A stretch of DNA of 64,000 bases. Origin: an uncultured Algibacter sp. (GTDB lineage: Bacteria; Bacteroidota; Bacteroidia; Flavobacteriales; Flavobacteriaceae). The stretch covers positions 1 to 64,000 of the forward strand of contig NZ_CANKXK010000012.1 of assembly GCF_947487605.1 (NCBI RefSeq), given 5' to 3'. Shown here in pieces: positions 1 through 64,000 of the stretch. The notes beneath the pieces are model-generated. The model was not told the DNA's origin, did not search any database, and saw nothing but the letters and a program-made list of their open reading frames with translations. How positions within the stretch are numbered: position 1 is the first letter of the stretch; every line of letters starts with the position of its first letter. The position numbers and the translations under genes are program-made.

Positions 1-69
1 CCAAGTATTAAATTTGAAACAGAAAATACAAATCAATTAGCTCTGTTTTTCTAAATCCTTACGTCGAAC

Positions 70-405
70 TCAGGTTACTAATATATCAAGCCATAATAAT
101 GAATTGGTACTCACTTTTAAATGTAATAAATCTGTTATGATATAAGGAGCGTTCGGTAAAAAGAGTAGCCAAATTCCAAAGCATAGTATAAATTTGAATT
201 TATGCAATTTAGGTAAGCTTATTAAATAAGAGGATATTGCAAAAGGGATGACTGCTAAAAATAAGTTCCAAACAAGAAATAAAAGAAAAAATGAATGGGT
301 TAGTTTCATTCTTATCATAAGTAAAAAGAGACTAAAAGCCATTCCAACGGTAAGTAAAGAAAATATTTTAAAACGATTTACAAGAAGTTGTTTTATGGTA
401 TTCAT
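70..405 (-). pseudogene. DUF1361-type membrane protein, apparently truncated
   Basis: The 111 residues contain about four hydrophobic segments and the LFLPNAPYIITDLLHL stretch typical of DUF1361 membrane proteins, whose function is unknown. Members of the family are usually around 200 residues, so roughly the C-terminal half is missing. The reading frame stops just after LLWLDILVT, where the DNA changes to a CCTGAGTTCGA-like stretch resembling the ends of dispersed repeats common in this group. None of the three frames beyond the stop continues the family. The start overlaps the end of the DUF2809 gene by 4 bases (ATGA), so it was translationally coupled in a three-gene operon. A genuinely short protein cannot be excluded. 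Confidence 0.55.
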
Positions 406-770
406 GAGTTTGTAGTTTTAAATTCAACAATTAGAACAGTAATTATTCCTAATGTATAAGCGACTAAATCTGAAATTTCAAAAGTAGTTCCAACAATAAT
501 TTTAAGTAAGGGGTCATTTTGTAAATTCAATATCTTTAATAGGTTTATTAGCTGCAAAAACTCTATAATGAAAGCGAAAATTAAAACGGATACTCCTAGT
601 TTTAAAGAGTCTATTTCGAAGAAAATTTTAACGAAACAATATATAAGAATAGTAGCTAAGTAATCCCCGAAAGTGTGTCTTATGAAACCAGCTTTTAGGA
701 AAGTAGCAATTAGTATTTCTGTTATTAAAAGTAATACTGTTGCTAAGAGGTATGTTTTGTTTATTTTCAT
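402..770 (-). CDS. DUF2809 family membrane protein
   Basis: This 122-residue protein is almost entirely hydrophobic, with about four predicted membrane segments. The RHTFGDYLATILIYCFVK motif near residues 31-48, followed by a VLIFAFIIEFLQL segment, matches the DUF2809 family, which is related to VanZ-like small membrane proteins of unknown role. It overlaps both neighbours by 4 bases (ATGA at each junction), so the three small membrane protein genes form one minus-strand operon. No catalytic residues are apparent. Confidence 0.75.
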   Translation of the reverse strand: MKINKTYLLATVLLLITEILIATFLKAGFIRHTFGDYLATILIYCFVKIFFEIDSLKLGVSVLIFAFIIEFLQLINLLKILNLQNDPLLKIIVGTTFEISDLVAYTLGIITVLIVEFKTTNS

Positions 771-1057
771 AAAGTTTCAATTAAAATGTAGAAATAGAGT
801 GCTACTATAGGAATGTTTAATAAAACAATACCACAAGTTTTTAATAAGTCTAACTTTTGATTGGTTTTACTTAATAATGAAAATATTAAAGCTATTAATG
901 ATATAGAATTTATTATAACTGCAAGTAAAATAAAGATGATTCCTGTATAAATTAATGTAATAGATTCTCTTAAATATAATTGAAGTGAAAATAAAATACT
1001 ACCAATTGTAAAACTGATTATAGCTATGGATTTGCTTGTGTTTATAAGATTTTTCAT
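767..1057 (-). CDS. Small hypothetical membrane protein
   Basis: This 96-residue protein has three likely membrane helices (about residues 10-28, 34-60 and 74-95) and no recognisable family motif. It is the first gene of the operon that continues with the DUF2809 and DUF1361 genes, and its stop overlaps the next start (ATGA). The upstream side is a 98-base gap holding a dispersed palindromic repeat, so the promoter must lie in that repeat or close to it. I do not recognise a function. Confidence 0.6.
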   Translation of the reverse strand: MKNLINTSKSIAIISFTIGSILFSLQLYLRESITLIYTGIIFILLAVIINSISLIALIFSLLSKTNQKLDLLKTCGIVLLNIPIVALYFYILIETL

Positions 1058-1100
1058 TTGTTTTGATTGTAAACTAGATGTTTAACACAGTTAGAAGATG

Positions 1101-1138
1101 AACCCTCCCGATAGCTATCGGGATTGGGTAACGCCCAC
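1101..1138. repeat. Dispersed palindromic repeat (GGGCGTTACC type)
   Basis: The core is a perfect 16-bp palindrome, CCCGATAGCTATCGGG at 1107-1122. On the minus strand it is preceded by TGGGCGTTACCC. The same GGGCGTTACC opening occurs at 28706. The repeat is far more GC-rich than its surroundings and lies between two convergently spaced units, as expected of a REP-like element. Confidence 0.65.
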
Positions 1139-1142
1139 ACTA

Positions 1143-1172
1143 ATTGGAAAAAGAATTAACCATTTTTCCAAT
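1143..1172 (-). terminator. Possible terminator hairpin containing the creD stop codon
   Basis: A perfect 10-bp inverted repeat (ATTGGAAAAA at 1143-1152, TTTTTCCAAT at 1163-1172) brackets the creD stop codon, which sits in the loop. The stem is AT-rich and the right arm supplies five T residues, but no longer T-run follows on the minus strand, so termination activity is uncertain. Confidence 0.35.
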
Positions 1173-2526
1173 CTATTTTTCGTGATACAAACATAACAAT
1201 AGCGAGTATTAGGAAAAGTCCAATGCTGCCAACTAATAGTGCGTAATTTTCAAGTTGAATGATAACATAAATAAAGGCATATAATGCGCTTAAGGATGCC
1301 CCAATAAATAGAGGAAATTTGAATGTTTTTAGTATTGATTTTGAATATAAAGCGATGAGTACAATCACTGATACACCTGCAATTAAATAGGCTTTTAAAA
1401 AGTTACTATGTTCTGATATGGATACTAATAGTGTGTAAAACATAGTAAGCGCAATTCCAATCATTAAATACTGAAATGGGTGAATATTTATTTTACTTAA
1501 TGTTTGAATTAAGAAGAACACTAAAAAGGTGAGTCCTATTACTAGAAAACCATATTTGGCAGATCGTTCGCTTTTTTGATATTCGTCAACCATAACCATA
1601 AATTTTGTTCCGAATGCAAATTGACTTAGAGCAGGTATGCTTTTTAGATGCTGTTGTGAAAAGGCTCTATTAATGTGCAAAACTTTCCAATCGGCTTTAA
1701 ATCCGTCTTGAGATATTTTTTTTGTTTCATCGTTTGGTAAAAAGTTCCCCATAAAACTTGGGTCAGCCCAATTAGAAATCATTTCCATTGTAGTTGTTTT
1801 TCCTATTGGAATAAGTTCTATTTGTCGGCTACCGTTAAAGATTATGGAAAAGTTGAAGTTGGTATTTTTAGTATTAAATAAATCTTCGCCTTTAATGAAA
1901 CTAGATTCTAAAACATCTAAACGGTTATTGTTATTTTGATTAAAATTGGTTTCAAAATTATACACTTTATCCATTAGCTTTATTTTTACTTCACTTTTGA
2001 TACCTTTTAGGTTGGACGTTTTAATGATGATTGAGGCTTTATCCCAAATAATATCTTTTTGCTTAATACCTCTTTTAGTCAAGTTTACAGGAATATAGTT
2101 GCCCGAAAAATCCATTTGGGTTGTAAATACTGCAGATTCGAAATTGCCTCTTTTTAAAGTTTTAGAGTCTACATTTACTTTGGAGTGCAAGTTTTCTGGA
2201 AAAACATAAGCATAATTAGTATGTGTTTTAGTCTCCGTAAAATAGGTTTTAGTTTTCTCATTGTAGGTTTTTGTTTCTGTGTATGTTTTATAGGGCAACT
2301 TTAAAATTGGGCCATAAACCAAAACATCATTCCCCCATTTTTCGTTTATTTCATTGACAACATCTTTTTGCCTAAAAGCACGCTCATTAATGAGGCTATT
2401 TATGTATGATAATGGAATGAGTAATATAATTACTAGAAAGCCTACCATTAGCATTCTTGCTGTGATAGAGGTTTTAATCCAATGACCAAATTTGTTTTGT
2501 TGTTGATTGTTGTTTTGTGTTTCCAT
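1156..2526 (-). CDS. creD: Cell envelope integrity protein CreD
   Basis: This 456-residue protein has the CreD layout: one N-terminal membrane helix (about residues 25-44), a long periplasmic region rich in beta strands (about 45-320) and a C-terminal bundle of about six membrane helices (325-450). The ERAFRQKDVVNEINEKWG stretch after the first helix and the VLHINRAFSQQHL stretch near residue 285 are family signatures. In enterobacteria CreD belongs to the CreBC regulon and affects envelope integrity and beta-lactam responses; its molecular activity is unknown. Here it has its own promoter carrying a 19-bp palindrome that is repeated before the regulator operon upstream, so it is probably controlled by the adjacent winged-helix protein. 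Confidence 0.9.
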   Translation of the reverse strand: METQNNNQQQNKFGHWIKTSITARMLMVGFLVIILLIPLSYINSLINERAFRQKDVVNEINEKWGNDVLVYGPILKLPYKTYTETKTYNEKTKTYFTETKTHTNYAYVFPENLHSKVNVDSKTLKRGNFESAVFTTQMDFSGNYIPVNLTKRGIKQKDIIWDKASIIIKTSNLKGIKSEVKIKLMDKVYNFETNFNQNNNNRLDVLESSFIKGEDLFNTKNTNFNFSIIFNGSRQIELIPIGKTTTMEMISNWADPSFMGNFLPNDETKKISQDGFKADWKVLHINRAFSQQHLKSIPALSQFAFGTKFMVMVDEYQKSERSAKYGFLVIGLTFLVFFLIQTLSKINIHPFQYLMIGIALTMFYTLLVSISEHSNFLKAYLIAGVSVIVLIALYSKSILKTFKFPLFIGASLSALYAFIYVIIQLENYALLVGSIGLFLILAIVMFVSRKIDWKNG

Positions 2527-2543
2527 TTTGTTAAAGTTTAAAG

Positions 2544-2562
2544 TACTTTGTATTTCAAAGTA
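2544..2562 (-). promoter_or_regulatory. Operator palindrome in the creD promoter
   Basis: TACTTTGTATTTCAAAGTA is a perfect 7-5-7 inverted repeat 18 bases before the creD start. The exact reverse complement occurs at 3838-3856, before the operon that encodes the winged-helix regulator. The left arm on the minus strand (TTTACTTTG) overlaps a near-consensus Bacteroidota -7 box, so a bound repressor would block the polymerase. Binding by the 2611-2913 product is an inference from position and symmetry. Confidence 0.75.
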
Positions 2563-2610
2563 AAATGATAAAAAAATATTATTATTTTGTTTTCCTATTG
2601 TTACAAGAAT

Positions 2611-2913
2611 CTATTTTTTGTTAATTAATTTTTCAAGGGCTTCAATATGTTTTTTAAATGCTGCTCTACCTACTTTAGTAGTAGAGTAACGGGTGTTAGG
2701 TTTTCTGCCTATAAACTGTTTTTCTACTTTTATATAGTCAGCATTTTCAAGCGCTTTAGTATGACTTGCTAAGTTGCCATCTGTAGCTCCTATAAGTTCC
2801 TTTAACATATTAAAATCGGCGTATTCATTAACCATTAAAATTGACATTATGCCTAATCTAATTCGATGATCGAATGCTTTATTTATATTGGTTATGATAC
2901 TCATTTTTGTCAT
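2611..2913 (-). CDS. Winged-helix transcriptional regulator (HTH_34-like)
   Basis: This 100-residue protein consists of a single winged-helix domain. Helices span the DHRIRLGIMSIL and DFNMLKELIGATDGNLASHTKALE stretches, and the wing contains the GRKPNTRYSTT motif, as in ArsR/MarR-like one-domain regulators often encoded next to creD in Bacteroidota. No metal-binding cysteines or ligand domain are visible. It is the third gene of an operon with two membrane proteins. The first ATG (2913) lies in the arm of a dispersed hairpin, so the second ATG at 2904 may be the real start. It is the best candidate to bind the two identical palindromes at 2544 and 3838. Confidence 0.8.
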   Translation of the reverse strand: MTKMSIITNINKAFDHRIRLGIMSILMVNEYADFNMLKELIGATDGNLASHTKALENADYIKVEKQFIGRKPNTRYSTTKVGRAAFKKHIEALEKLINKK

Positions 2914-2931
2914 TCTCGCGAAAGCGGGAAT
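2912..2931. repeat. Dispersed hairpin repeat (ATTCTCGC/GCGGGAAT)
   Basis: Arms ATTCTCGC (2912-2919) and GCGGGAAT (2924-2931) pair around GAAA, with one G-T pair. The following CTTAT is shared with a second copy near 63449-63468 (ATTCCTG...CAGGAAT then CTTAT). The GC-rich stem stands out in the AT-rich surroundings and touches the first start codon of the regulator gene. Confidence 0.6.
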
Positions 2932-2932
2932 C

Positions 2933-3190
2933 TTATAATTTTAATACGTACTTTTTAATTAAACGATAAGCAAAGTAGATAATTAAAACAACGTTTAAAA
3001 TTATCCAAATGTAATAAGAGAAATATGCAATTTTTTCGATAGTTGTCATACTTGATAAACTAAAGTATTTTCCTTTAGATTCGTCATAAAAATCTTCGTA
3101 GTTTAAAATAACTAATCCAATAATAATCCATAAAGCTAAATCTATTATAATAAATAGTATAAAGAATAATATTTGCTTTATAATTTTCAT
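2933..3190 (-). CDS. Small membrane protein of the CreD module
   Basis: This 85-residue protein has two predicted membrane helices (about residues 5-26 and 52-75) joined by a short polar loop containing an EDFYDESKGKYFS stretch. I chose the ATG at 3190 because an upstream in-frame extension would overlap the preceding gene and reads as its shadow. It lies between the 203-residue membrane protein and the regulator, on the same strand. Small membrane proteins in this place are usual in CreD modules, but no function is known. Confidence 0.65.
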   Translation of the reverse strand: MKIIKQILFFILFIIIDLALWIIIGLVILNYEDFYDESKGKYFSLSSMTTIEKIAYFSYYIWIILNVVLIIYFAYRLIKKYVLKL

Positions 3191-3218
3191 ATTTTTTTTT
3201 ACTACAACTGAATACTGC

Positions 3219-3830
3219 TTACTGTTTCGTGTCATACTTAAAATGCATCCAAGTACCATAAACAATGTGCATAATTCCAAAACCTATTACCCAAAGCCAA
3301 AAACCATATCCTGGTTTCCAAGCCCCAATTAATCCCAAAATAATTTGAATATATCCTAAATAGCGAATATCTCCAATGCTGTATTTTGAAGCATTCACTA
3401 GTGCTAGGCCATAAAATATTAACATCAAGCCACCCGATTGCCCATATTTCCCTTGACTTAAAATAATTAAAATATAAGCGCCACCAGCTATTAGTGGAAT
3501 TAAAAAGTTAAGAACTAAACGTTTTGAGGTCGCATCCCAAATTTTAGCATCATGTTTTTTCGCTTTTCGAGTTGTTAGAAATATACCAGTTGTCACACTA
3601 AAAAAAGCAACTAGAAATAGCGTTAACAAACATAACCTAAATACCTGTCCATCCAAGGTTAAAACACCATAACTGTAATTCATAACTAACCAATAGGCAA
3701 TCGCCGCTCCAATTAATGCATAAATACCAGCTAGTATTCCCGATAAACCACTAAGCGAAATAAAACGAGAAGATTTGTTCATTAAATCTTTAATCTCACT
3801 TATATCTTTTAAATAATCTTTTGATTCCAT
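3219..3830 (-). CDS. Membrane protein, first gene of the CreD regulator operon
   Basis: This 203-residue protein starts with a soluble segment of about 25 residues and continues with about six membrane helices; short basic loops such as TTRKAKKHD separate them. It is the first gene of a minus-strand operon with the 85-residue membrane protein and the winged-helix regulator. The start is 8 bases inside a promoter region carrying the 19-bp palindrome shared with creD. It could be a membrane sensor or partner for the regulator, but nothing in the sequence proves a role. Confidence 0.7.
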   Translation of the reverse strand: MESKDYLKDISEIKDLMNKSSRFISLSGLSGILAGIYALIGAAIAYWLVMNYSYGVLTLDGQVFRLCLLTLFLVAFFSVTTGIFLTTRKAKKHDAKIWDATSKRLVLNFLIPLIAGGAYILIILSQGKYGQSGGLMLIFYGLALVNASKYSIGDIRYLGYIQIILGLIGAWKPGYGFWLWVIGFGIMHIVYGTWMHFKYDTKQ

Positions 3831-3837
3831 ATAAAAG

Positions 3838-3856
3838 TACTTTGAAATACAAAGTA
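3838..3856 (-). promoter_or_regulatory. Operator palindrome before the regulator operon
   Basis: TACTTTGAAATACAAAGTA is a perfect 7-5-7 inverted repeat 8 bases before the start of the 203-residue gene and is the exact reverse complement of the site in the creD promoter. Two copies of an identical 19-mer in one 1.3-kb module, each directly before a transcription unit, point to autoregulation of the operon and joint control of creD. Confidence 0.75.
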
Positions 3857-3917
3857 AATAAATTATTTCGAATCAATCATCATAAATTTTTGTTAAGTTT
3901 GAAGTTAAATAATTTTA

Positions 3918-4295
3918 GTGAAACCAGTAGACGAATATTTTATAAACCAAAAAGAGCCATATCAATCTATTATGCTCTATGTACGTAGTGTAATTTTAAA
4001 TACACTTTCAGGGGTAGAGGAGCGATATAGCTATAAAATTCCGTTTTATAATATTGGAAAGAAACCTATGATTTATTTGAATATTTTAAAAGGGAAAGAT
4101 TATGTAGATGTGGCTTTTGTACAAGGTGTTTTACTTGAGCAAGAGTTTCCTGTTTTAAAAAATGATAATAAGCGAAAACAAGTGCGTTCAATCCAGTTAA
4201 AAACTATTGAAGACTTAGATCATGAGAATTTTATCGAGTTATTACATGCTGCTTCAAAATTACTAAAGAAGAGCAAGAAAGCTTGGTTTGTTTAA
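3918..4295 (+). CDS. DUF1801 domain protein
   Basis: This 125-residue soluble protein has the DUF1801 (YdhG-like) pattern: an N-terminal YFINQKEPYQSIMLYVRSVIL helix, the GVEERYSYKIPFYNIGKKPMIYLN core near residues 31-55 and a basic C-terminus. The role of the family is unknown; its fold is related to the iron chaperone frataxin-like group by some annotations. Translation begins at GTG (3918); no in-frame ATG precedes it. It is convergent with, and overlaps by 4 bases, the gene at 4292. Confidence 0.75.
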   Translation: MKPVDEYFINQKEPYQSIMLYVRSVILNTLSGVEERYSYKIPFYNIGKKPMIYLNILKGKDYVDVAFVQGVLLEQEFPVLKNDNKRKQVRSIQLKTIEDLDHENFIELLHAASKLLKKSKKAWFV

Positions 4296-5143
4296 ATTAT
4301 AAAAACACCACCAAGCGAAATAACTCGTTGTAAATAAAAGAAATGTTGCGATGCACTTTCATCTGTATTGCTCGTTGTTCTTATGTCTGGCATATTAATA
4401 TAACCACCTTTAAAATCTAACTGCATAAAAAAGTGTTTAAAAAAAGTTAAGTTTAAACCTGCATTAAGCGAAACACCATAACCTGCTAAATGAAACTCAT
4501 CATATCTTTCTTTTTGGAGTAGCGTCGTGTTTGTTTTAGGGTATAAGACCCCAGAACTAAAACCTTCGGTAATATTTAATTGGAATTTATCTGTGTTTTG
4601 TATGTTAAATATAGATGATATATCGTCGTAACGAGCTATTTCAACATATATGTAGTTTAAACCATTGGTGTGTTCAAACAATAAGAAGTCTTCCGAAACG
4701 AAAAATTCTTCATTATTGTAAACTCCATTATATTGACTTCCTAACTCATCACTTGGTAAATTAATAGAACCATCAATAGTTTTATTTAGATTTCGATGCA
4801 TTACATATTTCATATGGTCTGCACCAAGGGAAATAGTATAATTATCTGAAATAAAGTAGCCTATTTTAAAATTTGTTTGCGGAATCGTAATCTTTGTAGG
4901 ATTAATATAATCTAAATGCCAACCTTTTGGTTTATCGTGTGCGCTTGCATCTTTAATAGTAAAATTGTAATCGTCACCTTTAAAATGAATATCGGACCTT
5001 GAGAATGATTCTCTGTTACCACCCCAACTTATAAAGAATTTTCCTTTATTCGAAGAAGTATATCTTTTTGGAATGGAATCCTGTGCTATTAGGTTAAGAG
5101 AAAACAATAAAATTGCTATACTAGTTACTGGTTTTAGTATCAT
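4292..5143 (-). CDS. Probable outer-membrane beta-barrel protein, hypothetical
   Basis: The 283-residue product starts with a signal peptide (cleavage expected after the AQ at about residue 21). The rest alternates polar and aromatic residues in short strands, for example FKIGYFISDNYTISLG and LNAGLNLTFFKHFFMQLDF, and ends in a hydrophobic strand (VISLGGVFII), which is the pattern of a small outer-membrane barrel. No specific family is recognised. It lies 21 bases after kdsA on the same strand, so it may be cotranscribed with it. Confidence 0.6.
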   Translation of the reverse strand: MILKPVTSIAILLFSLNLIAQDSIPKRYTSSNKGKFFISWGGNRESFSRSDIHFKGDDYNFTIKDASAHDKPKGWHLDYINPTKITIPQTNFKIGYFISDNYTISLGADHMKYVMHRNLNKTIDGSINLPSDELGSQYNGVYNNEEFFVSEDFLLFEHTNGLNYIYVEIARYDDISSIFNIQNTDKFQLNITEGFSSGVLYPKTNTTLLQKERYDEFHLAGYGVSLNAGLNLTFFKHFFMQLDFKGGYINMPDIRTTSNTDESASQHFFYLQRVISLGGVFII

Positions 5144-5164
5144 GTTTAATATGTAACAGAGAAG

Positions 5165-5983
5165 TTAGAGACTGTTTACCGTTTTTCTAATGGCAACAAG
5201 GTTAGTTAAAAGGCTTTCTAGATGATTTAGATGCAACATATTAGCACCATCACTTTTGGCATTAGTAGGATCAAAATGAGTTTCAATAAACAAGCCATCT
5301 ACATTATTTACAATACCAGCTCTTGCAATGGTTTCAATCATATCTGGGCGGCCACCAGTAACACCGCTAGATTGGTTTGGTTGTTGTAATGAATGGGTTA
5401 CATCTAAAACTGTAGGTGCAAATTCGCGCATAGTTGGTATGCCTCTAAAGTCTACAATCATGTCTTGGTAACCAAACATAGTGCCTCTATCTGTTATCCA
5501 AGCATTATTATTTCCTGCATCTTTCACTTTTTGTACGGCATGTTTCATAGCTTCGGGACTCATAAATTGACCTTTTTTCAAGTTAACAACCTTGCCAGTT
5601 TGCGCAGCTGCAACAACTAAGTCGGTTTGGCGAACTAAAAAAGCTGGAATTTGTAAAACATCTACATATTGAGCTGCCAAAGATGCATCTGAAACTTCAT
5701 GAATATCTGTAACTGTAGGAATATGAAATGTTTCTGAAACTTTTTTAAGAATTTTTAAAGCCTTTTCATTACCAATACCTGTAAAACTATCAATCCTACT
5801 TCTATTTGCTTTTTTAAAACTTCCTTTAAATATATAAGGTATTTCCAATTTATTAGTAATAGAAACTACTTTTTCGGCAATACGGAGTGCCATGTCTTCA
5901 CTTTCTATTGCACAAGGACCACATAGTAAAAAGAAATTGTTAGAGTTTAGGTGTTTTAACTTAGGAACATTATCAAGGTTCAT
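5165..5983 (-). CDS. kdsA: 3-deoxy-8-phosphooctulonate synthase KdsA
   Basis: KdsA condenses arabinose-5-phosphate with phosphoenolpyruvate to give Kdo-8-phosphate, the precursor of the Kdo in lipopolysaccharide inner core. The 272 residues are full length. The phosphate/PEP-binding LCGPCAIES motif lies at residues 20-28, followed by KGSFKKANRSR and the DRGTMFGY and SSGVTGGRPDMI loops. I chose the ATG at 5983, matching the usual length; a start 7 codons upstream would run through a perfect palindrome (5985-6000). The C in GPCAIES together with the later H and D residues could allow metal binding, but I cannot assign the metal class with certainty. Confidence 0.92.
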   Translation of the reverse strand: MNLDNVPKLKHLNSNNFFLLCGPCAIESEDMALRIAEKVVSITNKLEIPYIFKGSFKKANRSRIDSFTGIGNEKALKILKKVSETFHIPTVTDIHEVSDASLAAQYVDVLQIPAFLVRQTDLVVAAAQTGKVVNLKKGQFMSPEAMKHAVQKVKDAGNNNAWITDRGTMFGYQDMIVDFRGIPTMREFAPTVLDVTHSLQQPNQSSGVTGGRPDMIETIARAGIVNNVDGLFIETHFDPTNAKSDGANMLHLNHLESLLTNLVAIRKTVNSL

Positions 5984-5984
5984 T

Positions 5985-6000
5985 CGCTTAAATTTAAGCG
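5985..6000. promoter_or_regulatory. 16-bp palindrome directly before the kdsA start
   Basis: CGCTTAAATTTAAGCG is a perfect palindrome that ends one base before the chosen kdsA start codon. It could form an RNA hairpin over the translation initiation region or serve as a protein site. Its function is unproven; AT-rich DNA yields such palindromes more often than random. Confidence 0.35.
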
Positions 6001-6013
6001 GCAAAGTTACATA

Positions 6014-6373
6014 TTAAAAAGTTTCTTTTAAACTATTTCTTATAATCCATAGTGACATAACAAAATTTGCAAACACAAATAATCCGCTGTAAACCATAAG
6101 CCTTTTAAGAATTTGAGAAATAGATATAATATTTAGACTATCAGATATGTAAATAAAAATGAGGTAAGATGATATACAAACGAAAGTGATGCCTAAGGTA
6201 AAGTTTAAATCCTTACGAGGTTTAAATAATTGCCATACAAATGGAATGCCGAATAATAAAACTGGGTAAGCAATAAGCCCCTCACTTTTATTAATCATGG
6301 TAAAACAAAAAATGGTTGCAGCGATAAAGTATAAATAAGGAATAAACTTGGTATAACTTTTAAATGATTTCAT
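6014..6373 (-). CDS. Hypothetical membrane protein upstream of kdsA
   Basis: This 119-residue protein has four predicted membrane helices (about residues 8-26, 31-47, 55-74 and 90-110) and no recognised domain. I chose the ATG at 6373; a longer form would need a TTG start. It ends 30 bases before the kdsA start and probably forms an operon with it. Function unknown. Confidence 0.65.
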   Translation of the reverse strand: MKSFKSYTKFIPYLYFIAATIFCFTMINKSEGLIAYPVLLFGIPFVWQLFKPRKDLNFTLGITFVCISSYLIFIYISDSLNIISISQILKRLMVYSGLFVFANFVMSLWIIRNSLKETF

Positions 6374-6522
6374 AAAATGGTAATTCAATTAGTTTTTAAA
6401 TTAGGGTATCCTCTGTAAACAGTAAAACGACGAAAACTTAAGAATAGTTTTTACTAAACTCAATAATAACATATAATTAACTAAATATCAAAATATAATG
6501 TTTAAAATGTTAAAATATAGCG

Positions 6523-6530
6523 TACATTTG
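6523..6530 (+). promoter_or_regulatory. Promoter -7 box of typA
   Basis: TACATTTG matches the Bacteroidota -7 consensus TAnnTTTG. It lies 20 bases before the typA ATG, giving a very short leader. No TTG -33 element occurs at the usual spacing, so this is half a promoter by sequence. Confidence 0.5.
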
Positions 6531-6550
6531 CACGCTTAAAATAGGGCATT

Positions 6551-8350
6551 ATGGCTAGTATTAAAAACATTGCAATTATTGCACACGTAGATCATGGTAA
6601 AACTACTTTGGTTGACAAAATTATGTATCACTGTCAGTTATTTCGTGAAAACGAAAATACAGGGGATTTAATCCTTGATAATAATGATTTAGAAAGAGAA
6701 AGAGGTATTACAATTACTTCTAAAAATGTTTCTGTAATTTATAAAGACACTAAAATAAATATTATAGATACACCAGGTCACGCCGATTTTGGAGGAGAAG
6801 TTGAGCGTGTTCTTAATATGGCAGATGGTGTACTATTGTTAGTAGATGCTTTTGAAGGCCCTATGCCACAAACACGTTTTGTATTGCAAAAAGCAATAGA
6901 TTTAGGATTGAAGCCATGCGTGGTAATTAATAAAGTTGATAAAGAAAACTGTACACCAGATGAGGTACATGAGAAGGTTTTTGATTTAATGTTTGAATTA
7001 GGTGCAGAAGAGTGGCAACTCGACTTTCCAACAGTTTATGGTTCGGCTAAAAATAATTGGATGAGTGATGATTGGCAAAATGAAACTCAAAATATTGAGC
7101 CTTTATTAGACATGGTTATCGATCATATACCATCACCAAAAATTGAAGAAGGAACAACTCAAATGTTAATAACATCTTTAGATTTTTCATCTTTTACTGG
7201 AAGAATAGCTATTGGTCGTTTAACACGAGGGAAACTAAAAGTAGGACAGAATATTTCTTTGGTAAAAAGAGATAAATCTGTAGTGAAATCTAAAATAAAA
7301 GAACTTCATGTTTTTGAAGGCCTAGGTCGTTTAAAAGTTGAAAGTGTACAAACAGGCGATATTTGTGCTATTGTTGGTCTTGAAGGTTTTGAAATTGGTG
7401 ATACCGTAGCCGATTGGGAAGCTCCTGAGGGCTTAAAAACAATTGCTATTGATGAGCCAACGATGAGCATGTTATTTACAATTAACGATTCTCCATTTTT
7501 TGGAAAAGACGGTAAATATGTAACCTCTCGACATATAAAAGATCGTTTAAATAAAGAACTAGAGAAAAACTTGGCGCTTAGGGTTGAAGATACTGATAGT
7601 GCAGACAAGTTTATAGTATTCGGTCGTGGTGTATTACATTTATCTGTTTTAATTGAGACCATGCGTCGTGAAGGTTACGAGTTGCAAATTGGACAACCAC
7701 AGGTAATTATTAAAGAAATTGATGGCGTAAAATGTGAGCCAGTTGAAGAAATGACCATTGATTTACCTGAAACTGTTTCTGGTAAGGCTATTGAAATGGT
7801 TACTTTACGTAAGGGTGAGATGCTTAGTATGGAAGCCAAAGGAGATCGTATGGTATGCCAGTTTATGGTACCATCAAGAGGTATTATAGGTTTACGTAAT
7901 CAATTACTAACAGCTACAGCAGGTGAGGCTATTATGGCACACCGTTTTAAAGAATACCAACCACTAAAAGGAGGTATTCCAGAGAGACAAAATGGTAGTT
8001 TAGTGTCTATGGAAAAAGGTCAAGCCATTCCTTATTCTATTGACAAATTACAAGATAGAGGTAAGTTTTTTGTAGATCCAGGTGAAGATATTTATGAAGG
8101 TCAGGTTATTGGAGAAAATTCACGAGGTGACGATATGACTGTAAACGTTACCAAAACTAAAAAGTTAAGTAATGTACGTTCTTCTGGTGCAGATGATAAG
8201 GCTAAAATTGTTCCAGCTATTAAATTTTCTTTAGAAGAAGCTTTAGAATATATTCAAAAAGACGAGTATGTTGAGGTAACTCCAAATCACCTAAGGTTGA
8301 GAAAAGTATTTTTAACTGAAGTTGAGCGTAAACGAAATAAAGCATTATAA
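6551..8350 (+). CDS. typA: Ribosome-associated GTPase TypA/BipA
   Basis: This is a 599-residue translational GTPase of the EF-G superfamily that binds the ribosome and helps 50S assembly and stress adaptation. G1 (AHVDHGKT) is at residues 10-17, switch II (DTPGHADFGGE) near 73-83, and NKVDK near 127. Domains II, III and V and the BipA-specific C-terminal domain follow, with the typical RGIIGLRNQLLTATAGEAIMAHRF stretch divided over residues 440-465. Length and motifs are complete. It is monocistronic: a TAnnTTTG box lies 20 bases before it and a clear terminator 25 bases after it. Confidence 0.96.
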   Translation: MASIKNIAIIAHVDHGKTTLVDKIMYHCQLFRENENTGDLILDNNDLERERGITITSKNVSVIYKDTKINIIDTPGHADFGGEVERVLNMADGVLLLVDAFEGPMPQTRFVLQKAIDLGLKPCVVINKVDKENCTPDEVHEKVFDLMFELGAEEWQLDFPTVYGSAKNNWMSDDWQNETQNIEPLLDMVIDHIPSPKIEEGTTQMLITSLDFSSFTGRIAIGRLTRGKLKVGQNISLVKRDKSVVKSKIKELHVFEGLGRLKVESVQTGDICAIVGLEGFEIGDTVADWEAPEGLKTIAIDEPTMSMLFTINDSPFFGKDGKYVTSRHIKDRLNKELEKNLALRVEDTDSADKFIVFGRGVLHLSVLIETMRREGYELQIGQPQVIIKEIDGVKCEPVEEMTIDLPETVSGKAIEMVTLRKGEMLSMEAKGDRMVCQFMVPSRGIIGLRNQLLTATAGEAIMAHRFKEYQPLKGGIPERQNGSLVSMEKGQAIPYSIDKLQDRGKFFVDPGEDIYEGQVIGENSRGDDMTVNVTKTKKLSNVRSSGADDKAKIVPAIKFSLEEALEYIQKDEYVEVTPNHLRLRKVFLTEVERKRNKAL

Positions 8351-8374
8351 AATCACCGATATGGTAGAGAGATT

Positions 8375-8408
8375 AAAAGAGAAATTCCAATGAGTTTCTC
8401 TTTTTTTT
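8375..8408 (+). terminator. Rho-independent terminator after typA
   Basis: The 10-bp stem AAAAGAGAAA (8375-8384) pairs with TTTCTCTTTT (8395-8404) and is followed by an uninterrupted run of T residues to 8408. It ends the typA transcript 14 bases before the next gene, which must then have its own promoter or rely on readthrough. Confidence 0.85.
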
Positions 8409-8422
8409 GTTATTATTGAGAT

Positions 8423-8668
8423 ATGGAATTATTTGGAATTACTGGAACAGAATATATTGGATACTTAGCTTCTTTATTGGTTTTAATTTCATTTACAATG
8501 AAAAATATTAAAGGGTTACGTTTATTAAATATGGCAGGGTGTATTTTATTTATTATATATGGTTTTTTAATGCCAACGTTTCGAATTGGGTTGCCCATTA
8601 TTATTGCTAATTTGGCTATTTTTTCTGTCAATGGATACTATCTAATAAAAAAAGCAGGTAATTCATAA
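8423..8668 (+). CDS. Small YgjV-like membrane protein
   Basis: This 81-residue protein has three predicted membrane helices (about residues 9-25, 33-51 and 54-74). The GYLASLLVLISFTMKNIKGLRLLNMAGCI stretch, divided over two helices, is typical of small YgjV-type inner membrane proteins, which are sometimes wrongly labelled uroporphyrinogen decarboxylase in databases. No catalytic features are present. It sits alone between the typA terminator and the polysaccharide cluster. Confidence 0.65.
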   Translation: MELFGITGTEYIGYLASLLVLISFTMKNIKGLRLLNMAGCILFIIYGFLMPTFRIGLPIIIANLAIFSVNGYYLIKKAGNS

Positions 8669-8724
8669 TATAATCGATTTCTTACGATTCGTATAATTTA
8701 ATTAGACAAACCTAAATCATTTTG

Positions 8725-8732
8725 TATCTTTG
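8725..8732 (+). promoter_or_regulatory. Promoter -7 box before the polysaccharide cluster
   Basis: TATCTTTG matches TAnnTTTG and lies 86 bases before the first flippase gene. There is no TTG at the expected -33 spacing. It is the best candidate for starting transcription of the first block of the cluster. Confidence 0.4.
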
Positions 8733-8818
8733 GTTCATTCTTAAAAGAGGAATAATTAATAAGCACCCTACACTTGATTTTACGACCATATATTTCTAAT
8801 AAAAGGTAATTATATTAA

Positions 8819-10117
8819 TTGAAGAAATTATTAGAATACATAAATAGTAAAGTTTTAATTAAAATTACATCTTTAAAAACAGCTTCCGTTTTTACAAAGA
8901 TTATAGCTGGTGTTTTAACTTCTAAAGCTATTGCTATTTTTATTGGAGCAGAAGGCTTAGCCCTAATTGGGAATTTACGAAACTTTGTTAGCGCTGTTCA
9001 AACTATATCTATTTTAGGTTTTTATAATGGTGCTGTAAAATATATCGCAACTTTTAAGGAGGACACCATTAGGCTTAGTAGAACAATTTCTACAATTTTT
9101 TATGTAGGTTTTATAGCAACTATTTTAGTCTCACTATTATGCTATTTCAATGCAGAGAAAATTAATAATCTCATTTTCCCATTTTATAGTAATTATGCAT
9201 ACGTAATAAAGATTTTTGCCATTGTATTGCCTTTTTATGCGTTGAATATGTTTTCATTTTCCATAATGAATGGGTTTTCAAAGTACAAAATATTAATTGT
9301 AATAAACATTATTGGTCAAATTTTAGGGTTGTCTATAACCTTGCTTCTTATTTATCAAAGAAAAATTGAAGGTGCTTTAATATCTGTGGTAATAGCAGAG
9401 TCTTTAATCTTTTTAATTACGCTTGTTGGCATAATTAATAGGCGCAGTTTAATAGGTCTCATTCAATTAAAAAGAGTCAATTTTAATACTTTAAAGAAAT
9501 TAAGTTCATATTCAACCATGACCTTGTTTTCTGCGGTTCTATTACCAATTGTGGCTATTGCTATACGGTCGTATATTATAGAACATGTTAGTTATAAAGA
9601 TGCTGGGTTTTGGGAGGCTATGACTAGAATTTCGAAATATTATTTAATGTTAGTTAATACCTTAATGGCATTATATATTTTACCAAGATTCTCAGAAATT
9701 GATAGTGCTAAAGAATTCAGAAAAGAAGTTTTTGGTTTTTATAAAACAATAATACCAATTTTTGCAATAGGCTTGTTAGTTATATATTTATTGAAATCAT
9801 TCATTGTTATTACTGTTTTTTCAGAGGAATTTAGACCAGTTGAAGAATTGTTTATATGGCAACTCATTGGTGATTTTTTTAAGGTTATTTCTGTAGTTAT
9901 TGCTTATCAGTTTTTAGCAAAAAAAATGTTTTGGCATTATATTGTTACCGAAGCCTTTTTAGTAATTATCACTTACGTAACAAGTATTTATTTTATAAAA
10001 ATTTATGGAGTAGAGGGTGCTGTAATTGGTCATTTGGTAAGTTATATTATGTATTTTGGGGTTATATTGCTTATATTCGGGAGTTCTCTTTTTGGGATTG
10101 ACGGAGATGGTAATTAA
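8819..10117 (+). CDS. Wzx-type polysaccharide flippase, copy 1
   Basis: This 432-residue protein has about 12 to 14 membrane helices and belongs to the O-antigen translocase (Wzx, MOP/PST) superfamily, which flips undecaprenyl-linked repeat units across the inner membrane. Family stretches include LIKITSLKTASVFTKII near the N-terminus, the EGLALIGNLRNF loop and a VEGAVIGHLVSY segment near the C-terminus. A stop codon lies directly before TTG 8819 and no in-frame ATG follows until well inside the conserved region, so TTG is the start. It is clearly paralogous to the gene at 12294 (shared ITSL, IGxxRN, GVVKY/GAVKY, QFLAKKM and YGVEG motifs). Confidence 0.85.
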   Translation: MKKLLEYINSKVLIKITSLKTASVFTKIIAGVLTSKAIAIFIGAEGLALIGNLRNFVSAVQTISILGFYNGAVKYIATFKEDTIRLSRTISTIFYVGFIATILVSLLCYFNAEKINNLIFPFYSNYAYVIKIFAIVLPFYALNMFSFSIMNGFSKYKILIVINIIGQILGLSITLLLIYQRKIEGALISVVIAESLIFLITLVGIINRRSLIGLIQLKRVNFNTLKKLSSYSTMTLFSAVLLPIVAIAIRSYIIEHVSYKDAGFWEAMTRISKYYLMLVNTLMALYILPRFSEIDSAKEFRKEVFGFYKTIIPIFAIGLLVIYLLKSFIVITVFSEEFRPVEELFIWQLIGDFFKVISVVIAYQFLAKKMFWHYIVTEAFLVIITYVTSIYFIKIYGVEGAVIGHLVSYIMYFGVILLIFGSSLFGIDGDGN

Positions 10118-10187
10118 GAGATGAATTCTTGGTTATTTCTTTATAAATAATCTTTTGTAATTGACTAACTAATTTAATTTTAAACTT

Positions 10188-11159
10188 ATTTTTTCAGTAA
10201 TAAAATATAACTCAGAAAACAAAAAGCAATGGAACGAATTCATTTCTAAAGCTAAGAATGCAACATTTCTTTTTGATAGAGATTTCATGGAATATCATCA
10301 GGATAGGTTTGAAGACTATTCATTAATGATTTACAAAAACAGTAAGCTATTTGCTGTTATACCAGCGAATAGAGTAGGTGAAGTTATTTATTCTCATCAA
10401 GGGTTAACGTATGGTAGTTTTGTATTACTTGAAAGCACAAAATTAATTGACGCTTTTAAGGCTTATAAAAAAGTGTTAGAATTTCTTTTTTTAAATGGAA
10501 TTAAGGTATTGAATATAAGAGTTATTCCTTCTTTTTATAATATTTTACCATCTGATGAAATTCTCTATTTTTTATTTAAATCTAATGCAAAACTTGTTAA
10601 GAGAGATGCAATTATGGTTATTGATTATCGACATAAAATAAAATTCCAAAAGAATAGACGAGAAGGAATTAATAAAGCTGTTCGCAATGGGTTAATAGTT
10701 AAAGTAGATAATAACTTTGCTGAATTTTGGAATGAAGTGTTAATTCCTAATTTGAATAAAAAGCATGGTGTAATGCCAGTACATACGTTAAGCGAAATAC
10801 AAATTTTAGCTTCTCGTTTCCCAGATAATATTAAACAAGTAAGTGTTTACTATAGGGGTAAGATAGTGGCTGGAACTACGGTGTTTTTTACTAAAACAAC
10901 GATACATCCACAATATGTTTCAGGAAAAACCAATAAAAACACTTTAGGTAGCTTAGATTTAGCCTACGATTTTATAATTAACAAATTGTGTAATAATAAG
11001 AGGTATTTCGATTTTAATGCTTCTAGCGAAGAAGGAGGGACAAAACTTAATGAAGGTCTTATTTTTTGGAAAGAAAGTTGTGGAGCACGTACCTTTATAG
11101 CAGATAATTATACTGTAAACACGGAAAATTATAAAAATTTGACACTAAATATTATATGA
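10188..11159 (+). CDS. FemAB/GNAT-like acyltransferase, no ordinary start codon
   Basis: The first ATG (10287) gives 290 residues, but the open frame upstream, back to a stop at 10170, encodes another conserved-looking stretch (YNSENKKQWNEFISKAK then NATFLFDRDFMEYH) that belongs to the family N-terminus. The only possible initiators there are ATT (10188) and ATA (10200). The protein resembles FemAB/BioF2-like acyltransferases of Bacteroidota polysaccharide clusters, with the SHQGLTYGSFVL and KYFDFNAS-like (RYFDFNASSEEGGTKLNEG) stretches. It probably acylates an amino sugar or another cluster product. Its end overlaps the aminotransferase start (ATGA), so the two are coupled. Confidence 0.7.
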   Translation: MFSVIKYNSENKKQWNEFISKAKNATFLFDRDFMEYHQDRFEDYSLMIYKNSKLFAVIPANRVGEVIYSHQGLTYGSFVLLESTKLIDAFKAYKKVLEFLFLNGIKVLNIRVIPSFYNILPSDEILYFLFKSNAKLVKRDAIMVIDYRHKIKFQKNRREGINKAVRNGLIVKVDNNFAEFWNEVLIPNLNKKHGVMPVHTLSEIQILASRFPDNIKQVSVYYRGKIVAGTTVFFTKTTIHPQYVSGKTNKNTLGSLDLAYDFIINKLCNNKRYFDFNASSEEGGTKLNEGLIFWKESCGARTFIADNYTVNTENYKNLTLNII

Positions 11160-12256
11160 TTCCTTTTTTAGATTTACATAAGATAAATACGCGATTTAGG
11201 GATGAAATAAGAGAAGGTTTTGAGGCTTTTTTTAATTCTGGAAGTTATATATTAGGAGAGCAAGTTTCTAAATTCGAGAATGAATTTGCACAATATTGTG
11301 GAGCCAAACATTGCATAGGAGTTAGTAATGGTTTAGACGCCATTAAACTTATTTTGGAGGCCTATAAAACAATAGGACAACTTAATGTTGGTGATGAAAT
11401 AATAGTGCCAGCTAATACATATATAGCGTCTGTTTTAGCAGTTAGTAATTGTGGATTTAAGGCTATCCCTGTAGAGCCAGAATTAGGTACTTTTAATATT
11501 AACCCCAATAATATTCTTAAGCATATTTCTAAGAAAACAAAAGCAATTTTAGGAGTGCATTTATATGGGCAATTATACGATGTTATTCAGTTAGAAGAAA
11601 TTTGCAAAACATACAATTTAATATTGATAGAAGATGCTGCACAAGCTCATGGTGCTATTGGAGTAGATGGAAGGAGAGCAGGTAATGTGTCTAATGCCGC
11701 TGCATTTAGTTTTTATCCAACAAAAAATTTAGGTGCTTTGGGTGATGGCGGTGCTATAACTACAAATAGTCAAGAACTAGATGGCGTAATAAGGAGATTA
11801 AGAAATTATGGAAGAACATCTGCTTATATAAACGAAGTTAAAGGCTTTAATTGCAGGTTAGATGAGATTCAAGCAATGTTTTTAAGGAGTAAGTTAAAAT
11901 CATTAGATGAAGATAATAATATAAGAAGAAACATCGCACGCTATTATTTAAATAATATAAAGTCTGATAAAATTGAGTTACCAGAATGTAATGATATTAA
12001 TAGTCATGTATTTCATCTTTTTGTTATTAGACATAGTTTTAGAGATAACCTAAAAGCCCATTTGAAGAATAAGTGTATTGAAACATCTATACATTACCCT
12101 GTACCAATACATAAGCAAAAAGCATATGCAGAATGGAATGGATTAAGTTTGCCAATAACAGAAAAGATTCATAATGAAGTTTTAAGTATTCCTATTAATC
12201 CATTATTAAATAGCAAGCAGATTGGCACTATTGTTAATGAATTGAATAATTGTTAA
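11156..12256 (+). CDS. DegT/DnrJ/EryC1 sugar aminotransferase (FdtB/QdtB-like)
   Basis: This 366-residue PLP enzyme has the family order: MIPFLDL start, GSYILGEQVSKFE, GVSNGLDAI, the VPANTYIAS loop, EDAAQAHGA and the lysine motif YPTKNLGALGDGGA, in which K binds PLP. C-terminal ETSIHYPVPIHKQKAY is typical of the nucleotide-sugar group. Together with the FdtA-type isomerase at 15742 it should make dTDP-3-amino-3,6-dideoxyhexose (Fuc3N or Qui3N) from the 3-keto sugar. The exact epimer cannot be told from sequence. It is coupled to the preceding acyltransferase by a 4-base overlap. Confidence 0.88.
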   Translation: MIPFLDLHKINTRFRDEIREGFEAFFNSGSYILGEQVSKFENEFAQYCGAKHCIGVSNGLDAIKLILEAYKTIGQLNVGDEIIVPANTYIASVLAVSNCGFKAIPVEPELGTFNINPNNILKHISKKTKAILGVHLYGQLYDVIQLEEICKTYNLILIEDAAQAHGAIGVDGRRAGNVSNAAAFSFYPTKNLGALGDGGAITTNSQELDGVIRRLRNYGRTSAYINEVKGFNCRLDEIQAMFLRSKLKSLDEDNNIRRNIARYYLNNIKSDKIELPECNDINSHVFHLFVIRHSFRDNLKAHLKNKCIETSIHYPVPIHKQKAYAEWNGLSLPITEKIHNEVLSIPINPLLNSKQIGTIVNELNNC

Positions 12257-12293
12257 GACAATTTGACTTAATGTCTTATTTACAAACTATATT

Positions 12294-13595
12294 TTGATAA
12301 ATTTTAAAAGGATATTTAAAGGAAATTTACTATTGAAGATAACTTCTTTAAATACCTTTGTTATTGCCGCCAGACTAATTATTTCACTTTTTGTGCAAAG
12401 AGCTTTAGCAATAGCTGTCGGTGAAGTTGGTATAGCCAAAATAGGTGTAATTAGGAATTTATTGCAAATTCTTACAAGTACTTCATCTCTTGGAGTCTTT
12501 AATGGTGTGGTTAAATATGTATCAGAATTTAGTGATGATAACAAAAAACTTTCAGATTTATTCTCAACAACTTTTGTTTTTGTTTGTATAGGTTCATTTA
12601 TTACCTCTCTTGTAATGTTCTTTGGATCTTCTTGGATTAGCTTCAAATTGTTTAATGATTTAGATTTTATTTGGCTTATAAAATTATTGGCATTCTTGCC
12701 TTTAGTTGTAGGAGTTAATAGGATCTTTCATGGGATTGTTAATGGGCTTTCAGAATATAAAAAATATGCAAAAATTGATTTGTTAGGTTATATTTTATCA
12801 GTCATTTTACTTCTTATATGCTTATATTTTTCTAATATCGAAGGAGTATTGTTTGCAATAACAATAACACCGATAATTCAGTTAATTGTTTTAATATATA
12901 TCTTTGGTTCGGTATTAAAGAAATATTGTCAAATTGTTTATTTTAAATTAAAATTTCCTTATGCAAAGGAACTACTGGCATTTGCTTTAATGTCCTTTGT
13001 CTCCACTATATTGATTAATTATATAGAACTCGATATAAGAACAATGATAACTAACAGAATTAATATTATTGAAGCTGGTCATTGGACAGCAATTAATTTT
13101 ATTTCAAAAAACTACATGTCGTTTTCTTCTGGTATATTTACCCTATATGTGATACCTAAATTTGCAAGAATTTATGATAAACAAGGTTTTTTTAAAGAAG
13201 TGTTATATATATATAAAACATTATTGCCTTTATTTGGTATAGGAATGTTGCTAGTATATATTTTTAGAAATATTATTATTGATTTAATTTATCCAAATTT
13301 TGTTGGAATGGAACCACTATTTAAATGGCAATTAATGGGAGATTTTGTTCGATTGGCTACTTTGGTTTTGGCACATCAATTTTTAGCAAAAAAGATGGTG
13401 ATAAGTTTTGTTTTTTCAGAACTTTTTTCACTGCTAATATTTTATGTTGCTGCCTATTATTTGACAGACATTTATGGAGTTGAAGGAGTTGTACTAGGGC
13501 ATTTTATAAGAAGTTTTGCCCTTCTTATCGTAGTTTTTACTTTAGTTATGATTAAATTTAATTCTAAAAAGAACACGAATAGTGTTAAACATTAA
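12294..13595 (+). CDS. Wzx-type polysaccharide flippase, copy 2
   Basis: The 433-residue product has about 12 to 14 membrane helices and the same family motifs as the flippase at 8819: LLKITSLNTF near residue 13, GVIRNLLQILTSTSSLGVFNG, WQLMGDFVRL, HQFLAKKM and IYGVEGVVLGH. It begins at TTG 12294; the nearest ATG is in another frame that stops at the start site. Two flippases in one cluster are unusual and suggest either two different repeat units or a duplication with divergence. It follows the aminotransferase by 37 bases and precedes the acyltransferase by 21. Confidence 0.85.
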   Translation: MINFKRIFKGNLLLKITSLNTFVIAARLIISLFVQRALAIAVGEVGIAKIGVIRNLLQILTSTSSLGVFNGVVKYVSEFSDDNKKLSDLFSTTFVFVCIGSFITSLVMFFGSSWISFKLFNDLDFIWLIKLLAFLPLVVGVNRIFHGIVNGLSEYKKYAKIDLLGYILSVILLLICLYFSNIEGVLFAITITPIIQLIVLIYIFGSVLKKYCQIVYFKLKFPYAKELLAFALMSFVSTILINYIELDIRTMITNRINIIEAGHWTAINFISKNYMSFSSGIFTLYVIPKFARIYDKQGFFKEVLYIYKTLLPLFGIGMLLVYIFRNIIIDLIYPNFVGMEPLFKWQLMGDFVRLATLVLAHQFLAKKMVISFVFSELFSLLIFYVAAYYLTDIYGVEGVVLGHFIRSFALLIVVFTLVMIKFNSKKNTNSVKH

Positions 13596-13616
13596 GCTGT
13601 AATTAATTATGTGTCG

Positions 13617-14183
13617 ATGATGCTCAAAAGTTTTATAGAGAGAATTATTCTTTTTTTAAGAAAAATTAAATACTCTTTTTTTTCAAACAATAATAATGTA
13701 AAAGGTAGTTATAAATCATATCAACCTGTGGTTATAAGGGGTGTGGGTAAAATAAGCTTTGGCAATAAAGTTTGTTTTGGTGTTGTTAACTCACAAGGCT
13801 ATTATAACAGTTACGCTTATATTGAGGCAAGAACAAATGAATCTTCTATAGTATTTGGTAATAACATCCATATAAATAACGGATTCTCTATAGTTTCTGA
13901 AAAGAGAATAATATTAGGCGATAATGTTTTAATAGGCTTTAATTGCCAAATAATTGATAGTTCATTTCATGATTTAAGAGTAGATAAAAGATTTTTTACA
14001 GACCCTAATCCAAAGGAAGTAATTATTAAAAATAATGTTTTTATTGCTAATAATGTTACGATTTTAAAAGGAGTAACTATTGGTGATAATTGTGTAATTT
14101 CTTCAGGATCTGTAGTTACTAAATCCTTTCCAGAAAATGTTTTAATAGCTGGAGTTCCAGCTAAGATTGTAAGGCAGTTGTAA
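13617..14183 (+). CDS. Hexapeptide-repeat (LbetaH) acyltransferase
   Basis: About 188 residues. After an N-terminal basic stretch (residues 1-35), the sequence forms left-handed beta-helix repeats: IHINNGFSIVSEKRIILGDN, VLIGFNCQIIDSS, a FHDLRVD loop, then VFIANNVTILKGVTIGDN and GSVVTKSFPENVLIAGVPAKIV, the usual ending of WbbJ/Maa-type acetyltransferases. The histidine in SSFHD is the probable catalytic base. It likely O- or N-acetylates a sugar of the cluster. I chose the ATG at 13617; GTG 13611 is also possible. Confidence 0.82.
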   Translation: MMLKSFIERIILFLRKIKYSFFSNNNNVKGSYKSYQPVVIRGVGKISFGNKVCFGVVNSQGYYNSYAYIEARTNESSIVFGNNIHINNGFSIVSEKRIILGDNVLIGFNCQIIDSSFHDLRVDKRFFTDPNPKEVIIKNNVFIANNVTILKGVTIGDNCVISSGSVVTKSFPENVLIAGVPAKIVRQL

Positions 14184-14186
14184 TAC

Positions 14187-15341
14187 TTAATGCTCTTTAG
14201 TAAACGTTTGCCAAGTATCTATGTATTTAGAGGATATTGAAAGATAATCATGCTCTTTTTCAATAAAAGCTCGAGCATTTATTGATATTTTTTCTATTTC
14301 TTTAGGATTTAAAATTAGCCATTCCAATTTTTCGGATATTTTATTTGCGTCTGGTAATGCATTTATTGCTACCGTATTTTCTTTAAGGTTGTAATAGTCA
14401 AGCCATTCTTTTTCAGCTCCTGTAAATACTACTTTTCCTCTAGCCATTGCTTCTAAGGCATTATAACCTTGATCATATGCATATACTTGATCTAAAAGAA
14501 TATGACAGCTTTCATACATTTTTATGTATTCAGCATAGGGTAAGCTTTCAGAAGTAAGAATAGTAATCTTGTCAGCATATTTCTCTTTAATAATTTCTAA
14601 AGCTTCTTCAAATATGGCATTTCCTTTTTTAATATAATTTAGTCTATTAATTCCATGAAAAATCACGATTTTTGAATTTAAATTATTTGAAATAAAGCTT
14701 ATTTTGTCAATGTTAATAGGGTTTGGTATTAGACCTAAATATTTTGGGTGTTTGACTAATGGAATATGATAGTCCATGTCTGAGGAAATTACACCTTCAA
14801 TTTGACTATATACAAACTCATGCAACTTTTTATAACGTTTTGTAATATATTTTAATACGTAGATATAATGTTTTTTTAAACTGGGATTATTCTTAAGTGG
14901 TGTTAATATTGAATACTTAAAAAAATTCTTATTTGAGTATTCAACACTTATAAAATCTGTTCCACAGGATAAAAGAAATAATTTTTTGTTCTGGGAAATA
15001 AGTTTTTTTAACAACCATATTTCAAGCTTAGGATGTGTACTTATACTATTCTCATTTATTAGTTGAACAATATCAAATCCTTTAAGTAGGTGTAATATTT
15101 TGTAAAAGCGAAATGCACTTTCAAATTGTGACAGACTAATTTTAAAGAGTTTAAAAAAAATTTTCTCAAAGAAAAAAAGTAAAGATTTTTCTGGAATTTT
15201 TGGTTTAATATTTATGTCTACAGGGTAGTTCTTAAACCCATCTCCAGTTCCAACTAATAAAACCTCATGACCATGTTTAATAAGTCCTTCTTTAAGAGAA
15301 TTGTGTAACCTGCTGTACTCTCCAATCAATAAAACTTTCAT
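14187..15341 (-). CDS. Glycosyltransferase, GT4-like
   Basis: This 384-residue protein has the two Rossmann domains of GT-B enzymes: an N-terminal MKVLLIGEYSRLHNSLKEGL with HGHEVLLVGTG, and a C-terminal half with VIFHGINRLNYIKKGN, ILTSESLPYAEY and the nucleotide-sugar region LLDQVYAYDQGYNALEAMARGKVV, in which the E of NALEAMA fits the usual GT4 glutamate. It probably adds one sugar of the repeat unit from a nucleotide donor. It is transcribed against the flanking genes from its own consensus promoter and is convergent with the acyltransferase, 3 bases away. Confidence 0.78.
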   Translation of the reverse strand: MKVLLIGEYSRLHNSLKEGLIKHGHEVLLVGTGDGFKNYPVDINIKPKIPEKSLLFFFEKIFFKLFKISLSQFESAFRFYKILHLLKGFDIVQLINENSISTHPKLEIWLLKKLISQNKKLFLLSCGTDFISVEYSNKNFFKYSILTPLKNNPSLKKHYIYVLKYITKRYKKLHEFVYSQIEGVISSDMDYHIPLVKHPKYLGLIPNPINIDKISFISNNLNSKIVIFHGINRLNYIKKGNAIFEEALEIIKEKYADKITILTSESLPYAEYIKMYESCHILLDQVYAYDQGYNALEAMARGKVVFTGAEKEWLDYYNLKENTVAINALPDANKISEKLEWLILNPKEIEKISINARAFIEKEHDYLSISSKYIDTWQTFTKEH

Positions 15342-15362
15342 TAATTATACCTGTCTTTGAGT

Positions 15363-15391
15363 CAAAGATAATTTTTAATGCTTAAGACCAA
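15363..15391 (-). promoter_or_regulatory. Consensus Bacteroidota promoter of the GT4 gene
   Basis: On the minus strand, TTG (15391-15389) is followed after 18 bases by TATCTTTG (15370-15363), matching TTG-N(17-23)-TAnnTTTG. The ATG lies 22 bases after the -7 box. The -7 box forms half of a perfect 15-bp palindrome, TCTTTGAGTCAAAGA at 15354-15368, which could be a regulatory site overlapping the promoter. Confidence 0.65.
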
Positions 15392-15741
15392 AAGAAAAGC
15401 TATTAATTTTGAAACCATAATCTCCCTATTAAACAAAAAGTTATTATTTCTTCTATCAAATCTGACCTTAATAATAATTATTTGTCGAATTTAGAGGTGC
15501 CTAAAAGGGGAAGTCTACATTTTTAAGGAAACCTACATTAGGTAGTGATTAAATTATACTTACCAGAAGTGCTTTATTGTTTGATTATTCAGGTATTTTA
15601 GTATATTTAAAAATTACTAAATTACTTTTTTGTATTTACGACTTAAGAAATTTAATACTGTTAGTATATTTTGTTAGAATAATGAACTTTTTAAATATAC
15701 AAGCAATAGATAAAATTAGGATTAGAGAAGAAATTAAAATA
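15392..15741. other. Gene-free stretch before the ketoisomerase gene
   Basis: The 350 bases beyond the promoter of the minus-strand glycosyltransferase hold no convincing gene. An open frame from TTG 15577 runs into the fdtA-like gene, but its 55 extra residues are hydrophobic and unlike any FdtA N-terminus, so I treat it as non-coding leader. No clear promoter for the downstream gene was found. Confidence 0.5.
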
Positions 15742-16158
15742 ATGAAACTTAATATAGTTAACTCAAAAATTATAGATATTCCAAAAATTGTTGATGCAAA
15801 AGGACGCGGAAATATGGGAGTAATAGAAAAAGAAGTTATTCCATTTAATATTAATAGGGTATACTACTTATACGATGTTCCAAGCGGAGAAACAAGAGGG
15901 GGGCATGCTCACAAAGATCAGCTAGAGTTACTTATAGCATTAAGTGGTAGTTTTGAGGTGATTTTAGATGATGGAATAAAAAAGGAAAAAGTAATGTTGA
16001 ATAACCCAAATAAAGGCTTAATCATACCTACAATGACATGGCGTGAACTAGAGAATTTCTCTTCTGGAGCAGTTTGTTTGGTAATAGCTTCTGATGTATA
16101 TATAGAGGAGGATTATATTAGGGATTATAGAACTTTTGAATTATCTGTAGTCCGTTAG
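15742..16158 (+). CDS. FdtA/QdtA-type dTDP-6-deoxyhexose 3,4-ketoisomerase
   Basis: This 138-residue cupin (WxcM-like) converts dTDP-4-keto-6-deoxyglucose into the 3-keto isomer. Signatures are RVYYLYDVPSGETRGGHAHK, with the HAHK histidines of the active site, then the LELLIALSGSFEVILDDG strand pair and a GLIIPTMTWRELENFSSGAVCLV region. Length fits FdtA (about 139) when the ATG at 15742 is used. Its product is the substrate of the aminotransferase at 11156. FdtA and QdtA differ only in the C4 stereochemistry of the product and cannot be told apart here. The dTDP-glucose genes rmlA and rmlB are not in the window. Confidence 0.88.
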   Translation: MKLNIVNSKIIDIPKIVDAKGRGNMGVIEKEVIPFNINRVYYLYDVPSGETRGGHAHKDQLELLIALSGSFEVILDDGIKKEKVMLNNPNKGLIIPTMTWRELENFSSGAVCLVIASDVYIEEDYIRDYRTFELSVVR

Positions 16159-16231
16159 CAGGTTGTATTTTTTTAAGATTTCTTCAATAATACTGGTTAA
16201 TAGTACTATTGATATTTCAGTAATTGTTATA

Positions 16232-16258
16232 CTGTTTGTTAAAAATGGAAACAAACAG
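16232..16258. other. Hairpin in the gap after the ketoisomerase gene
   Basis: A 9-bp perfect inverted repeat (CTGTTTGTT at 16232-16240, AACAAACAG at 16250-16258) is not followed by a T-run, so it is not a standard terminator. It could protect a 3' end. The rest of the 174-base gap shows nothing else. Confidence 0.35.
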
Positions 16259-16332
16259 ATAAGGCTTTAAGGGTTAAAATAAATCCATCAACTTTAAACC
16301 TTAGATAGTTTTTTAGAATATAGATTTTTATA

Positions 16333-17136
16333 ATGATTTTAGAGATTCTTATCAGTACTATGAACAAAAAAGATCTTTCTTTTTTGGATAAGATGTTTGT
16401 TAATAATAACCTTAATAATTTTCAAATTCTAATTATAAATCAAACTACCCCTAATTATATTCTTAAATCTAGTTTAAATAATATTCGCATTATTAATACT
16501 TTTGAATATGGCCTTTCAAAGAGCAGAAATTTAGCTATTGAAAATGCCATAGGTGATATTTGCTTAATAGCAGATGATGATGTAGAATACGTTAAAGGTT
16601 TTAAAAAAATAATTACAGATGCATATATACTTCATAATAATGCAGGGGCTATAATATTTAATTCTGAAATAAATGGATATTTAAGAAACCCTAAATATCT
16701 TTTGCAATCGAAAAGAGTAACAAGAATTAAGGAATGTTTTAGTGTAACTTCTGTGGACATTTCTTTTCGTAGGAAATATATTCAGAATTCTAATATTAAA
16801 TTTAATGTATTAATGGGTTTGAACAGTCCTTTTATGTCGGGAGAAGAGTTTGTGTTTTTGAATGATATCCTAAAACAAACTAAAATATATTATAAGGATA
16901 AATTAATTTTGCGCCATAGTGAAATAAGTACAGGAACAAAAATTAGTCTGATGCAGATTATTCCAAATTATGCAATTCAGTATCATTTGGTATATCCAAA
17001 TATGTTTTATTTTAAAGTAGTGAAATTGATAATTCATTTATTATTTAGGAGAGAGATAAGTATTTCTAAAATTCATCTAATATTCTCAATGTGTTTAAAG
17101 GCCAGAAATAAATATTTAAAATTATTAACTAACTAA
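16333..17136 (+). CDS. Glycosyltransferase family 2-like protein
   Basis: This 267-residue GT-A-fold protein has a divergent N-terminus (ILEILISTMNKKDLSFL), the YGLSKSRNLAIENAIGDICLIADDDVEYVKGF core, in which the ADDD triplet near residue 81 is the metal-binding DxD, and an acceptor side with the GEEFVFLNDILK motif (an ED-type base). It probably transfers a hexose to the lipid-linked repeat unit. It is a single gene between two gaps and is convergent with the next glycosyltransferase (7 bases). Confidence 0.78.
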   Translation: MILEILISTMNKKDLSFLDKMFVNNNLNNFQILIINQTTPNYILKSSLNNIRIINTFEYGLSKSRNLAIENAIGDICLIADDDVEYVKGFKKIITDAYILHNNAGAIIFNSEINGYLRNPKYLLQSKRVTRIKECFSVTSVDISFRRKYIQNSNIKFNVLMGLNSPFMSGEEFVFLNDILKQTKIYYKDKLILRHSEISTGTKISLMQIIPNYAIQYHLVYPNMFYFKVVKLIIHLLFRREISISKIHLIFSMCLKARNKYLKLLTN

Positions 17137-17143
17137 TAAACAG

Positions 17144-18082
17144 CTATTTATAAGCCGTCAAATACAAATTGGCTCTCAATAACCAACGTTGTACTGTTTT
17201 GGCAATTTTCAATATACTCGTAGGAGAGTTTAAAAGCAGTTTTTGTTTTAAGTTCAAATTCTTTAAATCAATTTCTTTTTTTAATTTTTGGTATAAGTTA
17301 AATTGATTATTAATTTTACATCTTATTGCAAGTGCGTATCTATTAATATCTAAATATAATTTTAATTCTTGATTTGATTTTTCTTCTGTACGGTAGTTAT
17401 TAATAAATTTATATCTTACTTCATTAGTTTCCTGCTTTGACAAGCTATTGTCTATGAAAATATTATATGTCATAGTAATTTTAGGGTTGAAACACACTTT
17501 ATATTTCAATGCAAAGCGAATCCATAAGTCAATGTCTTCAGCAATTTCAAAATTCGTGTTATAACCTCCTAGATCTATAAAATACTTTTTTGAAAATGTA
17601 ACTGAAGAAGACGAAGGAATAAAGTTAATAATATTGGCTTTAAAAAAGTCTTCGACTATCAGGCATTCATTGTTGTAATCAAAATTAAAAGTAGCTGGCT
17701 TAACAAAATTTTCATTATAATTAATTTCATAATTATTACAAAATAATCCAGCTTGAGGAAAGGTATCAATAAGTTTTTTCAATTCCTGAAGATGATCTTC
17801 ATACCATAAATCATCGGCATCAATGAGTGCAACGTATTCAGAGTTTGCCTTTTCAATGCCAAAGTTTCTGGCTACTGATGCACCTTGATTGTTTTGAGTA
17901 TAAACTTTTAACCTATTATCATTGAACTGTTCAACTACCTGTAAACTGTTGTCAGTACTACCATCGTCAATTAAAATTATCTCAAAATCTTTAAAGGATT
18001 GATTAAAAACACTTTTTAAAGTATCTTCTATATAATCTTCTTTGTTGTAAAGCGGTATAATTACACTAAAGAAAGGCGTCAT
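17144..18082 (-). CDS. Glycosyltransferase family 2
   Basis: The 312 residues begin with the textbook GT2 pattern FFSVIIPLYNKEDYIEDTL, followed by FEIILIDDGSTDNSL, QGASVARNFGIEKANSEYVALIDADD (DAD as DxD near residue 90) and the ETAEDIDLWIR-like FEIAEDIDLWIRFAL acceptor motif. The C-terminal 100 residues are helical and basic, as in membrane-associated enzymes. The role is transfer of a sugar in the cluster's repeat unit; the sugar cannot be named. It faces away from the gene at 18199, and the 116-base gap between them contains one -7 box for each direction. Confidence 0.85.
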   Translation of the reverse strand: MTPFFSVIIPLYNKEDYIEDTLKSVFNQSFKDFEIILIDDGSTDNSLQVVEQFNDNRLKVYTQNNQGASVARNFGIEKANSEYVALIDADDLWYEDHLQELKKLIDTFPQAGLFCNNYEINYNENFVKPATFNFDYNNECLIVEDFFKANIINFIPSSSSVTFSKKYFIDLGGYNTNFEIAEDIDLWIRFALKYKVCFNPKITMTYNIFIDNSLSKQETNEVRYKFINNYRTEEKSNQELKLYLDINRYALAIRCKINNQFNLYQKLKKEIDLKNLNLKQKLLLNSPTSILKIAKTVQRWLLRANLYLTAYK

Positions 18083-18100
18083 ATTTTTTGTTTAAGAAAA

Positions 18101-18108
18101 CAAATTTA
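18101..18108 (-). promoter_or_regulatory. Promoter -7 box of the GT2 gene
   Basis: The minus-strand reading is TAAATTTG, a match to TAnnTTTG, 18 bases before the ATG. No TTG at -33 spacing was seen. Confidence 0.4.
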
Positions 18109-18184
18109 ATTTAATATATGTTAGCGAAAAGTTATTTTAGATGTATTTTATGCTTATAGAAAAGGTCGAATAGTACAAATAGTT

Positions 18185-18192
18185 TACTTTTG
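18185..18192 (+). promoter_or_regulatory. Promoter -7 box before the GT-C-like gene
   Basis: TACTTTTG matches TAnnTTTG and ends 6 bases before the ATG at 18199, so transcription would begin at or next to the start codon and the mRNA would be leaderless or nearly so. No -33 TTG at usual spacing. Confidence 0.4.
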
Positions 18193-18198
18193 CTTGGT

Positions 18199-19482
18199 AT
18201 GACATTAAGAGATAATAATATAGAAAAAAAAGTTAAAATTACCATTTATATTTTAACTTTTGTTTTTGTTTTAGTTATTGGACCTAAGTATTATCCAGAT
18301 AGTTATGCTCATATGGATATGCTAATTAACAGGTCGGTGTTATATTCGTTAATAGTGAATATACCTAAAATTATTATAGGTGACCACAATGGGTATGTTA
18401 TGATTGCTATACATCATATAGTTTTTGTTTTAAGTGTTGAGTATTTTTTAGTGAAATGTAAAAAGTTTTTATGCTTTTCTAATTTTTCTCACCTTTTATT
18501 AGTTTTTGTTTTTTGTTTTTTTGCACTATTTGTTTACCCTTTTATTAACTTTATATTGTCTGAAACGATTGCTTTTCCATTATTGATAGTGTGTTTAGGG
18601 TTGTTGATTGAATTATGGAGAAAAAAAGCCAATAAACAGCTAGCTTTTTTTGCGCTGTTTTTTTTCTTGTTAATACTTACTAGAAGCCAGTTTGTTGTTA
18701 TATTATTGCCTTTTTTTATTCTATTTGTGATTAAAATTAAATCATTTATTAATGATAAGTTGACACTTTTAATTTTATTAGTTATAATTTCAATCCCTTT
18801 TTTATCAAAAGTAACAGAAAATTCTTATTATAATTTAGTTTTAAAAGAAGATATAAGTTATACTATGACTTATGTTCATTTAATATCGGCACCTTTTTAT
18901 GTGGCTTCTATTGAAGATCAATCTTTATTTTCTAATAAAGAAGAACGTTCGTTTTTTATAAGGACAAAACAATTCTTGGATAGCCAGAACTTAAGTTATA
19001 ATTATAGTAAGGCTAAAAATTTAGATGAATTTGATTATTATCAAAACAATTTTACAAAAATTTGTAACACAACAATTCACGAGGCTAATATGTCTTATTA
19101 CGAAAATAAGGGAGTAAGTTTTTATAATCAACATAGGAAGGTAGACATGCTTACAACTAAAATGTTTTTTCCTTTATTGAAGAAGAATTTTAAAAAATGG
19201 CTAGTAATTGTTTATAAAGGCTTTAAAAAAGGGTTGGGTAGAAGCCACGGTATATTGTTGCTAGGTTTAATATTTATGCTATCAATACTTTTTTTAAGGT
19301 ATGATTTAAAAAGTTTGTCAATATTTTTTTTAGGCATTTTAATTTTAAAGCTAACCCTACATTTGCTTATAGCGATTTCTGTGCATAGTATTCACCGATA
19401 TTTATTTTATTTTGATTGGTTTATTCCTATGTTTTTAGTTATTATTGGAGACAAGGTAATTAGCTTAAAAAAAACAATTTAG
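18199..19482 (+). CDS. Multi-spanning membrane protein, GT-C-like
   Basis: About 427 residues with some ten membrane helices and one long external loop (about residues 220-310). The YYPDSYAHMDM stretch after the first helix, the ILTRSQFVVILLPFF segment and the C-terminal HRYLFYFDWFIPMFL segment recall GT-C membrane glycosyltransferases that use polyprenyl-phosphate sugars; an O-antigen polymerase is the alternative. I chose ATG 18199 over TTG 18190. It lies one base before the GT2 gene that encodes a polyprenyl-phosphate glycosyltransferase-like enzyme, which would supply such a donor, and this supports the GT-C reading. Confidence 0.55.
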   Translation: MTLRDNNIEKKVKITIYILTFVFVLVIGPKYYPDSYAHMDMLINRSVLYSLIVNIPKIIIGDHNGYVMIAIHHIVFVLSVEYFLVKCKKFLCFSNFSHLLLVFVFCFFALFVYPFINFILSETIAFPLLIVCLGLLIELWRKKANKQLAFFALFFFLLILTRSQFVVILLPFFILFVIKIKSFINDKLTLLILLVIISIPFLSKVTENSYYNLVLKEDISYTMTYVHLISAPFYVASIEDQSLFSNKEERSFFIRTKQFLDSQNLSYNYSKAKNLDEFDYYQNNFTKICNTTIHEANMSYYENKGVSFYNQHRKVDMLTTKMFFPLLKKNFKKWLVIVYKGFKKGLGRSHGILLLGLIFMLSILFLRYDLKSLSIFFLGILILKLTLHLLIAISVHSIHRYLFYFDWFIPMFLVIIGDKVISLKKTI

Positions 19483-19483
19483 T

Positions 19484-20596
19484 ATGGAGATAGAATTATC
19501 TATTGTTATGCCGTGTTTAAATGAAGCTGAGACTATTACAAGTTGTATTGAAAAAGCAAAATCTTTTTTATATAAAAATAAGATAAATGGAGAAATTATA
19601 ATTGGAGATAATGGTAGTGTAGATGGTTCGCAAAAACTTGCTATAGATGCAGGCGCTCAAGTAGTTACGGTAAATGAAAAAGGATATGGTAATGCTACCA
19701 GAGAAGCTATTAAGAATGCCAAAGGGAAATATATTATAACAGCTGATACTGATGATAGCCATGATTTGCTCGGACTTATGCCTTTTTTAGAGAAGTTGAG
19801 GCAAGGTAATGACCTAGTGATGGGTAATCGTTTCAAAGGCGAGAAAATACCTGAAGCTATGTCATTTTTACACCGTTATATAGGGAATCCAATTCTATCA
19901 GGTATTGGAAATGTTTTTTTTAAAACTAAAGTAGGAGATTTTCATTGTGGGCTTAGAGGAATGACAACCGAAGCATATAAGAAAATGGATTTACGTACTT
20001 CTGGAATGGAATTTGCATCAGAAATTGTTGTAAAAGCCTCATTAAATAAATTAAAAATAGCTGAAGTCCCAACAACGGTTTATCCATCAGGTAGATCAAG
20101 AAAACCACACTTAAGATCTTTTCCAGATGGTTGGCGTCACCTTCGATTCTTATTATTATATAGTCCAAAATGGCTATTTCTACTACCAGGAATATTTATT
20201 ATGATTTTGGGATTATTTGTGACCATTATTCTTTTATATAAAGACCAAGTTGATATGAAATGGTTGCCATTATCTATCTTTGGAATTATTGTAGGTTTTC
20301 AGTTTTGTTTATTTTATGCCCTAACCAAAATATATGCGATTAATCATAGAATTGTACCAAAACCAGAGAATTATAGTGGCTTATTTAAATTTATAAATTT
20401 AGAGAAAGGATTGACTTTTGGTAGTTTGGTGTTCGTTTTAGGAGTATTCGGGATATTTTATTCGTATTTGAATTGTGAAGTAGTTTTAGAACAATTAAAG
20501 ATTTCAATGATTTCAAGCGCACTTCTAGCAGTGGGTGTTCAAATTATTCTTTTTAGTTTTTTCTTTAGTGTTTTAGGCTTAGGAGATAAATCTTGA
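19484..20596 (+). CDS. Polyprenyl-phosphate glycosyltransferase, DPM1-like GT2
   Basis: The 370-residue protein has a GT2 domain (residues 1-225: LSIVMPCLNEAETITSCI, IIGDNGSVDGS, GYGNATREAI, the TADTDD metal site, DFHCGLRGM) and a C-terminal membrane part with four helices (about 230-365). This layout is that of enzymes moving a hexose from a nucleotide onto a polyprenyl phosphate at the inner membrane. It follows the GT-C-like gene by one base, suggesting a donor-maker and donor-user pair. The sugar is unknown. Confidence 0.85.
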   Translation: MEIELSIVMPCLNEAETITSCIEKAKSFLYKNKINGEIIIGDNGSVDGSQKLAIDAGAQVVTVNEKGYGNATREAIKNAKGKYIITADTDDSHDLLGLMPFLEKLRQGNDLVMGNRFKGEKIPEAMSFLHRYIGNPILSGIGNVFFKTKVGDFHCGLRGMTTEAYKKMDLRTSGMEFASEIVVKASLNKLKIAEVPTTVYPSGRSRKPHLRSFPDGWRHLRFLLLYSPKWLFLLPGIFIMILGLFVTIILLYKDQVDMKWLPLSIFGIIVGFQFCLFYALTKIYAINHRIVPKPENYSGLFKFINLEKGLTFGSLVFVLGVFGIFYSYLNCEVVLEQLKISMISSALLAVGVQIILFSFFFSVLGLGDKS

Positions 20597-20601
20597 ATTG
20601 A

Positions 20602-20609
20602 TATCTTTG
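20602..20609 (+). promoter_or_regulatory. Promoter -7 box of the DUF4136 lipoprotein gene
   Basis: TATCTTTG matches TAnnTTTG and would give a leader of about 65 bases. There is no TTG at the usual -33 distance. Confidence 0.4.
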
Positions 20610-20679
20610 CTTCTAATTTTTGCCTAATGTTAGTATAGTTTATACTTCTAACTGTTAATTTATATTAACTATAAAAAAG

Positions 20680-21201
20680 ATGAAAAGGACATTATATTTT
20701 TTCGTTTTACTATTATTAGTTACTACTTGTGCTCCAATTTACGTAAACTACGATTTTGAAAAAAACGCAGACTTTTCAAAATATAAAACTTACAATTATT
20801 TTGGTGATATACAGACAGGGTTGAGCGATTTAGATACAAAGCGTTTGTTGGATGTACTAGATTTAAAGATGAAAGAAAAAGGATTAACACTCTCCAATAA
20901 TCCTGATTTTTATATAGATATAAAAAGTAGCGAGTTTCAAGCAGCGCAGAGAAATACTGTTGGAGTAGGCGTTGGTGGAGGCGGTAGAAATGTTGGAGGC
21001 GGAATTTCAATTGGTTTACCTATAGGGCAAGCAAATGTTAATAGGCAAATTATATTCGATTTTGTTGATGAAGACGGTATAGGCTTGTTTTGGCAAGCAG
21101 TGAGCGAATCTAGTTTTAATCCTAATGCTATACCAGAAAAAAGAGAAGCTAGATTATCTGCAATTGTAGAAAAAGTTTTGGCTAAATATCCACCAAAATA
21201 G
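20680..21201 (+). CDS. DUF4136 lipoprotein
   Basis: The 173-residue protein starts with a lipoprotein signal ending in a cysteine at about residue 17 (LLVTTCAPIYVNYDF). The DFSKYKTYNYF stretch, the GVGVGGGGRNVGGGISIGLP glycine-rich loop and the RLSAIVEKVLAKYPP C-terminus are typical of DUF4136, a periplasmic domain of unknown role frequent in Bacteroidota. It is probably anchored in the outer membrane. Transcribed alone; convergent with the macroglobulin gene. Confidence 0.82.
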   Translation: MKRTLYFFVLLLLVTTCAPIYVNYDFEKNADFSKYKTYNYFGDIQTGLSDLDTKRLLDVLDLKMKEKGLTLSNNPDFYIDIKSSEFQAAQRNTVGVGVGGGGRNVGGGISIGLPIGQANVNRQIIFDFVDEDGIGLFWQAVSESSFNPNAIPEKREARLSAIVEKVLAKYPPK

Positions 21202-21359
21202 TAAACCAAAAGGCCCAAGAAGTATTTTTACACCATAAAAATTTTTGAATTCATAATAATGTATATATTAGTTAGTGCGTTGAATGATAGTAAAATGTAA
21301 ATAAAGCAATCTTTAACTTTATCGAAACTAGCTTTTTAAGCTAATCCAATATTTTATAT

Positions 21360-21384
21360 CTGTCAGGTTTCTAAAAACTGACAT
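21360..21384. repeat. Hairpin between convergent genes (TGTCAG/CTGACA)
   Basis: TGTCAG (21361-21366) and CTGACA (21378-21383) form a stem that continues with one mismatch into the loop. It lies 13 bases after the macroglobulin stop. No T-run follows on the minus strand, so it is more like a dispersed hairpin repeat than a full terminator. Confidence 0.4.
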
Positions 21385-21396
21385 GTCTTGTGAAAA

Positions 21397-24300
21397 TTAT
21401 TTTATTGTAATTCTAGTGCCTTCACTATGGTTACTATATTCTGGTGCATACATGCTTTGTATAGTGGTAATGCCGTTACTCATATTACCAGCATTATTTA
21501 CTCTTAAATCATATTCGAAAACGTAAATGCCTTTTGGTAAATAGTCAAAAAAGAAATTGGTTGAAGCATCTTTTGTGCTTTCGTAATAACCCAAGCCATC
21601 TTGCCACTTATATTGGCTAAGAACATTTATAGGTTCTAAACCAGAGGCACGCATATCTTTCATGTGTATAAATTCCATGTTTCGGTCGCTTCTTAATTCT
21701 ATACGAACTCTCACTAAATCACCAACTTTTAATTGCGTGTTTTTATTAATCTCTGAAATTTCTTCACCTGTATCAGTATTCTTTTTTAAGAATAGCTTTT
21801 TCTTCAATTTCAAAGGGTGTTCCTGACTGCCGTCAGGCAGGTCTGCTGAAGTAATTTTATCCAAATCTTCAAAATATTGCCAATATAAACTTCCCCAAGC
21901 AATACCATTACCTTTTTTTGCAATGGTAACAGTTCCCATTTCTGGTTTAATTTCAGAAGAATTCCAAGCCGTTTTATAATAGCCTGTTCCAGCTTCAACT
22001 GTAACATCTTCTAATTTAGAAGGATTGATTTTTTGTCCGCCAATTATAACATCTACCATATCGGTAACCGAAAGCCAATCACTTCCTTGTAGTAATAAAA
22101 CATATATTGCTTCGGTGGTTGCTTTGGTTGTTTTCCAACGGTTTGTTTGCTTATTCTTGAGCAACCATATTTTTAAGGCATCAATAGTTTCAAGATTCTT
22201 TGCGTCGCTCTGAATAACAGATCCAGTTTCAGAAAAGACTTCAATTAACAATGCTTGTGTTTCAATTGGTGCCTGATACCAATACCATGAATTGGTGTTG
22301 GATTTCCAATACATACCTAATTCATCCGTAGTGATACTTGTTTCTTTTAATGACTTCAGAATTTTACTTGTTGTTTTTGAATCGTTCATTCTATTAGAAA
22401 CCAATGTCATTAATCCTTTTGAATATAATGAACGACTTAACCAATACTTTTGAATTTGTGTTTGATAATACTTGCTAATCTCGATAACTTCGTCTGGTTT
22501 TTTTATTTCCGGATAAAAGCTGCGCATATACAAATAGTGCAATTGTGTATAGCTTAAATGGTCTTTATTCAAATTTACATTAGCATCATACTTTCTTATG
22601 TCTTTATATTCTTTTACAAATTCATTATCCAAATAGTTGATGGCTTTTTGAATCATAGATTTTTCGTTGTTGTTCTGAATGACATTTAACTTTTTCAAAT
22701 GTCCGAAACCAGTTATAATATGCTGTGTAATGTATCGATTTTCATATCCGCCATTAAACCAAGACCAACCACCAGAAGGCATTTGATTATTTTTTAGTTT
22801 ACTAATAGCCAATTGCAATTCGTTATTCATTTTATTTAAATCGAATAAAAGTGCAATTCGTTTTTTCTGTTCGGTTTCGCTTTGTGCATCACGTAACCAA
22901 GGCGTTTCCTGAATTAAAATAGATTTGAGTTCTTGATTTTTTTCTAAGTTAGAAAGTAAAGCATCGGTGTTTCGCCATTGATTAAAAACTTCCTGAATTC
23001 TAGGGTTTGAATTTGCAATATGACTCGCCAAAGCATTAGCATAATACTTTGAGAATGTTTGTTCATTACATTCATAAGGATATTCCATTAGGTAAGGCAA
23101 CGCTTGCACTGCATACCATGCAGGGTTAGAAGTCATTTCTAAGGTAAGCTTATGGTTTTTAAGAGTTGTTGAGGTATTGGTTTTCAACTTATCTAAAGTG
23201 AATGTTTTAGTTTGATTGCTTTTAACCCACATAGGTAATGTCTCTGTCACCAACATGCGGTTATATAAAACAGGAAGTACATTTTGTTCGCCATCACTAA
23301 AAGCTTCCGATTTCGCGATTATTTTATATTGTACTGCTTGAACATCGTCTGGTATTGATAAATTCCAGGACACTTGCGTGTTGCCTTTAGCATCTACAAT
23401 AAAATCCCTCTCTGGCTTCACCATCTTTCCCGAAGGGAGAGAATTATTGGAATTGATAATGAGTTTTTGAGATATATTGTCTACTGAAACAGCATCAGTT
23501 AGAATTAAAACAGCTTGCCCCGAAAGTTGAGTTTCTGTAAGATTAGCAATTTTAGTACTTAAAGTAATTTGGTCGCCTTCACGTAAAAATCGAGGTGTGT
23601 TTGGAATTACCATAAGCTCCTTTTGGGTTATGGCTGTTAAAGATTGTGTCACACTTTCTAAAGTTTTAGTATGCGCTAACAATTGTAATTTCCATTGGGT
23701 TAAAGCTTCAGGAGTAGTGAAACTGAAACTTACGTTTCCTGCTTCATCTGTTTTTAACTGCGGAAAGAAAAAAGCTGTTTCTTGAAGGTTTTTACGAATT
23801 TTAATGTTGTTGAAGTTTGGTTTATCTTGTTCATTTTCCAAAATACTATCATGTAAATCTTCTCCTGCATTTAGTTGTTTTGCTGAATCTTTTTTCGACT
23901 TTTCACCGTAACCAACTACCACCACCTCATCTAGGTTATCATCACTTTCCATCATTAACACAGATTCTTGAACTTCCATTTCATCTGAAACAATTTGAAC
24001 ACCTGCTACGCGTCTACTAAGTGCATTGGAAACACTGGCATTACCTCTAATTCTTATAGAATGGTTGTATCTAAAACTAAACCCAAACCAATTTAATTGG
24101 TCATAGGATTGTCGGGAATAATTAGCCCGAAATCTATCTTGATATACTCTAAAATTTTGCGTACCAAAACTTTGGTTAGCATTGCTGCGGTTATTAGAAT
24201 AATATAGTGGATTGTTAATCGGGTTGAATACCCATGAATGCGATTTAAATTGATCCAGAGAGGCATCGTACATACTTGCTAATAATTCGGCACTTACTTG

Positions 24301-27300
24301 CTCTCCTTTTGGACCTTTAATTTTAAAGTTCCATGTTTCGTCGGTTCCTGGCTGTAATTTGTCTCTAAACGTCGTGGTTTCAATATTCAAATTCGTTTTT
24401 GGATAAGGTACAGAAATAGCCTGTGTTCCCGATTTAAAACCGTTAAACGCAGCAAAACTATAATGCACAACAAAACCACCCATATCTTCTTTTGTTACAG
24501 GAATGGAGATCGTTTTTTTATTATTATTAAGCTGAATAATTTCGGTACTAATTATTTTTCTATCTTTTTCAATAACTATAGTTACTGCTACATTTTGAGC
24601 AGCAGAGGCAATCGTTATTAGAGCGTTATCTCCAGAGTTGTAACTTGGTTTGTCTGTTGAGATATTAAATAATTGATTGTCTGATAGAGTTTTATCTTGA
24701 CTACTAAATAGGTTTATTCTAGTCTCGTCTTTTACTAATTGACCAAATTTATCTTTACTACTTAATGTGATTATATATTGTCCTGATTCCCAGTTTTTTA
24801 TTTTTCCAAGTTTTAGTTCTTTAGAATCTTTAGTGTTAAATGGTTCTTCAAAAACTAAAGCGCCTTTTTGCCAATTATTAGAATTGTCCTCATTTTTATA
24901 AGCATCATATGGGAAGAGATTTTTAAACGCTTCTTCCGAAAGAGTTTGGTAATCTGGAGCTGCCCAAGGCCGTTTTCTTAAAACACTACTTGGTGCTTTT
25001 AACTTATAGATTTTTATGATCCCTTTTGCAGGAACAAATTCGTTATTTAAGTTTTTTGTGTCAATAGAAATTTTGTGATCCTTTCTAGTTTTATCTACAG
25101 CTTCGTCAATAATCATGTTAGCAGTTAATGCATGATAACCAACTTTTACAATAGTTGTCGCGCTTCGGGTTTCGCCATTTATATCGGTGACATCTGCAAT
25201 AATTTCATAATTAAAAATGGGTAAACTACTTTTATCTACACTTTGGTCTGGTTGTGCATTAAAAATAATGTCAAATTCACCTTTATCGTTAGTAATACTT
25301 TCTCCATGAGCAATTTCTTGTGGCTCACTATTAAACCAAGGACGATACCAGAAATACCATCGCGGATATTCCACTTTTCTATGCACTCTATATACCACTT
25401 TCGCATCGGTAATATTACTACCCGCATAAGCTAGAGCATTACCTTTTACTGTTACAGAATCATTAATTTTAAAGGTTTCTGTAACAGGTTTGAATTTAGT
25501 TTCAAACTTTGGTCGCTTATATTCTTCCACAGAGAAATAATGGTTTTCTCTTATAGCACCAATTGTTGAATATATTTCAATGTAATATTGCCCATTTAAG
25601 CCATTATTTGGTAAAATAAACTCACCAGAAATTGAGCCAAATTCATTGGTTTCAAAGTCTAATTCAGATAGTTTCTCTCCGTTAGTATTATGTAAAGTCG
25701 CAAAAATTGTTTCGTTAGTAAGAAGTTCAGACTTCCCATTATTCTTCTTAACTATTATTGATTTAAAATATACGGTTTGATTAGGTCTATAAATACTTCT
25801 ATCGGTAAACAAAAAAGATTTATAATGTGTTCTTTCTTTTTGAGGCTTATAATTTTGGCTTATATAGTAATTGCCAAAATAAGCTATATCATTATTGCCT
25901 TTTACTTTTACCACTACATTTCTTAACCAGCCATTGTCCTTCTTAATTTTAATTTGCCCTAAATTATTAGTAGTATAATTTTTAGAAATTAAGTTTCTAT
26001 TATTTCTTGATTTATAAGATAATTCGGCATTGGTATTACTAATAGGAGCGCCATTATTCCTATCTATAACTTGAAATATTTTGTATTGGGCTGTTTCAGT
26101 TTCTACTAATGCCATATTTGTAACCTGCATGTTTGCAAATGCAAAACTTTCTGAATTATCAGATGTTTTTGCAACAATTAGATATAAACCATTAACGAGT
26201 TTAGGTACAATTATTTCAGTAGTATGTGTTTGGTAATCATTTTCGTTTCGAAGCTTACTCTTCCAAGTTTTGTATGATTTCAGATTGTTTATAAAGACTA
26301 ATTGTTCGTCTTTTCTGTAAGTATTTTTAAATTTTTCAAGTTGATTTTTATTTAGTTTATAAATATTAAATTGAAGTGAATTTAAATTTTTATAGCTAAC
26401 TAATAAACGTGTATCTTTTTGAATAGGTAAATACACCTCTGTAGTTATTTGAAGTTCTTGTTGCTCAATTTGTCGTTTTAAAATAGCACATTTTTCAGCA
26501 CCTTTGCTTTCAAGAAAATTCCCAAGAACGTTACTGCAAATAGTAATGGCGTCTTTTGCTTTCCAGCGGTTTTTATCATCTAAACTGTTACTGTATTGCT
26601 TACTTTGTTGAAAATAGATAGCCGCAATTTCAAAGTCGTATAATGCCGCAATTTCATGATGTTTCAATTTATCTTTTTCAGCTTTAAGCGCATTTAGCAG
26701 AATGGTTTCTTTGTCGTTAAATGTTGCATGCTGATTTACAAATTTTAAGCGTTCAATATTTACATTAGCTAAGGCCAATGGTGTTTCGTCCTTTAAATGA
26801 AATTGAATTAAATCTTGATAGATTTTTAGAGCATTCAATTGTAATGATGTCGAATCTTTTGAAGCTATATTAATTTCTGAAAAGGTATTCACATCAGCTA
26901 AAAAATCTGGATTGTCAATCTCAAACTTGTAAGCAGGTTTTGTAATATGAGTTTCATTTGTTTTATAAAACGCTAGAGCATTATGACATAGAAAATCAAA
27001 TACTGTAGGTCGGTAAATTTTTGAATCTTTTTGAAGGTTAAGTATCTCGTTATACTTACTTAAAGGTTCTAATTGTAACATCAAACCATTTTGTAATGAG
27101 TTTTTAAAATGGCTATCAATTTCGTTAAAAAGTGTTTGTAAATCCCATGTTCTAAAATCAGTTTTAGTAACCTTTTCTGCTACTTTGGTTCGGTTATAAA
27201 ATTGCCACCTGTGCTGATTAAAATATTGCCAATATAAATTCGCAAGAATACTTTCTAAAACATTTTTTGTTGGGAATTTACTGTTATTAATTTCAGTTTT

Positions 27301-27567
27301 AAGATCACTAATAACTTTTAGTTGTGCTTCTTCCTCTAAAACCAAAACAAACTTGCTTTTAAAGAGCATCGTTTTTATAAGCTGCGATGCGTTATCCTCT
27401 TTTTTTGCTATTTCCGAAATTTGCTCAACAATATCCAAAGCAGACTTTGGTAATCCATCTATTTCGAGTTTTTCAACTTTTTCCCATAAATCATTGTAAT
27501 GCTTTAATTGGGCATTAGAAAAGGAAGCTAAAAGTATAATCATTAACAGAGATAGCGTATGTTTCAT
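21397..27567 (-). CDS. Alpha-2-macroglobulin family protein with SusC-like insert motifs
   Basis: At 2056 residues this is the longest gene here. A signal peptide (1-19) is followed by a helical N-terminal region (20-370), MG domains including the FTDRSIYRPNQTVYFKS MG2 signature near residue 590, and the alpha-2-macroglobulin core. The thioester-type motif C-N-E-Q lies near residue 1500, in ECNEQTFSKYY, followed by the helical thioester domain and a C-terminal MG/receptor-like domain. Such proteins trap foreign proteases in the periplasm. Near 1175-1220 there are unexpected motifs: IRIRGNASVSNALSRRVAGV resembles a TonB plug, and LDEVVVVGYG is the SusC linker motif. Two short GC-rich repeats are read through in frame (21822-21841 and about 23425-23443). 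It is transcribed alone. Confidence 0.88.
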   Translation of the reverse strand: MKHTLSLLMIILLASFSNAQLKHYNDLWEKVEKLEIDGLPKSALDIVEQISEIAKKEDNASQLIKTMLFKSKFVLVLEEEAQLKVISDLKTEINNSKFPTKNVLESILANLYWQYFNQHRWQFYNRTKVAEKVTKTDFRTWDLQTLFNEIDSHFKNSLQNGLMLQLEPLSKYNEILNLQKDSKIYRPTVFDFLCHNALAFYKTNETHITKPAYKFEIDNPDFLADVNTFSEINIASKDSTSLQLNALKIYQDLIQFHLKDETPLALANVNIERLKFVNQHATFNDKETILLNALKAEKDKLKHHEIAALYDFEIAAIYFQQSKQYSNSLDDKNRWKAKDAITICSNVLGNFLESKGAEKCAILKRQIEQQELQITTEVYLPIQKDTRLLVSYKNLNSLQFNIYKLNKNQLEKFKNTYRKDEQLVFINNLKSYKTWKSKLRNENDYQTHTTEIIVPKLVNGLYLIVAKTSDNSESFAFANMQVTNMALVETETAQYKIFQVIDRNNGAPISNTNAELSYKSRNNRNLISKNYTTNNLGQIKIKKDNGWLRNVVVKVKGNNDIAYFGNYYISQNYKPQKERTHYKSFLFTDRSIYRPNQTVYFKSIIVKKNNGKSELLTNETIFATLHNTNGEKLSELDFETNEFGSISGEFILPNNGLNGQYYIEIYSTIGAIRENHYFSVEEYKRPKFETKFKPVTETFKINDSVTVKGNALAYAGSNITDAKVVYRVHRKVEYPRWYFWYRPWFNSEPQEIAHGESITNDKGEFDIIFNAQPDQSVDKSSLPIFNYEIIADVTDINGETRSATTIVKVGYHALTANMIIDEAVDKTRKDHKISIDTKNLNNEFVPAKGIIKIYKLKAPSSVLRKRPWAAPDYQTLSEEAFKNLFPYDAYKNEDNSNNWQKGALVFEEPFNTKDSKELKLGKIKNWESGQYIITLSSKDKFGQLVKDETRINLFSSQDKTLSDNQLFNISTDKPSYNSGDNALITIASAAQNVAVTIVIEKDRKIISTEIIQLNNNKKTISIPVTKEDMGGFVVHYSFAAFNGFKSGTQAISVPYPKTNLNIETTTFRDKLQPGTDETWNFKIKGPKGEQVSAELLASMYDASLDQFKSHSWVFNPINNPLYYSNNRSNANQSFGTQNFRVYQDRFRANYSRQSYDQLNWFGFSFRYNHSIRIRGNASVSNALSRRVAGVQIVSDEMEVQESVLMMESDDNLDEVVVVGYGEKSKKDSAKQLNAGEDLHDSILENEQDKPNFNNIKIRKNLQETAFFFPQLKTDEAGNVSFSFTTPEALTQWKLQLLAHTKTLESVTQSLTAITQKELMVIPNTPRFLREGDQITLSTKIANLTETQLSGQAVLILTDAVSVDNISQKLIINSNNSLPSGKMVKPERDFIVDAKGNTQVSWNLSIPDDVQAVQYKIIAKSEAFSDGEQNVLPVLYNRMLVTETLPMWVKSNQTKTFTLDKLKTNTSTTLKNHKLTLEMTSNPAWYAVQALPYLMEYPYECNEQTFSKYYANALASHIANSNPRIQEVFNQWRNTDALLSNLEKNQELKSILIQETPWLRDAQSETEQKKRIALLFDLNKMNNELQLAISKLKNNQMPSGGWSWFNGGYENRYITQHIITGFGHLKKLNVIQNNNEKSMIQKAINYLDNEFVKEYKDIRKYDANVNLNKDHLSYTQLHYLYMRSFYPEIKKPDEVIEISKYYQTQIQKYWLSRSLYSKGLMTLVSNRMNDSKTTSKILKSLKETSITTDELGMYWKSNTNSWYWYQAPIETQALLIEVFSETGSVIQSDAKNLETIDALKIWLLKNKQTNRWKTTKATTEAIYVLLLQGSDWLSVTDMVDVIIGGQKINPSKLEDVTVEAGTGYYKTAWNSSEIKPEMGTVTIAKKGNGIAWGSLYWQYFEDLDKITSADLPDGSQEHPLKLKKKLFLKKNTDTGEEISEINKNTQLKVGDLVRVRIELRSDRNMEFIHMKDMRASGLEPINVLSQYKWQDGLGYYESTKDASTNFFFDYLPKGIYVFEYDLRVNNAGNMSNGITTIQSMYAPEYSNHSEGTRITIK
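21822..21841. repeat. Palindromic repeat inside the macroglobulin gene
   Basis: CCTGACTGCCGTCAGGCAGG contains two overlapping inverted repeats (CCTGAC/GTCAGG and CTGCC/GGCAG). It is translated in frame as part of ADLPDGSQE near residue 1910. It looks like a dispersed intergenic hairpin that has settled in a coding region. Confidence 0.5.
23425..23443. repeat. Second in-frame hairpin repeat in the macroglobulin gene
   Basis: TCTTTCCCGAAGGGAGAGA is an imperfect inverted repeat (TCCC/GGGA core) and is followed on its left by another CCCTCTC-type arm at 23406-23412. It encodes the SLPSGKMVKPERDF segment near residues 1375-1388. The GC content is higher than in flanking DNA. Confidence 0.4.
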
Positions 27568-27749
27568 TTGTTAAATTTATTACCAATGTACTTTCAAAAG
27601 CTATACCAAAAAACAACTAATGAGCGAACTATGTATTTGGTTGAGTGAAGTTAGGTTTTTTAATTATAAAATAGAAGCGAACTTTTAAGCGTTATTATTA
27701 AAATTTGCTCACGAAAGGTTATTTTTGTGCTTTCGACTTATTATTTGCT

Positions 27750-28700
27750 ATGAAGAAAATGTTGTTTCTATTTCTATGTCCTATAATGGCTATTGGTCAA
27801 TCTAATCTAGATTCGATTGAGGCTTTATTTCAACAAAAGAAGTATAAAAAAGCAGAAACAATAATCGAAACGTATTTAGAAACACATCCAAATAATTTAG
27901 AAGCTATAGAATTGTTAGGCGATGCCTTTGGTCATCAAAAAAAATGGAATGAGGCCATTGATGCATATGAAAAATTGGTAGATGCAGATGATGATAATGC
28001 TAACTATCATTATAAATATGGCGGCGTTTTAGGCATGAAGGCTTTGGAGAATAAATTTAAAGCCATTGGTTTTATTGGTGATATTAAATCTTCTTTCACA
28101 AAAGCAACAGAATTAGATAAAAATCATATTCCTGCAAGGTGGGCACTAGTAGAATTGTATATGCAATTACCAGGTATTTTTGGTGGTAGCAAAAGCAAAT
28201 CACTAAAGTATGCCGAAGAACTTGAAAGACTTTCAACCGTTGATGGTTATCTTGCAAAAGGCTATGTTTATGAGTATGATAATAAGCCAGAGTTAGCCGA
28301 AAAATATTATAAAATGGCAATCAAAGAAGGAGGTTCTTTAACCTGTTTTAATAAACTTACAGATCTTTACGAAAGTGAAAATGAACCCGAAAAAGCAATC
28401 AAAAACATAGAAAAGGCACAACAAAAGCACCAACGAAACGCACTGCATTATCAAATAGGCAAGGTGTCTGCAGAGTATAATGTTGAGTTGCAAAAGGGTG
28501 AGCAGTGTCTTAAAAAATATATAAAAAATTATTCAGAAGAAGACGGTGTTCCCAAAGCTTGGGCGCACTATCGATTGGCACAAATACATGCACATCAAAA
28601 AAACAAAGCAGAGGCTTTAAAGTATATAGATTTGGCGATTGCCGAACTTCCTAAAATAAAGCCGTTTAAGGATCAAAAAGAGAAAATTTTACACCTTTAA
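27750..28700 (+). CDS. Tetratricopeptide-repeat protein with signal peptide
   Basis: The 316-residue product begins with a signal peptide (MKKMLFLFLCPIMAIGQ) and then carries about six TPR-type helical pairs: KKYKKAETIIETYLETHPNN, KKWNEAIDAYEKLVDADDDN, a less regular stretch in the middle and HQKNKAEALKYIDLAIAELP at the end. It is probably periplasmic and acts in protein binding; the partner is unknown. I chose the ATG at 27750, since the longer frame from TTG 27705 would put charged residues before the signal peptide. Confidence 0.75.
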   Translation: MKKMLFLFLCPIMAIGQSNLDSIEALFQQKKYKKAETIIETYLETHPNNLEAIELLGDAFGHQKKWNEAIDAYEKLVDADDDNANYHYKYGGVLGMKALENKFKAIGFIGDIKSSFTKATELDKNHIPARWALVELYMQLPGIFGGSKSKSLKYAEELERLSTVDGYLAKGYVYEYDNKPELAEKYYKMAIKEGGSLTCFNKLTDLYESENEPEKAIKNIEKAQQKHQRNALHYQIGKVSAEYNVELQKGEQCLKKYIKNYSEEDGVPKAWAHYRLAQIHAHQKNKAEALKYIDLAIAELPKIKPFKDQKEKILHL

Positions 28701-28704
28701 TATT

Positions 28705-28790
28705 TGGGCGTTACCACAAGGGTCGCGCTTTTCATTGCAATCTTTTAGTTCGTGCCTCACAAAAAGGATTTTCATTGCAATCGCTAACGC
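28705..28790. repeat. Dispersed intergenic repeat, full-length copy (GGGCGTTACC type)
   Basis: About 85 bases starting with GGGCGTTACC and GGGTCGCGC and ending in ATCGCTAACGC. It contains a 14-bp direct repeat, TTTTCATTGCAATC, at 28729-28742 and 28769-28782. The opening matches the copy at 1101-1138. Similar REP-like sequences are widespread in flavobacterial intergenic DNA, from my recollection of the group. Confidence 0.6.
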
Positions 28791-28810
28791 AAAAACTTCA
28801 TGATAAATAA

Positions 28811-28842
28811 TTTGGAATTTGATATTTGGAACTTGATATTTG
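28811..28842. repeat. 14-bp tandem repeat before mpl
   Basis: TTTGGAATTTGATA (28811-28824) and TTTGGAACTTGATA (28825-28838) are followed by a partial third unit TTTG. It ends 4 bases before the mpl start codon, so copy-number changes would alter the promoter or leader. Confidence 0.7.
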
Positions 28843-28846
28843 TTTC

Positions 28847-30202
28847 ATGAATGTACATTTTATAGCTATTGGAGGTTCTGCTATGCATAATTTAGCTTTA
28901 GCACTACACAATAAAGGATATAAAGTAACTGGAAGTGACGATACTATTTTTGAACCATCAAAATCCAGATTAGACGCTAAAGGTTTGTTGCCAGAAGTGT
29001 TTGGTTGGTATCCCGAAAAAATCACTCAAAATTTAGATGCCATTGTTTTAGGCATGCATGCTAAAAAAGATAACCCCGAATTATTGAAAGCTCAAGAATT
29101 AGGTTTAAAAATCTACAGCTATCCAGAGTTTTTATATGAACAATCTAAATATAAAACGCGGGTTGTAATAGGAGGGAGTCATGGTAAAACAACCATTACT
29201 TCTATGATACTTCATGTTATGCATTACCATGATTGCGATGTCGACTATATGGTAGGAGCACAACTGGAGGGTTTCGATGTTATGGTAAAGCTAACCGAAG
29301 ACAACGATTTTATTGTTTTAGAAGGCGATGAGTATTTAAGCTCACCAATAGATAGACGTCCTAAGTTTCATTTATACAAACCAAATATTGCGTTGCTAAG
29401 TGGTATTGCATGGGATCATATAAATGTATTTCCAACCTTTGAAAATTATGTAGAACAGTTTAGCATATTTGTAGATTCTATTGTAAGTGGCGGAAGTATT
29501 AGCTATAACGAAGAAGACCACGAAGTTAAGTGCGTAGTAGAAGCGAGTGAAAATACAATTAGAAAACTACCTTATAAAACACCTAATTACTCGGTTAAAA
29601 ACGGTGAAACCCTATTAGAAACACCCGAAGGTGATTTACCTATTGCTGTATTTGGAAAACATAACCTCAATAATTTAGCTGGAGCAAAATGGATTTGCCA
29701 GCATATGGGTATAGATGAGGATGATTTTTACGAAGCCATAGCTACTTTTAAAGGAGCTAGTAAACGCTTAGAAAAAATAGCAGAAAGTAAAACCAGCGTA
29801 GCGTATAAAGATTTTGCACACTCCCCAAGTAAGGTAGAAGCAACAACCCAAGCGGTAAAAGAACAGTATAGCAACAGAACCTTAGTTGCTTGTTTAGAAT
29901 TACACACATACAGTAGTTTAAATGCCAATTTTTTAAAAGAATATAAAGGCGCGCTAGATGCTGCCGATGTTCCTGTTGTGTTTTATTCTCCACATGCGGT
30001 TGAAATTAAGAAGTTAGAAGAGGTTACTCACGACCAAATAGCCAGTGCTTTTAAACGCGACGATTTAATTATTTATACCAATCCAGACGATTTTAAAGAC
30101 TTTCTTTTTTCTCAAGATTTTAATAATAAAGCATTGCTTTTAATGAGTTCTGGGAATTATGGTGGTTTAGATTTTGATGAGGTTAAAGGGTTGATAGAAT
30201 GA
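28847..30202 (+). CDS. mpl: UDP-MurNAc tripeptide ligase Mpl (peptidoglycan recycling)
   Basis: The 451-residue Mur ligase attaches recovered L-Ala-D-Glu-meso-DAP tripeptide to UDP-MurNAc. The N-terminal UDP-binding domain opens with MNVHFIAIGGSAMHNLALALHNKGY, close to MurC; the ATP loop GGSHGKTT lies near residue 110; LEGDEYLSSPIDRRPKF, typical of Mpl, follows near 165; and the C-terminal domain carries DFAHSPSK and LELHTYSSLN. I chose ATG 28847 over an upstream in-frame ATG at 28826 that would extend into a tandem repeat. Length and motifs are complete. Confidence 0.93.
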   Translation: MNVHFIAIGGSAMHNLALALHNKGYKVTGSDDTIFEPSKSRLDAKGLLPEVFGWYPEKITQNLDAIVLGMHAKKDNPELLKAQELGLKIYSYPEFLYEQSKYKTRVVIGGSHGKTTITSMILHVMHYHDCDVDYMVGAQLEGFDVMVKLTEDNDFIVLEGDEYLSSPIDRRPKFHLYKPNIALLSGIAWDHINVFPTFENYVEQFSIFVDSIVSGGSISYNEEDHEVKCVVEASENTIRKLPYKTPNYSVKNGETLLETPEGDLPIAVFGKHNLNNLAGAKWICQHMGIDEDDFYEAIATFKGASKRLEKIAESKTSVAYKDFAHSPSKVEATTQAVKEQYSNRTLVACLELHTYSSLNANFLKEYKGALDAADVPVVFYSPHAVEIKKLEEVTHDQIASAFKRDDLIIYTNPDDFKDFLFSQDFNNKALLLMSSGNYGGLDFDEVKGLIE

Positions 30203-30294
30203 TGTAATGCTGAGATTGTTAGTATTAATATTTTACTAAGAATATAGAAATATACTCCAGTTTAGACCGAATTAATTCAATTTTAGTGAGTTAA

Positions 30295-30495
30295 TTATCT
30301 TTTGTTTTTGTCTTTAGAGGGTTTGAATTTATCTTCCCACGAATCAATATAAATTTCGAACATTTTGATTTAATCTGGCACAGCTTCCATTCTTGGGTTG
30401 TCATGTTCTAAAAAACATATTTCTTTTAAGTGAGATTCCTCCTCACATGCTCAGCTTGGTATCTTCAAACAAAATATATTTTGTCCTCGAATTAC
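30295..30495 (-). pseudogene. Decayed protein fragment with two in-frame stops
   Basis: Read in one minus-strand frame, this stretch gives protein-like text: ACEEESHLKEICFLEHDNPR, MEAVPD, then a stop (30370-30372), then IKMFEIYIDSWEDKFKPSKD before the final stop. A second internal stop lies at 30451-30453, inside a 23-bp dispersed repeat. No family was recognised. The charged, helix-like composition is unlike AT-rich intergenic DNA, so I read it as a dead gene or a coding piece of a repeat element. The neighbouring 30604-30719 also has a fragment (IDLMIEVVDDKETLKNIVNY, minus strand), so the entire 517-base gap between mpl and the DUF1569 gene looks like decay. Confidence 0.35.
30439..30461. 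repeat. 23-bp dispersed repeat, copy in the decayed region
   Basis: It begins CTCCTCACATG and ends CTTGGTA and matches the copy between rpoA and rplQ (62857-62879) at 18 of 23 positions without gaps. Flanking bases GAT...ATC make the outer part an inverted repeat. Confidence 0.5.
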
Positions 30496-30719
30496 CTAAC
30501 TTCTACAGTAAGGGCACCATTTCTATATTAAAATAATTTAAAATTTTGATTGTCAATATTTTAATATATCGAACACACGTTATTTATATACTGGAGTTTC
30601 TAAGAAAGAGATTATAGTAATTAACGATATTTTTCAATGTCTCTTTATCATCAACAACTTCAATCATGAGATCGATGTTATTATTTTGATAGTGGTGATG
30701 GTGGGTATTTCAGAGATTG

Positions 30720-31163
30720 TTAAACTCCAAATTGTCTTAAATGGTGGTCTAAGTGTTTGTATTGCATTTGACCCCATTGCGCTGCAGTAAATTCACCAAA
30801 AGCAGGATGTGGATCCCATTCCTTTTTATCTTTATGTGTGTGCAATTCATTTAATAAAGAAACAAGTGTGGCTTTTTCTTCTACTAAACTTTTTAATTCC
30901 TTAGTTTTTAAAAATTTTGCAGTGGGCAAACCCTTACTCCATGGTTTATCGTTATAAAGAGATTTTTTAAAAAACACTTTTGCAAACCAACTTGGTTTCA
31001 TGCCGTAATCGTTCTTTTTCAAAATGATATTTAGAGGACCCTGGCAGTGCCATACCATTTGACCAACAGACATTTTACCCCAATTGGGTTTAGTCTCTTC
31101 ATTTAAAGTTTCTATGCGTTTTATAATTTCTTGATGAACTTCTGTATTAAATAAGGATTTCAT
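30720..31163 (-). CDS. DUF1569 (DinB-like) protein
   Basis: This 147-residue soluble protein shows the DUF1569 pattern: an N-terminal helix (MKSLFNTEVHQEIIKRIETL), KMSVGQMVWHCQGPLNIIL near residues 30-48 and the C-terminal HPAFGEFTAAQWGQMQYKHLDHHLRQF. The histidines in MVWHCQ, YKHLDHH resemble the metal triad of the DinB/YfiT four-helix fold, so a metal-dependent thiol-transfer or hydrolase activity is possible. The substrate is unknown. It stands alone and ends at a decayed region. Confidence 0.78.
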   Translation of the reverse strand: MKSLFNTEVHQEIIKRIETLNEETKPNWGKMSVGQMVWHCQGPLNIILKKNDYGMKPSWFAKVFFKKSLYNDKPWSKGLPTAKFLKTKELKSLVEEKATLVSLLNELHTHKDKKEWDPHPAFGEFTAAQWGQMQYKHLDHHLRQFGV

Positions 31164-31309
31164 TGCTAAAACGATTTTTAAATTGCACCTGAAATTTACA
31201 ATATTTATCTTTACTCACTAAGTGAGATTTTAGTTTTTTATGCTTATCTCTTTAGTAAAATTAATTTTAAACAAATTTCTTGTGTTCTTTTTCAAGATTA
31301 TTTGATTTT

Positions 31310-32008
31310 ATGTCGGAAAACAAAGCTTCTTTTTCAATTAAAAATTGGTCGCAAGATGACCAACCTAGAGAAAAATTACTTTACAAAGGAAAAGCGGCAT
31401 TAAGTGATGCAGAACTTGTAGCTATATTAATTGGTACTGGGAGCAGAGACGAGAGTGCTGTTGCTTTGTGTAAGCGCATTTTAGCAAGAGTAGATAATAA
31501 CTTGAGCGAGTTAGGCAAGCTCTCTCTTAAGCAGTTAATGGAGTTTAAAGGAATTGGTGAAGCTAAAGCAATTACTATTGCTGCTGCTTTAGAATTAGGT
31601 AGAAGGAGAAGAGAAGAAGCCGCATTGGAAAAAAATAAAATAACATCTAGTCTATCGGTTTTTGAATTGATGCAACCTGTAATTGGTGAGCTTCAACATG
31701 AAGAATTTTGGATTATCTATTTAAATAATTCCAATAAAGTTATCCAGAAAAATCAATTGAGCAAAGGCGGTATAACGGGGACATTGGTAGATGTTCGATT
31801 GGTATTAAAAAATGCTCTCGAGGTTGGAGCAACTGGATTAATATTGGTTCATAATCATCCATCAGGCACTTTAAAACCTAGCGTAGCCGATAAGCAAATA
31901 ACAACTAAACTTAAAAATGCTGCCGAAAGTTTGGATATAAAAGTGTTAGACCATCTAATAATAACAGAAAAAGCATACTTTAGTTTTGCGGATGAATCAC
32001 TATTGTGA
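31310..32008 (+). CDS. radC: RadC family JAB-domain protein
   Basis: The 232 residues comprise a helix-hairpin-helix region (about 20-90, with SDAELVAILIGTGSRDESAVAL and LMEFKGIGEAKAITIAAALELGRR) and a C-terminal JAB/MPN domain holding the zinc motif HNHPSG at residues 181-186. RadC was named for DNA repair, but its role is unproven; the JAB fold suggests a metal-dependent hydrolase. I chose ATG 31310; the longer frame begins with TTG and has no conserved extension. The downstream gene starts 88 bases later. Confidence 0.9.
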   Translation: MSENKASFSIKNWSQDDQPREKLLYKGKAALSDAELVAILIGTGSRDESAVALCKRILARVDNNLSELGKLSLKQLMEFKGIGEAKAITIAAALELGRRRREEAALEKNKITSSLSVFELMQPVIGELQHEEFWIIYLNNSNKVIQKNQLSKGGITGTLVDVRLVLKNALEVGATGLILVHNHPSGTLKPSVADKQITTKLKNAAESLDIKVLDHLIITEKAYFSFADESLL

Positions 32009-32096
32009 TAACAAAAAAACTAAATTCCAAAATCTCATCATAAAATATGATACAGCGACTGGAATTTAAAATTTTAAAATTTGGAATTTATAACTC

Positions 32097-33392
32097 ATGT
32101 TATTAGTATATACCCATAAAATATCGCCAAGATTAAAATATGTTTTTAAGCATATTTGTACACGAATTTTAGGTATAAAGGTTGAGTTTACTACTAAAAT
32201 TGAAGATTTTATTGCACACGACAGTTTAAAAATGTCGTACACAAGACAGCAATTGGGTAATGAATTTTTTGTTAAAAGTCACGATATTTTATTCGAACAA
32301 GGTTTAGCAGATATTGAAATTAATGTACACAATTGGGAAAACACGAAATGTTTTTTTTATAATGGTGAGAAGAGTACCATGCCTTTCGATATTTTTGCAG
32401 CGTCGTTCTATTTATTAGCAAGGTATGAAGAGTATTTGCCTCAAGTAAAAGATGAATATGGACGTTTTCTTGCTACAGAAAGTATTGCGTATAAATACGA
32501 TTTTTTACATCAACCAGTAGTAGATATATGGGCATATAAGTTTAAATCGATACTTCAAAAATTATACCCAGATTTCATTTTTCCAGAAAGATCATATAGT
32601 ATAAAACCAGTTATCGATGTTCCTTCAGCATACAAATTTAGACTTAAAGGAATTATGCGGACTTTTGGGGGGACTATAAAAGATATTTTCGAATTAAAAC
32701 TTAAAAGGTTATATAATCGTTATGCAGTTCTATTGTCTTTTAAACATGATCCTTACGATACTTACAAGTATATAATAAACAAGCAGAAACAAGCTAAAAA
32801 TAAGTTTCAATTTTTCTTTCTAATAGGTGCATTTTCTACTTACGATAAAGGTATTAATGTTAACAAAAAGAAGTTTAAATCTTTAATAAAACATGTTGGA
32901 GATTATTGCCACGTAGGTTTGAAAATATCATTTTTTGCCCTAGAAGACACCACACTTTTAAAAAAAGAAAAGAAGCAGATGGAGTCTATTATTAATTCAT
33001 CATTGCAAGCATCTCGTCAGTCTTATTCTAAGTTAAATTTTCCAGAGTCCTACAGGAATTTGGTTGAACTTGAGATAAAGGAAGATTATACTATGGGTTA
33101 TACTAATTATGTTGGTTTTAGAGCTGGATCATGCACCCCATTTTTGTTTTACGATTTAGATTACGAAACACAAACTCCATTAAAAATAAATTCTTATCAT
33201 ATAATGGATTATGCATTATTAAAAAACAAATCCTTGTTAGATAAAAAGAAAGTTTTAAATGAAGTGATTTCAGAAATAAAGGCAGTTAAAGGACAATTTG
33301 TTCCAGTATTTCATAATTACACCTTCAGTAATTCGATACGTTGGAAAGGATTTAAAGATTTGTTTAATATTATATTAGATTCGGCAAAATGA
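32097..33392 (+). CDS. Polysaccharide deacetylase-like protein, probably inactive
   Basis: The 431-residue protein follows the plan of a common Bacteroidota family: an N-terminal DUF7033-like region (about 1-165) with MPFDIFAASFYLLARYEEYLP and a C-terminal deacetylase-like domain ending in DYTMGYTNYVGFRAGSCTPF. As I recall the family, the active proteins carry a DID-type motif, a GxHPSY histidine and an SRQH motif. Here these positions read IDVPSAY, VGLKISF and SRQSYS, so the usual metal and catalytic residues appear to be lost. It may be a pseudoenzyme or a binding protein. Its stop overlaps the next start by 4 bases, so it is coupled to the phosphatase gene. Confidence 0.75.
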   Translation: MLLVYTHKISPRLKYVFKHICTRILGIKVEFTTKIEDFIAHDSLKMSYTRQQLGNEFFVKSHDILFEQGLADIEINVHNWENTKCFFYNGEKSTMPFDIFAASFYLLARYEEYLPQVKDEYGRFLATESIAYKYDFLHQPVVDIWAYKFKSILQKLYPDFIFPERSYSIKPVIDVPSAYKFRLKGIMRTFGGTIKDIFELKLKRLYNRYAVLLSFKHDPYDTYKYIINKQKQAKNKFQFFFLIGAFSTYDKGINVNKKKFKSLIKHVGDYCHVGLKISFFALEDTTLLKKEKKQMESIINSSLQASRQSYSKLNFPESYRNLVELEIKEDYTMGYTNYVGFRAGSCTPFLFYDLDYETQTPLKINSYHIMDYALLKNKSLLDKKKVLNEVISEIKAVKGQFVPVFHNYTFSNSIRWKGFKDLFNIILDSAK

Positions 33393-34078
33393 GAGCTAAT
33401 GGAATATCCGATGTTTTTTTCGATTTAGATCATACCCTTTGGGATTTTGATAAAAACTCTGCATTAACATTTGAAAAAATCTTTGAAATAAATGATATAA
33501 GTGTTAATACGGCCTATTTTTTACAACATTATGTTCCTATAAATCTTAAATACTGGAAACTCTATAGAGAAGAAAAAATTGAAAAAGAAGCATTACGCTT
33601 TGCAAGATTAAATGAGGCCTTTTTAGCTATTGGTATAAAAATTAAAGAACCTTTAATTTATAAACTATCTGAAGATTATATAGCATATCTAACCACTTTT
33701 AATCACTTGTTTGACAATACGTTGGAGATATTAGATTATTTAAGTCTTAAATATAAATTACACATTATTACCAATGGATTTGATGAAGTACAACAGAAAA
33801 AAATAGAGAAATCTGGAATAGACGGTTATTTTAAAACCATTACTAATTCAGAAATGGTAGGTGTAAAAAAGCCCAACCCTAAAATATTCAATTTTGCGAT
33901 TAACAAAGCAAATACGCATATTGATAAAAGTATTATGATAGGAGATAGCTACGAAGCCGATATTCTTGGAGCTAAAAACATTGGTATGGATGTGGTTTTT
34001 TTTGATATTCATGGTATAACTTTAGATGAAGATATGAAGCGAGTCGATAATTTAATTCAACTAAAAAAGTACCTCTAG
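33389..34078 (+). CDS. HAD phosphatase, YjjG-type nucleotidase
   Basis: The 229-residue HAD-superfamily protein has motif I FFDLDHTLWDF near residues 10-20 with the nucleophile D, the HIITNGFDEVQQKKIEKSGI motif II region, the motif III lysine in GVKKPNPKIF and motif IV MIGDSYEADILGAKNIGMD. This form fits the YjjG group, which dephosphorylates non-canonical pyrimidine nucleotides. It is translationally coupled (ATGA) to the deacetylase-like gene, a link that is not explained by the predicted functions. Confidence 0.85.
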   Translation: MRANGISDVFFDLDHTLWDFDKNSALTFEKIFEINDISVNTAYFLQHYVPINLKYWKLYREEKIEKEALRFARLNEAFLAIGIKIKEPLIYKLSEDYIAYLTTFNHLFDNTLEILDYLSLKYKLHIITNGFDEVQQKKIEKSGIDGYFKTITNSEMVGVKKPNPKIFNFAINKANTHIDKSIMIGDSYEADILGAKNIGMDVVFFDIHGITLDEDMKRVDNLIQLKKYL

Positions 34079-34151
34079 TCTAAATGATTTAAGAATAAAA
34101 CGCCAAAAAGAGTATATTTACAATTAGAACTTAATAATACATTTTATAATA

Positions 34152-35030
34152 ATGAAAACGAAAATATTTTCAATCCTTATTACCTGCTTGATATCATTAT
34201 CAATGTTTTCTCAAGCAAACTTAAACAGTTATAAGTATATAATTGTACCAAATAAATATGATTTTTTAAAGGAAAAGGATCAATATCAATTAAATTCTTT
34301 ATCTAAATTTTTATTTAATAAATATGGTTTTCTAGCTGTAATGGAGGGTACAGAATACCCAGAAGATTTAATAAGAAATAGATGTTTAGCTTTAAAGTCT
34401 GATGTTATTAAAGATTCAGGTATGTTTAAAACAAAACTTACTATTGAATTGACAGATTGTAATGATAAACATGTGTATACTTCTAAAGTAGGAGAGAGTA
34501 GGGAGAAGGCTTTTAAATCTGCATATAATTTCGCTTTAAGAGATGCTTTTAAATCTTTTGAAGCACTTAATTATAAATATGAACCAAACGAGCGTGTAAA
34601 CTCATTAGCAACAAGTCAAGATATATCTAAAAAAAATGAAGTAGCACAAGAGATTCAACAATTAAAAGAAGAAATTCAAAATCTTAAAAAAGAAAAAGTT
34701 GTAGAAGCTGTAAAGCCAGAACCAAAAGTATCTGAACCGCTACCCAATTTTAAGGAACGTGTAGAAGAAGCAGTAACCAAAGTAAAAACTCCAGAAACTT
34801 CAGTAAAGCAAGCAGTATCGGGTGTTTTGTATGCTCAAGAAATCGAGAATGGTTTTCAATTAGTAGATAGCTCTCCTAAAGTTGTATATAAAATAAAAAG
34901 TTCGAGCTTACATAACGTCTTTTTTGTCGAAGGTAAAAATGCTATTATATACAAAAAAGGGGATGCTTGGATTTTAGAGTATTATGTGAATGGTACATTA
35001 AAAAAGGAAGCATTAAATATTAAATTTTAA
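34152..35030 (+). CDS. Hypothetical secreted protein with coiled coil
   Basis: The 292-residue product has a signal peptide (MKTKIFSILITCLISLSMFS), a globular part (about 25-140), a charged coiled-coil and linker stretch (EIQQLKEEIQNLKKEKVVEA near 172, then a region rich in P, E and K) and a short C-terminal domain (about 225-292). I know similar proteins in flavobacteria only as hypothetical. It is probably periplasmic. The gene stands alone, convergent with rarA. Confidence 0.65.
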   Translation: MKTKIFSILITCLISLSMFSQANLNSYKYIIVPNKYDFLKEKDQYQLNSLSKFLFNKYGFLAVMEGTEYPEDLIRNRCLALKSDVIKDSGMFKTKLTIELTDCNDKHVYTSKVGESREKAFKSAYNFALRDAFKSFEALNYKYEPNERVNSLATSQDISKKNEVAQEIQQLKEEIQNLKKEKVVEAVKPEPKVSEPLPNFKERVEEAVTKVKTPETSVKQAVSGVLYAQEIENGFQLVDSSPKVVYKIKSSSLHNVFFVEGKNAIIYKKGDAWILEYYVNGTLKKEALNIKF

Positions 35031-35055
35031 TTTTCAGCTAGCTGCCTGCTATCAG

Positions 35056-36339
35056 CTAATACCCATATTTATCATTCCAACGTTTTTTTAAGAATTCTCG
35101 TTGGGCATTCTCTCTAGAGTTATTCCCAGGTTCATATAATGTTGAATTTTTTATTTCTTCTGGCATAAACTCTTGCTTAGCAAAGTTTAACTCGTAATTA
35201 TGAGCGTATTTATAGTTGTCGCCATAACCAAGTTCTTTCATCAGTTTTGTAGGCGCATTTCTTATTTCTAAAGGAATAGATAAATCTCCAGTTTTTTTAA
35301 CTAATTGTTGTGCATTACCAATTGCTTTATAGGCAGCATTACTTTTCGGTGAACAAGCCAAGTATGTTGCACATTGACTCAATATAATCCGCGATTCGGG
35401 ATGTCCAATTGCCGACACAGCTTGAAACGTATTGTTAGCTATAACCAAGGCCGTTGGATTAGCATTACCAATATCTTCACAAGCTAAAATTAACAAGCGT
35501 CTGGCTATAAATTTAACATCTTCACCGCCTTCAATCATTCGAGCGAGCCAATATACGGCAGCGTTGGGGTCGCTACCTCGGATAGATTTTATAAATGCCG
35601 AAATAATATCGTAGTGCTGTTCTCCAGTTTTATCGTAATGTACTGTATTGTTTTGAACTTTTTGTAAAACGGTATCATCAGTTATTTCGATAGTACCAGA
35701 ATTGAATGAATTTATTATCAATTCAAAAATATTCAATAATTTTCTTGCATCACCACCTGAAAGTCTTAGTAAAGCATTTGTCTCCTTTAGTTTTATATTT
35801 TTTTGAGAAATGAACTCATCTTTTTTAATAGCTCGTTGTAAAAGAGTTTCCAAATCTTTCTTATCAAATGCATTTAAAATATAAACCTGACAACGTGATA
35901 AAAGTGCAGAAATCACCTCAAAACTTGGATTTTCTGTCGTGGCACCAATGAGGGTTATCCAGCCTTTTTCAACTGCTTGTAATAAAGAATCTTGTTGCGA
36001 TTTACTAAATCTGTGGATTTCGTCAATAAATAAAATAGGGTTTTTAGTTGTAAATAACCCACCACTTTGTTTTGCTTTCTCAATAACATCACGGATATCT
36101 TTTACACCAGAATTAATGGCACTTAGCGTATAAAACGGTCTACCAGATTCTGTGGCGATTATGTTGGCTAAAGTTGTTTTACCAGTACCAGGAGGTCCCC
36201 AAAAAACCATAGATGGTATTAACCCTAGCTCGATATGTCGCGTTAAAGCACCGTTTTTACCAACCAAATGCGATTGACTTACATAATCTTTTAAGGATTT
36301 TGGTCTTAAACGTTCAGCTAAAGGTTCATTGATATTCAT
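35056..36339 (-). CDS. rarA: Replication-associated recombination protein A (RarA/MgsA)
   Basis: The 427-residue clamp-loader-like AAA+ ATPase acts at stalled replication forks with SSB. Walker A GPPGTGKT is at residues 48-55, Walker B ILFIDEIHRF near 100-109, sensor and arginine-finger segments TLIGATTENPSFEV and ALLSRCQVY follow, and the C-terminal tetramerisation domain starts with HYDIISAFIKSIRGSDPNAA. I chose ATG 36339, which gives NEPLAERLRPKSL at the start as in orthologues; the longer frame adds 28 residues not expected in the family. Divergent from the rhomboid gene. Confidence 0.93.
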   Translation of the reverse strand: MNINEPLAERLRPKSLKDYVSQSHLVGKNGALTRHIELGLIPSMVFWGPPGTGKTTLANIIATESGRPFYTLSAINSGVKDIRDVIEKAKQSGGLFTTKNPILFIDEIHRFSKSQQDSLLQAVEKGWITLIGATTENPSFEVISALLSRCQVYILNAFDKKDLETLLQRAIKKDEFISQKNIKLKETNALLRLSGGDARKLLNIFELIINSFNSGTIEITDDTVLQKVQNNTVHYDKTGEQHYDIISAFIKSIRGSDPNAAVYWLARMIEGGEDVKFIARRLLILACEDIGNANPTALVIANNTFQAVSAIGHPESRIILSQCATYLACSPKSNAAYKAIGNAQQLVKKTGDLSIPLEIRNAPTKLMKELGYGDNYKYAHNYELNFAKQEFMPEEIKNSTLYEPGNNSRENAQREFLKKRWNDKYGY

Positions 36340-36471
36340 AAAGTAAAAATACTTTAATTTTTTTGCTTTTGCATAGCTGCATAAAAGAATTAGAGAGTTA
36401 TTAGATTTGTAGTTGACTGACAATTTAGCATCATTCCATAGCTTGGTTAACTATTTGCTATCTTTAAAATA

Positions 36472-37197
36472 ATGAACAGTAAAGAACATTTTAAATTTAC
36501 TACAGGGGTAATAGCGTACCCAATATTTTTTGTGTTGGTTATTTGGTTAATATTCTGGTTTGAGGTACGATTTGGCTTCAATTTTAGTAAATATGGGGTA
36601 TACCCTCAAACTTTTAAGGGACTAAGAGGTGTTCTATTAAGTCCTTTCATACATGGCGATATTCAGCATATATATCATAACACGATTCCACTTTTTGTGT
36701 TATCTATGGCGTTGTTTTATTTCTACCGACCTATTGCATGGAAGGTCATTGTTTTTGGGGTAGTCTTGTCTGGCTTTTTAACCTGGTGTATTGGAAGACC
36801 TTCATACCATATTGGAGCGAGTGGTTTAATTTACGTGCTTGTAAGTTTTACTTTTTTTAAAGGTGTTTTAGCAAAACATTATAGACTTATAGCATTATCT
36901 TTATTGGTGGTTTTCCTTTACGGTAGTATGATTTGGTATACCATGCCAATTGAAAAAGGCATCTCATGGGAAGGTCATTTAGCTGGACTTATAACGGGTC
37001 TATTATTTGCCTTATTCTTTAGAAAAGAAATAGCAAAACCTAAAAAATATGTTTGGGAGCAAGAGAGCTACAATGAAGATGAAGATCCTTTTTTAAAGTA
37101 TTTTGATGAAAACGGAAACTTTATTGAAAGTCCAGAGATAGAAATAGAGGAGGACCAAGCAACTATCAATTATACTTACAAAAAAAGTGAAGACTAA
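36472..37197 (+). CDS. Rhomboid family intramembrane serine protease
   Basis: The 241-residue protein has about six membrane helices. The catalytic serine lies in the GASG motif (S117) and the base in EGHLAGLITG (H169); H69-N70 after the first helix fits the oxyanion side. The C-terminal 50 residues form an acidic cytoplasmic tail. It cuts transmembrane segments of unknown targets in the inner membrane. Its stop overlaps the rlmB stop by 4 bases on the opposite strand, so the two genes converge with no room for a separate terminator. Confidence 0.88.
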   Translation: MNSKEHFKFTTGVIAYPIFFVLVIWLIFWFEVRFGFNFSKYGVYPQTFKGLRGVLLSPFIHGDIQHIYHNTIPLFVLSMALFYFYRPIAWKVIVFGVVLSGFLTWCIGRPSYHIGASGLIYVLVSFTFFKGVLAKHYRLIALSLLVVFLYGSMIWYTMPIEKGISWEGHLAGLITGLLFALFFRKEIAKPKKYVWEQESYNEDEDPFLKYFDENGNFIESPEIEIEEDQATINYTYKKSED

Positions 37198-37928
37198 CTT
37201 CGTTGTCTTACCACTTCATATAGAAAAGCACCACAAGCTACAGATACATTTAAGGATTCTATATCTCCTAATAACGGTAATTTGGCTTTAGTGTCAACTA
37301 CTTTAAGTGTTGAGGGGTTGATGCCTCTACCTTCAGACCCCATTATTATAGCACAAGGCTCAGTGAAAGAAACATCATATAGGGTATTCTCTGTTTTCTC
37401 TGTAGCAGCAATTACTTTAATACCAGAAGCCTGCATAAAAAATACGGCATCTTTAATATGGTCTACTTTGCAAATAGGGATTTTAAAAATTGCTCCAGCG
37501 CTTGTTTTAATTGTATCGCCATTTACAGGTGCTCCTCCCTTTTTCTGAATAATAATACCATTCACTCCGGTACACTCTGCTGTTCTAATAATAGCTCCAA
37601 AATTACGCACGTCACTTAATTGGTCAAGTAATAAGAATAAAGGGGTTTTACCAGATTCAATAATACTTAAAACAAGTTCTTCCATGTCATGAAATGCGAT
37701 TGGCGATATTTGAGCCACTGCACCTTGATGGTTTTTATTGGTAAGTCTGTTAAGCTTTTCTACTGGAACATATGACGAGTTAATAGAATTTTTTCTTAAA
37801 AGAGATTCCAATTCACTAAATAAATCACCTTTTTGCCCTTTTTGTAGAAATACTTTGTCTATAGTTTCGTTTGCATTAATAGCCTCTATAATAGCTCTAA
37901 TACCGAATATTTGTGTTTGGTTTTCCAT
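37194..37928 (-). CDS. rlmB: 23S rRNA (guanosine-2'-O)-methyltransferase RlmB
   Basis: The 244-residue SPOUT-class protein has an N-terminal substrate-binding domain (1-75; FGIRAIIEAIN and LNRLTNKNHQGAVAQ) and a knotted TrmH domain: motif 1 LLDQLSDVRNFGAIIRTAE, motif 2 CAIIMGSEGRGI and motif 3 LPLLGDIESLNVSVACGAFLYE (split by the text limit, residues about 218-238). It methylates a guanosine of 23S rRNA in the P-loop region; other TrmH-family specificities cannot be ruled out. A hairpin with a T-run lies 18 bases before the start. Confidence 0.85.
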   Translation of the reverse strand: MENQTQIFGIRAIIEAINANETIDKVFLQKGQKGDLFSELESLLRKNSINSSYVPVEKLNRLTNKNHQGAVAQISPIAFHDMEELVLSIIESGKTPLFLLLDQLSDVRNFGAIIRTAECTGVNGIIIQKKGGAPVNGDTIKTSAGAIFKIPICKVDHIKDAVFFMQASGIKVIAATEKTENTLYDVSFTEPCAIIMGSEGRGINPSTLKVVDTKAKLPLLGDIESLNVSVACGAFLYEVVRQRS

Positions 37929-37945
37929 TGAGGTAAAGGTATAAA

Positions 37946-37973
37946 AAAACCACCTATTAAACTAGGTGGTTTT
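37946..37973. terminator. Terminator-like hairpin before rlmB
   Basis: AAAACCACCTA (37946-37956) pairs with TAGGTGGTTTT (37963-37973), an 11-bp perfect stem. The minus strand continues with a run of seven T, so it can stop leftward transcripts just before rlmB; it could also serve as an attenuator in the rlmB leader. Confidence 0.6.
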
Positions 37974-38086
37974 ACTAATACTGTCCACTAACGCTTCTAC
38001 AGGAAATTTATTTCAACACCAAAATTAAAGCCTTCAGAGTGCAGTTTTGAGGTGTTAAAATGTAGAATTCTTCCTTTCTAAATTGA

Positions 38087-38248
38087 CTAGAATTTTTGCT
38101 TAAACATAACAATTGGTCTTGATTCTAGAAATCTATATGAATCAACGCCACATGAATCAAACCAAATAATTACACCAATACAAAAGCATGCACAAAACAA
38201 ATTGAAAAGAAAACAATACAAATCAAAAAAGCTGAACAATGACCTCAT
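38087..38248 (-). CDS. Possible small ORF or gene remnant, 53 residues
   Basis: An ATG-started frame encodes a hydrophobic stretch with cysteines (LFCACFCIGVIIWFDSCGVD) followed by a polar tail (SYRFLESRPIVMFKQKF). Beyond the stop, another frame reads KGRILHFNTSKLHSEGFNFG, so the 37974-38224 region may be a degraded secreted protein gene. The start lies inside the arm of the PUL terminator, which weakens the case. The remaining bases of this 393-base gap hold two hairpins and nothing else. Confidence 0.2.
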   Translation of the reverse strand: MRSLFSFFDLYCFLFNLFCACFCIGVIIWFDSCGVDSYRFLESRPIVMFKQKF

Positions 38249-38259
38249 TGTTCAGCTTT
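38225..38259 (-). terminator. Rho-independent terminator of the SusCD operon
   Basis: A perfect 15-bp stem, AAAGCTGAACAATGA (38228-38242) with TCATTGTTCAGCTTT (38245-38259) and a 2-base spacer, is followed on the minus strand by six T residues. It lies 63 bases after the last lipoprotein gene of the operon. Confidence 0.85.
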
Positions 38260-38321
38260 AATTTATAAATTTAATCCTTTAATAGTCTGTATCGCTTATT
38301 CAGGACTAGGCATTTCTTTTA

Positions 38322-38819
38322 TTAATGTTCATCTTCTAGGAATCCACTACGTTTATATCCCTCTATATGATAAATAGTGCCAGGATCATCAGAAAATTCG
38401 ATGTCAAACGAAATAAAATCGGCAGGCAAATTTGTGTCACTTGTTACAGTACCGTTCTTTTCAATTTGCCCATTTGTTACATTAACCGTAATTTGATAGC
38501 CATCTACGTCACTAGCTAAGTCATTACCTTCAAAGCTTAAAGCTCCTACATTGGCAGGAACAGCCGTATTAAACCACCATATATTCTTATGATCAAATAT
38601 TTGAATTGCTGACTCATCATTTGCTGTATTAGAGATAGTTATAAGTTCATAGCCTAAGGCCAAGTCATCACCAATAAAAGTTTGAACATACCAATCACCA
38701 GTCATATCATTGACTGAAGTTTTTTCTACAGGGAAATCTTCATATCCTTCTTCAGTTTCACATGAAGTAAATGCTGCAACAAAAAGGATAACAACAATGT
38801 ATTTAAAATTTTTTTTCAT
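38322..38819 (-). CDS. Lipoprotein, PF12888-like lipid-binding protein of a SusCD locus
   Basis: The 165-residue protein begins with a lipoprotein signal ending in TSCETEEGYEDFP (cysteine near residue 19) and a calycin-like core starting with VNDMTGDWYVQTFIGDD. The family, called putative lipid-binding hydrolase, is often the last gene of SusCD operons and is probably displayed on the cell surface. I chose ATG 38819 over an upstream start that overlaps the previous gene. The C-terminus IYHIEGYKRSGFLEDEH is typical of the family. Confidence 0.75.
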   Translation of the reverse strand: MKKNFKYIVVILFVAAFTSCETEEGYEDFPVEKTSVNDMTGDWYVQTFIGDDLALGYELITISNTANDESAIQIFDHKNIWWFNTAVPANVGALSFEGNDLASDVDGYQITVNVTNGQIEKNGTVTSDTNLPADFISFDIEFSDDPGTIYHIEGYKRSGFLEDEH

Positions 38820-38832
38820 AATATTATATTTA

Positions 38833-39444
38833 TTATTGATATTGAAATGTATAACCAAACCCATAAGGGTTTACAAAAGTTGTAAATGTTTTTGTAATAG
38901 GATCGTAAGTCATATCTACAGAAGTAGCTCCAAACGGATATACTTGAGCTATTTCGGAAATTACGTCTCCATCCATCTGAAAGTACATAGGAAAAGTTCC
39001 ACCAAAAGCAAAATCTGTCACGAAAAATATGCTTGTTGTTCCAGGGACAAGAGAAATAACTCCAGTTCTTTCAGGTCTACCGACATCTTGTATATCTCCA
39101 GATACATCAGTACCAACAATTGAAGGGTCGTGTACTATAACAGTTTGAGTCTCCGAACCATCAAAGCCATCAGAATTGGTTGCAGAATAGGTTATAGTAT
39201 AGATACCTATTGTATTTGTATCTGCTGAGCCACTAATACCGACTGGCAAATCTACACCTCCTTCATTAGCTGTTGCAGATGGAGTGAATGTGTCTCCTAC
39301 TGCAACTATTGCAGTTGGTTCGAATTCAAATGTTGGAAAAAATGTTAAATCAGATGTGATAGGGCTTTGTTCGCTACATGAGACAAACAAGACAATCGTC
39401 CATACTAATGAAACTACTTTTATTAATTTATTTTTAATTTTCAT
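38833..39444 (-). CDS. DUF5012-like surface lipoprotein
   Basis: The 203-residue protein has a lipoprotein signal (cysteine in FVSCSEQ near residue 23), an Ig-like domain (about 40-110, ending YTITYSATNSDGFDGSETQT) resembling DUF5011/5012 folds, and a second beta-rich domain (about 115-203). Such proteins occur as accessory glycan-binding lipoproteins beside SusC/SusD. The neighbouring genes support a surface role in ligand capture. The substrate is unknown. Confidence 0.7.
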   Translation of the reverse strand: MKIKNKLIKVVSLVWTIVLFVSCSEQSPITSDLTFFPTFEFEPTAIVAVGDTFTPSATANEGGVDLPVGISGSADTNTIGIYTITYSATNSDGFDGSETQTVIVHDPSIVGTDVSGDIQDVGRPERTGVISLVPGTTSIFFVTDFAFGGTFPMYFQMDGDVISEIAQVYPFGATSVDMTYDPITKTFTTFVNPYGFGYTFQYQ

Positions 39445-39472
39445 TATTTTTAATATTTTAAGTTAACACTTA

Positions 39473-40930
39473 TTATTTCTGATCCCACCAAACTTTTTCA
39501 GTAAGTGAAGACTTCTGATTAATACTTGGATTTTTAGAAGTTTCAGTATCAGGATAAAAAATAGTATTTGGTGTCTGATCTCCAGTTAAAACTGAGCTAA
39601 CAGATACTACCATATTACCCATTGTATAATCTTCATTACCAATGGTAACCGTCTCAGGGTATTGCACCCTATTTGATTCGAAAAAGCCTTCAATATTATT
39701 AATGTTAGCTAATGACACCCATTTTTGAATCATGACTTGTCTTAATGCTGTTTCTATATCTGGATCTGCAACATATTCATATGCTCCTCCAGCACCAATG
39801 AGAGCTTGAGCACCACTGACACCATAAGTTGCAAATGAGTTAATCACACCTGCATCATATTTACTCTTAGCTCCAGTACCATTTGAGTATCTAATTAAAG
39901 CTTCTGCTTGCAAAAAATTACTCTCAGCTACAGTCATAAAATATACTGGGGTAGTTGCAGTAATATTGGGTCTGGAAAAATTTGATGCAACCTCAGAAGC
40001 ATAACTTCCACGATCACCTTGATCTATACCTCTATATACACCTGGAGTTTCATCGTTTAAACGATAAATGGCACCAATCCTTGGGTCAATGTTATTATCT
40101 AAGAAAGTAAGTAGCGAATTGCTTGCAATATTATTTACATCACCCAAACGATCTATTTGAACATCATAAAATGGATTCGCTTTGTTCTGTGCATTTTCAT
40201 ATAAAGCAAATTTTGCATCAGAACTAATAAAATTATCCTCTGTCATTAACGCCATTACAGCTGAGGCATTTGCTTGAGATGTATATGACATTCTTATATA
40301 AAGTTTTAATTTCAAGGTGTTAGCAAATTTAACCCAATCAGACATGTTCGCACTATAAATAGCATCTTGAGTCCCTACAGTAGAAGCGACAGGATTACCA
40401 TTATATTTAGCAAGCGCAGCATCAATTTCAGAAATTAAACCTGTGTAGATATCACCTCCAAAATCAACTTTTGGTGTAATGTTTTCTGAACCTAGTAAAG
40501 CTTCAGAGTAAGGAATATCACCATATAAATCTGTTAATACTTGCAATGTGTATGCTCTCACTAAAGATGCAATTAAAAAGGAACCTGTATCACCTTCTTC
40601 ATCAGACTTTGTTAGCACATAATTTAAATCGTTAAGACAGCCTGCCCATAGTTCATTCCATAATCTGTCAGAAAAATCTATATTCATATTATATGTATCT
40701 ATGGAAAGGTACTGAGATGCACTTGGAGATTGCGTGTGGTATTGTGCTAAAAAGCCACCGAGGTTTGCTAATTGTCCACCTAGTCCAGTAGCTAATGATC
40801 CCTGTGCTGCTGTTAACACAAAGCTTTTATCTACATTTACTGGTGTGTTAGGGTTGTCATTTATATTCAAATGATCTTCACACGATGTGATAAGTATAAA
40901 GAAAAAAAGAAGTCTTAGTATATTTTTCAT
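39473..40930 (-). CDS. SusD/RagB family lipoprotein (SusD-like 2)
   Basis: The 485-residue protein starts with a lipoprotein signal (LITSCEDHL, cysteine at about residue 17) followed by NINDNPNTPVNVDKSFVLT, typical of the SusD-like_2 group. TPR-like helices carry LWNELWAGCLNDLNYVL and LIASLVRAYTLQVLTDLYGDIPYSEAL, the latter a strong family signature. The C-terminal part includes FMTVAESNFLQAEALIR. It forms the lid that delivers ligand to the SusC transporter encoded 21 bases upstream. The ligand is unknown. Confidence 0.92.
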   Translation of the reverse strand: MKNILRLLFFFILITSCEDHLNINDNPNTPVNVDKSFVLTAAQGSLATGLGGQLANLGGFLAQYHTQSPSASQYLSIDTYNMNIDFSDRLWNELWAGCLNDLNYVLTKSDEEGDTGSFLIASLVRAYTLQVLTDLYGDIPYSEALLGSENITPKVDFGGDIYTGLISEIDAALAKYNGNPVASTVGTQDAIYSANMSDWVKFANTLKLKLYIRMSYTSQANASAVMALMTEDNFISSDAKFALYENAQNKANPFYDVQIDRLGDVNNIASNSLLTFLDNNIDPRIGAIYRLNDETPGVYRGIDQGDRGSYASEVASNFSRPNITATTPVYFMTVAESNFLQAEALIRYSNGTGAKSKYDAGVINSFATYGVSGAQALIGAGGAYEYVADPDIETALRQVMIQKWVSLANINNIEGFFESNRVQYPETVTIGNEDYTMGNMVVSVSSVLTGDQTPNTIFYPDTETSKNPSINQKSSLTEKVWWDQK

Positions 40931-40951
40931 TTTTTATTTTTTTTAAATTAA

Positions 40952-43900
40952 TTAAAAACTAGCTTTTAATGTTAGACCAACACTTCTTGTACTAGGACTT
41001 GCACTAAATTCACCAAATTGACTAGCTAAATCCGTACCAAATGTTGATACTTCAGGATCAATATATTGATTAGACTCAGGTGTGAAAAGCAAAAGATTTC
41101 TACCTACTACAGTAAGTGATATATCTTCAAAAGGTGTTTTTTCAATTATTTTTTTAGAGAACCTATATCCAAAAGTAACTTCTCTTAATTTAACATAAGA
41201 TTTATCAATAACGTCACCTCTTTCAACTGCTGAAGCACGGTAATAATCATCCCAATGTTCGTTATCTATAGCTGTCGTATTTTCTACATAAGTAAAATTG
41301 CCATTACCGTCATCAATTCTATTAACAGAACCTGGAATTATGTACGGTTGTCTATCATTTATCGTGGTTGTGATTGAGTTTCCTGTAAAACGTGTGAGAC
41401 TAGCAGTACGGCTATACATTAAGCCTCCTTGTCTTACATCAACTGATAGCCCTAGAGAAAACCCCTTATATGTAAAACTATTAGTAATACCTAAAGTATA
41501 GTCATATTGAGTATCTCCATAAACCTCTTTAACAGGTGATGCAATTGGAACACCTACATTATCAACAACAATATTTCCGTTTGGATCTCTTAGAGGAACA
41601 CTACCTTCAATAAGTGCTAAAGGAAATCCTTGTCTTGCAACTAAGCTAATAGTACTCAAACCACCAAGAGCAATTTGTGGTACTCTATCATCCAGTTTTT
41701 CTAATACGGCATCATTTGTAGAATAATTTATTGCCATGTCCCAATTAAACCCATCATGATTTCTAAAAACTCCAAGGGTTAGAAGGGCTTCATAACCAGT
41801 ATTAGAGATAGTACCTATGTTGGCAGTTTGATTTGTGAAACCAGAAGTTGACGCTAAGGGTAAGGCCAAAATTTGATCTTCAACTGTAGCATCATAATAC
41901 GTAAAATCTATGCTAATACGGTTCTTTAAAAAAGATAATTCAGTTCCAATTTCAAACTCTTTTCGTCTTTCAGGCGCTAGATTTGGATTTCCAGCTCTAT
42001 TTCCAACTTCAAAAGCGTTTAGGCCACCTACTGGGAAATTAAGATTTCTAAATCCTTGGTTGTCTGTTGCTCCTAAAATATTAACGGGATTAATACTATA
42101 TGGAGCTGTATCTACACCAGTTTCTCCATATCCTAATCTTAGTTTTCCATAACTAAGGATGTTTTTTATTTCTGGAAAACTTTTTGTTATTATCCATGAA
42201 GCATTTGCGCCTCCATAAAGAACAGATCTATTTTCTTCTGGTAAGGTAGAATACCAATCGTTTCTAACATTAGTAGTAAGAAAGAGCATGTCTTTATAAG
42301 AGACTGTAGTGGAATTTAATACACCATAAAGTCTCCTCTTTGAAATTGTTGAAGCTGCAGTAATAGGACTAGCTGAGTTAGATAGTGAAAAGAAATCTGG
42401 TATATCCTGTGAAGTAACATTAGCACTAGATCCTGATGTTGTTCTATCATTGTAGTTAAAGCCAATGGTAGAGGTAAGATGGAAATTCTCGTTTAAATTA
42501 AAATCAAGATTATATAAAATATCATGATTAACCTGTTTTACATTATTTTGAGCTTCACCATAAAACCCAGGGATTTCTATACTAGTACCATCATTAGGGC
42601 TCCCAGGAGATGCATCTATAATGGCATTCCATATTTTCGTGTAGTCATTGTATGAATCTATACCTAGTCTGTATGATACGTTTGACCAATCATTAATTTG
42701 AGCACTAACATTAAATGAACCATAAACTCTTTCTTTCGTATATTTAGCCCCATCTTCATTAAGATTAAAGTAAGGATTTACAATTCCGAAACCAGTATAG
42801 TAATTATCAATATTATTAAAAGGGTCGTTTTTATAGTCTTTAAATTCTGTAATATCAAAATCAGTGGGAATCTGCATTAAGTTATTAATAGTGTTAGTTC
42901 CCTGCCCACCTTGAACACCAGAACCTCTAGTGCTTACATAATTTAAATTACCTCCAAAGGTTAAGAAACCCATCTTAGAATTGAATGTAAGAGAAATAGT
43001 GTTTCTTTCATTAGAATCATTGGCTGTTGGGAATATCCCATCTGAAGTTGTATTATTAAAAGATATTCTACCTGAAGAGTTTCCCGAACCGCCAGAAATA
43101 GCAACATTGGTTACATAAGAGGTGCCAATATCGAAAAAGTTCCTCCATTGATCTTCTTGAAAAGAGTAAGGTTTTATTTTCTGTGAATTGTTTACAACAT
43201 TACCCCAAGGTAATACTTCGCCTGTAAAACGAGGTCCCCAAGAACCGTTTTCACCTAAAAAATGCTGCCCATCCCAACCTTGTCCAAACTGAGTTTGGTA
43301 GTTAGGAGCTCTCAAAAGATCTGAAAATATTGCAGTTGTAGAAAAATCAATACTTAATTTATCTGTAGACCCTTGTTTTGTTGTAATAATTACAACACCA
43401 TTAGCTGCCCTTGAACCATAAAGTGCTGTACTAGAAGCACCTTTAAGGATAGAAATTGACTCGATGTTTTCTGGATTTATATCTCCAGATCCACGACCAA
43501 AATCGTATGAACCATTTAGGCTATCTTCAAAATTTGATTGGTTGTTAATTGGAACACCATCAATAATATATAAAGGTTGATTACTACCACCTATGGTACT
43601 AAACCCTCTAATAATAATTCCAGAAGAAGAACCAGGGTCTGTACTAGCACTAGAAATAACGACACCTGCTACTTTACCTTTGATAGCATCTGCTATATTA
43701 GCTTGTGCTCCTTCATTTAATTCTTCTGAACCAATACTAGTTATTGCTGACCCAATAGAACCCTTTTCTCTTTTAATTCCTAAAGCAGTTACCACTACTT
43801 CTTCTAGGGACTCTGCATCTTCTTGCATAGTAACATTAATTATACTTGAAGTTCCTACAACTATTTCTTGTGATGAATACCCAACAAAACTAAATACAAG

Positions 43901-44110
43901 GGTTGCTCCTTGATTCACATTGATTGAATACTTACCATCGAAATCTGTAGAGGCACCAGAAGTTGTACCTTTAACTAAGACAGTAGTTCCAGGTAATGGT
44001 AATCCACTATTGTCGGATACCGTACCAGAAATTGTCTTTTCTTGCGCAAACGTTAGTTGCACAGCAAACGCCAGTAAAAGCGTTAGCATTCCACTAAACT
44101 TTGTTTTCAT
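40952..44110 (-). CDS. SusC/RagA family TonB-linked outer-membrane transporter
   Basis: The 1052-residue protein has a signal peptide (ends at about residue 23, TFAQ), a carboxypeptidase-regulatory-like domain (ISGTVSDNSGLPLPGTTVLV), the linker LEEVVVTALGIKREK near residue 105, the plug (SIGSEELNEG to ILKGASSTALYGSRAANGVV) and a 22-stranded barrel ending in VGLTLKASF. It imports a glycan or peptide together with the SusD protein, powered by TonB. I chose ATG 44110, which places the signal peptide at the N-terminus. No glycoside hydrolase, sulfatase or anti-sigma/ECF pair lies near, so the substrate stays open. Confidence 0.93.
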   Translation of the reverse strand: MKTKFSGMLTLLLAFAVQLTFAQEKTISGTVSDNSGLPLPGTTVLVKGTTSGASTDFDGKYSINVNQGATLVFSFVGYSSQEIVVGTSSIINVTMQEDAESLEEVVVTALGIKREKGSIGSAITSIGSEELNEGAQANIADAIKGKVAGVVISSASTDPGSSSGIIIRGFSTIGGSNQPLYIIDGVPINNQSNFEDSLNGSYDFGRGSGDINPENIESISILKGASSTALYGSRAANGVVIITTKQGSTDKLSIDFSTTAIFSDLLRAPNYQTQFGQGWDGQHFLGENGSWGPRFTGEVLPWGNVVNNSQKIKPYSFQEDQWRNFFDIGTSYVTNVAISGGSGNSSGRISFNNTTSDGIFPTANDSNERNTISLTFNSKMGFLTFGGNLNYVSTRGSGVQGGQGTNTINNLMQIPTDFDITEFKDYKNDPFNNIDNYYTGFGIVNPYFNLNEDGAKYTKERVYGSFNVSAQINDWSNVSYRLGIDSYNDYTKIWNAIIDASPGSPNDGTSIEIPGFYGEAQNNVKQVNHDILYNLDFNLNENFHLTSTIGFNYNDRTTSGSSANVTSQDIPDFFSLSNSASPITAASTISKRRLYGVLNSTTVSYKDMLFLTTNVRNDWYSTLPEENRSVLYGGANASWIITKSFPEIKNILSYGKLRLGYGETGVDTAPYSINPVNILGATDNQGFRNLNFPVGGLNAFEVGNRAGNPNLAPERRKEFEIGTELSFLKNRISIDFTYYDATVEDQILALPLASTSGFTNQTANIGTISNTGYEALLTLGVFRNHDGFNWDMAINYSTNDAVLEKLDDRVPQIALGGLSTISLVARQGFPLALIEGSVPLRDPNGNIVVDNVGVPIASPVKEVYGDTQYDYTLGITNSFTYKGFSLGLSVDVRQGGLMYSRTASLTRFTGNSITTTINDRQPYIIPGSVNRIDDGNGNFTYVENTTAIDNEHWDDYYRASAVERGDVIDKSYVKLREVTFGYRFSKKIIEKTPFEDISLTVVGRNLLLFTPESNQYIDPEVSTFGTDLASQFGEFSASPSTRSVGLTLKASF

Positions 44111-44230
44111 TTTATAATTATTTGAATTAGTCAATGCCAAAAATCTTAATAATAAGTTAATAAAACAACAATTTCTAGTTAAAATTTCTTGTAGAACTCA
44201 AAAAAATTAATAAAATGTTAAAAAAAAGAG

Positions 44231-45922
44231 CTAAAAATTAGCCACTAAACTAATATGTATCTTAGAATTCGAAAGCTTGAATGGCTGGTTTTCAGCCTTA
44301 CCATTTGCATAGTTAAACTTTAAAAGCCCTGCTTTGGTTAATAGTCCAAAACCAAAACCATAACCGAAAAGTTTTTCTTTAGATTTGATTACCTCATTTT
44401 CAAAATAAGCTAAATCTGTAATAGTATGAATATATATGCTATTACTGAGTTGAAATCTATATTCGGTATTTATAACACCAAACAAAGAAGCATATAAGCT
44501 GTTTTCTTCAAAACCTCTTATGGAATTAATCCCGCCAAAGCGAAGCAACTCATTCTCAAAATAGCTATCAGAATTTAATGTAGAGCTATTAACTCTTATA
44601 TAAAAGCTATTCCTGTTGTTGAAGTTTATTATTTTAAATGCATCAATAAAAAGATGGGTTTGCTTTTCAGAAATATTGGATGTGGTTCTTTTCCCAAAAT
44701 TTGTTTCAACATAAAGTGACGTCTTTATGGGGAAAAGTAGGTTGTACGATTGTTGTGATATAAATTCATAGGCTAAAGAATAATAGGTCGTATCATAATC
44801 GCTTATTGATGCTGTAGTATTTGATAGTAAATTGTTAGATGTAGTTGAGTTAACACCAGAATAAATTTTATTTCTTGAATTTATTTGATAATGTAATTTT
44901 GCGATTTGATTTACTGTAGTGAAAGATGAATCTCGTTTAAATATTTGTAATGAGAAATCGACACCAATAGGAGAATTAAATAAATAGGGCATCGATATGT
45001 TTGCATTAAATGTTTTCTGGTCATTTTCATCACTCTTGTAAAGAAGTCTAAATGACTCCCCAAAGTTTAAGTTATTTGTTAGACTTAAGTTTAAATAACC
45101 ATCGAATTCTAAATTATTGGTTTCATCATTTGTGCCGAAACCTAAAAAACCATCAAACGAATTGCTTTTTGCCTTTTCTATATATAAATAGAGTGTGGTA
45201 GAATCTTTTGTAAATAGAACTTCAGGAGGTTTTATTTGGTTAGCAAATTTTAAATTATCCAGACGCTCATTTTTTTTCTTGATTTCATTTAAATCAAAAA
45301 GACTGTTCTTTGTTATCTTTAAATAATGTTTGAGGTAAGATTTGGGGAATTTCTCATATCCTTTAATAATTATATTATCAATGTTTCTTTTTTGTTCTTC
45401 TGAGCTTATTATTAATTGTGCTTCTAGATTTGAGTCTTTTCTAATTTTTATGTTGGAGAGTTTTAATTTAGAAAATGGATAGCCTTGTTGAGATACTTTA
45501 GAATTAATAAAATTTAAAGCATTTTCAATTTCACTAAAACTAATTATAAAATAATCATCAAAAACTTGTTTTGAAATCAAATCGATATTTGCAATATCTA
45601 TATCCGATTTATTGTAGTATATATATATGGTATTGAATTTTTGTTTTAAATGAATTTCTGCATTAAAAATCGAATCAGATGTTTTACTAATATTATTTAA
45701 CCTATTTTCAATATATCCTTTTTTATATAGTGCGTTTTGAATTGAGTCAATTTCATGTTTTAATGAGTTATAGTCCTTATAGGTTTTTGAGTAATTTAAT
45801 GAGTCGATTATTTGTGTCTCGAATTCATTTTCTCCACTAACTTTAAGATTTAAATTTTGGCAAAATGTTTCCGAAGAAAAAAGTGTATATATAATAAGGA
45901 GTAAAAAAGAAGTTTTCTGCAC
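44231..45922 (-). CDS. BamA/TamA family outer-membrane protein
   Basis: The 563-residue protein has a signal peptide (about 1-21), two or three POTRA-like domains (about 25-240, for example INSKVSQQGYPFSKLKLSN and IIIKGYEKFPKSYLKHYLKI) and a C-terminal barrel with the INSIRGFEENSL element (the RGF motif is the family hallmark) and final strand HISLVANF, ending in F. It probably inserts or translocates outer-membrane proteins. It is shorter than BamA (usually five POTRA domains), so it is a TamA- or ShlB-like relative. It is transcribed alone, 90 bases from the susC start on the same strand. Confidence 0.8.
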   Translation of the reverse strand: MQKTSFLLLIIYTLFSSETFCQNLNLKVSGENEFETQIIDSLNYSKTYKDYNSLKHEIDSIQNALYKKGYIENRLNNISKTSDSIFNAEIHLKQKFNTIYIYYNKSDIDIANIDLISKQVFDDYFIISFSEIENALNFINSKVSQQGYPFSKLKLSNIKIRKDSNLEAQLIISSEEQKRNIDNIIIKGYEKFPKSYLKHYLKITKNSLFDLNEIKKKNERLDNLKFANQIKPPEVLFTKDSTTLYLYIEKAKSNSFDGFLGFGTNDETNNLEFDGYLNLSLTNNLNFGESFRLLYKSDENDQKTFNANISMPYLFNSPIGVDFSLQIFKRDSSFTTVNQIAKLHYQINSRNKIYSGVNSTTSNNLLSNTTASISDYDTTYYSLAYEFISQQSYNLLFPIKTSLYVETNFGKRTTSNISEKQTHLFIDAFKIINFNNRNSFYIRVNSSTLNSDSYFENELLRFGGINSIRGFEENSLYASLFGVINTEYRFQLSNSIYIHTITDLAYFENEVIKSKEKLFGYGFGFGLLTKAGLLKFNYANGKAENQPFKLSNSKIHISLVANF

Positions 45923-46027
45923 GTTAAAATCAGCTCTTTGATGCTGTAAATCTAACGGAAAATAGAGACTTATAATATATGCGATTCTATTATTTTTAAA
46001 AACTCTTAAAAATTAATGTTTTAGGGT

Positions 46028-46057
46028 TTGAATAATTCATTTTAATTTCTACCTTTG
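46028..46057 (+). promoter_or_regulatory. Consensus promoter of the str-S10-spc-alpha run
   Basis: TTG (46028-46030), 19 bases of spacer and TACCTTTG (46050-46057) match the Bacteroidota housekeeping promoter exactly. The expected transcription start is about 46063, leaving a leader of about 38 bases before rpsL. Confidence 0.75.
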
Positions 46058-46061
46058 CAGC

Positions 46062-46075
46062 CCTCTAATAAGAGG
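46062..46075 (+). promoter_or_regulatory. Small hairpin at the 5' end of the rpsL leader
   Basis: CCTCT (46062-46066) and AGAGG (46071-46075) pair around AATA. It would be the first element of the mRNA, where it could stabilise the transcript or take part in autogenous control. No such function is proven. Confidence 0.4.
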
Positions 46076-46100
46076 ATTTTTAAATTTATATTTATTATAT

Positions 46101-46475
46101 ATGCCAACAATTTCACAATTAGTAAGAACAGGAAGAGCCAAAATAACCAAGAAGAGTAAATCGGCTGCTTTAGATTCTTGTCCGCAAAGACGTGGTGTAT
46201 GTACTCGTGTTTACACAACAACTCCTAAAAAACCTAACTCAGCAATGCGTAAGGTAGCAAGGGTTCGTTTAACAAATGGAAACGAGGTTAATGCATACAT
46301 TGGTGGAGAAGGACATAATCTACAAGAGCACTCGATAGTATTGGTTAGAGGTGGAAGGGTAAAAGATTTGCCAGGAGTTAGATATCACATTGTACGTGGT
46401 GCTTTAGACACAGCAGGTGTTTCAGGTAGAACGCAACGTAGATCTAAGTATGGTGCTAAACGCCCTAAGAAGTAA
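46101..46475 (+). CDS. rpsL: 30S ribosomal protein S12
   Basis: The 124 residues are full length. S12 lies at the decoding centre. The [18 protein letters not shown] loop and the [10 protein letters not shown] loop, which carries the aspartate that is methylthiolated in other bacteria, are intact. The lysines at the known streptomycin-resistance positions are wild type, so sensitivity is expected from this gene alone. It is the first gene of the long ribosomal run, 43 bases after the -7 box. Confidence 0.98.
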
Positions 46476-46496
46476 TTTAAACTTTAAGAAGAAGAC

Positions 46497-46973
46497 ATGA
46501 GAAAAAGAGCAGCAAAAAAGAGACCGCTTTTACCAGATCCACGTTTTAACGATCAGTTAGTAACTCGATTCGTTAATATGATGATGTGGGATGGCAAGAA
46601 GTCCGTAGCTTTTAAAGTATTCTACGATGCAATTGATATGGTAGATTCGAAAAAAACTGACGAAGAAAAAACAGCATTAGAAATCTGGAAAGATGCTTTA
46701 TCAAATGTGATGCCTCACGTAGAAGTACGTAGTCGTCGTGTTGGTGGTGCAACATTTCAAATACCAATGCAAATCCGTCCAGACCGTAAAGTTTCAACCG
46801 CAATGAAATGGCTTATTAGCTATTCTCGTAAAAGAAACGAAAAATCTATGGCCAACCGTTTAGCAGCAGAAATCTTAGCTGCAGCTAAAGAAGAAGGAGC
46901 AGCTGTTAAGAAAAGAGTTGATACTCATAAAATGGCAGAGGCAAACAAAGCATTCTCTCACTTTAGATTTTAA
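46497..46973 (+). CDS. rpsG: 30S ribosomal protein S7
   Basis: The 158 residues match S7, the primary 16S rRNA binder that nucleates the 30S head. The [17 protein letters not shown] and [19 protein letters not shown] stretches and the C-terminal [16 protein letters not shown]-like end ([16 protein letters not shown]) are typical. It is 21 bases after rpsL. In E. coli S7 is the repressor of the str operon; whether that holds here is unknown. Confidence 0.98.
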
Positions 46974-46979
46974 TAGGTA

Positions 46980-49106
46980 ATGGCAAGAGATTTAAAATTT
47001 ACTAGAAATATAGGTATTGCTGCACATATTGATGCAGGAAAAACTACTACTACAGAACGTATTCTTTATTATACAGGTGTTTCACATAAAATTGGTGAAG
47101 TACACGATGGTGCTGCAACAATGGACTGGATGGAGCAAGAGCAAGAAAGAGGTATTACAATTACTTCTGCTGCTACTACTTGTACTTGGGAGTTTCCAAT
47201 TGAAAATGGAGCGCCAACACCAGATACTAAAGGATATCACTTTAATATAATTGACACACCGGGTCACGTTGATTTTACCGTAGAGGTGAATCGTTCATTA
47301 CGTGTTCTTGATGGGTTGGTATTCTTATTTAGTGCAGTTGATGGTGTTGAGCCACAGTCTGAAACTAACTGGAGACTAGCCGATAACTATAAAGTACCTA
47401 GAATTGGTTTCGTTAATAAAATGGACCGTCAAGGATCTGACTTTTTAGGTGTTTGTCAACAAGTAAAAGATATGTTGAAATCTAACGCGGTGCCAATCGT
47501 TTTAAATATTGGTGACGAGGAAGATTTTAAAGGAATAATCGATTTAGTTAAAAATCGTGCTATTGTTTGGCATGATGAAACACAAGGGGCAACTTTTGAT
47601 GTAATCGAAATTCCAGAAGAACTTAAAGAAGAAGCTCGTAAATATCGTGCATTACTTATTGAAGAAGTTGCAGGTTACGACGAGGATCTTTTAGAAAAAT
47701 TCATGGAAGATGAAGATTCTATTACAGAAGATGAAGTGCATGCTGCGCTTAGAGCTGCTGTAATGGATATGGCAATTATTCCAATGATATGTGGTTCTGC
47801 ATTTAAAAATAAAGGAGTACAGTTCTTATTAGATGCTGTATGTCGTTATTTACCTTCTCCAACAGATAAAGAGGGTATTGTTGGGACTGATCCAGATTCT
47901 GGAGAAGAGATTTTGCGTAAGCCAGATGTAAAGGAGCCGTTTGCTGCTTTAGCATTTAAAATTGCTACCGATCCTTTCGTAGGTCGTTTAGCATTTTTTA
48001 GAGCATATTCTGGTCGTTTAGATGCAGGTTCTTATGTTCTAAATAATCGTTCTGGTAAAAAAGAGCGTATATCAAGAATTTATCAAATGCACGCTAACAA
48101 GCAAAATGCCATTGATTTTATAGAAGCTGGAGATATTGGTGCTGCTGTAGGATTTAAATCTATTAAAACAGGAGATACCCTTTCAGATGAAAAACATCCA
48201 ATTGTTTTAGAGTCTATGGACTTCCCAGATCCAGTAATTGGTATAGCGGTTGAGCCTAAAACTAAAGCAGATGTTGATAAGTTAGGAATGGGCTTAGCTA
48301 AATTAGCTGAAGAAGATCCAACATTTACTGTACGTTCAGACGAAGCTTCAGGGCAAACTATTATTTCAGGAATGGGTGAACTTCACCTTGATGTTATTGT
48401 AGATCGTTTAAAGCGTGAGTTTAAAGTTGAAGTAAACCAAGGTCAACCACAAGTTGAATATAAAGAAGCTATTACACAAGCTGCAGATCATAGAGAAGTT
48501 TATAAAAAACAATCTGGTGGTCGTGGTAAATTCGCAGATATTGTATTTACGGTTGAGCCGGCTGAGGAAGGAGCAACAGGGCTTCAGTTTGAATCTATAA
48601 TTAAAGGTGGTAACGTTCCTAAAGAATTTATCCCTTCAATTGAAAAAGGATTTAAAATGGCAATGGTTAACGGACCTTTAGCAGGTTACGAAATTGATGC
48701 TATGAAAGTTACTTTAAAAGATGGGTCTTATCACGATGTGGATTCAGATCAATTATCTTTTGAGTTAGCTGCAAAACTTGGATTTAAAAACTGTGCTAGA
48801 GCTGCTAAAGCTGTAATCATGGAACCAATCATGAAACTTGAGGTAATAACTCCTGAAGAAAATATGGGTGACATTGTTGGAGATTTAAACAGAAGAAGAG
48901 GACAAGTGAGTGATATGGGTGATAGAGCTGGTGCAAAAACTGTAAAAGCTACTGTGCCATTATCAGAAATGTTTGGATATGTAACAACATTAAGAACATT
49001 ATCATCAGGTCGTGCAACGTCAACAATGGAATTTTCACATTATGCTGAAACACCTTCAAATATATCTGAAGAGGTTATCAAAGCAGCTAAAGGAGAACAA
49101 TCTTAA
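46980..49106 (+). CDS. fusA: Translation elongation factor G
   Basis: The 708-residue GTPase drives translocation. G1 [15 protein letters not shown] lies near residue 15, switch [11 protein letters not shown] near 92, NKMDR near 146, and domains II to V follow, including the [15 protein letters not shown] stretch and the [21 protein letters not shown] loop region of domain IV. It is complete and lies 6 bases after rpsG. No tuf gene follows; rpsJ comes next after 11 bases, a gene order common in Bacteroidota. Confidence 0.98.
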
Positions 49107-49117
49107 AAGTTAAGAAA

Positions 49118-49423
49118 ATGAGTCAAAAAATCAGAATAAAATTAAAGTCTTACGATTTCAACTTAGTAGACAAGTCTGCTGATAAGATTGTAAAAACAGT
49201 AAAAAGTACTGGAGCTGTAGTAACTGGACCAATTCCATTACCAACTCACAAGAAAATTTTCACTGTATTACGTTCTCCACACGTAAACAAGAAATCAAGA
49301 GAGCAGTTTCAATTATCTTCTTATAAAAGATTATTAGATATCTACTCGTCGTCATCAAAAACAATTGATGCCTTGATGAAACTTGAATTACCAAGTGGTG
49401 TTGAAGTAGAGATTAAAGTGTAA
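49118..49423 (+). CDS. rpsJ: 30S ribosomal protein S10 (NusE)
   Basis: The 101-residue protein has the [21 protein letters not shown] start and the [24 protein letters not shown] loop that contacts rRNA and, in antitermination, NusB and NusG. It is attached to fusA (11 bases) and separated from rplC by a 207-base gap full of repeats, so here S10 belongs to the str block rather than opening the S10 operon. Confidence 0.97.
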
Positions 49424-49440
49424 TCGAAAAAGCGATGTCA

Positions 49441-49460
49441 CCCTGAGCGCAGTTGAAGGG
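49441..49460. repeat. Dispersed repeat between rpsJ and rplC, copy 1
   Basis: CCCTGAGCGCAGTTGAAGGG, with CCCT/AGGG ends, matches copy 2 (49571-49590) at 16 of 20 positions in the same orientation. It has a higher GC content than its surroundings and resembles a very common dispersed sequence of flavobacterial intergenic DNA. Confidence 0.65.
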
Positions 49461-49515
49461 TCTCATTAATAAAATGTCTCACCGATGCGGTCGCGAGAAA
49501 AACGGATAAATACAT

Positions 49516-49550
49516 TTCAGGGACGAAAGGTATTTTGTCCCTGAAGTTTT
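49516..49550 (+). terminator. Terminator-like hairpin between rpsJ and rplC
   Basis: TTCAGGGAC (49516-49524) pairs perfectly with GTCCCTGAA (49537-49545), is extended inside by AAA/TTT, and is followed by GTTTTTAAT. It could reduce transcription into the rplC block or process the mRNA. The T-run is short (five), so termination may be partial. Confidence 0.5.
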
Positions 49551-49570
49551 TAATAAGAATGTTGAATTTT

Positions 49571-49590
49571 CCCTGAGTAAAGTCGAAGGG
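49571..49590. repeat. Dispersed repeat between rpsJ and rplC, copy 2
   Basis: CCCTGAGTAAAGTCGAAGGG is a second copy, 130 bases after copy 1, so the two bracket the hairpin at 49516-49545. Nothing else was seen in this 207-base gap; no clear -7 box for rplC is present. Confidence 0.65.
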
Positions 49591-49630
49591 AGGTTTAAAC
49601 GAAATAGTAATAATTAATAATAAATAAATT

Positions 49631-50248
49631 ATGTCTGGGTTAATTGGAAAAAAAATCGGTATGACCAGCATCTTTGATGACAACGGAAAAAACATTCCTT
49701 GTACAGTTATCGAAGCTGGACCATGTATCGTTACCCAAGTCAGAACCGAAGAAGTTGATGGCTATGAAGCTGTTCAACTTGGTTTCGATGACGCGACAGA
49801 AAAAAGCGCTACTAAAGCAGACTTAGGTCATGCTAAAAAAGCGGGTACTTCTGTAAAGCGAAAAATCGTTGAATTCAAAGGTTTTGATGAGGAGTACAAA
49901 TTAGGTGATGCTATCACTGTTGAACATTTTAGTGAAGGTGAATTTGTTGATGTGGCAGGAACATCAAAAGGTAAAGGATTTCAAGGTGTTGTAAAACGTC
50001 ATGGTTTCGGTGGTGTAGGTCAAGCTACTCACGGTCAACATAACCGTTTAAGAGCACCAGGATCTATTGGAGCTGCATCTTATCCTGCTCGTGTTTTTAA
50101 AGGCATGAAAATGGCAGGAAGAATGGGTGGAGACACAGTTAAAGTTCAAAATTTAAGAGTTTTAAAAGTAGTTGCTGAAAAGAATCTACTTGTGGTTAAA
50201 GGATGTGTTCCTGGTCACAAAAACGCTTATGTAATTATTAGAAAATAA
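49631..50248 (+). CDS. rplC: 50S ribosomal protein L3
   Basis: The 205-residue protein begins [19 protein letters not shown] and has the central [19 protein letters not shown] loop and the [20 protein letters not shown] region, which reaches the peptidyl transferase centre and contains the glutamine methylated in other bacteria. Its stop and the rplD start overlap by one base (TAATG). Confidence 0.98.
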
Positions 50249-50877
50249 TGAAAGTAGCAGTTTTAGATATAAACGGAAAAGACACAGGTAGAAAGGCAGA
50301 CCTTTCTAAAGATGTGTTTGCTATTGAGCCTAATAATCATGCTGTATATTTGGATGTTAAACAATATTTAGCAAACCAACGTCAAGGAACTCACAAATCG
50401 AAAGAAAGAGCTGAGATTGCTGGAAGTACGCGTAAGATTAAAAAGCAAAAAGGAACTGGTACAGCAAGAGCAGGTAGTATTAAGTCTGGTGTGTTTAAAG
50501 GTGGTGGTCGTATGTTCGGTCCAAGACCTAGAAATTACAGCTTCAAACTTAATAAAAACTTAAAGCGTTTAGCACGTAAATCTGCCTTAAGTATCAAAGC
50601 AGGAGAGCAGTCAATAACAGTTTTAGAAGACTTTAATTTTGATACAGTAAAAACTAAGAATTTTACTGCAGTTTTAAAGGCTTTAGAGCTTGAAAACAAA
50701 AAAACGCTCTTTGTGTTGGGTGGGTCAAATAATAACGTATATTTGTCATCGCGCAATTTAAAAAGCTCAGAAGTTATAACTTCTTCAGAATTAAGCACTT
50801 ATAAGATTTTAAATGCTAATCAAGTAGTGCTGTTAGAAGGAGCTTTAGCAGGAATTGAAACAAACTTAAGTAAATAA
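50248..50877 (+). CDS. rplD: 50S ribosomal protein L4
   Basis: The 209-residue protein has the KQYLANQRQGTHKSKERAE start of the extended loop and the GTGTARAGSIKSGVFKGGGR segment that lines the exit tunnel, the site of macrolide resistance mutations elsewhere. In E. coli L4 also represses the S10 operon. Here rplD overlaps rplC by one base and is 7 bases before rplW. Confidence 0.98.
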   Translation: MKVAVLDINGKDTGRKADLSKDVFAIEPNNHAVYLDVKQYLANQRQGTHKSKERAEIAGSTRKIKKQKGTGTARAGSIKSGVFKGGGRMFGPRPRNYSFKLNKNLKRLARKSALSIKAGEQSITVLEDFNFDTVKTKNFTAVLKALELENKKTLFVLGGSNNNVYLSSRNLKSSEVITSSELSTYKILNANQVVLLEGALAGIETNLSK

Positions 50878-50884
50878 GAAACAG

Positions 50885-51175
50885 ATGAGTATCTTAATTA
50901 AACCTATAATCACAGAAAAAGCGACTGCAGATAGCGAGTTGAGAAACTGCTATACTTTCGCGGTGAATACAAAGGCGAACAAGGTAGAAATCAAGAAAGC
51001 GGTGGAAGCCACTTACGGAGTTTCTGTAGAAAAAGTTCGTACTATAAATGTCCGTCCAGATAGAAGTACCAAGTTTACAAAAACTGGTATTCAACATGGT
51101 AAAACAAATGCTGTTAAAAAGGCAATTGTACAACTGGCGGAAGGTGAAATGATTGATTTATACAGTAACATGTAA
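50885..51175 (+). CDS. rplW: 50S ribosomal protein L23
   Basis: The 96-residue protein has the SILIKPIITEKATADSEL start and the VEATYGVSVEKVRTINVRPD stretch. L23 sits at the tunnel exit and is the docking site of trigger factor and SRP. It lies 7 bases after rplD and 10 before rplB. Confidence 0.97.
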   Translation: MSILIKPIITEKATADSELRNCYTFAVNTKANKVEIKKAVEATYGVSVEKVRTINVRPDRSTKFTKTGIQHGKTNAVKKAIVQLAEGEMIDLYSNM

Positions 51176-51185
51176 TTAAAGACTA

Positions 51186-52013
51186 ATGTCAGTAAGAAAA
51201 TTAAAACCAATCACACCAGGACAGCGATTTAGAGTAGTAAATGGTTATGACGCCATTACTACTGATAAGCCGGAAAAGAGTTTACTCGTTCCGAACAAAA
51301 GGTCTGGTGGTAGAAACAGTCAAGGAAAAATGACCATGCGCTATATAGGTGGAGGTCATAAGAAAAAGTATCGTATTATCGATTTTAAAAGAGACAAAGC
51401 TGGGATTCCTGGTGAAGTTGCTTCTATTCAATACGATCCTAACAGAACAGCTTTTATCGCATTATTGAATTACCAAGATGGTGAGAAAAGATACATTATT
51501 GCTCAAAATGGACTTCAGGTTGGACAAAATGTAGTATCTGGTAATGAAGGTGTTGCACCAGAAATTGGAAATGCAATGCCCTTAAGTGAAATTCCATTAG
51601 GAACTATTATTTCTTGTATAGAGTTACGTCCAGGTCAAGGAGCTATTATGGCTCGTAGTGCTGGAGCATTTGCTCAATTAATGGCAAGAGATGGTAAATT
51701 TGCTACGGTTAAATTACCTTCAGGAGAAACAAGATTAATTCTTGCGAACTGTATGGCTACTATAGGTGTTGTATCTAACTCAGATCATCAATTATTAGTT
51801 GGTGGTAAAGCAGGTAGAACACGTTGGTTAGGAAGAAGACCACGTACTAGACCAGTAGTAATGAATCCAGTTGATCACCCAATGGGTGGTGGTGAAGGTA
51901 AATCTTCAGGTGGACATCCTCGTTCTAGAAATGGTATTCCAGCTAAAGGCTACAGAACCCGTTCTAAGACTAAAGCAAGTAATAAATATATTGTAGAACG
52001 TAGAAAGAAATAA
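51186..52013 (+). CDS. rplB: 50S ribosomal protein L2
   Basis: The 275-residue protein shows the conserved C-terminal [19 protein letters not shown] stretch, with the histidine near the peptidyl transferase centre, and [20 protein letters not shown] near residue 55. Full length; part of the tight rplC to rplP run. Confidence 0.98.
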
Positions 52014-52016
52014 GAC

Positions 52017-52295
52017 ATGGCAAGATCATTAAAAAAAGGACCTTACGTTCATTATAAATTAGAAAAGAAAGTAGCTGTTAATGTTGAAAACAACAAAAAA
52101 ACAGTAATCAAAACTTGGTCAAGAGCAAGTATGATTACTCCAGATTTTGTTGGACAAACAATAGCAGTACACAATGGCCGTCAATTTGTTCCAGTTTATG
52201 TAACTGAAAACATGGTAGGTCATAAGTTAGGAGAATTTTCACCAACACGTTCATTTCGTGGACATGCAGGTGCTAAAAATAAAGGTAAAAAGTAG
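52017..52295 (+). CDS. rpsS: 30S ribosomal protein S19
   Basis: The 92-residue protein has [38 protein letters not shown] and the C-terminal [19 protein letters not shown]19 lies in the 30S head next to S13. It starts 3 bases after rplB. Confidence 0.98.
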
Positions 52296-52301
52296 TAAGC
52301 T

Positions 52302-52709
52302 ATGGGAAGTCGTAAAAAACAAATGGCAGACGCTATTAAGGAAGCAAAAAAACATGTTGCTTTTGCTAAACTTAATAACTGTCCTACGTCACCGAGAAAA
52401 ATGCGTTTAGTAGCCGATTTAGTAAGAGGTGAAAAAGTAGAGAATGCACTTAATATCTTGAAATTCAACAATAAAGAAGCATCTGGTCGTTTAGAGAAGT
52501 TATTATTATCAGCTATCGCTAACTGGCAATCAAAAAATGAAGATGCAGATGTTGAATCGGCTGAATTATTTGTAAAAGAGATAAAAGTGGATAGCGGATC
52601 TATGTTAAAAAGATTACGTCCAGCACCTCAAGGTCGTGCACACAGAATTAGAAAACGTTCTAACCACGTAACATTAGTGGTAGGAGCTAACAATAACACA
52701 CAAGCTTAA
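52302..52709 (+). CDS. rplV: 50S ribosomal protein L22
   Basis: The 135-residue protein has the [20 protein letters not shown] start and the tunnel beta-hairpin [20 protein letters not shown]. It is about 25 residues longer than E. coli L22, with an N-terminal addition of basic residues ([17 protein letters not shown]), as in other Bacteroidota. Confidence 0.98.
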
Positions 52710-52716
52710 TAAGAGT

Positions 52717-53439
52717 ATGGGACAAAAAACAAATCCAATCGGAAATCGCTTAGGAATTATCAGAGGATGGGAATCTAACTGGTACGGAGGAAACGATTAT
52801 GGTGATAAACTTGCCGAAGACGATAAGATTAGAAAATACGTTCACGCGCGTTTATCTAAAGCTAGTGTTAGTAGAGTAATTATTGAAAGAACTTTAAAAC
52901 TTGTAACCGTTACTATCACAACGGCACGTCCAGGTATCATTATTGGTAAAGGCGGTCAAGAGGTAGACAAGTTAAAAGAAGAACTTAAAAAGATTACTGG
53001 AAAAGAAGTTCAGATTAACATCTTTGAAATTAAAAGACCTGAACTTGATGCGTTTTTAGTAGGATCAAGTATCGCCCGTCAAATTGAAAATAGAATTTCA
53101 TACAGACGTGCAATTAAGATGGCTATTGCTGCTACAATGCGTATGAATGCAGAAGGAATTAAAATCCAGATTAGTGGTCGTTTAAATGGTGCAGAAATGG
53201 CACGTTCAGAACACTACAAAGAAGGACGTATTCCTTTATCTACTTTTAGAGCCGATATTGACTATGCTTTAGTTGAGGCACATACTACTTATGGTAGATT
53301 AGGTGTTAAAGTATGGATCATGAAAGGTGAAGTATATGGTAAAAGAGAGCTTTCTCCGCTTGTTGGTTTATCTAAGAAGCAAGGAAAAGGTGGAGCCGGA
53401 GGACGTGGTGGAAATAAAGGACCTCGTCGTAGAAAGTAA
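52717..53439 (+). CDS. rpsC: 30S ribosomal protein S3
   Basis: The 240-residue protein has [20 protein letters not shown] at the start, a KH domain with [20 protein letters not shown], and [21 protein letters not shown]3 forms part of the mRNA entry helicase. The C-terminal tail is rich in K, G and R. Confidence 0.98.
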
Positions 53440-53460
53440 TTTTTTATAAATTAAAGAAAA

Positions 53461-53880
53461 ATGTTACAGCCTAAAAGAACAAAATTTCGTAAACAACAAA
53501 AAGGACGTATGAAAGGTCTCTCTGGAAGAGGACATCAACTATCAAACGGTACTTTTGGAATAAAAGCATTAGACGCTACGTTTATTACAGCACGTCAAAT
53601 TGAAGCAGCTCGTATTGCCGCTACACGTTACATGAAAAGAGAAGGGCAACTTTGGATTAAAATATTTCCAGACAAACCTATCACAAAAAAGCCTCTTGAA
53701 GTACGTATGGGTAAAGGTAAAGGTGCTGTAGAATTATGGGTAGCTGTATGTAGACCAGGACGTATTTTATTTGAAGTAGGAGGTGTGCCATTAGACGTTG
53801 CAAAAGAAGCATTACGTTTAGCAGCGCAAAAGCTACCTGTAAAAACTAAGTTTTTAATCGCTAGAGATTACGAAGCATAA
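53461..53880 (+). CDS. rplP: 50S ribosomal protein L16
   Basis: The 139-residue protein begins [20 protein letters not shown] and has [20 protein letters not shown] and [19 protein letters not shown]16 contacts the A-site tRNA. It follows rpsC by 21 bases. Confidence 0.98.
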
Positions 53881-53893
53881 TTTATTTGATATT

Positions 53894-54085
53894 ATGAAAC
53901 AATCAGAAATTAAAGAATTATCTGTAGCTGAGTTACAAGAAAAACTTGGTGAAACAAAAAAGAGTTATTCAGACCTAAAATTGGCTCATGCAATATCTCC
54001 TTTAGAAAATCCAATTCAGTTACGTACAATTAGACGTACAGTAGCAAGAATTGCGACCGAATTAACTAAAAGAGAATTACAATAA
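53894..54085 (+). CDS. rpmC: 50S ribosomal protein L29
   Basis: The 63-residue protein forms two long helices: EIKELSVAELQEKLGETKKS and NPIQLRTIRRTVARIATELT. It sits near the tunnel exit by L23. 13 bases after rplP. Confidence 0.96.
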   Translation: MKQSEIKELSVAELQEKLGETKKSYSDLKLAHAISPLENPIQLRTIRRTVARIATELTKRELQ

Positions 54086-54097
54086 TTCTGCTGAAAG

Positions 54098-54355
54098 ATG
54101 GAAACAAGAAATTTAAGAAAAGAACGTATAGGAGTTGTTACTAGTAACAAAATGCAAAAATCAATAGTTGTTGCAGAGGTTAAAAAAGTAAAGCACCCTA
54201 TGTATGGTAAGTTCGTGTTAAAAACGAAAAAATACGTTGCACACGACGAAACAAACGATTGTAATATTGGAGACACTGTAAAGATCATGGAAACAAGACC
54301 TTTAAGTAAATCTAAATGTTGGAGATTAGTAGAAATCCTAGAAAGAGCTAAATAA
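54098..54355 (+). CDS. rpsQ: 30S ribosomal protein S17
   Basis: The 85-residue OB-fold protein has [40 protein letters not shown] and a short C-terminus. An early 30S assembly protein; 12 bases after rpmC, 2 before rplN. Confidence 0.97.
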
Positions 54356-54357
54356 TT

Positions 54358-54726
54358 ATGTTACAACAAGAATCAAGAATAAAGGTAGCAGACAATACTG
54401 GAGCAAAAGAAGTTTTAGTAATCCGTGTTTTAGGAGGAACTAAAAGAAGATATGCTTCTGTAGGAGATAAGATAGTTGTTTCTGTTAAAGATGCGACTCC
54501 TAATGGAAACATTAAGAAAAAAGCAGTTTCTACAGCAGTTGTTGTTCGAACTAAGAAAGAAGTAAGAAGACCAGACGGATCTTATATAAGATTCGACGAT
54601 AACGCATGTGTTTTATTAAACCCAACAGGTGAGATGAGAGGTACACGTGTATTTGGTCCTGTTGCTAGAGAACTTCGTGATAAACAATTCATGAAGATTG
54701 TATCATTAGCACCAGAGGTGCTTTAA
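54358..54726 (+). CDS. rplN: 50S ribosomal protein L14
   Basis: The 122-residue protein has [40 protein letters not shown] and the [20 protein letters not shown] end. It bridges to the 30S and is the binding site of the silencing factor RsfS. Confidence 0.98.
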
Positions 54727-54740
54727 TACAGAATATTAAG

Positions 54741-55052
54741 ATGGGAAAGCTTAAAATAAAAACTGGAGATACTGTAAAAGTAATTGCTGGAGACCACAAA
54801 GGATCTGAAGGTAAAGTACAAAAGGTATTTATAGAAAAAAACAAAGCAATTGTTGAGGGTGTAAACATGGTTAAGAAACATACTAAACCAAGCGCGCAAA
54901 ATCCTCAAGGAGGCATTGTAGAGAAAGAAGCTGCTATTCATATTTCTAATTTATCATTGTTAACTTCAAAAGGAGAAACAACAAGAATTGGTTATAGAGT
55001 AGAAGGCGATAAAAAAGTAAGATTTTCAACAAAATCTAATGAAGTAATATAG
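54741..55052 (+). CDS. rplX: 50S ribosomal protein L24
   Basis: The 103-residue KOW-domain protein ([40 protein letters not shown]) is an assembly initiator of the 50S. 14 bases after rplN, 2 before rplE. Confidence 0.97.
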
Positions 55053-55054
55053 TT

Positions 55055-55606
55055 ATGGCATATTCACCAAGACTTAAAGAAGAGTATAAAAGCAGAGTAA
55101 TTGCAGCTCTTACAGACGAATTTGGATATAAAAATGTAATGCAAGTTCCTAAACTTACTAAGATAGTAATATCTAAAGGTGTTGGGGCAGCTGTTGCAGA
55201 CAAAAAGTTAATCGACTACGCTGTAGAAGAGGTAACAACTATATCTGGACAAAAAGCAATATCTACATTATCTAAAAAGGATGTTGCATCATTTAAATTA
55301 CGTAAAGGAATGCCAATTGGTGTTAAAGTAACTTTACGCGGTGAGAGAATGTATGAGTTTTTAGACCGTTTAGTAACTTCTGCACTTCCACGTGTTAGAG
55401 ATTTTAACGGAATTAAAGCTACAGGATTTGATGGTAGAGGTAACTACAATTTAGGAGTTACCGAGCAAATTATATTTCCAGAAATAAATATTGATAAAGT
55501 TAATAAAATTTCTGGTATGGATATTACATTTGTTACAACAGCAGATACTGATAAAGAAGCAAAATCATTATTAACTGAATTAGGGTTACCTTTTAAAAAG
55601 AACTAA
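55055..55606 (+). CDS. rplE: 50S ribosomal protein L5
   Basis: The 183-residue protein has [40 protein letters not shown] and the [20 protein letters not shown] stretch. It forms the 5S rRNA particle with L18. 3 bases before rpsN. Confidence 0.98.
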
Positions 55607-55609
55607 GTT

Positions 55610-55879
55610 ATGGCTAAAGAATCAATGAAAGCCCGTGAGGTAAAAAGAGCTAAAACAGTAGCTAAATATGCAGAGAAACGTAAAGCTTTAAAAGAAGCTG
55701 GAGATTACGAAGCATTACAAAAGCTGCCAAAAAATGCTTCTCCAATTCGTATGCATAATAGATGTAAATTAACTGGAAGACCAAAGGGGTACATGAGAAC
55801 TTTTGGAATTTCACGTGTAACATTCAGAGAAATGGCCAATCAAGGTCTTATCCCTGGAGTTAGAAAAGCAAGTTGGTAA
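55610..55879 (+). CDS. rpsN: 30S ribosomal protein S14, zinc-free form
   Basis: The 89-residue protein ends in the conserved [20 protein letters not shown] and GVRKASW stretches. It lacks the CxxC pairs of the zinc form: only one cysteine (NRCKLTGRP) is seen. The length (89, against about 61 for the zinc type and 101 in E. coli) fits the C-minus group. A 68-base gap with a hairpin follows. Confidence 0.97.
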
Positions 55880-55903
55880 TATTATTTAAATAATCAGGTT
55901 TAA

Positions 55904-55925
55904 GGTTCGAAATAGTTCGAAAACC
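55904..55925 (+). promoter_or_regulatory. Hairpin in the rpsN-rpsH gap
   Basis: GGTTCGAA (55904-55911) pairs with TTCGAAAACC (55916-55925) around ATAG, with one A bulged. The TTCGAA hexamer appears twice. It stands 23 bases before the S8 start, a place where autogenous control by S8 would be plausible, but the structure has not been compared with the known S8 site. Confidence 0.35.
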
Positions 55926-55947
55926 AAGACCACAAAATCAATTCATT

Positions 55948-56346
55948 ATGTACTCAGATCCAATTGCGGATTATTTGACAAGAATTAGAAACGCAGTGCG
56001 TGCTAACCACAGAGTGGTAGAGATACCTGCTTCTAATCTTAAAAAAGACATCACTAAAATATTGTTCGAACAAGGATATATTTTAAGTTACAAATTTGAT
56101 GATTCTTCTGTACAAGGCACTATTAAAATAGCACTTAAGTACAACAAAGAAACAAAAGAACCAGTAATCAAAAAGCTTCAAAGAATTAGTACACCAGGTT
56201 TACGAAAGTATGCAGGTGCTAACGATTTACCACGTATCTTAAATGGTTTAGGTATTGCTATAGTTTCAACTTCTCACGGAGTAATGACAGGTAAGCAAGC
56301 TAAAAGAGATAACGTTGGAGGCGAAGTTTTATGTTACGTATACTAA
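55948..56346 (+). CDS. rpsH: 30S ribosomal protein S8
   Basis: The 132-residue protein has DPIADYLTRIRNAVRANHRV, YNKETKEPVIKKLQRISTPG and GLGIAIVSTSHGVMTGKQAK. S8 binds helix 21 of 16S rRNA. In E. coli it represses the spc operon. Confidence 0.98.
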   Translation: MYSDPIADYLTRIRNAVRANHRVVEIPASNLKKDITKILFEQGYILSYKFDDSSVQGTIKIALKYNKETKEPVIKKLQRISTPGLRKYAGANDLPRILNGLGIAIVSTSHGVMTGKQAKRDNVGGEVLCYVY

Positions 56347-56363
56347 TTTAAAGCCAGAAAGAA

Positions 56364-56906
56364 ATGTCAAGAATAGGAAATAATCCAGTAGCCATTCCAG
56401 AAGGTGTAACAGTAGACGTTAAAGAAAACGTAGTAACTGTAAAAGGAAAATTAGGAGAGTTAACACAAAATTACGATTCTATAGAAATAAAAGTTGAAGA
56501 CGGTAGCGTTTGGGTTACACGTTCTTCTGATACTAAAGATCAAAAAGCAAAACATGGTTTATACAGATCATTAATGTATAATATGATTGAAGGTGTCTCT
56601 AAAGGATGGACTAAAGAATTAGAATTGGTTGGTGTAGGTTATAGAGCATCTAACCAGGGTCAGAAATTAGATTTAGCTTTAGGTTTTTCTCATAACATTA
56701 TTTTAAATATTGCTCCAGAAGTAAAAGTAGAGACAATATCAGAGAAAGGGAAAAACCCAATTGTTAAACTAACCTCTTTTGATAAACAACTTGTAGGTCA
56801 AGTAGCTGCAAAAATTCGCGGTTTCAGAAAACCAGAACCTTACAAAGGTAAAGGTGTTAAGTTTGTTGGTGAGGAAATAAGAAGAAAAGCAGGTAAATCA
56901 GCTTAA
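56364..56906 (+). CDS. rplF: 50S ribosomal protein L6
   Basis: The 180-residue protein has two L6 domains; SRIGNNPVAIPEGVTVDVKE at the start and the KGKGVKFVGEEIRRKAGKSA end are diagnostic. It lies near the factor-binding region. 17 bases after rpsH. Confidence 0.98.
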   Translation: MSRIGNNPVAIPEGVTVDVKENVVTVKGKLGELTQNYDSIEIKVEDGSVWVTRSSDTKDQKAKHGLYRSLMYNMIEGVSKGWTKELELVGVGYRASNQGQKLDLALGFSHNIILNIAPEVKVETISEKGKNPIVKLTSFDKQLVGQVAAKIRGFRKPEPYKGKGVKFVGEEIRRKAGKSA

Positions 56907-56916
56907 TAATTAAGTT

Positions 56917-57273
56917 ATGGCATTGACAAAGAATCAAAGAAGATTAAGAATAAAAAGCAGAATCCGTAAGGTTGTTTCTGGTACAGAAGCAAGACCAAGA
57001 TTAGCTGTTTTTAGAAGTAATAAAGAAATTTATGCTCAATTAGTAGATGATATAACTGGTAACACTATCAGTGCAGCATCTTCAAGAGATAAAGACATTA
57101 GTGCTGCAAAGGCAACTAAATCTGAAGTAGCTAAATTAGTAGGTAAGGCTCTTGCTGAAAAAGCTTTAAAAGCAGGTATAGAAACTGTTTCTTTTGATAG
57201 AGGAGGTTATTTATATCATGGTAGAGTTAAACAATTGGCTGAAGGAGCTAGAGAAGCAGGACTAAAATTCTAA
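56917..57273 (+). CDS. rplR: 50S ribosomal protein L18
   Basis: The 118-residue protein has [39 protein letters not shown] and the [20 protein letters not shown] end. It binds 5S rRNA. 10 bases after rplF. Confidence 0.98.
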
Positions 57274-57279
57274 AAAATT

Positions 57280-57804
57280 ATGTTTCAAAAATATAAAAGT
57301 GCAGAGTTAGTAAAACCAGGTGGATTAGATCTTAAAGATCGTTTAGTTGGGGTACAAAGAGTTACAAAAGTAACTAAAGGTGGTAGAGCATTTGGTTTTT
57401 CAGCGATTGTAGTGGTTGGTGATGAAGCTGGTGTTGTAGGTCAAGGTTTAGGGAAATCTAAAGATGTAGCTAGTGCTATTGCAAAAGCAGTTGAAGATGC
57501 AAAGAAAAACCTTGTTAGAATTCCTATTATAAAAGGAACTTTACCACACGAACAAAAAGGTAAATATGGTGGTGCTAGAGTAAATATTATTCCTGCAGCT
57601 CCTGGTACAGGTGTAATTGCTGGTGGTGCTGTAAGAACAGTACTTGAAGCAGTTGGGGTACATGATGTATTATCAAAATCTCAAGGGTCTTCAAATCCTC
57701 ATAATGTAGTAAAAGCAACTTTTGATGCCTTATTACAATTAAGAGATGCAAAGGCAATTGCAAGAGATAGAGGTATTTCACTTGAACAAGTTTTTAAAGC
57801 TTAA
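57280..57804 (+). CDS. rpsE: 30S ribosomal protein S5
   Basis: The 174-residue protein has [20 protein letters not shown], the loop that is mutated to spectinomycin resistance in other bacteria ([18 protein letters not shown]), and [20 protein letters not shown]. 6 bases after rplR. Confidence 0.98.
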
Positions 57805-57815
57805 TAAAGACAGAG

Positions 57816-57995
57816 ATGGCAAAGATTAAAGTAACAAAAGTTAAAAGCGCAATCAATCGTACGCAAAGACAAAAAAGAACTTTAGAGGCTTTAGGTCTTA
57901 AAAAGATTGGTCAAGTAAAAGAGCATGAAGCTACACCAAATATTCTTGGTATGGTTGCTAAAGTTTCACATTTAGTTTCTGTAGAAGAAGCTTAA
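57816..57995 (+). CDS. rpmD: 50S ribosomal protein L30
   Basis: A 59-residue gene: MAKIKVTKVKSAINRTQRQK, RTLEALGLKKIGQVKEHEA, then a short end (TPNILGMVAKVSHLVSVEEA). Length equals that of E. coli L30, and it sits in its usual place between rpsE and rplO (11 and 16 bases). Confidence 0.96.
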   Translation: MAKIKVTKVKSAINRTQRQKRTLEALGLKKIGQVKEHEATPNILGMVAKVSHLVSVEEA

Positions 57996-58011
57996 AAATA
58001 TAAACTGAAAA

Positions 58012-58464
58012 ATGGATTTAAGTAATTTAAAACCTGCAGAAGGTTCAGTAAAAAACCAAGGAAAAAGAATAGGTAGAGGTCAAGGTTCTGGTAAAGGTGG
58101 TACGGCAACCCGTGGTCACAAAGGAGCAAAATCTCGTTCGGGTTATTCTAAGAAACTAGGATTTGAAGGTGGTCAAATGCCACTTCAAAAGCGTGTTCCT
58201 AAATTTGGTTTTACTAACATTAACCGAGTTGAATATCAAGGTATCAATTTAGATACGTTACAACAATTGGTTGATGATAAGAAAATAAAAGATACAGTAG
58301 ATTTCGAAATTTTATTCGCAAACCGTTTAGCTGGAAAAAATGATTTAGTTAAAATATTAGGTCGTGGAGAATTAAAAGCAAAATTAAAAGTATCTGCGCA
58401 TAAATTTACTGCATCAGCAAAAGCTGCTATAGAAGCTGCTGGTGGAGAAGCTGTAACTATATAA
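58012..58464 (+). CDS. rplO: 50S ribosomal protein L15
   Basis: The 150-residue protein has the glycine- and basic-rich KRIGRGQGSGKGGTATRGHK extension, GFEGGQMPLQKRVPKFGFTN and the helical C-terminal SAHKFTASAKAAIEAAGGEA. 14 bases before secY, as usual. Confidence 0.98.
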   Translation: MDLSNLKPAEGSVKNQGKRIGRGQGSGKGGTATRGHKGAKSRSGYSKKLGFEGGQMPLQKRVPKFGFTNINRVEYQGINLDTLQQLVDDKKIKDTVDFEILFANRLAGKNDLVKILGRGELKAKLKVSAHKFTASAKAAIEAAGGEAVTI

Positions 58465-58478
58465 GACTTATTATAAGT

Positions 58479-59825
58479 ATGAAATTTATAGAATCATTAA
58501 AGAATGTTTGGAAAATAGAAGAACTAAGAAACAGAATCATAGTAACTTTGAGTCTGTTATTAGTTTATCGTTTTGGTGCACAAGTAGTTTTACCAGGTAT
58601 TGATGCAGCCCAATTAGGTGGTTTAGCAGATAGTACAGATGGTGGGTTATTAGGTTTACTTAATGCCTTTACTGGTGGCGCTTTTGCAAATGCTTCGGTT
58701 TTTGCACTTGGTATCATGCCTTACATTTCTGCCTCCATTGTAGTACAGTTAATGGGAATTGCTATTCCTTATTTACAAAAACTACAGAAGGAAGGTGCTA
58801 GTGGTCAAAAAAAGATAACTCAGATTACACGTTGGTTAACCATTGCAATTTGTTTAGTACAAGCCCCTGGTTATTTAGCGAGTTTACCTGCTTTAGGTAT
58901 ACCTCCATCTGCTTTCTTATTAGGTACAGGAGGATTGTTCTATTTTTCATCTATTGTTATTTTGGTTACAGGATGTATATTCGCCATGTGGTTAGGTGAA
59001 AAAATTACCGATAAAGGTATTGGTAATGGTATTTCATTATTAATTATGGTGGGTATTATTGCAACGTTACCACAAGCATTTTTACAAAATGCAGCAACTA
59101 GATTAGAAGGTAATAACGTTATGTTAATCCTTTTTGAATTGGTTGTATGGTTTGTAATCATATTAGCTTCAATCTTACTTGTAATGGCTGTTAGAAAAAT
59201 AGCGGTACAATATGCAAGAAGAACAGCTTCTGGTGGTTACGAGAAAAGTGCTATGGCTGGATCAAGACAATATATTCCTTTAAAGCTTAATGCTTCTGGG
59301 GTAATGCCAATTATATTTGCTCAAGCAATTATGTTTGTACCAAGTTTAATAGGCGGATCTTCTTTCTTAAAAGAAACAACTGTAGGTGCTTGGATGCAAA
59401 CACAGTTTTCTGATATTTTTGGTTTCTGGTACAATGTGGTATTTGCTTTATTAATTATAGTATTTACATACTTCTATACAGCAATTACGGTACCTACAAA
59501 TAAAATGGCAGACGATTTAAAACGTAGTGGTGGTTTTATTCCTGGTATTCGTCCAGGTTCTGAAACATCTGAATATTTAGATAAAATAATGTCTCAAATA
59601 ACCTTACCAGGTTCTATATTCTTAGCATTAATAGCTGTGTTCCCAGCATTTATAGTTAAGCTTATGAACGTTCAAGCAGGATGGGCTTTATTTTTCGGAG
59701 GAACCTCATTATTAATTATGGTTGGAGTTGCGATTGATACTATGCAACAAGTAAATTCATACTTGTTAAATAGACACTATGATGGTTTGATGAAAACTGG
59801 TAAAAATAGAAAAGCAGTAGCTTAA
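58479..59825 (+). CDS. secY: Protein translocase subunit SecY
   Basis: The 448-residue protein has ten membrane helices. Typical stretches are the plug and helix 2 (GGAFANASVFALGIMPYISA), the cytosolic loop with RKIAVQYARRTASGGYEKSA and the helix-8 to -9 loop DDLKRSGGFIPGIRPGSETS. It forms the SecYEG channel for export and membrane insertion. Its place between rplO and infA is conserved. No adk or map gene lies between secY and infA. Confidence 0.98.
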   Translation: MKFIESLKNVWKIEELRNRIIVTLSLLLVYRFGAQVVLPGIDAAQLGGLADSTDGGLLGLLNAFTGGAFANASVFALGIMPYISASIVVQLMGIAIPYLQKLQKEGASGQKKITQITRWLTIAICLVQAPGYLASLPALGIPPSAFLLGTGGLFYFSSIVILVTGCIFAMWLGEKITDKGIGNGISLLIMVGIIATLPQAFLQNAATRLEGNNVMLILFELVVWFVIILASILLVMAVRKIAVQYARRTASGGYEKSAMAGSRQYIPLKLNASGVMPIIFAQAIMFVPSLIGGSSFLKETTVGAWMQTQFSDIFGFWYNVVFALLIIVFTYFYTAITVPTNKMADDLKRSGGFIPGIRPGSETSEYLDKIMSQITLPGSIFLALIAVFPAFIVKLMNVQAGWALFFGGTSLLIMVGVAIDTMQQVNSYLLNRHYDGLMKTGKNRKAVA

Positions 59826-59834
59826 TTTTATACT

Positions 59835-60050
59835 ATGGCAAAACAAGCAGCAATAGAACAAGACGGAACAATAAATGAAGCATTATCGAATGCTATGTTT
59901 CGTGTGGAATTAGAAAACGGTCACATTGTGACTGCACATATTTCTGGAAAAATGCGTATGCATTACATTAAATTGTTACCAGGAGATAAAGTGAAATTAG
60001 AAATGAGTCCTTACGATTTAACTAAGGCTCGAATAACTTACAGATACTAA
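59835..60050 (+). CDS. infA: Translation initiation factor IF-1
   Basis: The 71-residue OB-fold protein has [40 protein letters not shown] and [22 protein letters not shown]-1 blocks the A site during initiation. 9 bases after secY. Confidence 0.97.
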
Positions 60051-60060
60051 TACGAATACG

Positions 60061-60177
60061 ATGAAAGTAAGAGCATCATTAAAGAAAAGAAGTGCCGATT
60101 GCAAAATCGTGCGTAGAAAAGGTAGACTTTACGTGATAAACAAAAAGAATCCTAGATTTAAACAAAGACAAGGGTAA
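60061..60177 (+). CDS. rpmJ: 50S ribosomal protein L36, zinc-free form
   Basis: A 38-residue gene: [20 protein letters not shown], then [18 protein letters not shown]. Only one cysteine is left (C14), so the CxxC...CxxxxH zinc ribbon of the C-plus form is missing. Its place between infA and rpsM is standard. Confidence 0.96.
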
Positions 60178-60179
60178 TT

Positions 60180-60554
60180 ATGGCAAGAATTGCAGGTGTA
60201 GACATACCAAAAAACAAAAGAGGAGTAATCTCTTTAACTTATATCTATGGAATAGGTAGAAGTAGAGCAAAAGACATTTTAGCAGTTGCTAAGGTAGATG
60301 AAAGTATTAAAGTTCAAGACTGGACCGATGACCAAATTAGCGGTATTCGTGAAGCTGTAGGTTCTTTTACTATCGAAGGTGAATTACGTTCTGAAACACA
60401 ATTAAACATTAAGCGATTAATGGATATTGGATGTTACAGAGGTATTCGTCATAGATCGGGTCTTCCTTTAAGAGGACAACGTACTAAAAACAACTCTAGA
60501 ACAAGAAAAGGTAGAAGAAAAACGGTTGCTAACAAGAAAAAAGCAACTAAATAA
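60180..60554 (+). CDS. rpsM: 30S ribosomal protein S13
   Basis: The 124-residue protein has [32 protein letters not shown] and the tRNA-contacting [20 protein letters not shown] end. 2 bases after rpmJ. A 113-base gap with short repeats follows. Confidence 0.98.
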
Positions 60555-60565
60555 TCATTAGACAA

Positions 60566-60585
60566 TAGTCATTAGTCATTAGTAT
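60566..60585. repeat. 7-bp tandem repeat in the rpsM-rpsK gap
   Basis: TAGTCAT occurs twice (60566-60579), followed by TAGTAT. The gap of 113 bases holds nothing else that I can name; other stretches (ACTAAAAGCTAACAACTAG) look like flavobacterial filler repeats. Confidence 0.5.
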
Positions 60586-60667
60586 TTGGACGTTAGAAGA
60601 ATCTGCTTGAAATGTAAAAGTTTAGGATTCCAATAACTAAAAGCTAACAACTAGAAACTAAAAAAAT

Positions 60668-61051
60668 ATGGCAAAGACAAGCACTAAAAAACGTAAAGTT
60701 ATTGTAGACTCAGTTGGAGAAGCACATGTTACTGCTTCTTTCAATAACATCATTATTTCACTTACCAATAAAAAAGGAGACGTTATTTCATGGTCTTCAG
60801 CTGGTAAAATGGGATTTAGAGGTTCTAAGAAAAACACACCTTATGCTGCTCAATTAGCTGCTGAAGATGCTGCAGCTGTAGCTCAAGAAGCGGGATTGAA
60901 AAAAGTAAAGGTTTATGTTAAAGGACCAGGTAATGGTAGAGAATCTGCTATCCGTTCTATTCACAATGCAGGTATTGAAGTAACCGAGATTATCGATGTT
61001 ACTCCATTACCACACAATGGATGTAGACCTCCTAAACGTAGAAGAGTTTAA
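60668..61051 (+). CDS. rpsK: 30S ribosomal protein S11
   Basis: The 127-residue protein has [40 protein letters not shown] and [17 protein letters not shown], which holds the NG site where isoaspartate forms in E. coli. Part of the alpha operon. Confidence 0.98.
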
Positions 61052-61148
61052 ATAAATTAATAATAACAAGTATCAACAAGAGATCAACGATTATCGAAGG
61101 ATAAGATTAAGACCTTAATTCATAATCACTCTTAAAAACAAATTTAAA

Positions 61149-61754
61149 ATGGCAAGATATACTGGTCCTAAAACTAAAATAGCTCGTAAATTTGGCGAAG
61201 CTATCTTCGGAGATGATAAATCTTTCGAAAAAAGAAATTACCCTCCAGGTCAACATGGAAATAACAGAAGACGTGGAAAAAAATCTGAATATGCAATCCA
61301 ACTACAAGAAAAGCAAAAAGCTAAGTATACCTATGGTATTTTAGAGCGTCAATTTAGAGGATTGTTTAAAAAAGCTAGAACTGCGCAAGGTATTACTGGT
61401 GAAGTATTATTACAACTTTGTGAGTCTAGATTAGATAATGTTGTATTCAGAATGGGTATCGCTCCAACAAGAAGCGGTGCTAGACAATTAGTATCTCACA
61501 GACACATTACTGTAAATGGGGAATTAGTAAATATTCCTTCTTACTCATTAAAAGCAGGAGATGTTGTTGCTGTTAGAGAAAAATCTAAATCCCTTGAAGC
61601 TATTGAAAGATCACTTTCAAATTCAAGTCATGTTTATGAGTGGATTACTTGGAATGATGACACGAAACAAGGAACTTATGTTTCTGTTCCTGCTAGAATT
61701 CAAATTCCAGAAAACATAAACGAACAATTCATCGTAGAATTATATTCTAAATAA
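61149..61754 (+). CDS. rpsD: 30S ribosomal protein S4
   Basis: The 201-residue protein has [40 protein letters not shown] and the S4 RNA-binding domain [21 protein letters not shown]4 starts 30S assembly and in E. coli represses the alpha operon. A 97-base leader separates it from rpsK; no pseudoknot was identified by eye. Confidence 0.98.
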
Positions 61755-61849
61755 TAAATTAATCATATTGGTATTTGTCCAAAGGGTTTATAAGTATTTC
61801 TTCAAACTTTTAAACCGCGCAAACAAATAACAATTAAAACGAAGAAAAT

Positions 61850-62842
61850 ATGGCAGTATTTAATTTTCAGAAGCCCGACAAAGTAATCATGATTAACTCT
61901 ACTGATTTCGAAGGTAAATTCGAATTCAGACCATTAGAGCCTGGTTATGGATTAACAGTAGGTAATGCATTAAGAAGAGTTTTGCTTTCTTCATTAGAAG
62001 GATTTGCAATCACATCGGTTAGAATAGAAGGTGTAGATCATGAGTTTTCTGCAATTGCAGGAGTAGTAGAAGATGTAACCGAAATAATCTTAAACTTAAA
62101 ACAAGTACGTTTTAAAAGACAAATTGAAGATATTGATAACGAATCTATTTCTATATCAATTTCTGGTCAAGAACAAATATTAGCTGGCGATTTTCAAAAG
62201 TTTATCTCAGGATTTCAAGTTTTAAATTCAGAATTAGTAATCTGTAATTTAGACCCTAAAGTAAATTTCAATATAGAAATCACTATAGAAAAAGGTAGAG
62301 GATATGTACCTGCTGAAGAAAACAAAAAAGCTTCTGCACCAATAGGAACTATTTTTACCGATTCTATTTACACGCCAATCAAAAATGTTAAGTATAGTAT
62401 TGAAAACTATCGTGTTGAGCAAAAAACTGATTACGAAAAATTAGTTTTTGAAATCATTACAGATGGTTCTATTACGCCACAAGACGCATTAACAGAGGCA
62501 GCTAAAACCTTAATTCACCACTTCATGTTATTCTCAGATGAGCGTATAACTTTAGAAGCAGATGAAATTGCACAAACTGAAACATATGATGAAGAATCAT
62601 TACATATGCGCCAGTTGCTTAAAACAAAGTTAATTGACATGGATTTATCTGTTCGTGCATTAAACTGTTTAAAAGCTGCAGAGGTAGATACTTTAGGAGA
62701 CTTAGTGTCGTTTAATAAAAATGATTTAATGAAGTTCCGTAACTTCGGTAAAAAATCTTTAACAGAGCTTGAAGAGCTTGTAAATGTTAAAGGCTTAAAC
62801 TTCGGAATGGATTTAACAAAGTATAAATTAGATAAAGATTAA
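61850..62842 (+). CDS. rpoA: DNA-directed RNA polymerase subunit alpha
   Basis: The 330-residue protein has the dimerising N-terminal domain ([20 protein letters not shown] near residue 26, [14 protein letters not shown] near 222) and the C-terminal domain with [20 protein letters not shown] and [20 protein letters not shown], which contacts UP elements and activators. Length is standard. 95 bases after rpsD and 59 before rplQ. Confidence 0.98.
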
Positions 62843-62856
62843 TTAATCATATTTTG

Positions 62857-62879
62857 CTCCTCGCATGTCGAGTTTGGTA
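62857..62879. repeat. 23-bp dispersed repeat between rpoA and rplQ
   Basis: It starts CTCCTCGCATG and ends TTTGGTA, and matches the copy at 30439-30461 at 18 of 23 positions. With flanking TTGCT and AGCAA plus the inner CTCG/CGAG it can form a nested hairpin. It fills most of the 59-base gap. Confidence 0.55.
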
Positions 62880-62901
62880 GCAAGATGATAAAACAAATGT
62901 C

Positions 62902-63372
62902 ATGAGACACGGAAAAAAGGTAAACCATTTAGGTAGAAAAACTGCCCATAGAAAATCAATGTTGGCTAATATGGCTTGTTCATTAATTGAACACAAACGT
63001 ATTAACACTACAGTTGCCAAAGCAAAAGCTTTAAAGCAATTTGTTGAGCCAATGATTACTAAATCTAAAGAAGATACAACTCATAACAGACGTATCGTTA
63101 TGGCAACTTTAAGACAAAAAGATGCGGTAACAGAATTATTTAGAGATGTAGCAGTAAAAGTAGCCGATCGCCCAGGAGGTTATACTAGAATTATCAAGTT
63201 AGGAAATAGACTTGGTGATAATGCTGATATGGCAATGATTGAGTTAGTAGATTACAACGAAATCTACAACGCTGGTAAGAAAGAAAAGAAAACAACTAGA
63301 AGAAGTAGAAGAAGAGGTTCTAAACCTGCTGCTGCTCCAGTTGAAACTCAAGCATCTAACGAAGAAGAATAA
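62902..63372 (+). CDS. rplQ: 50S ribosomal protein L17
   Basis: The 156-residue protein has [40 protein letters not shown] and a C-terminal extension of about 30 residues rich in K, R, A, E ([20 protein letters not shown]), which E. coli L17 (127 residues) lacks. It closes the ribosomal run and is followed by a strong terminator. Confidence 0.97.
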
Positions 63373-63394
63373 ATGTTAATAAGCATTTAAATAT

Positions 63395-63428
63395 AAAGGA
63401 TAAACTATTTTAGTTTATCCTTTTTTTT
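63395..63428 (+). terminator. Rho-independent terminator of the ribosomal run
   Basis: A perfect 13-bp stem, AAAGGATAAACTA (63395-63407) with TAGTTTATCCTTT (63411-63423), a 3-base loop and a T-run up to 63428. It closes the 17-kb run that began at 46.06 kb. Confidence 0.92.
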
Positions 63429-63448
63429 ATGCAATTTTGTAAAACTTC

Positions 63449-63468
63449 ATTCCTGTGTAGGCAGGAAT
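63449..63468. repeat. Dispersed hairpin repeat before carA
   Basis: ATTCCTG (63449-63455) and CAGGAAT (63462-63468), then CTTAT. Same family as the hairpin at 2912-2931 (ATTCTCGC...GCGGGAAT then CTTAT). It ends 21 bases before the carA start, so it lies in the leader or promoter. Confidence 0.5.
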
Positions 63469-63489
63469 CTTATGAATTTAAGCGAATAA

Positions 63490-64000
63490 ATGAAATATCA
63501 AAAACGACAAAATGCCATCATTCTACTAGCAGATGGTACAATTTTTTACGGTAAGGCAGTAGGAAATAAACAAGGAACAGCTTTTGGCGAAGTATGCTTT
63601 AATACTGGCATGACAGGATATCAAGAGATTTTTACAGATCCTTCATATTACGGACAATTAATGGTAGCCACTAATGCCCATATTGGTAATTACGGAACAA
63701 ATGCAGATGAAGTAGAATCAGATTCTATAAAGATAGCAGGTCTTATAGTAAAAAACTTTAGCTATGAGTATTCTAGAGTAGATTCAGAAGGTTCTTTAGA
63801 AGATTTTCTTGAAAGAAATAATTTATTAGCAATATCAGATGTTGATACTAGAGCTTTAGTAAGTTATATTCGAGATAATGGCGCTATGAATGCTGTAATT
63901 TCCACCAATGTAGATAATATAGATGGTTTAAAGAAGCAATTAGCCGAAGTACCTAATATGGAAGGTTTAGAGCTAGCTTCAAAAGTATCAACCAAAGAGC
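63490..64000 (+). CDS. carA: Carbamoyl-phosphate synthase small subunit, N-terminal part
   Basis: The window holds 170 residues of the N-terminal domain: NAIILLADGTIFYGKAVGNK, EVCFNTGMTGYQEIFTDPSY, then GLIVKNFSYEYSRVDSEGSL and DVDTRALVSYIRDNGAMNAV, all typical of CarA. The glutaminase domain that supplies ammonia to CarB lies beyond the end. The enzyme feeds arginine and pyrimidine synthesis. I chose ATG 63490. No standard -7 box was found before it. Confidence 0.95.
   Translation, partial: MKYQKRQNAIILLADGTIFYGKAVGNKQGTAFGEVCFNTGMTGYQEIFTDPSYYGQLMVATNAHIGNYGTNADEVESDSIKIAGLIVKNFSYEYSRVDSEGSLEDFLERNNLLAISDVDTRALVSYIRDNGAMNAVISTNVDNIDGLKKQLAEVPNMEGLELASKVSTKE

Follow-up and report, generated by a model that had tools for sequence, protein, structure and literature searches.

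Alpha-2-macroglobulins of Flavobacteriaceae with bait regions related to the N-termini of TonB-dependent receptors

Introduction

Some plant NLR immune receptors contain integrated decoys, in which an immune protein bears a copy of its attacker's target. Which targets are caught by bacterial alpha-2-macroglobulins (A2Ms) is, to our knowledge, an open question. For ECAM, a thioester-containing bacterial A2M, one report (PMC4498604) describes about 20 bait residues that are unseen in the cleaved protein and an anchor in the inner membrane. For the SusC receptor Bt1763, another report (PMC7782687) gives VDEVVV as a TonB box required for growth on levan, with an N-terminal extension (Pfam 13715) upstream of it.

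Here we describe P0001, an A2M gene in a 64,000-nucleotide stretch of DNA from an uncultured Algibacter sp. (the window), together with its relatives. Its receptor-like bait connects two large periplasmic systems, the A2M protease traps and the TonB-dependent receptors. Among open-licence papers, none was found that treats A2M with a plug domain and TonB, or a TonB box with a thioester, and a broader search gave no A2M–receptor link by title or abstract start among the matches listed.

Domain organisation of P0001

P0001 resembles ECAM and other thioester bacterial A2Ms in its MG domains, a bait placed before the A2M domain, a CxEQ motif and a bMG10 C-terminus. Its features, all on the minus strand, are the following.

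21397..27567, minus strand: A2M gene P0001, 2056 aa (open reading frame and Pfam)
25528..25818, minus strand: MG2 domain, residues 584-680 (Pfam PF01835, E 3e-19)
24313..24666, minus strand: A2M bait-region domain A2M_BRD, residues 968-1085 (Pfam PF07703, E 2.6e-8)
24073..24252, minus strand: conserved pre-bait stretch, residues 1106-1165, with NWFGFSF at its end (comparison of relatives)
23809..24072, minus strand: hypervariable bait core, predicted disordered, residues 1166-1253 (relatives and structure prediction)
24025..24057, minus strand: IRG plug motif IRIRGNASVSN, residues 1171-1181 (sequence, patterns, matrices)
23992..24024, minus strand: plug motif ALSRRVAGVQI, SusC counterpart ALQGRVAGV, residues 1182-1192 (sequence, patterns, matrices)
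23890..23934, minus strand: TonB box LDEVVVVGYG(EKSKK), in full LDEVVVVGYGEKSKK, residues 1212-1226 (TIGR04056 positions 68-94, matrices)
23515..23778, minus strand: A2M family domain PF00207, residues 1264-1351, immediately after the bait (Pfam)
23059..23076, minus strand: thioester motif (Y)ECNEQ, residues 1498-1503 (sequence)
21439..21813, minus strand: bMG10 domain, residues 1919-2043 (Pfam, E 1.2e-31)

MG2, A2M_BRD, A2M and bMG10 all scored above their Pfam cut-offs, which places P0001 in the A2M superfamily, and CxEQ lies in the context PYECNEQ at 1497-1503; by domain content and motif, P0001 is a thioester-type bacterial A2M. The N-terminus, MKHTLSLLMIILLASFSNAQ, resembles a signal peptide by eye, and the protein is probably located in the periplasm. 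Unlike ECAM, P0001 has a bait segment of 148 aa with receptor sequence, shows no lipobox by eye and has no pbpC-like neighbour. The sole BiPBP_C (pbpC-like) gene of the genome lies on contig C2, where its end is about 3.9 kb from a second, ECAM-like A2M with a lipobox-like LAVSC, likewise judged by eye. None of five receptor patterns was found anywhere in this second protein, a control that consists of a single gene.

An earlier note on this DNA had reported plug-like IRIRG and RVAGV elements and a SusC linker motif in P0001, and these are indeed present, at residues 1171-1192 and 1212-1226. They sit between the end of A2M_BRD at residue 1085 and the start of PF00207 at residue 1264; since A2M baits are located between these two domains, we take the stretch to be the bait region. 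The baits of close relatives diverge abruptly right after NWFGFSF. In P0001 the motifs run IRG, RVAGV, TonB box, the reverse of the SusC order (TonB box, RVAGV, IRG). LDEVVV is identified as a TonB-box sequence by its correspondence to VDEVVV of Bt1763 (PMC7782687).

Profile searches of the kind that the note had proposed gave a mixed outcome: A2M PF00207 was matched, Pfam Plug was matched neither in the whole of P0001 nor in the bait segment alone, and the NCBIfam SusC/RagA model TIGR04056 matched the segment at E 1.9e-4, a score well short of the curated cut-off of that model. This match covers the TonB-box stretch (profile positions 68-94), so that the TonB-box sequence of SusC/RagA proteins is found in the bait, and it does not appear when the whole 2056-aa protein is searched. 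No beta-barrel domain was detected in P0001 by Pfam, and the combination of plug and barrel that marks a SusC receptor is therefore missing. The window bait is predicted to be disordered, with pLDDT mostly 25-45, which fits a protease-cleavable bait whose cutting would trigger collapse and covalent trapping.

Resemblance to receptors beyond chance

Of 199 genomes searched in the family set, 114 gave matches, and baits were read at 90 A2M loci from 87 genomes, with the receptor loci L001-L005 left out. The strict TonB-box linker pattern was found in 42 of these 90 homologous baits (0.01 expected from shuffles), the RVAGV pattern in 41 (0.7 expected), the IRG pattern in 27 (0.8 expected) and the plug-end pattern in 19 (0.03 expected). 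All four were absent from 944 control fragments of the same length taken from the same A2M proteins.

Weight matrices built from receptor N-termini, with a threshold of 1% per sequence set by shuffles, were applied to 180 distinct baits among 200 loci. With 1.8 matches expected for each motif, 99 were obtained for the TonB box, 71 for RVAGV, 52 for IRG and 36 each for LIDG and the plug end. The window bait exceeded the threshold for the TonB box, RVAGV and IRG. At least one motif was present in 128 of the 180 baits and none in 52; seven extra-family loci are included in these counts, and their removal gives 125 of 173.

A codon pattern for E-V-V-V-x-G-Y-G, allowing at most one mismatch, occurs at 12 places in the whole window genome, nine of them exact. 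One exact place is the P0001 bait, and each of the 11 others adjoins a plug-domain match; the reversed pattern, run as a control over the same genome, gave no place at all. Chance resemblance is ruled out by the shuffles, the control fragments, the matrices and the codon pattern, and baits of the P0001 type are, on sequence grounds, homologous to receptors. The earlier note had named orthologues without the motifs as a sign of chance, and the distribution above runs the other way; its remark that a macroglobulin should need neither motif is probably wrong for Bacteroidota.

Receptor sequence in the baits of relatives

Of the 90 family baits, 32 have a Pfam match to CarbopepD_reg_2, 18 have one to Plug and 51 are matched by TIGR04056 (best E 7.9e-84). 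The bait module of L057 spans positions 3-209 of the 981 in TIGR04056 and is matched by solved SusC chains at E 1.3e-36. The N-terminal unit of full-module A2Ms is thus homologous to that of SusC/RagA receptors; unlike these, the A2M module has no beta-barrel and is embedded in a bait, and P0001 has three short reversed motifs only.

Sorted by rough pattern states, 15 of the 90 baits have a full SusC N-terminal unit, 17 a carboxypeptidase-like part, 4 a plug part and 32 motifs only, with none detected in 22; the sorting is approximate, as the carboxypeptidase-like state of L073 looks false by eye and such a domain was missed in L095. A further 110 loci, for which the best 80 of 558 relatives were taken, comprise 42 with motifs, 40 with none, 10 with a plug part, 10 with a carboxypeptidase-like part and 8 with a full unit. 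Among the matches listed, a plug or full unit is present in, for example, Wocania arenilitoris, Formosa algae, Mangrovimonas spongiae and Lutibacter citreus.

Motif order in the short baits is free. Among those with at least two motifs, the non-receptor orders were RVAGV before the TonB box (11), IRG before the TonB box (6), IRG-RVAGV-TonB box (4) and IRG before RVAGV (1), and the receptor orders were TonB box before RVAGV (2) and RVAGV before IRG (2). Nineteen short baits, among the 180 distinct ones, carry RVAGV and/or IRG only. In 87 of the 90 homologues CxEQ stands where it is expected (L069, L076 and L093 lack it there), and 76 have the strict thioester pattern.

Structure prediction, also suggested in the note, gave disorder for the P0001 segment and a partly folded module for L049, a homologue with the full unit. 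In L049 the carboxypeptidase-like domain (pLDDT about 80-85) and the second half of the plug (72-80) are predicted to be folded, and the TonB-box linker between these lobes is predicted to be disordered (25-46). A fold search with L049 returned complement and A2M chains, including ECAM, at low whole-length TM-scores (0.16-0.35). The idea of a captured piece serving as bait therefore holds in part: SusC homology, the bait position and a near-complete SusC N-terminal unit at the same place in relatives agree with it, and a folded plug in P0001 itself does not, given the lack of a Pfam Plug match, the predicted disorder and the three short reversed motifs.

Other sequence was also seen in baits. 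A GldJ model matches two family baits, L033 at E 1.1e-9, and GldJ-like DFNxYRGN stretches occur in four of 220 distinct baits (L033, L165, L223, L271). The baits of L007, L028, L030, L031 and L159 have an ALVFNSRTEQSGGxIxSEIxKKE-like stretch in common. Nothing useful came from searching the PDB with the baits of L033 and L028, and a plasmid search with the window bait gave no match.

Candidate roles of the receptor-like bait

We tentatively favour, at somewhat less than even confidence, the reading that the P0001 bait is an integrated decoy, whose likeness to receptors lets agents that act on receptor N-termini set off the trap. The bait would be built from the N-termini of TonB-dependent receptors, in most cases of SusC with its carboxypeptidase-like domain, TonB box and plug; that of the window genome would hold the TonB box and two plug motifs only, permuted. 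A hypothetical attacker that cuts or handles receptor N-termini in the periplasm, either a delivered effector or a protease of foreign origin that had crossed the outer membrane, would encounter the same sequence in the bait and cleave it. The cleaved A2M would then collapse, its CNEQ thioester forming a covalent link with the attacker. Proteases recognise short linear sites, so that fragments, even in permuted order, would be enough. The likeness to plant NLR decoys would be an analogy without common ancestry.

The location of the bait between A2M_BRD and PF00207, the retention of CxEQ in nearly all homologues, the frequency of SusC/RagA matches and motifs and the free motif order all argue for the decoy, as does the ECAM-like A2M of the same genome without receptor patterns, although that control is one gene. 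Against it stand the hypothetical nature of the attacking agent, the 52 distinct baits without a receptor motif, the three homologues without CxEQ at the expected place and the 15 full modules, whose predicted folded domains would make a poor classical bait. Candidate attackers follow from a bait that copies receptors, and the question of A2M targets becomes testable by cleavage and TonB-binding assays.

The same motif counts bear on a second, rather unlikely reading, in which the TonB box of the bait binds TonB in the periplasm, so that the A2M is tethered to the energised ExbB/D-TonB complex or the bait is pulled by TonB; positioning, arming or resetting of the trap would then depend on TonB. 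The TonB box is the commonest motif in the distinct baits, LDEVVV corresponds to the box that Bt1763 requires according to PMC7782687, and in the full-module model the box lies in a predicted disordered linker between folded lobes. No TonB box was detected in 81 of the 180 baits, however, and the 19 short baits noted above have plug elements only. We know of no TonB binding by RVAGV or IRG, and these elements would be superfluous for TonB engagement.

Exchange of bait cores and relative conservation of the motifs

On a FastTree tree of the A2M flanks with 90 rows, the five bait states require at least 38 changes, against a mean of 48.9 after shuffling; the number is below the shuffled mean, and some inheritance of the bait state therefore occurs too. 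The borders of the exchanged core are sharp, lying just after NWFGFxFGN and just before IRKNLxETAFFFP. In the Winogradskyella pair L166/L182 the flanks are 94/96% identical in amino acids and the bait core 29%, and in the Algibacter pair L152/L229 the values are 94/89% and 24%, with DNA 97-100% identical in four consecutive 60-base windows a short way ahead of the break. In the Maribacter pair L184/L192 (flanks 96/91%, core 58%), L184 has LDEVVTVGYG and no RVAGV motif, and L192 has a degenerate box with LEGRVAGVEI about 20 residues further. These comparisons indicate that bait cores are exchanged fast between close relatives. Under the decoy reading, such turnover would track a changing set of attackers, and it supplies a natural set of baits for comparison.

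Selection was assessed on 11 window-like baits chosen by eye. Mean modal identity was 0.74 in the motif columns and 0.44 in the spacers, and none of 79 slid labelings reached as high a value. Nei-Gojobori dN/dS was 0.18 for the TonB box, 0.25 for RVAGV and 0.42 for IRG; it was 0.27 for the motifs together, 0.56 for the spacers and 0.08-0.13 for the flanks and pre-bait stretch. With dS close to saturated and the alignment anchored in part by the motifs themselves, the relative conservation of receptor motifs in this one group of baits is support for the decoy, not proof. Its value is lower for the TonB box than for the other two motifs, and this lower dN/dS also suits engagement of TonB.

Sources of the receptor pieces

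A profile search found 38 plug places in the window genome. One receptor gene lies within the window:

40952..44140, minus strand: SusC-type receptor gene (CarboxypepD_reg, plug and barrel) with linker SLEEVVVTALGIKRE (Pfam and eye)

By eye, this receptor belongs to a 'FAQEKT' subclass, as do the nearest receptors of several A2M modules from other genomes. In the 'FAQEKT' SusC genes L096, L145, L134, L331 and L328, in-frame translation ahead of the start codon gives TNSNNYK or TNSNNCF, which suggests a conserved leader there.

A quick tree was built from 14 A2M units and 41 receptor-type N-termini; owing to the module pattern, L066 (one of the 15 full modules) and nine of 50 receptor loci are missing from the tree and the matrices, and one of the 41 'SusC' rows in both, L115, is a VWA/YfbK protein. 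Most A2M units cluster on this tree, and a single clade is allowed (p-AU 0.504); the unit of L064 forms a group with a SusC from the same genome, L134. Across ten genomes, with at most three SusC genes compared from each, the SusC that best matched the A2M unit came from the same genome in four cases (label permutation p 0.002-0.003). The A2M plug of W. ludwigii is 62% identical to SusC L331 of the same genome, whose SusC/RagA match is above the cut-off, and 59% identical to the YfbK-type VWA protein L335, also of that genome, against at most 49% among the matches listed in two other Winogradskyella. For the L229 bait no near donor was found in its own genome (best 38-39%). The own-genome matches lead us to infer that exchange with local receptors has been added to inheritance in some lineages, as it seems from these identities.

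Two simpler origins were rejected. One is a recent short-tract copy in the window genome: the 23 TonB-box bases are identical to none of the other 11 copies, so no recent copy was made over that stretch. Simple decay of one ancestral plug domain cannot alone explain the reversed order; one clade of full modules is allowed by the AU test.

Turnover and local donors could also arise without any function. The bait would then be a tolerant, disordered site to which abundant exported receptor paralogues donate sequence by recombination, the pieces decaying afterwards, and we consider this unlikely. The 38 plug places as potential donors, the number of state changes, the four modules best matched by SusC of their own genome and the W. 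ludwigii plug are what it would predict. Neutral capture thus explains the turnover and leaves the motif conservation and the repeated choice of receptors unexplained. Motif columns are conserved above spacers, receptor pieces recur in distant lineages where they match the local receptors, the other A2M of the window genome is free of the patterns, a second thioester family retains its plug, and simple decay does not yield a permuted order.

Plug sequence in other proteins

L339 (1129-5703 in G582, Winogradskyella) encodes a C3/TEP-like protein of 1524 aa with MG2, plug, A2M and a complement-type TED. In proteins of this type, of about 1,520 residues, the A2M domain is immediately preceded by a TonB box and plug, as in P0001-type A2Ms; the domain set is different. 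TonB-box-like and plug sequence was present in 7 of 7 full-length homologues examined (L342-L348), in L342 also by Pfam, and the strict thioester pattern PYGCFEQ in four of the seven. Its recurrence in this second thioester family suggests that such an architecture follows a more general rule in Bacteroidota. The plug of the L339 family seems, from sequence comparison, to have been inherited with the flanks and not swapped, which fits a domain function better than the decoy; the constant presence of the TonB-box-like stretch agrees with TonB engagement. Directly upstream of the L339 gene, the ORF 5709-7367 looks by eye like a portion of a receptor barrel and has no Pfam match.

In the window genome, L146 (contig C6, 497-2818) is a 773-aa protein with CarboxypepD_reg, a TonB-box-like linker, a plug and a YfbK-type VWA. 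L149 (contig C11, 2-1345) is an M56 (BlaR1-like) peptidase that ends in half a plug. L355 (contig C10, 940-3411; 824 aa) contains LDEVVVTGKAK and has weak MG2 and plug matches below the cut-offs, with no A2M or TED match.

Such carriers could be read as parts of a quality-control sensor, in which a chaperone or protease acting on unassembled receptors would recognise the piece in the A2M and in other envelope proteins, the YfbK-type VWA protein and the M56 peptidase, and these carriers would thereby report on or regulate receptor assembly. The co-occurrence of the L146, L149 and L355 genes in one genome and the 59% identity between the VWA and A2M plugs of W. ludwigii point in this direction. 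We nevertheless consider it improbable: the recognising factor is hypothetical, a cell would harm itself by trapping its quality-control protease, and the exchange of baits is left unexplained.

Baits beyond the family

Outside the family, 47 A2M baits were read, of which seven came from the search and 40 were chosen by eye among its listed matches; the same list has at least nine further A2M-sized places that were left out, and three of the 47 were found partly through the module itself. By the matrices, 21 of the 47 have at least one motif, the motif matches of L274 and L295 and the RVAGV match of L253 among them looking weak by eye. Motifs are present in 7 of the 8 baits from the same order, in 12 of the 22 from the same class and in 2 of the 17 from elsewhere in the phylum. 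The extra-family L298 and L304 have plug matches.

Two baits from distant phylum-level lineages, L258 and L276, match plug regions of receptors in their own genomes. The G323 bait reached 49% identity (E 8e-7, four ORFs under 0.001) and the G381 bait 52% (E 3e-5), and a Pfam plug was present in all five matched proteins that were read. These two baits have no match to receptor HMMs, and their receptor nature is deduced from the same-genome matches. The receptors that they match score 31-104 bits with TIGR04056 (cut-off 368) and lack the SusC signature TIGR04057; their loci are truncated at 641-709 aa, but L331, truncated to the same degree, scores 498 bits and has TIGR04057. From the low scores and the absent signature, they are placed outside SusC/RagA proper, and the receptor pieces of these distant lineages point to separate captures.

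The extra-family motifs and the two distant baits that match their own receptors argue for the decoy, and the low proportion in the phylum outside the class argues against it. The presence of other envelope pieces in baits is also in its favour: GldJ in L033 and, in L293, a TSP3 repeat at E 3e-4, below the Pfam cut-off. A still more tentative extension is that Bacteroidota thioester proteins may be innate-defence decoys whose bait is assembled from, and time and again renewed with, N-terminal pieces of the cell's own outer-membrane receptors, and sometimes pieces of GldJ or TSP3-repeat proteins; foreign agents that act on these proteins would then spring a covalent trap.

In G381, the VWA protein L314, which has no Pfam plug match and a plug-like stretch by eye, and the A2M bait L276 both contain PNPQIAxGAxKxNRIYDSxVTTQ.
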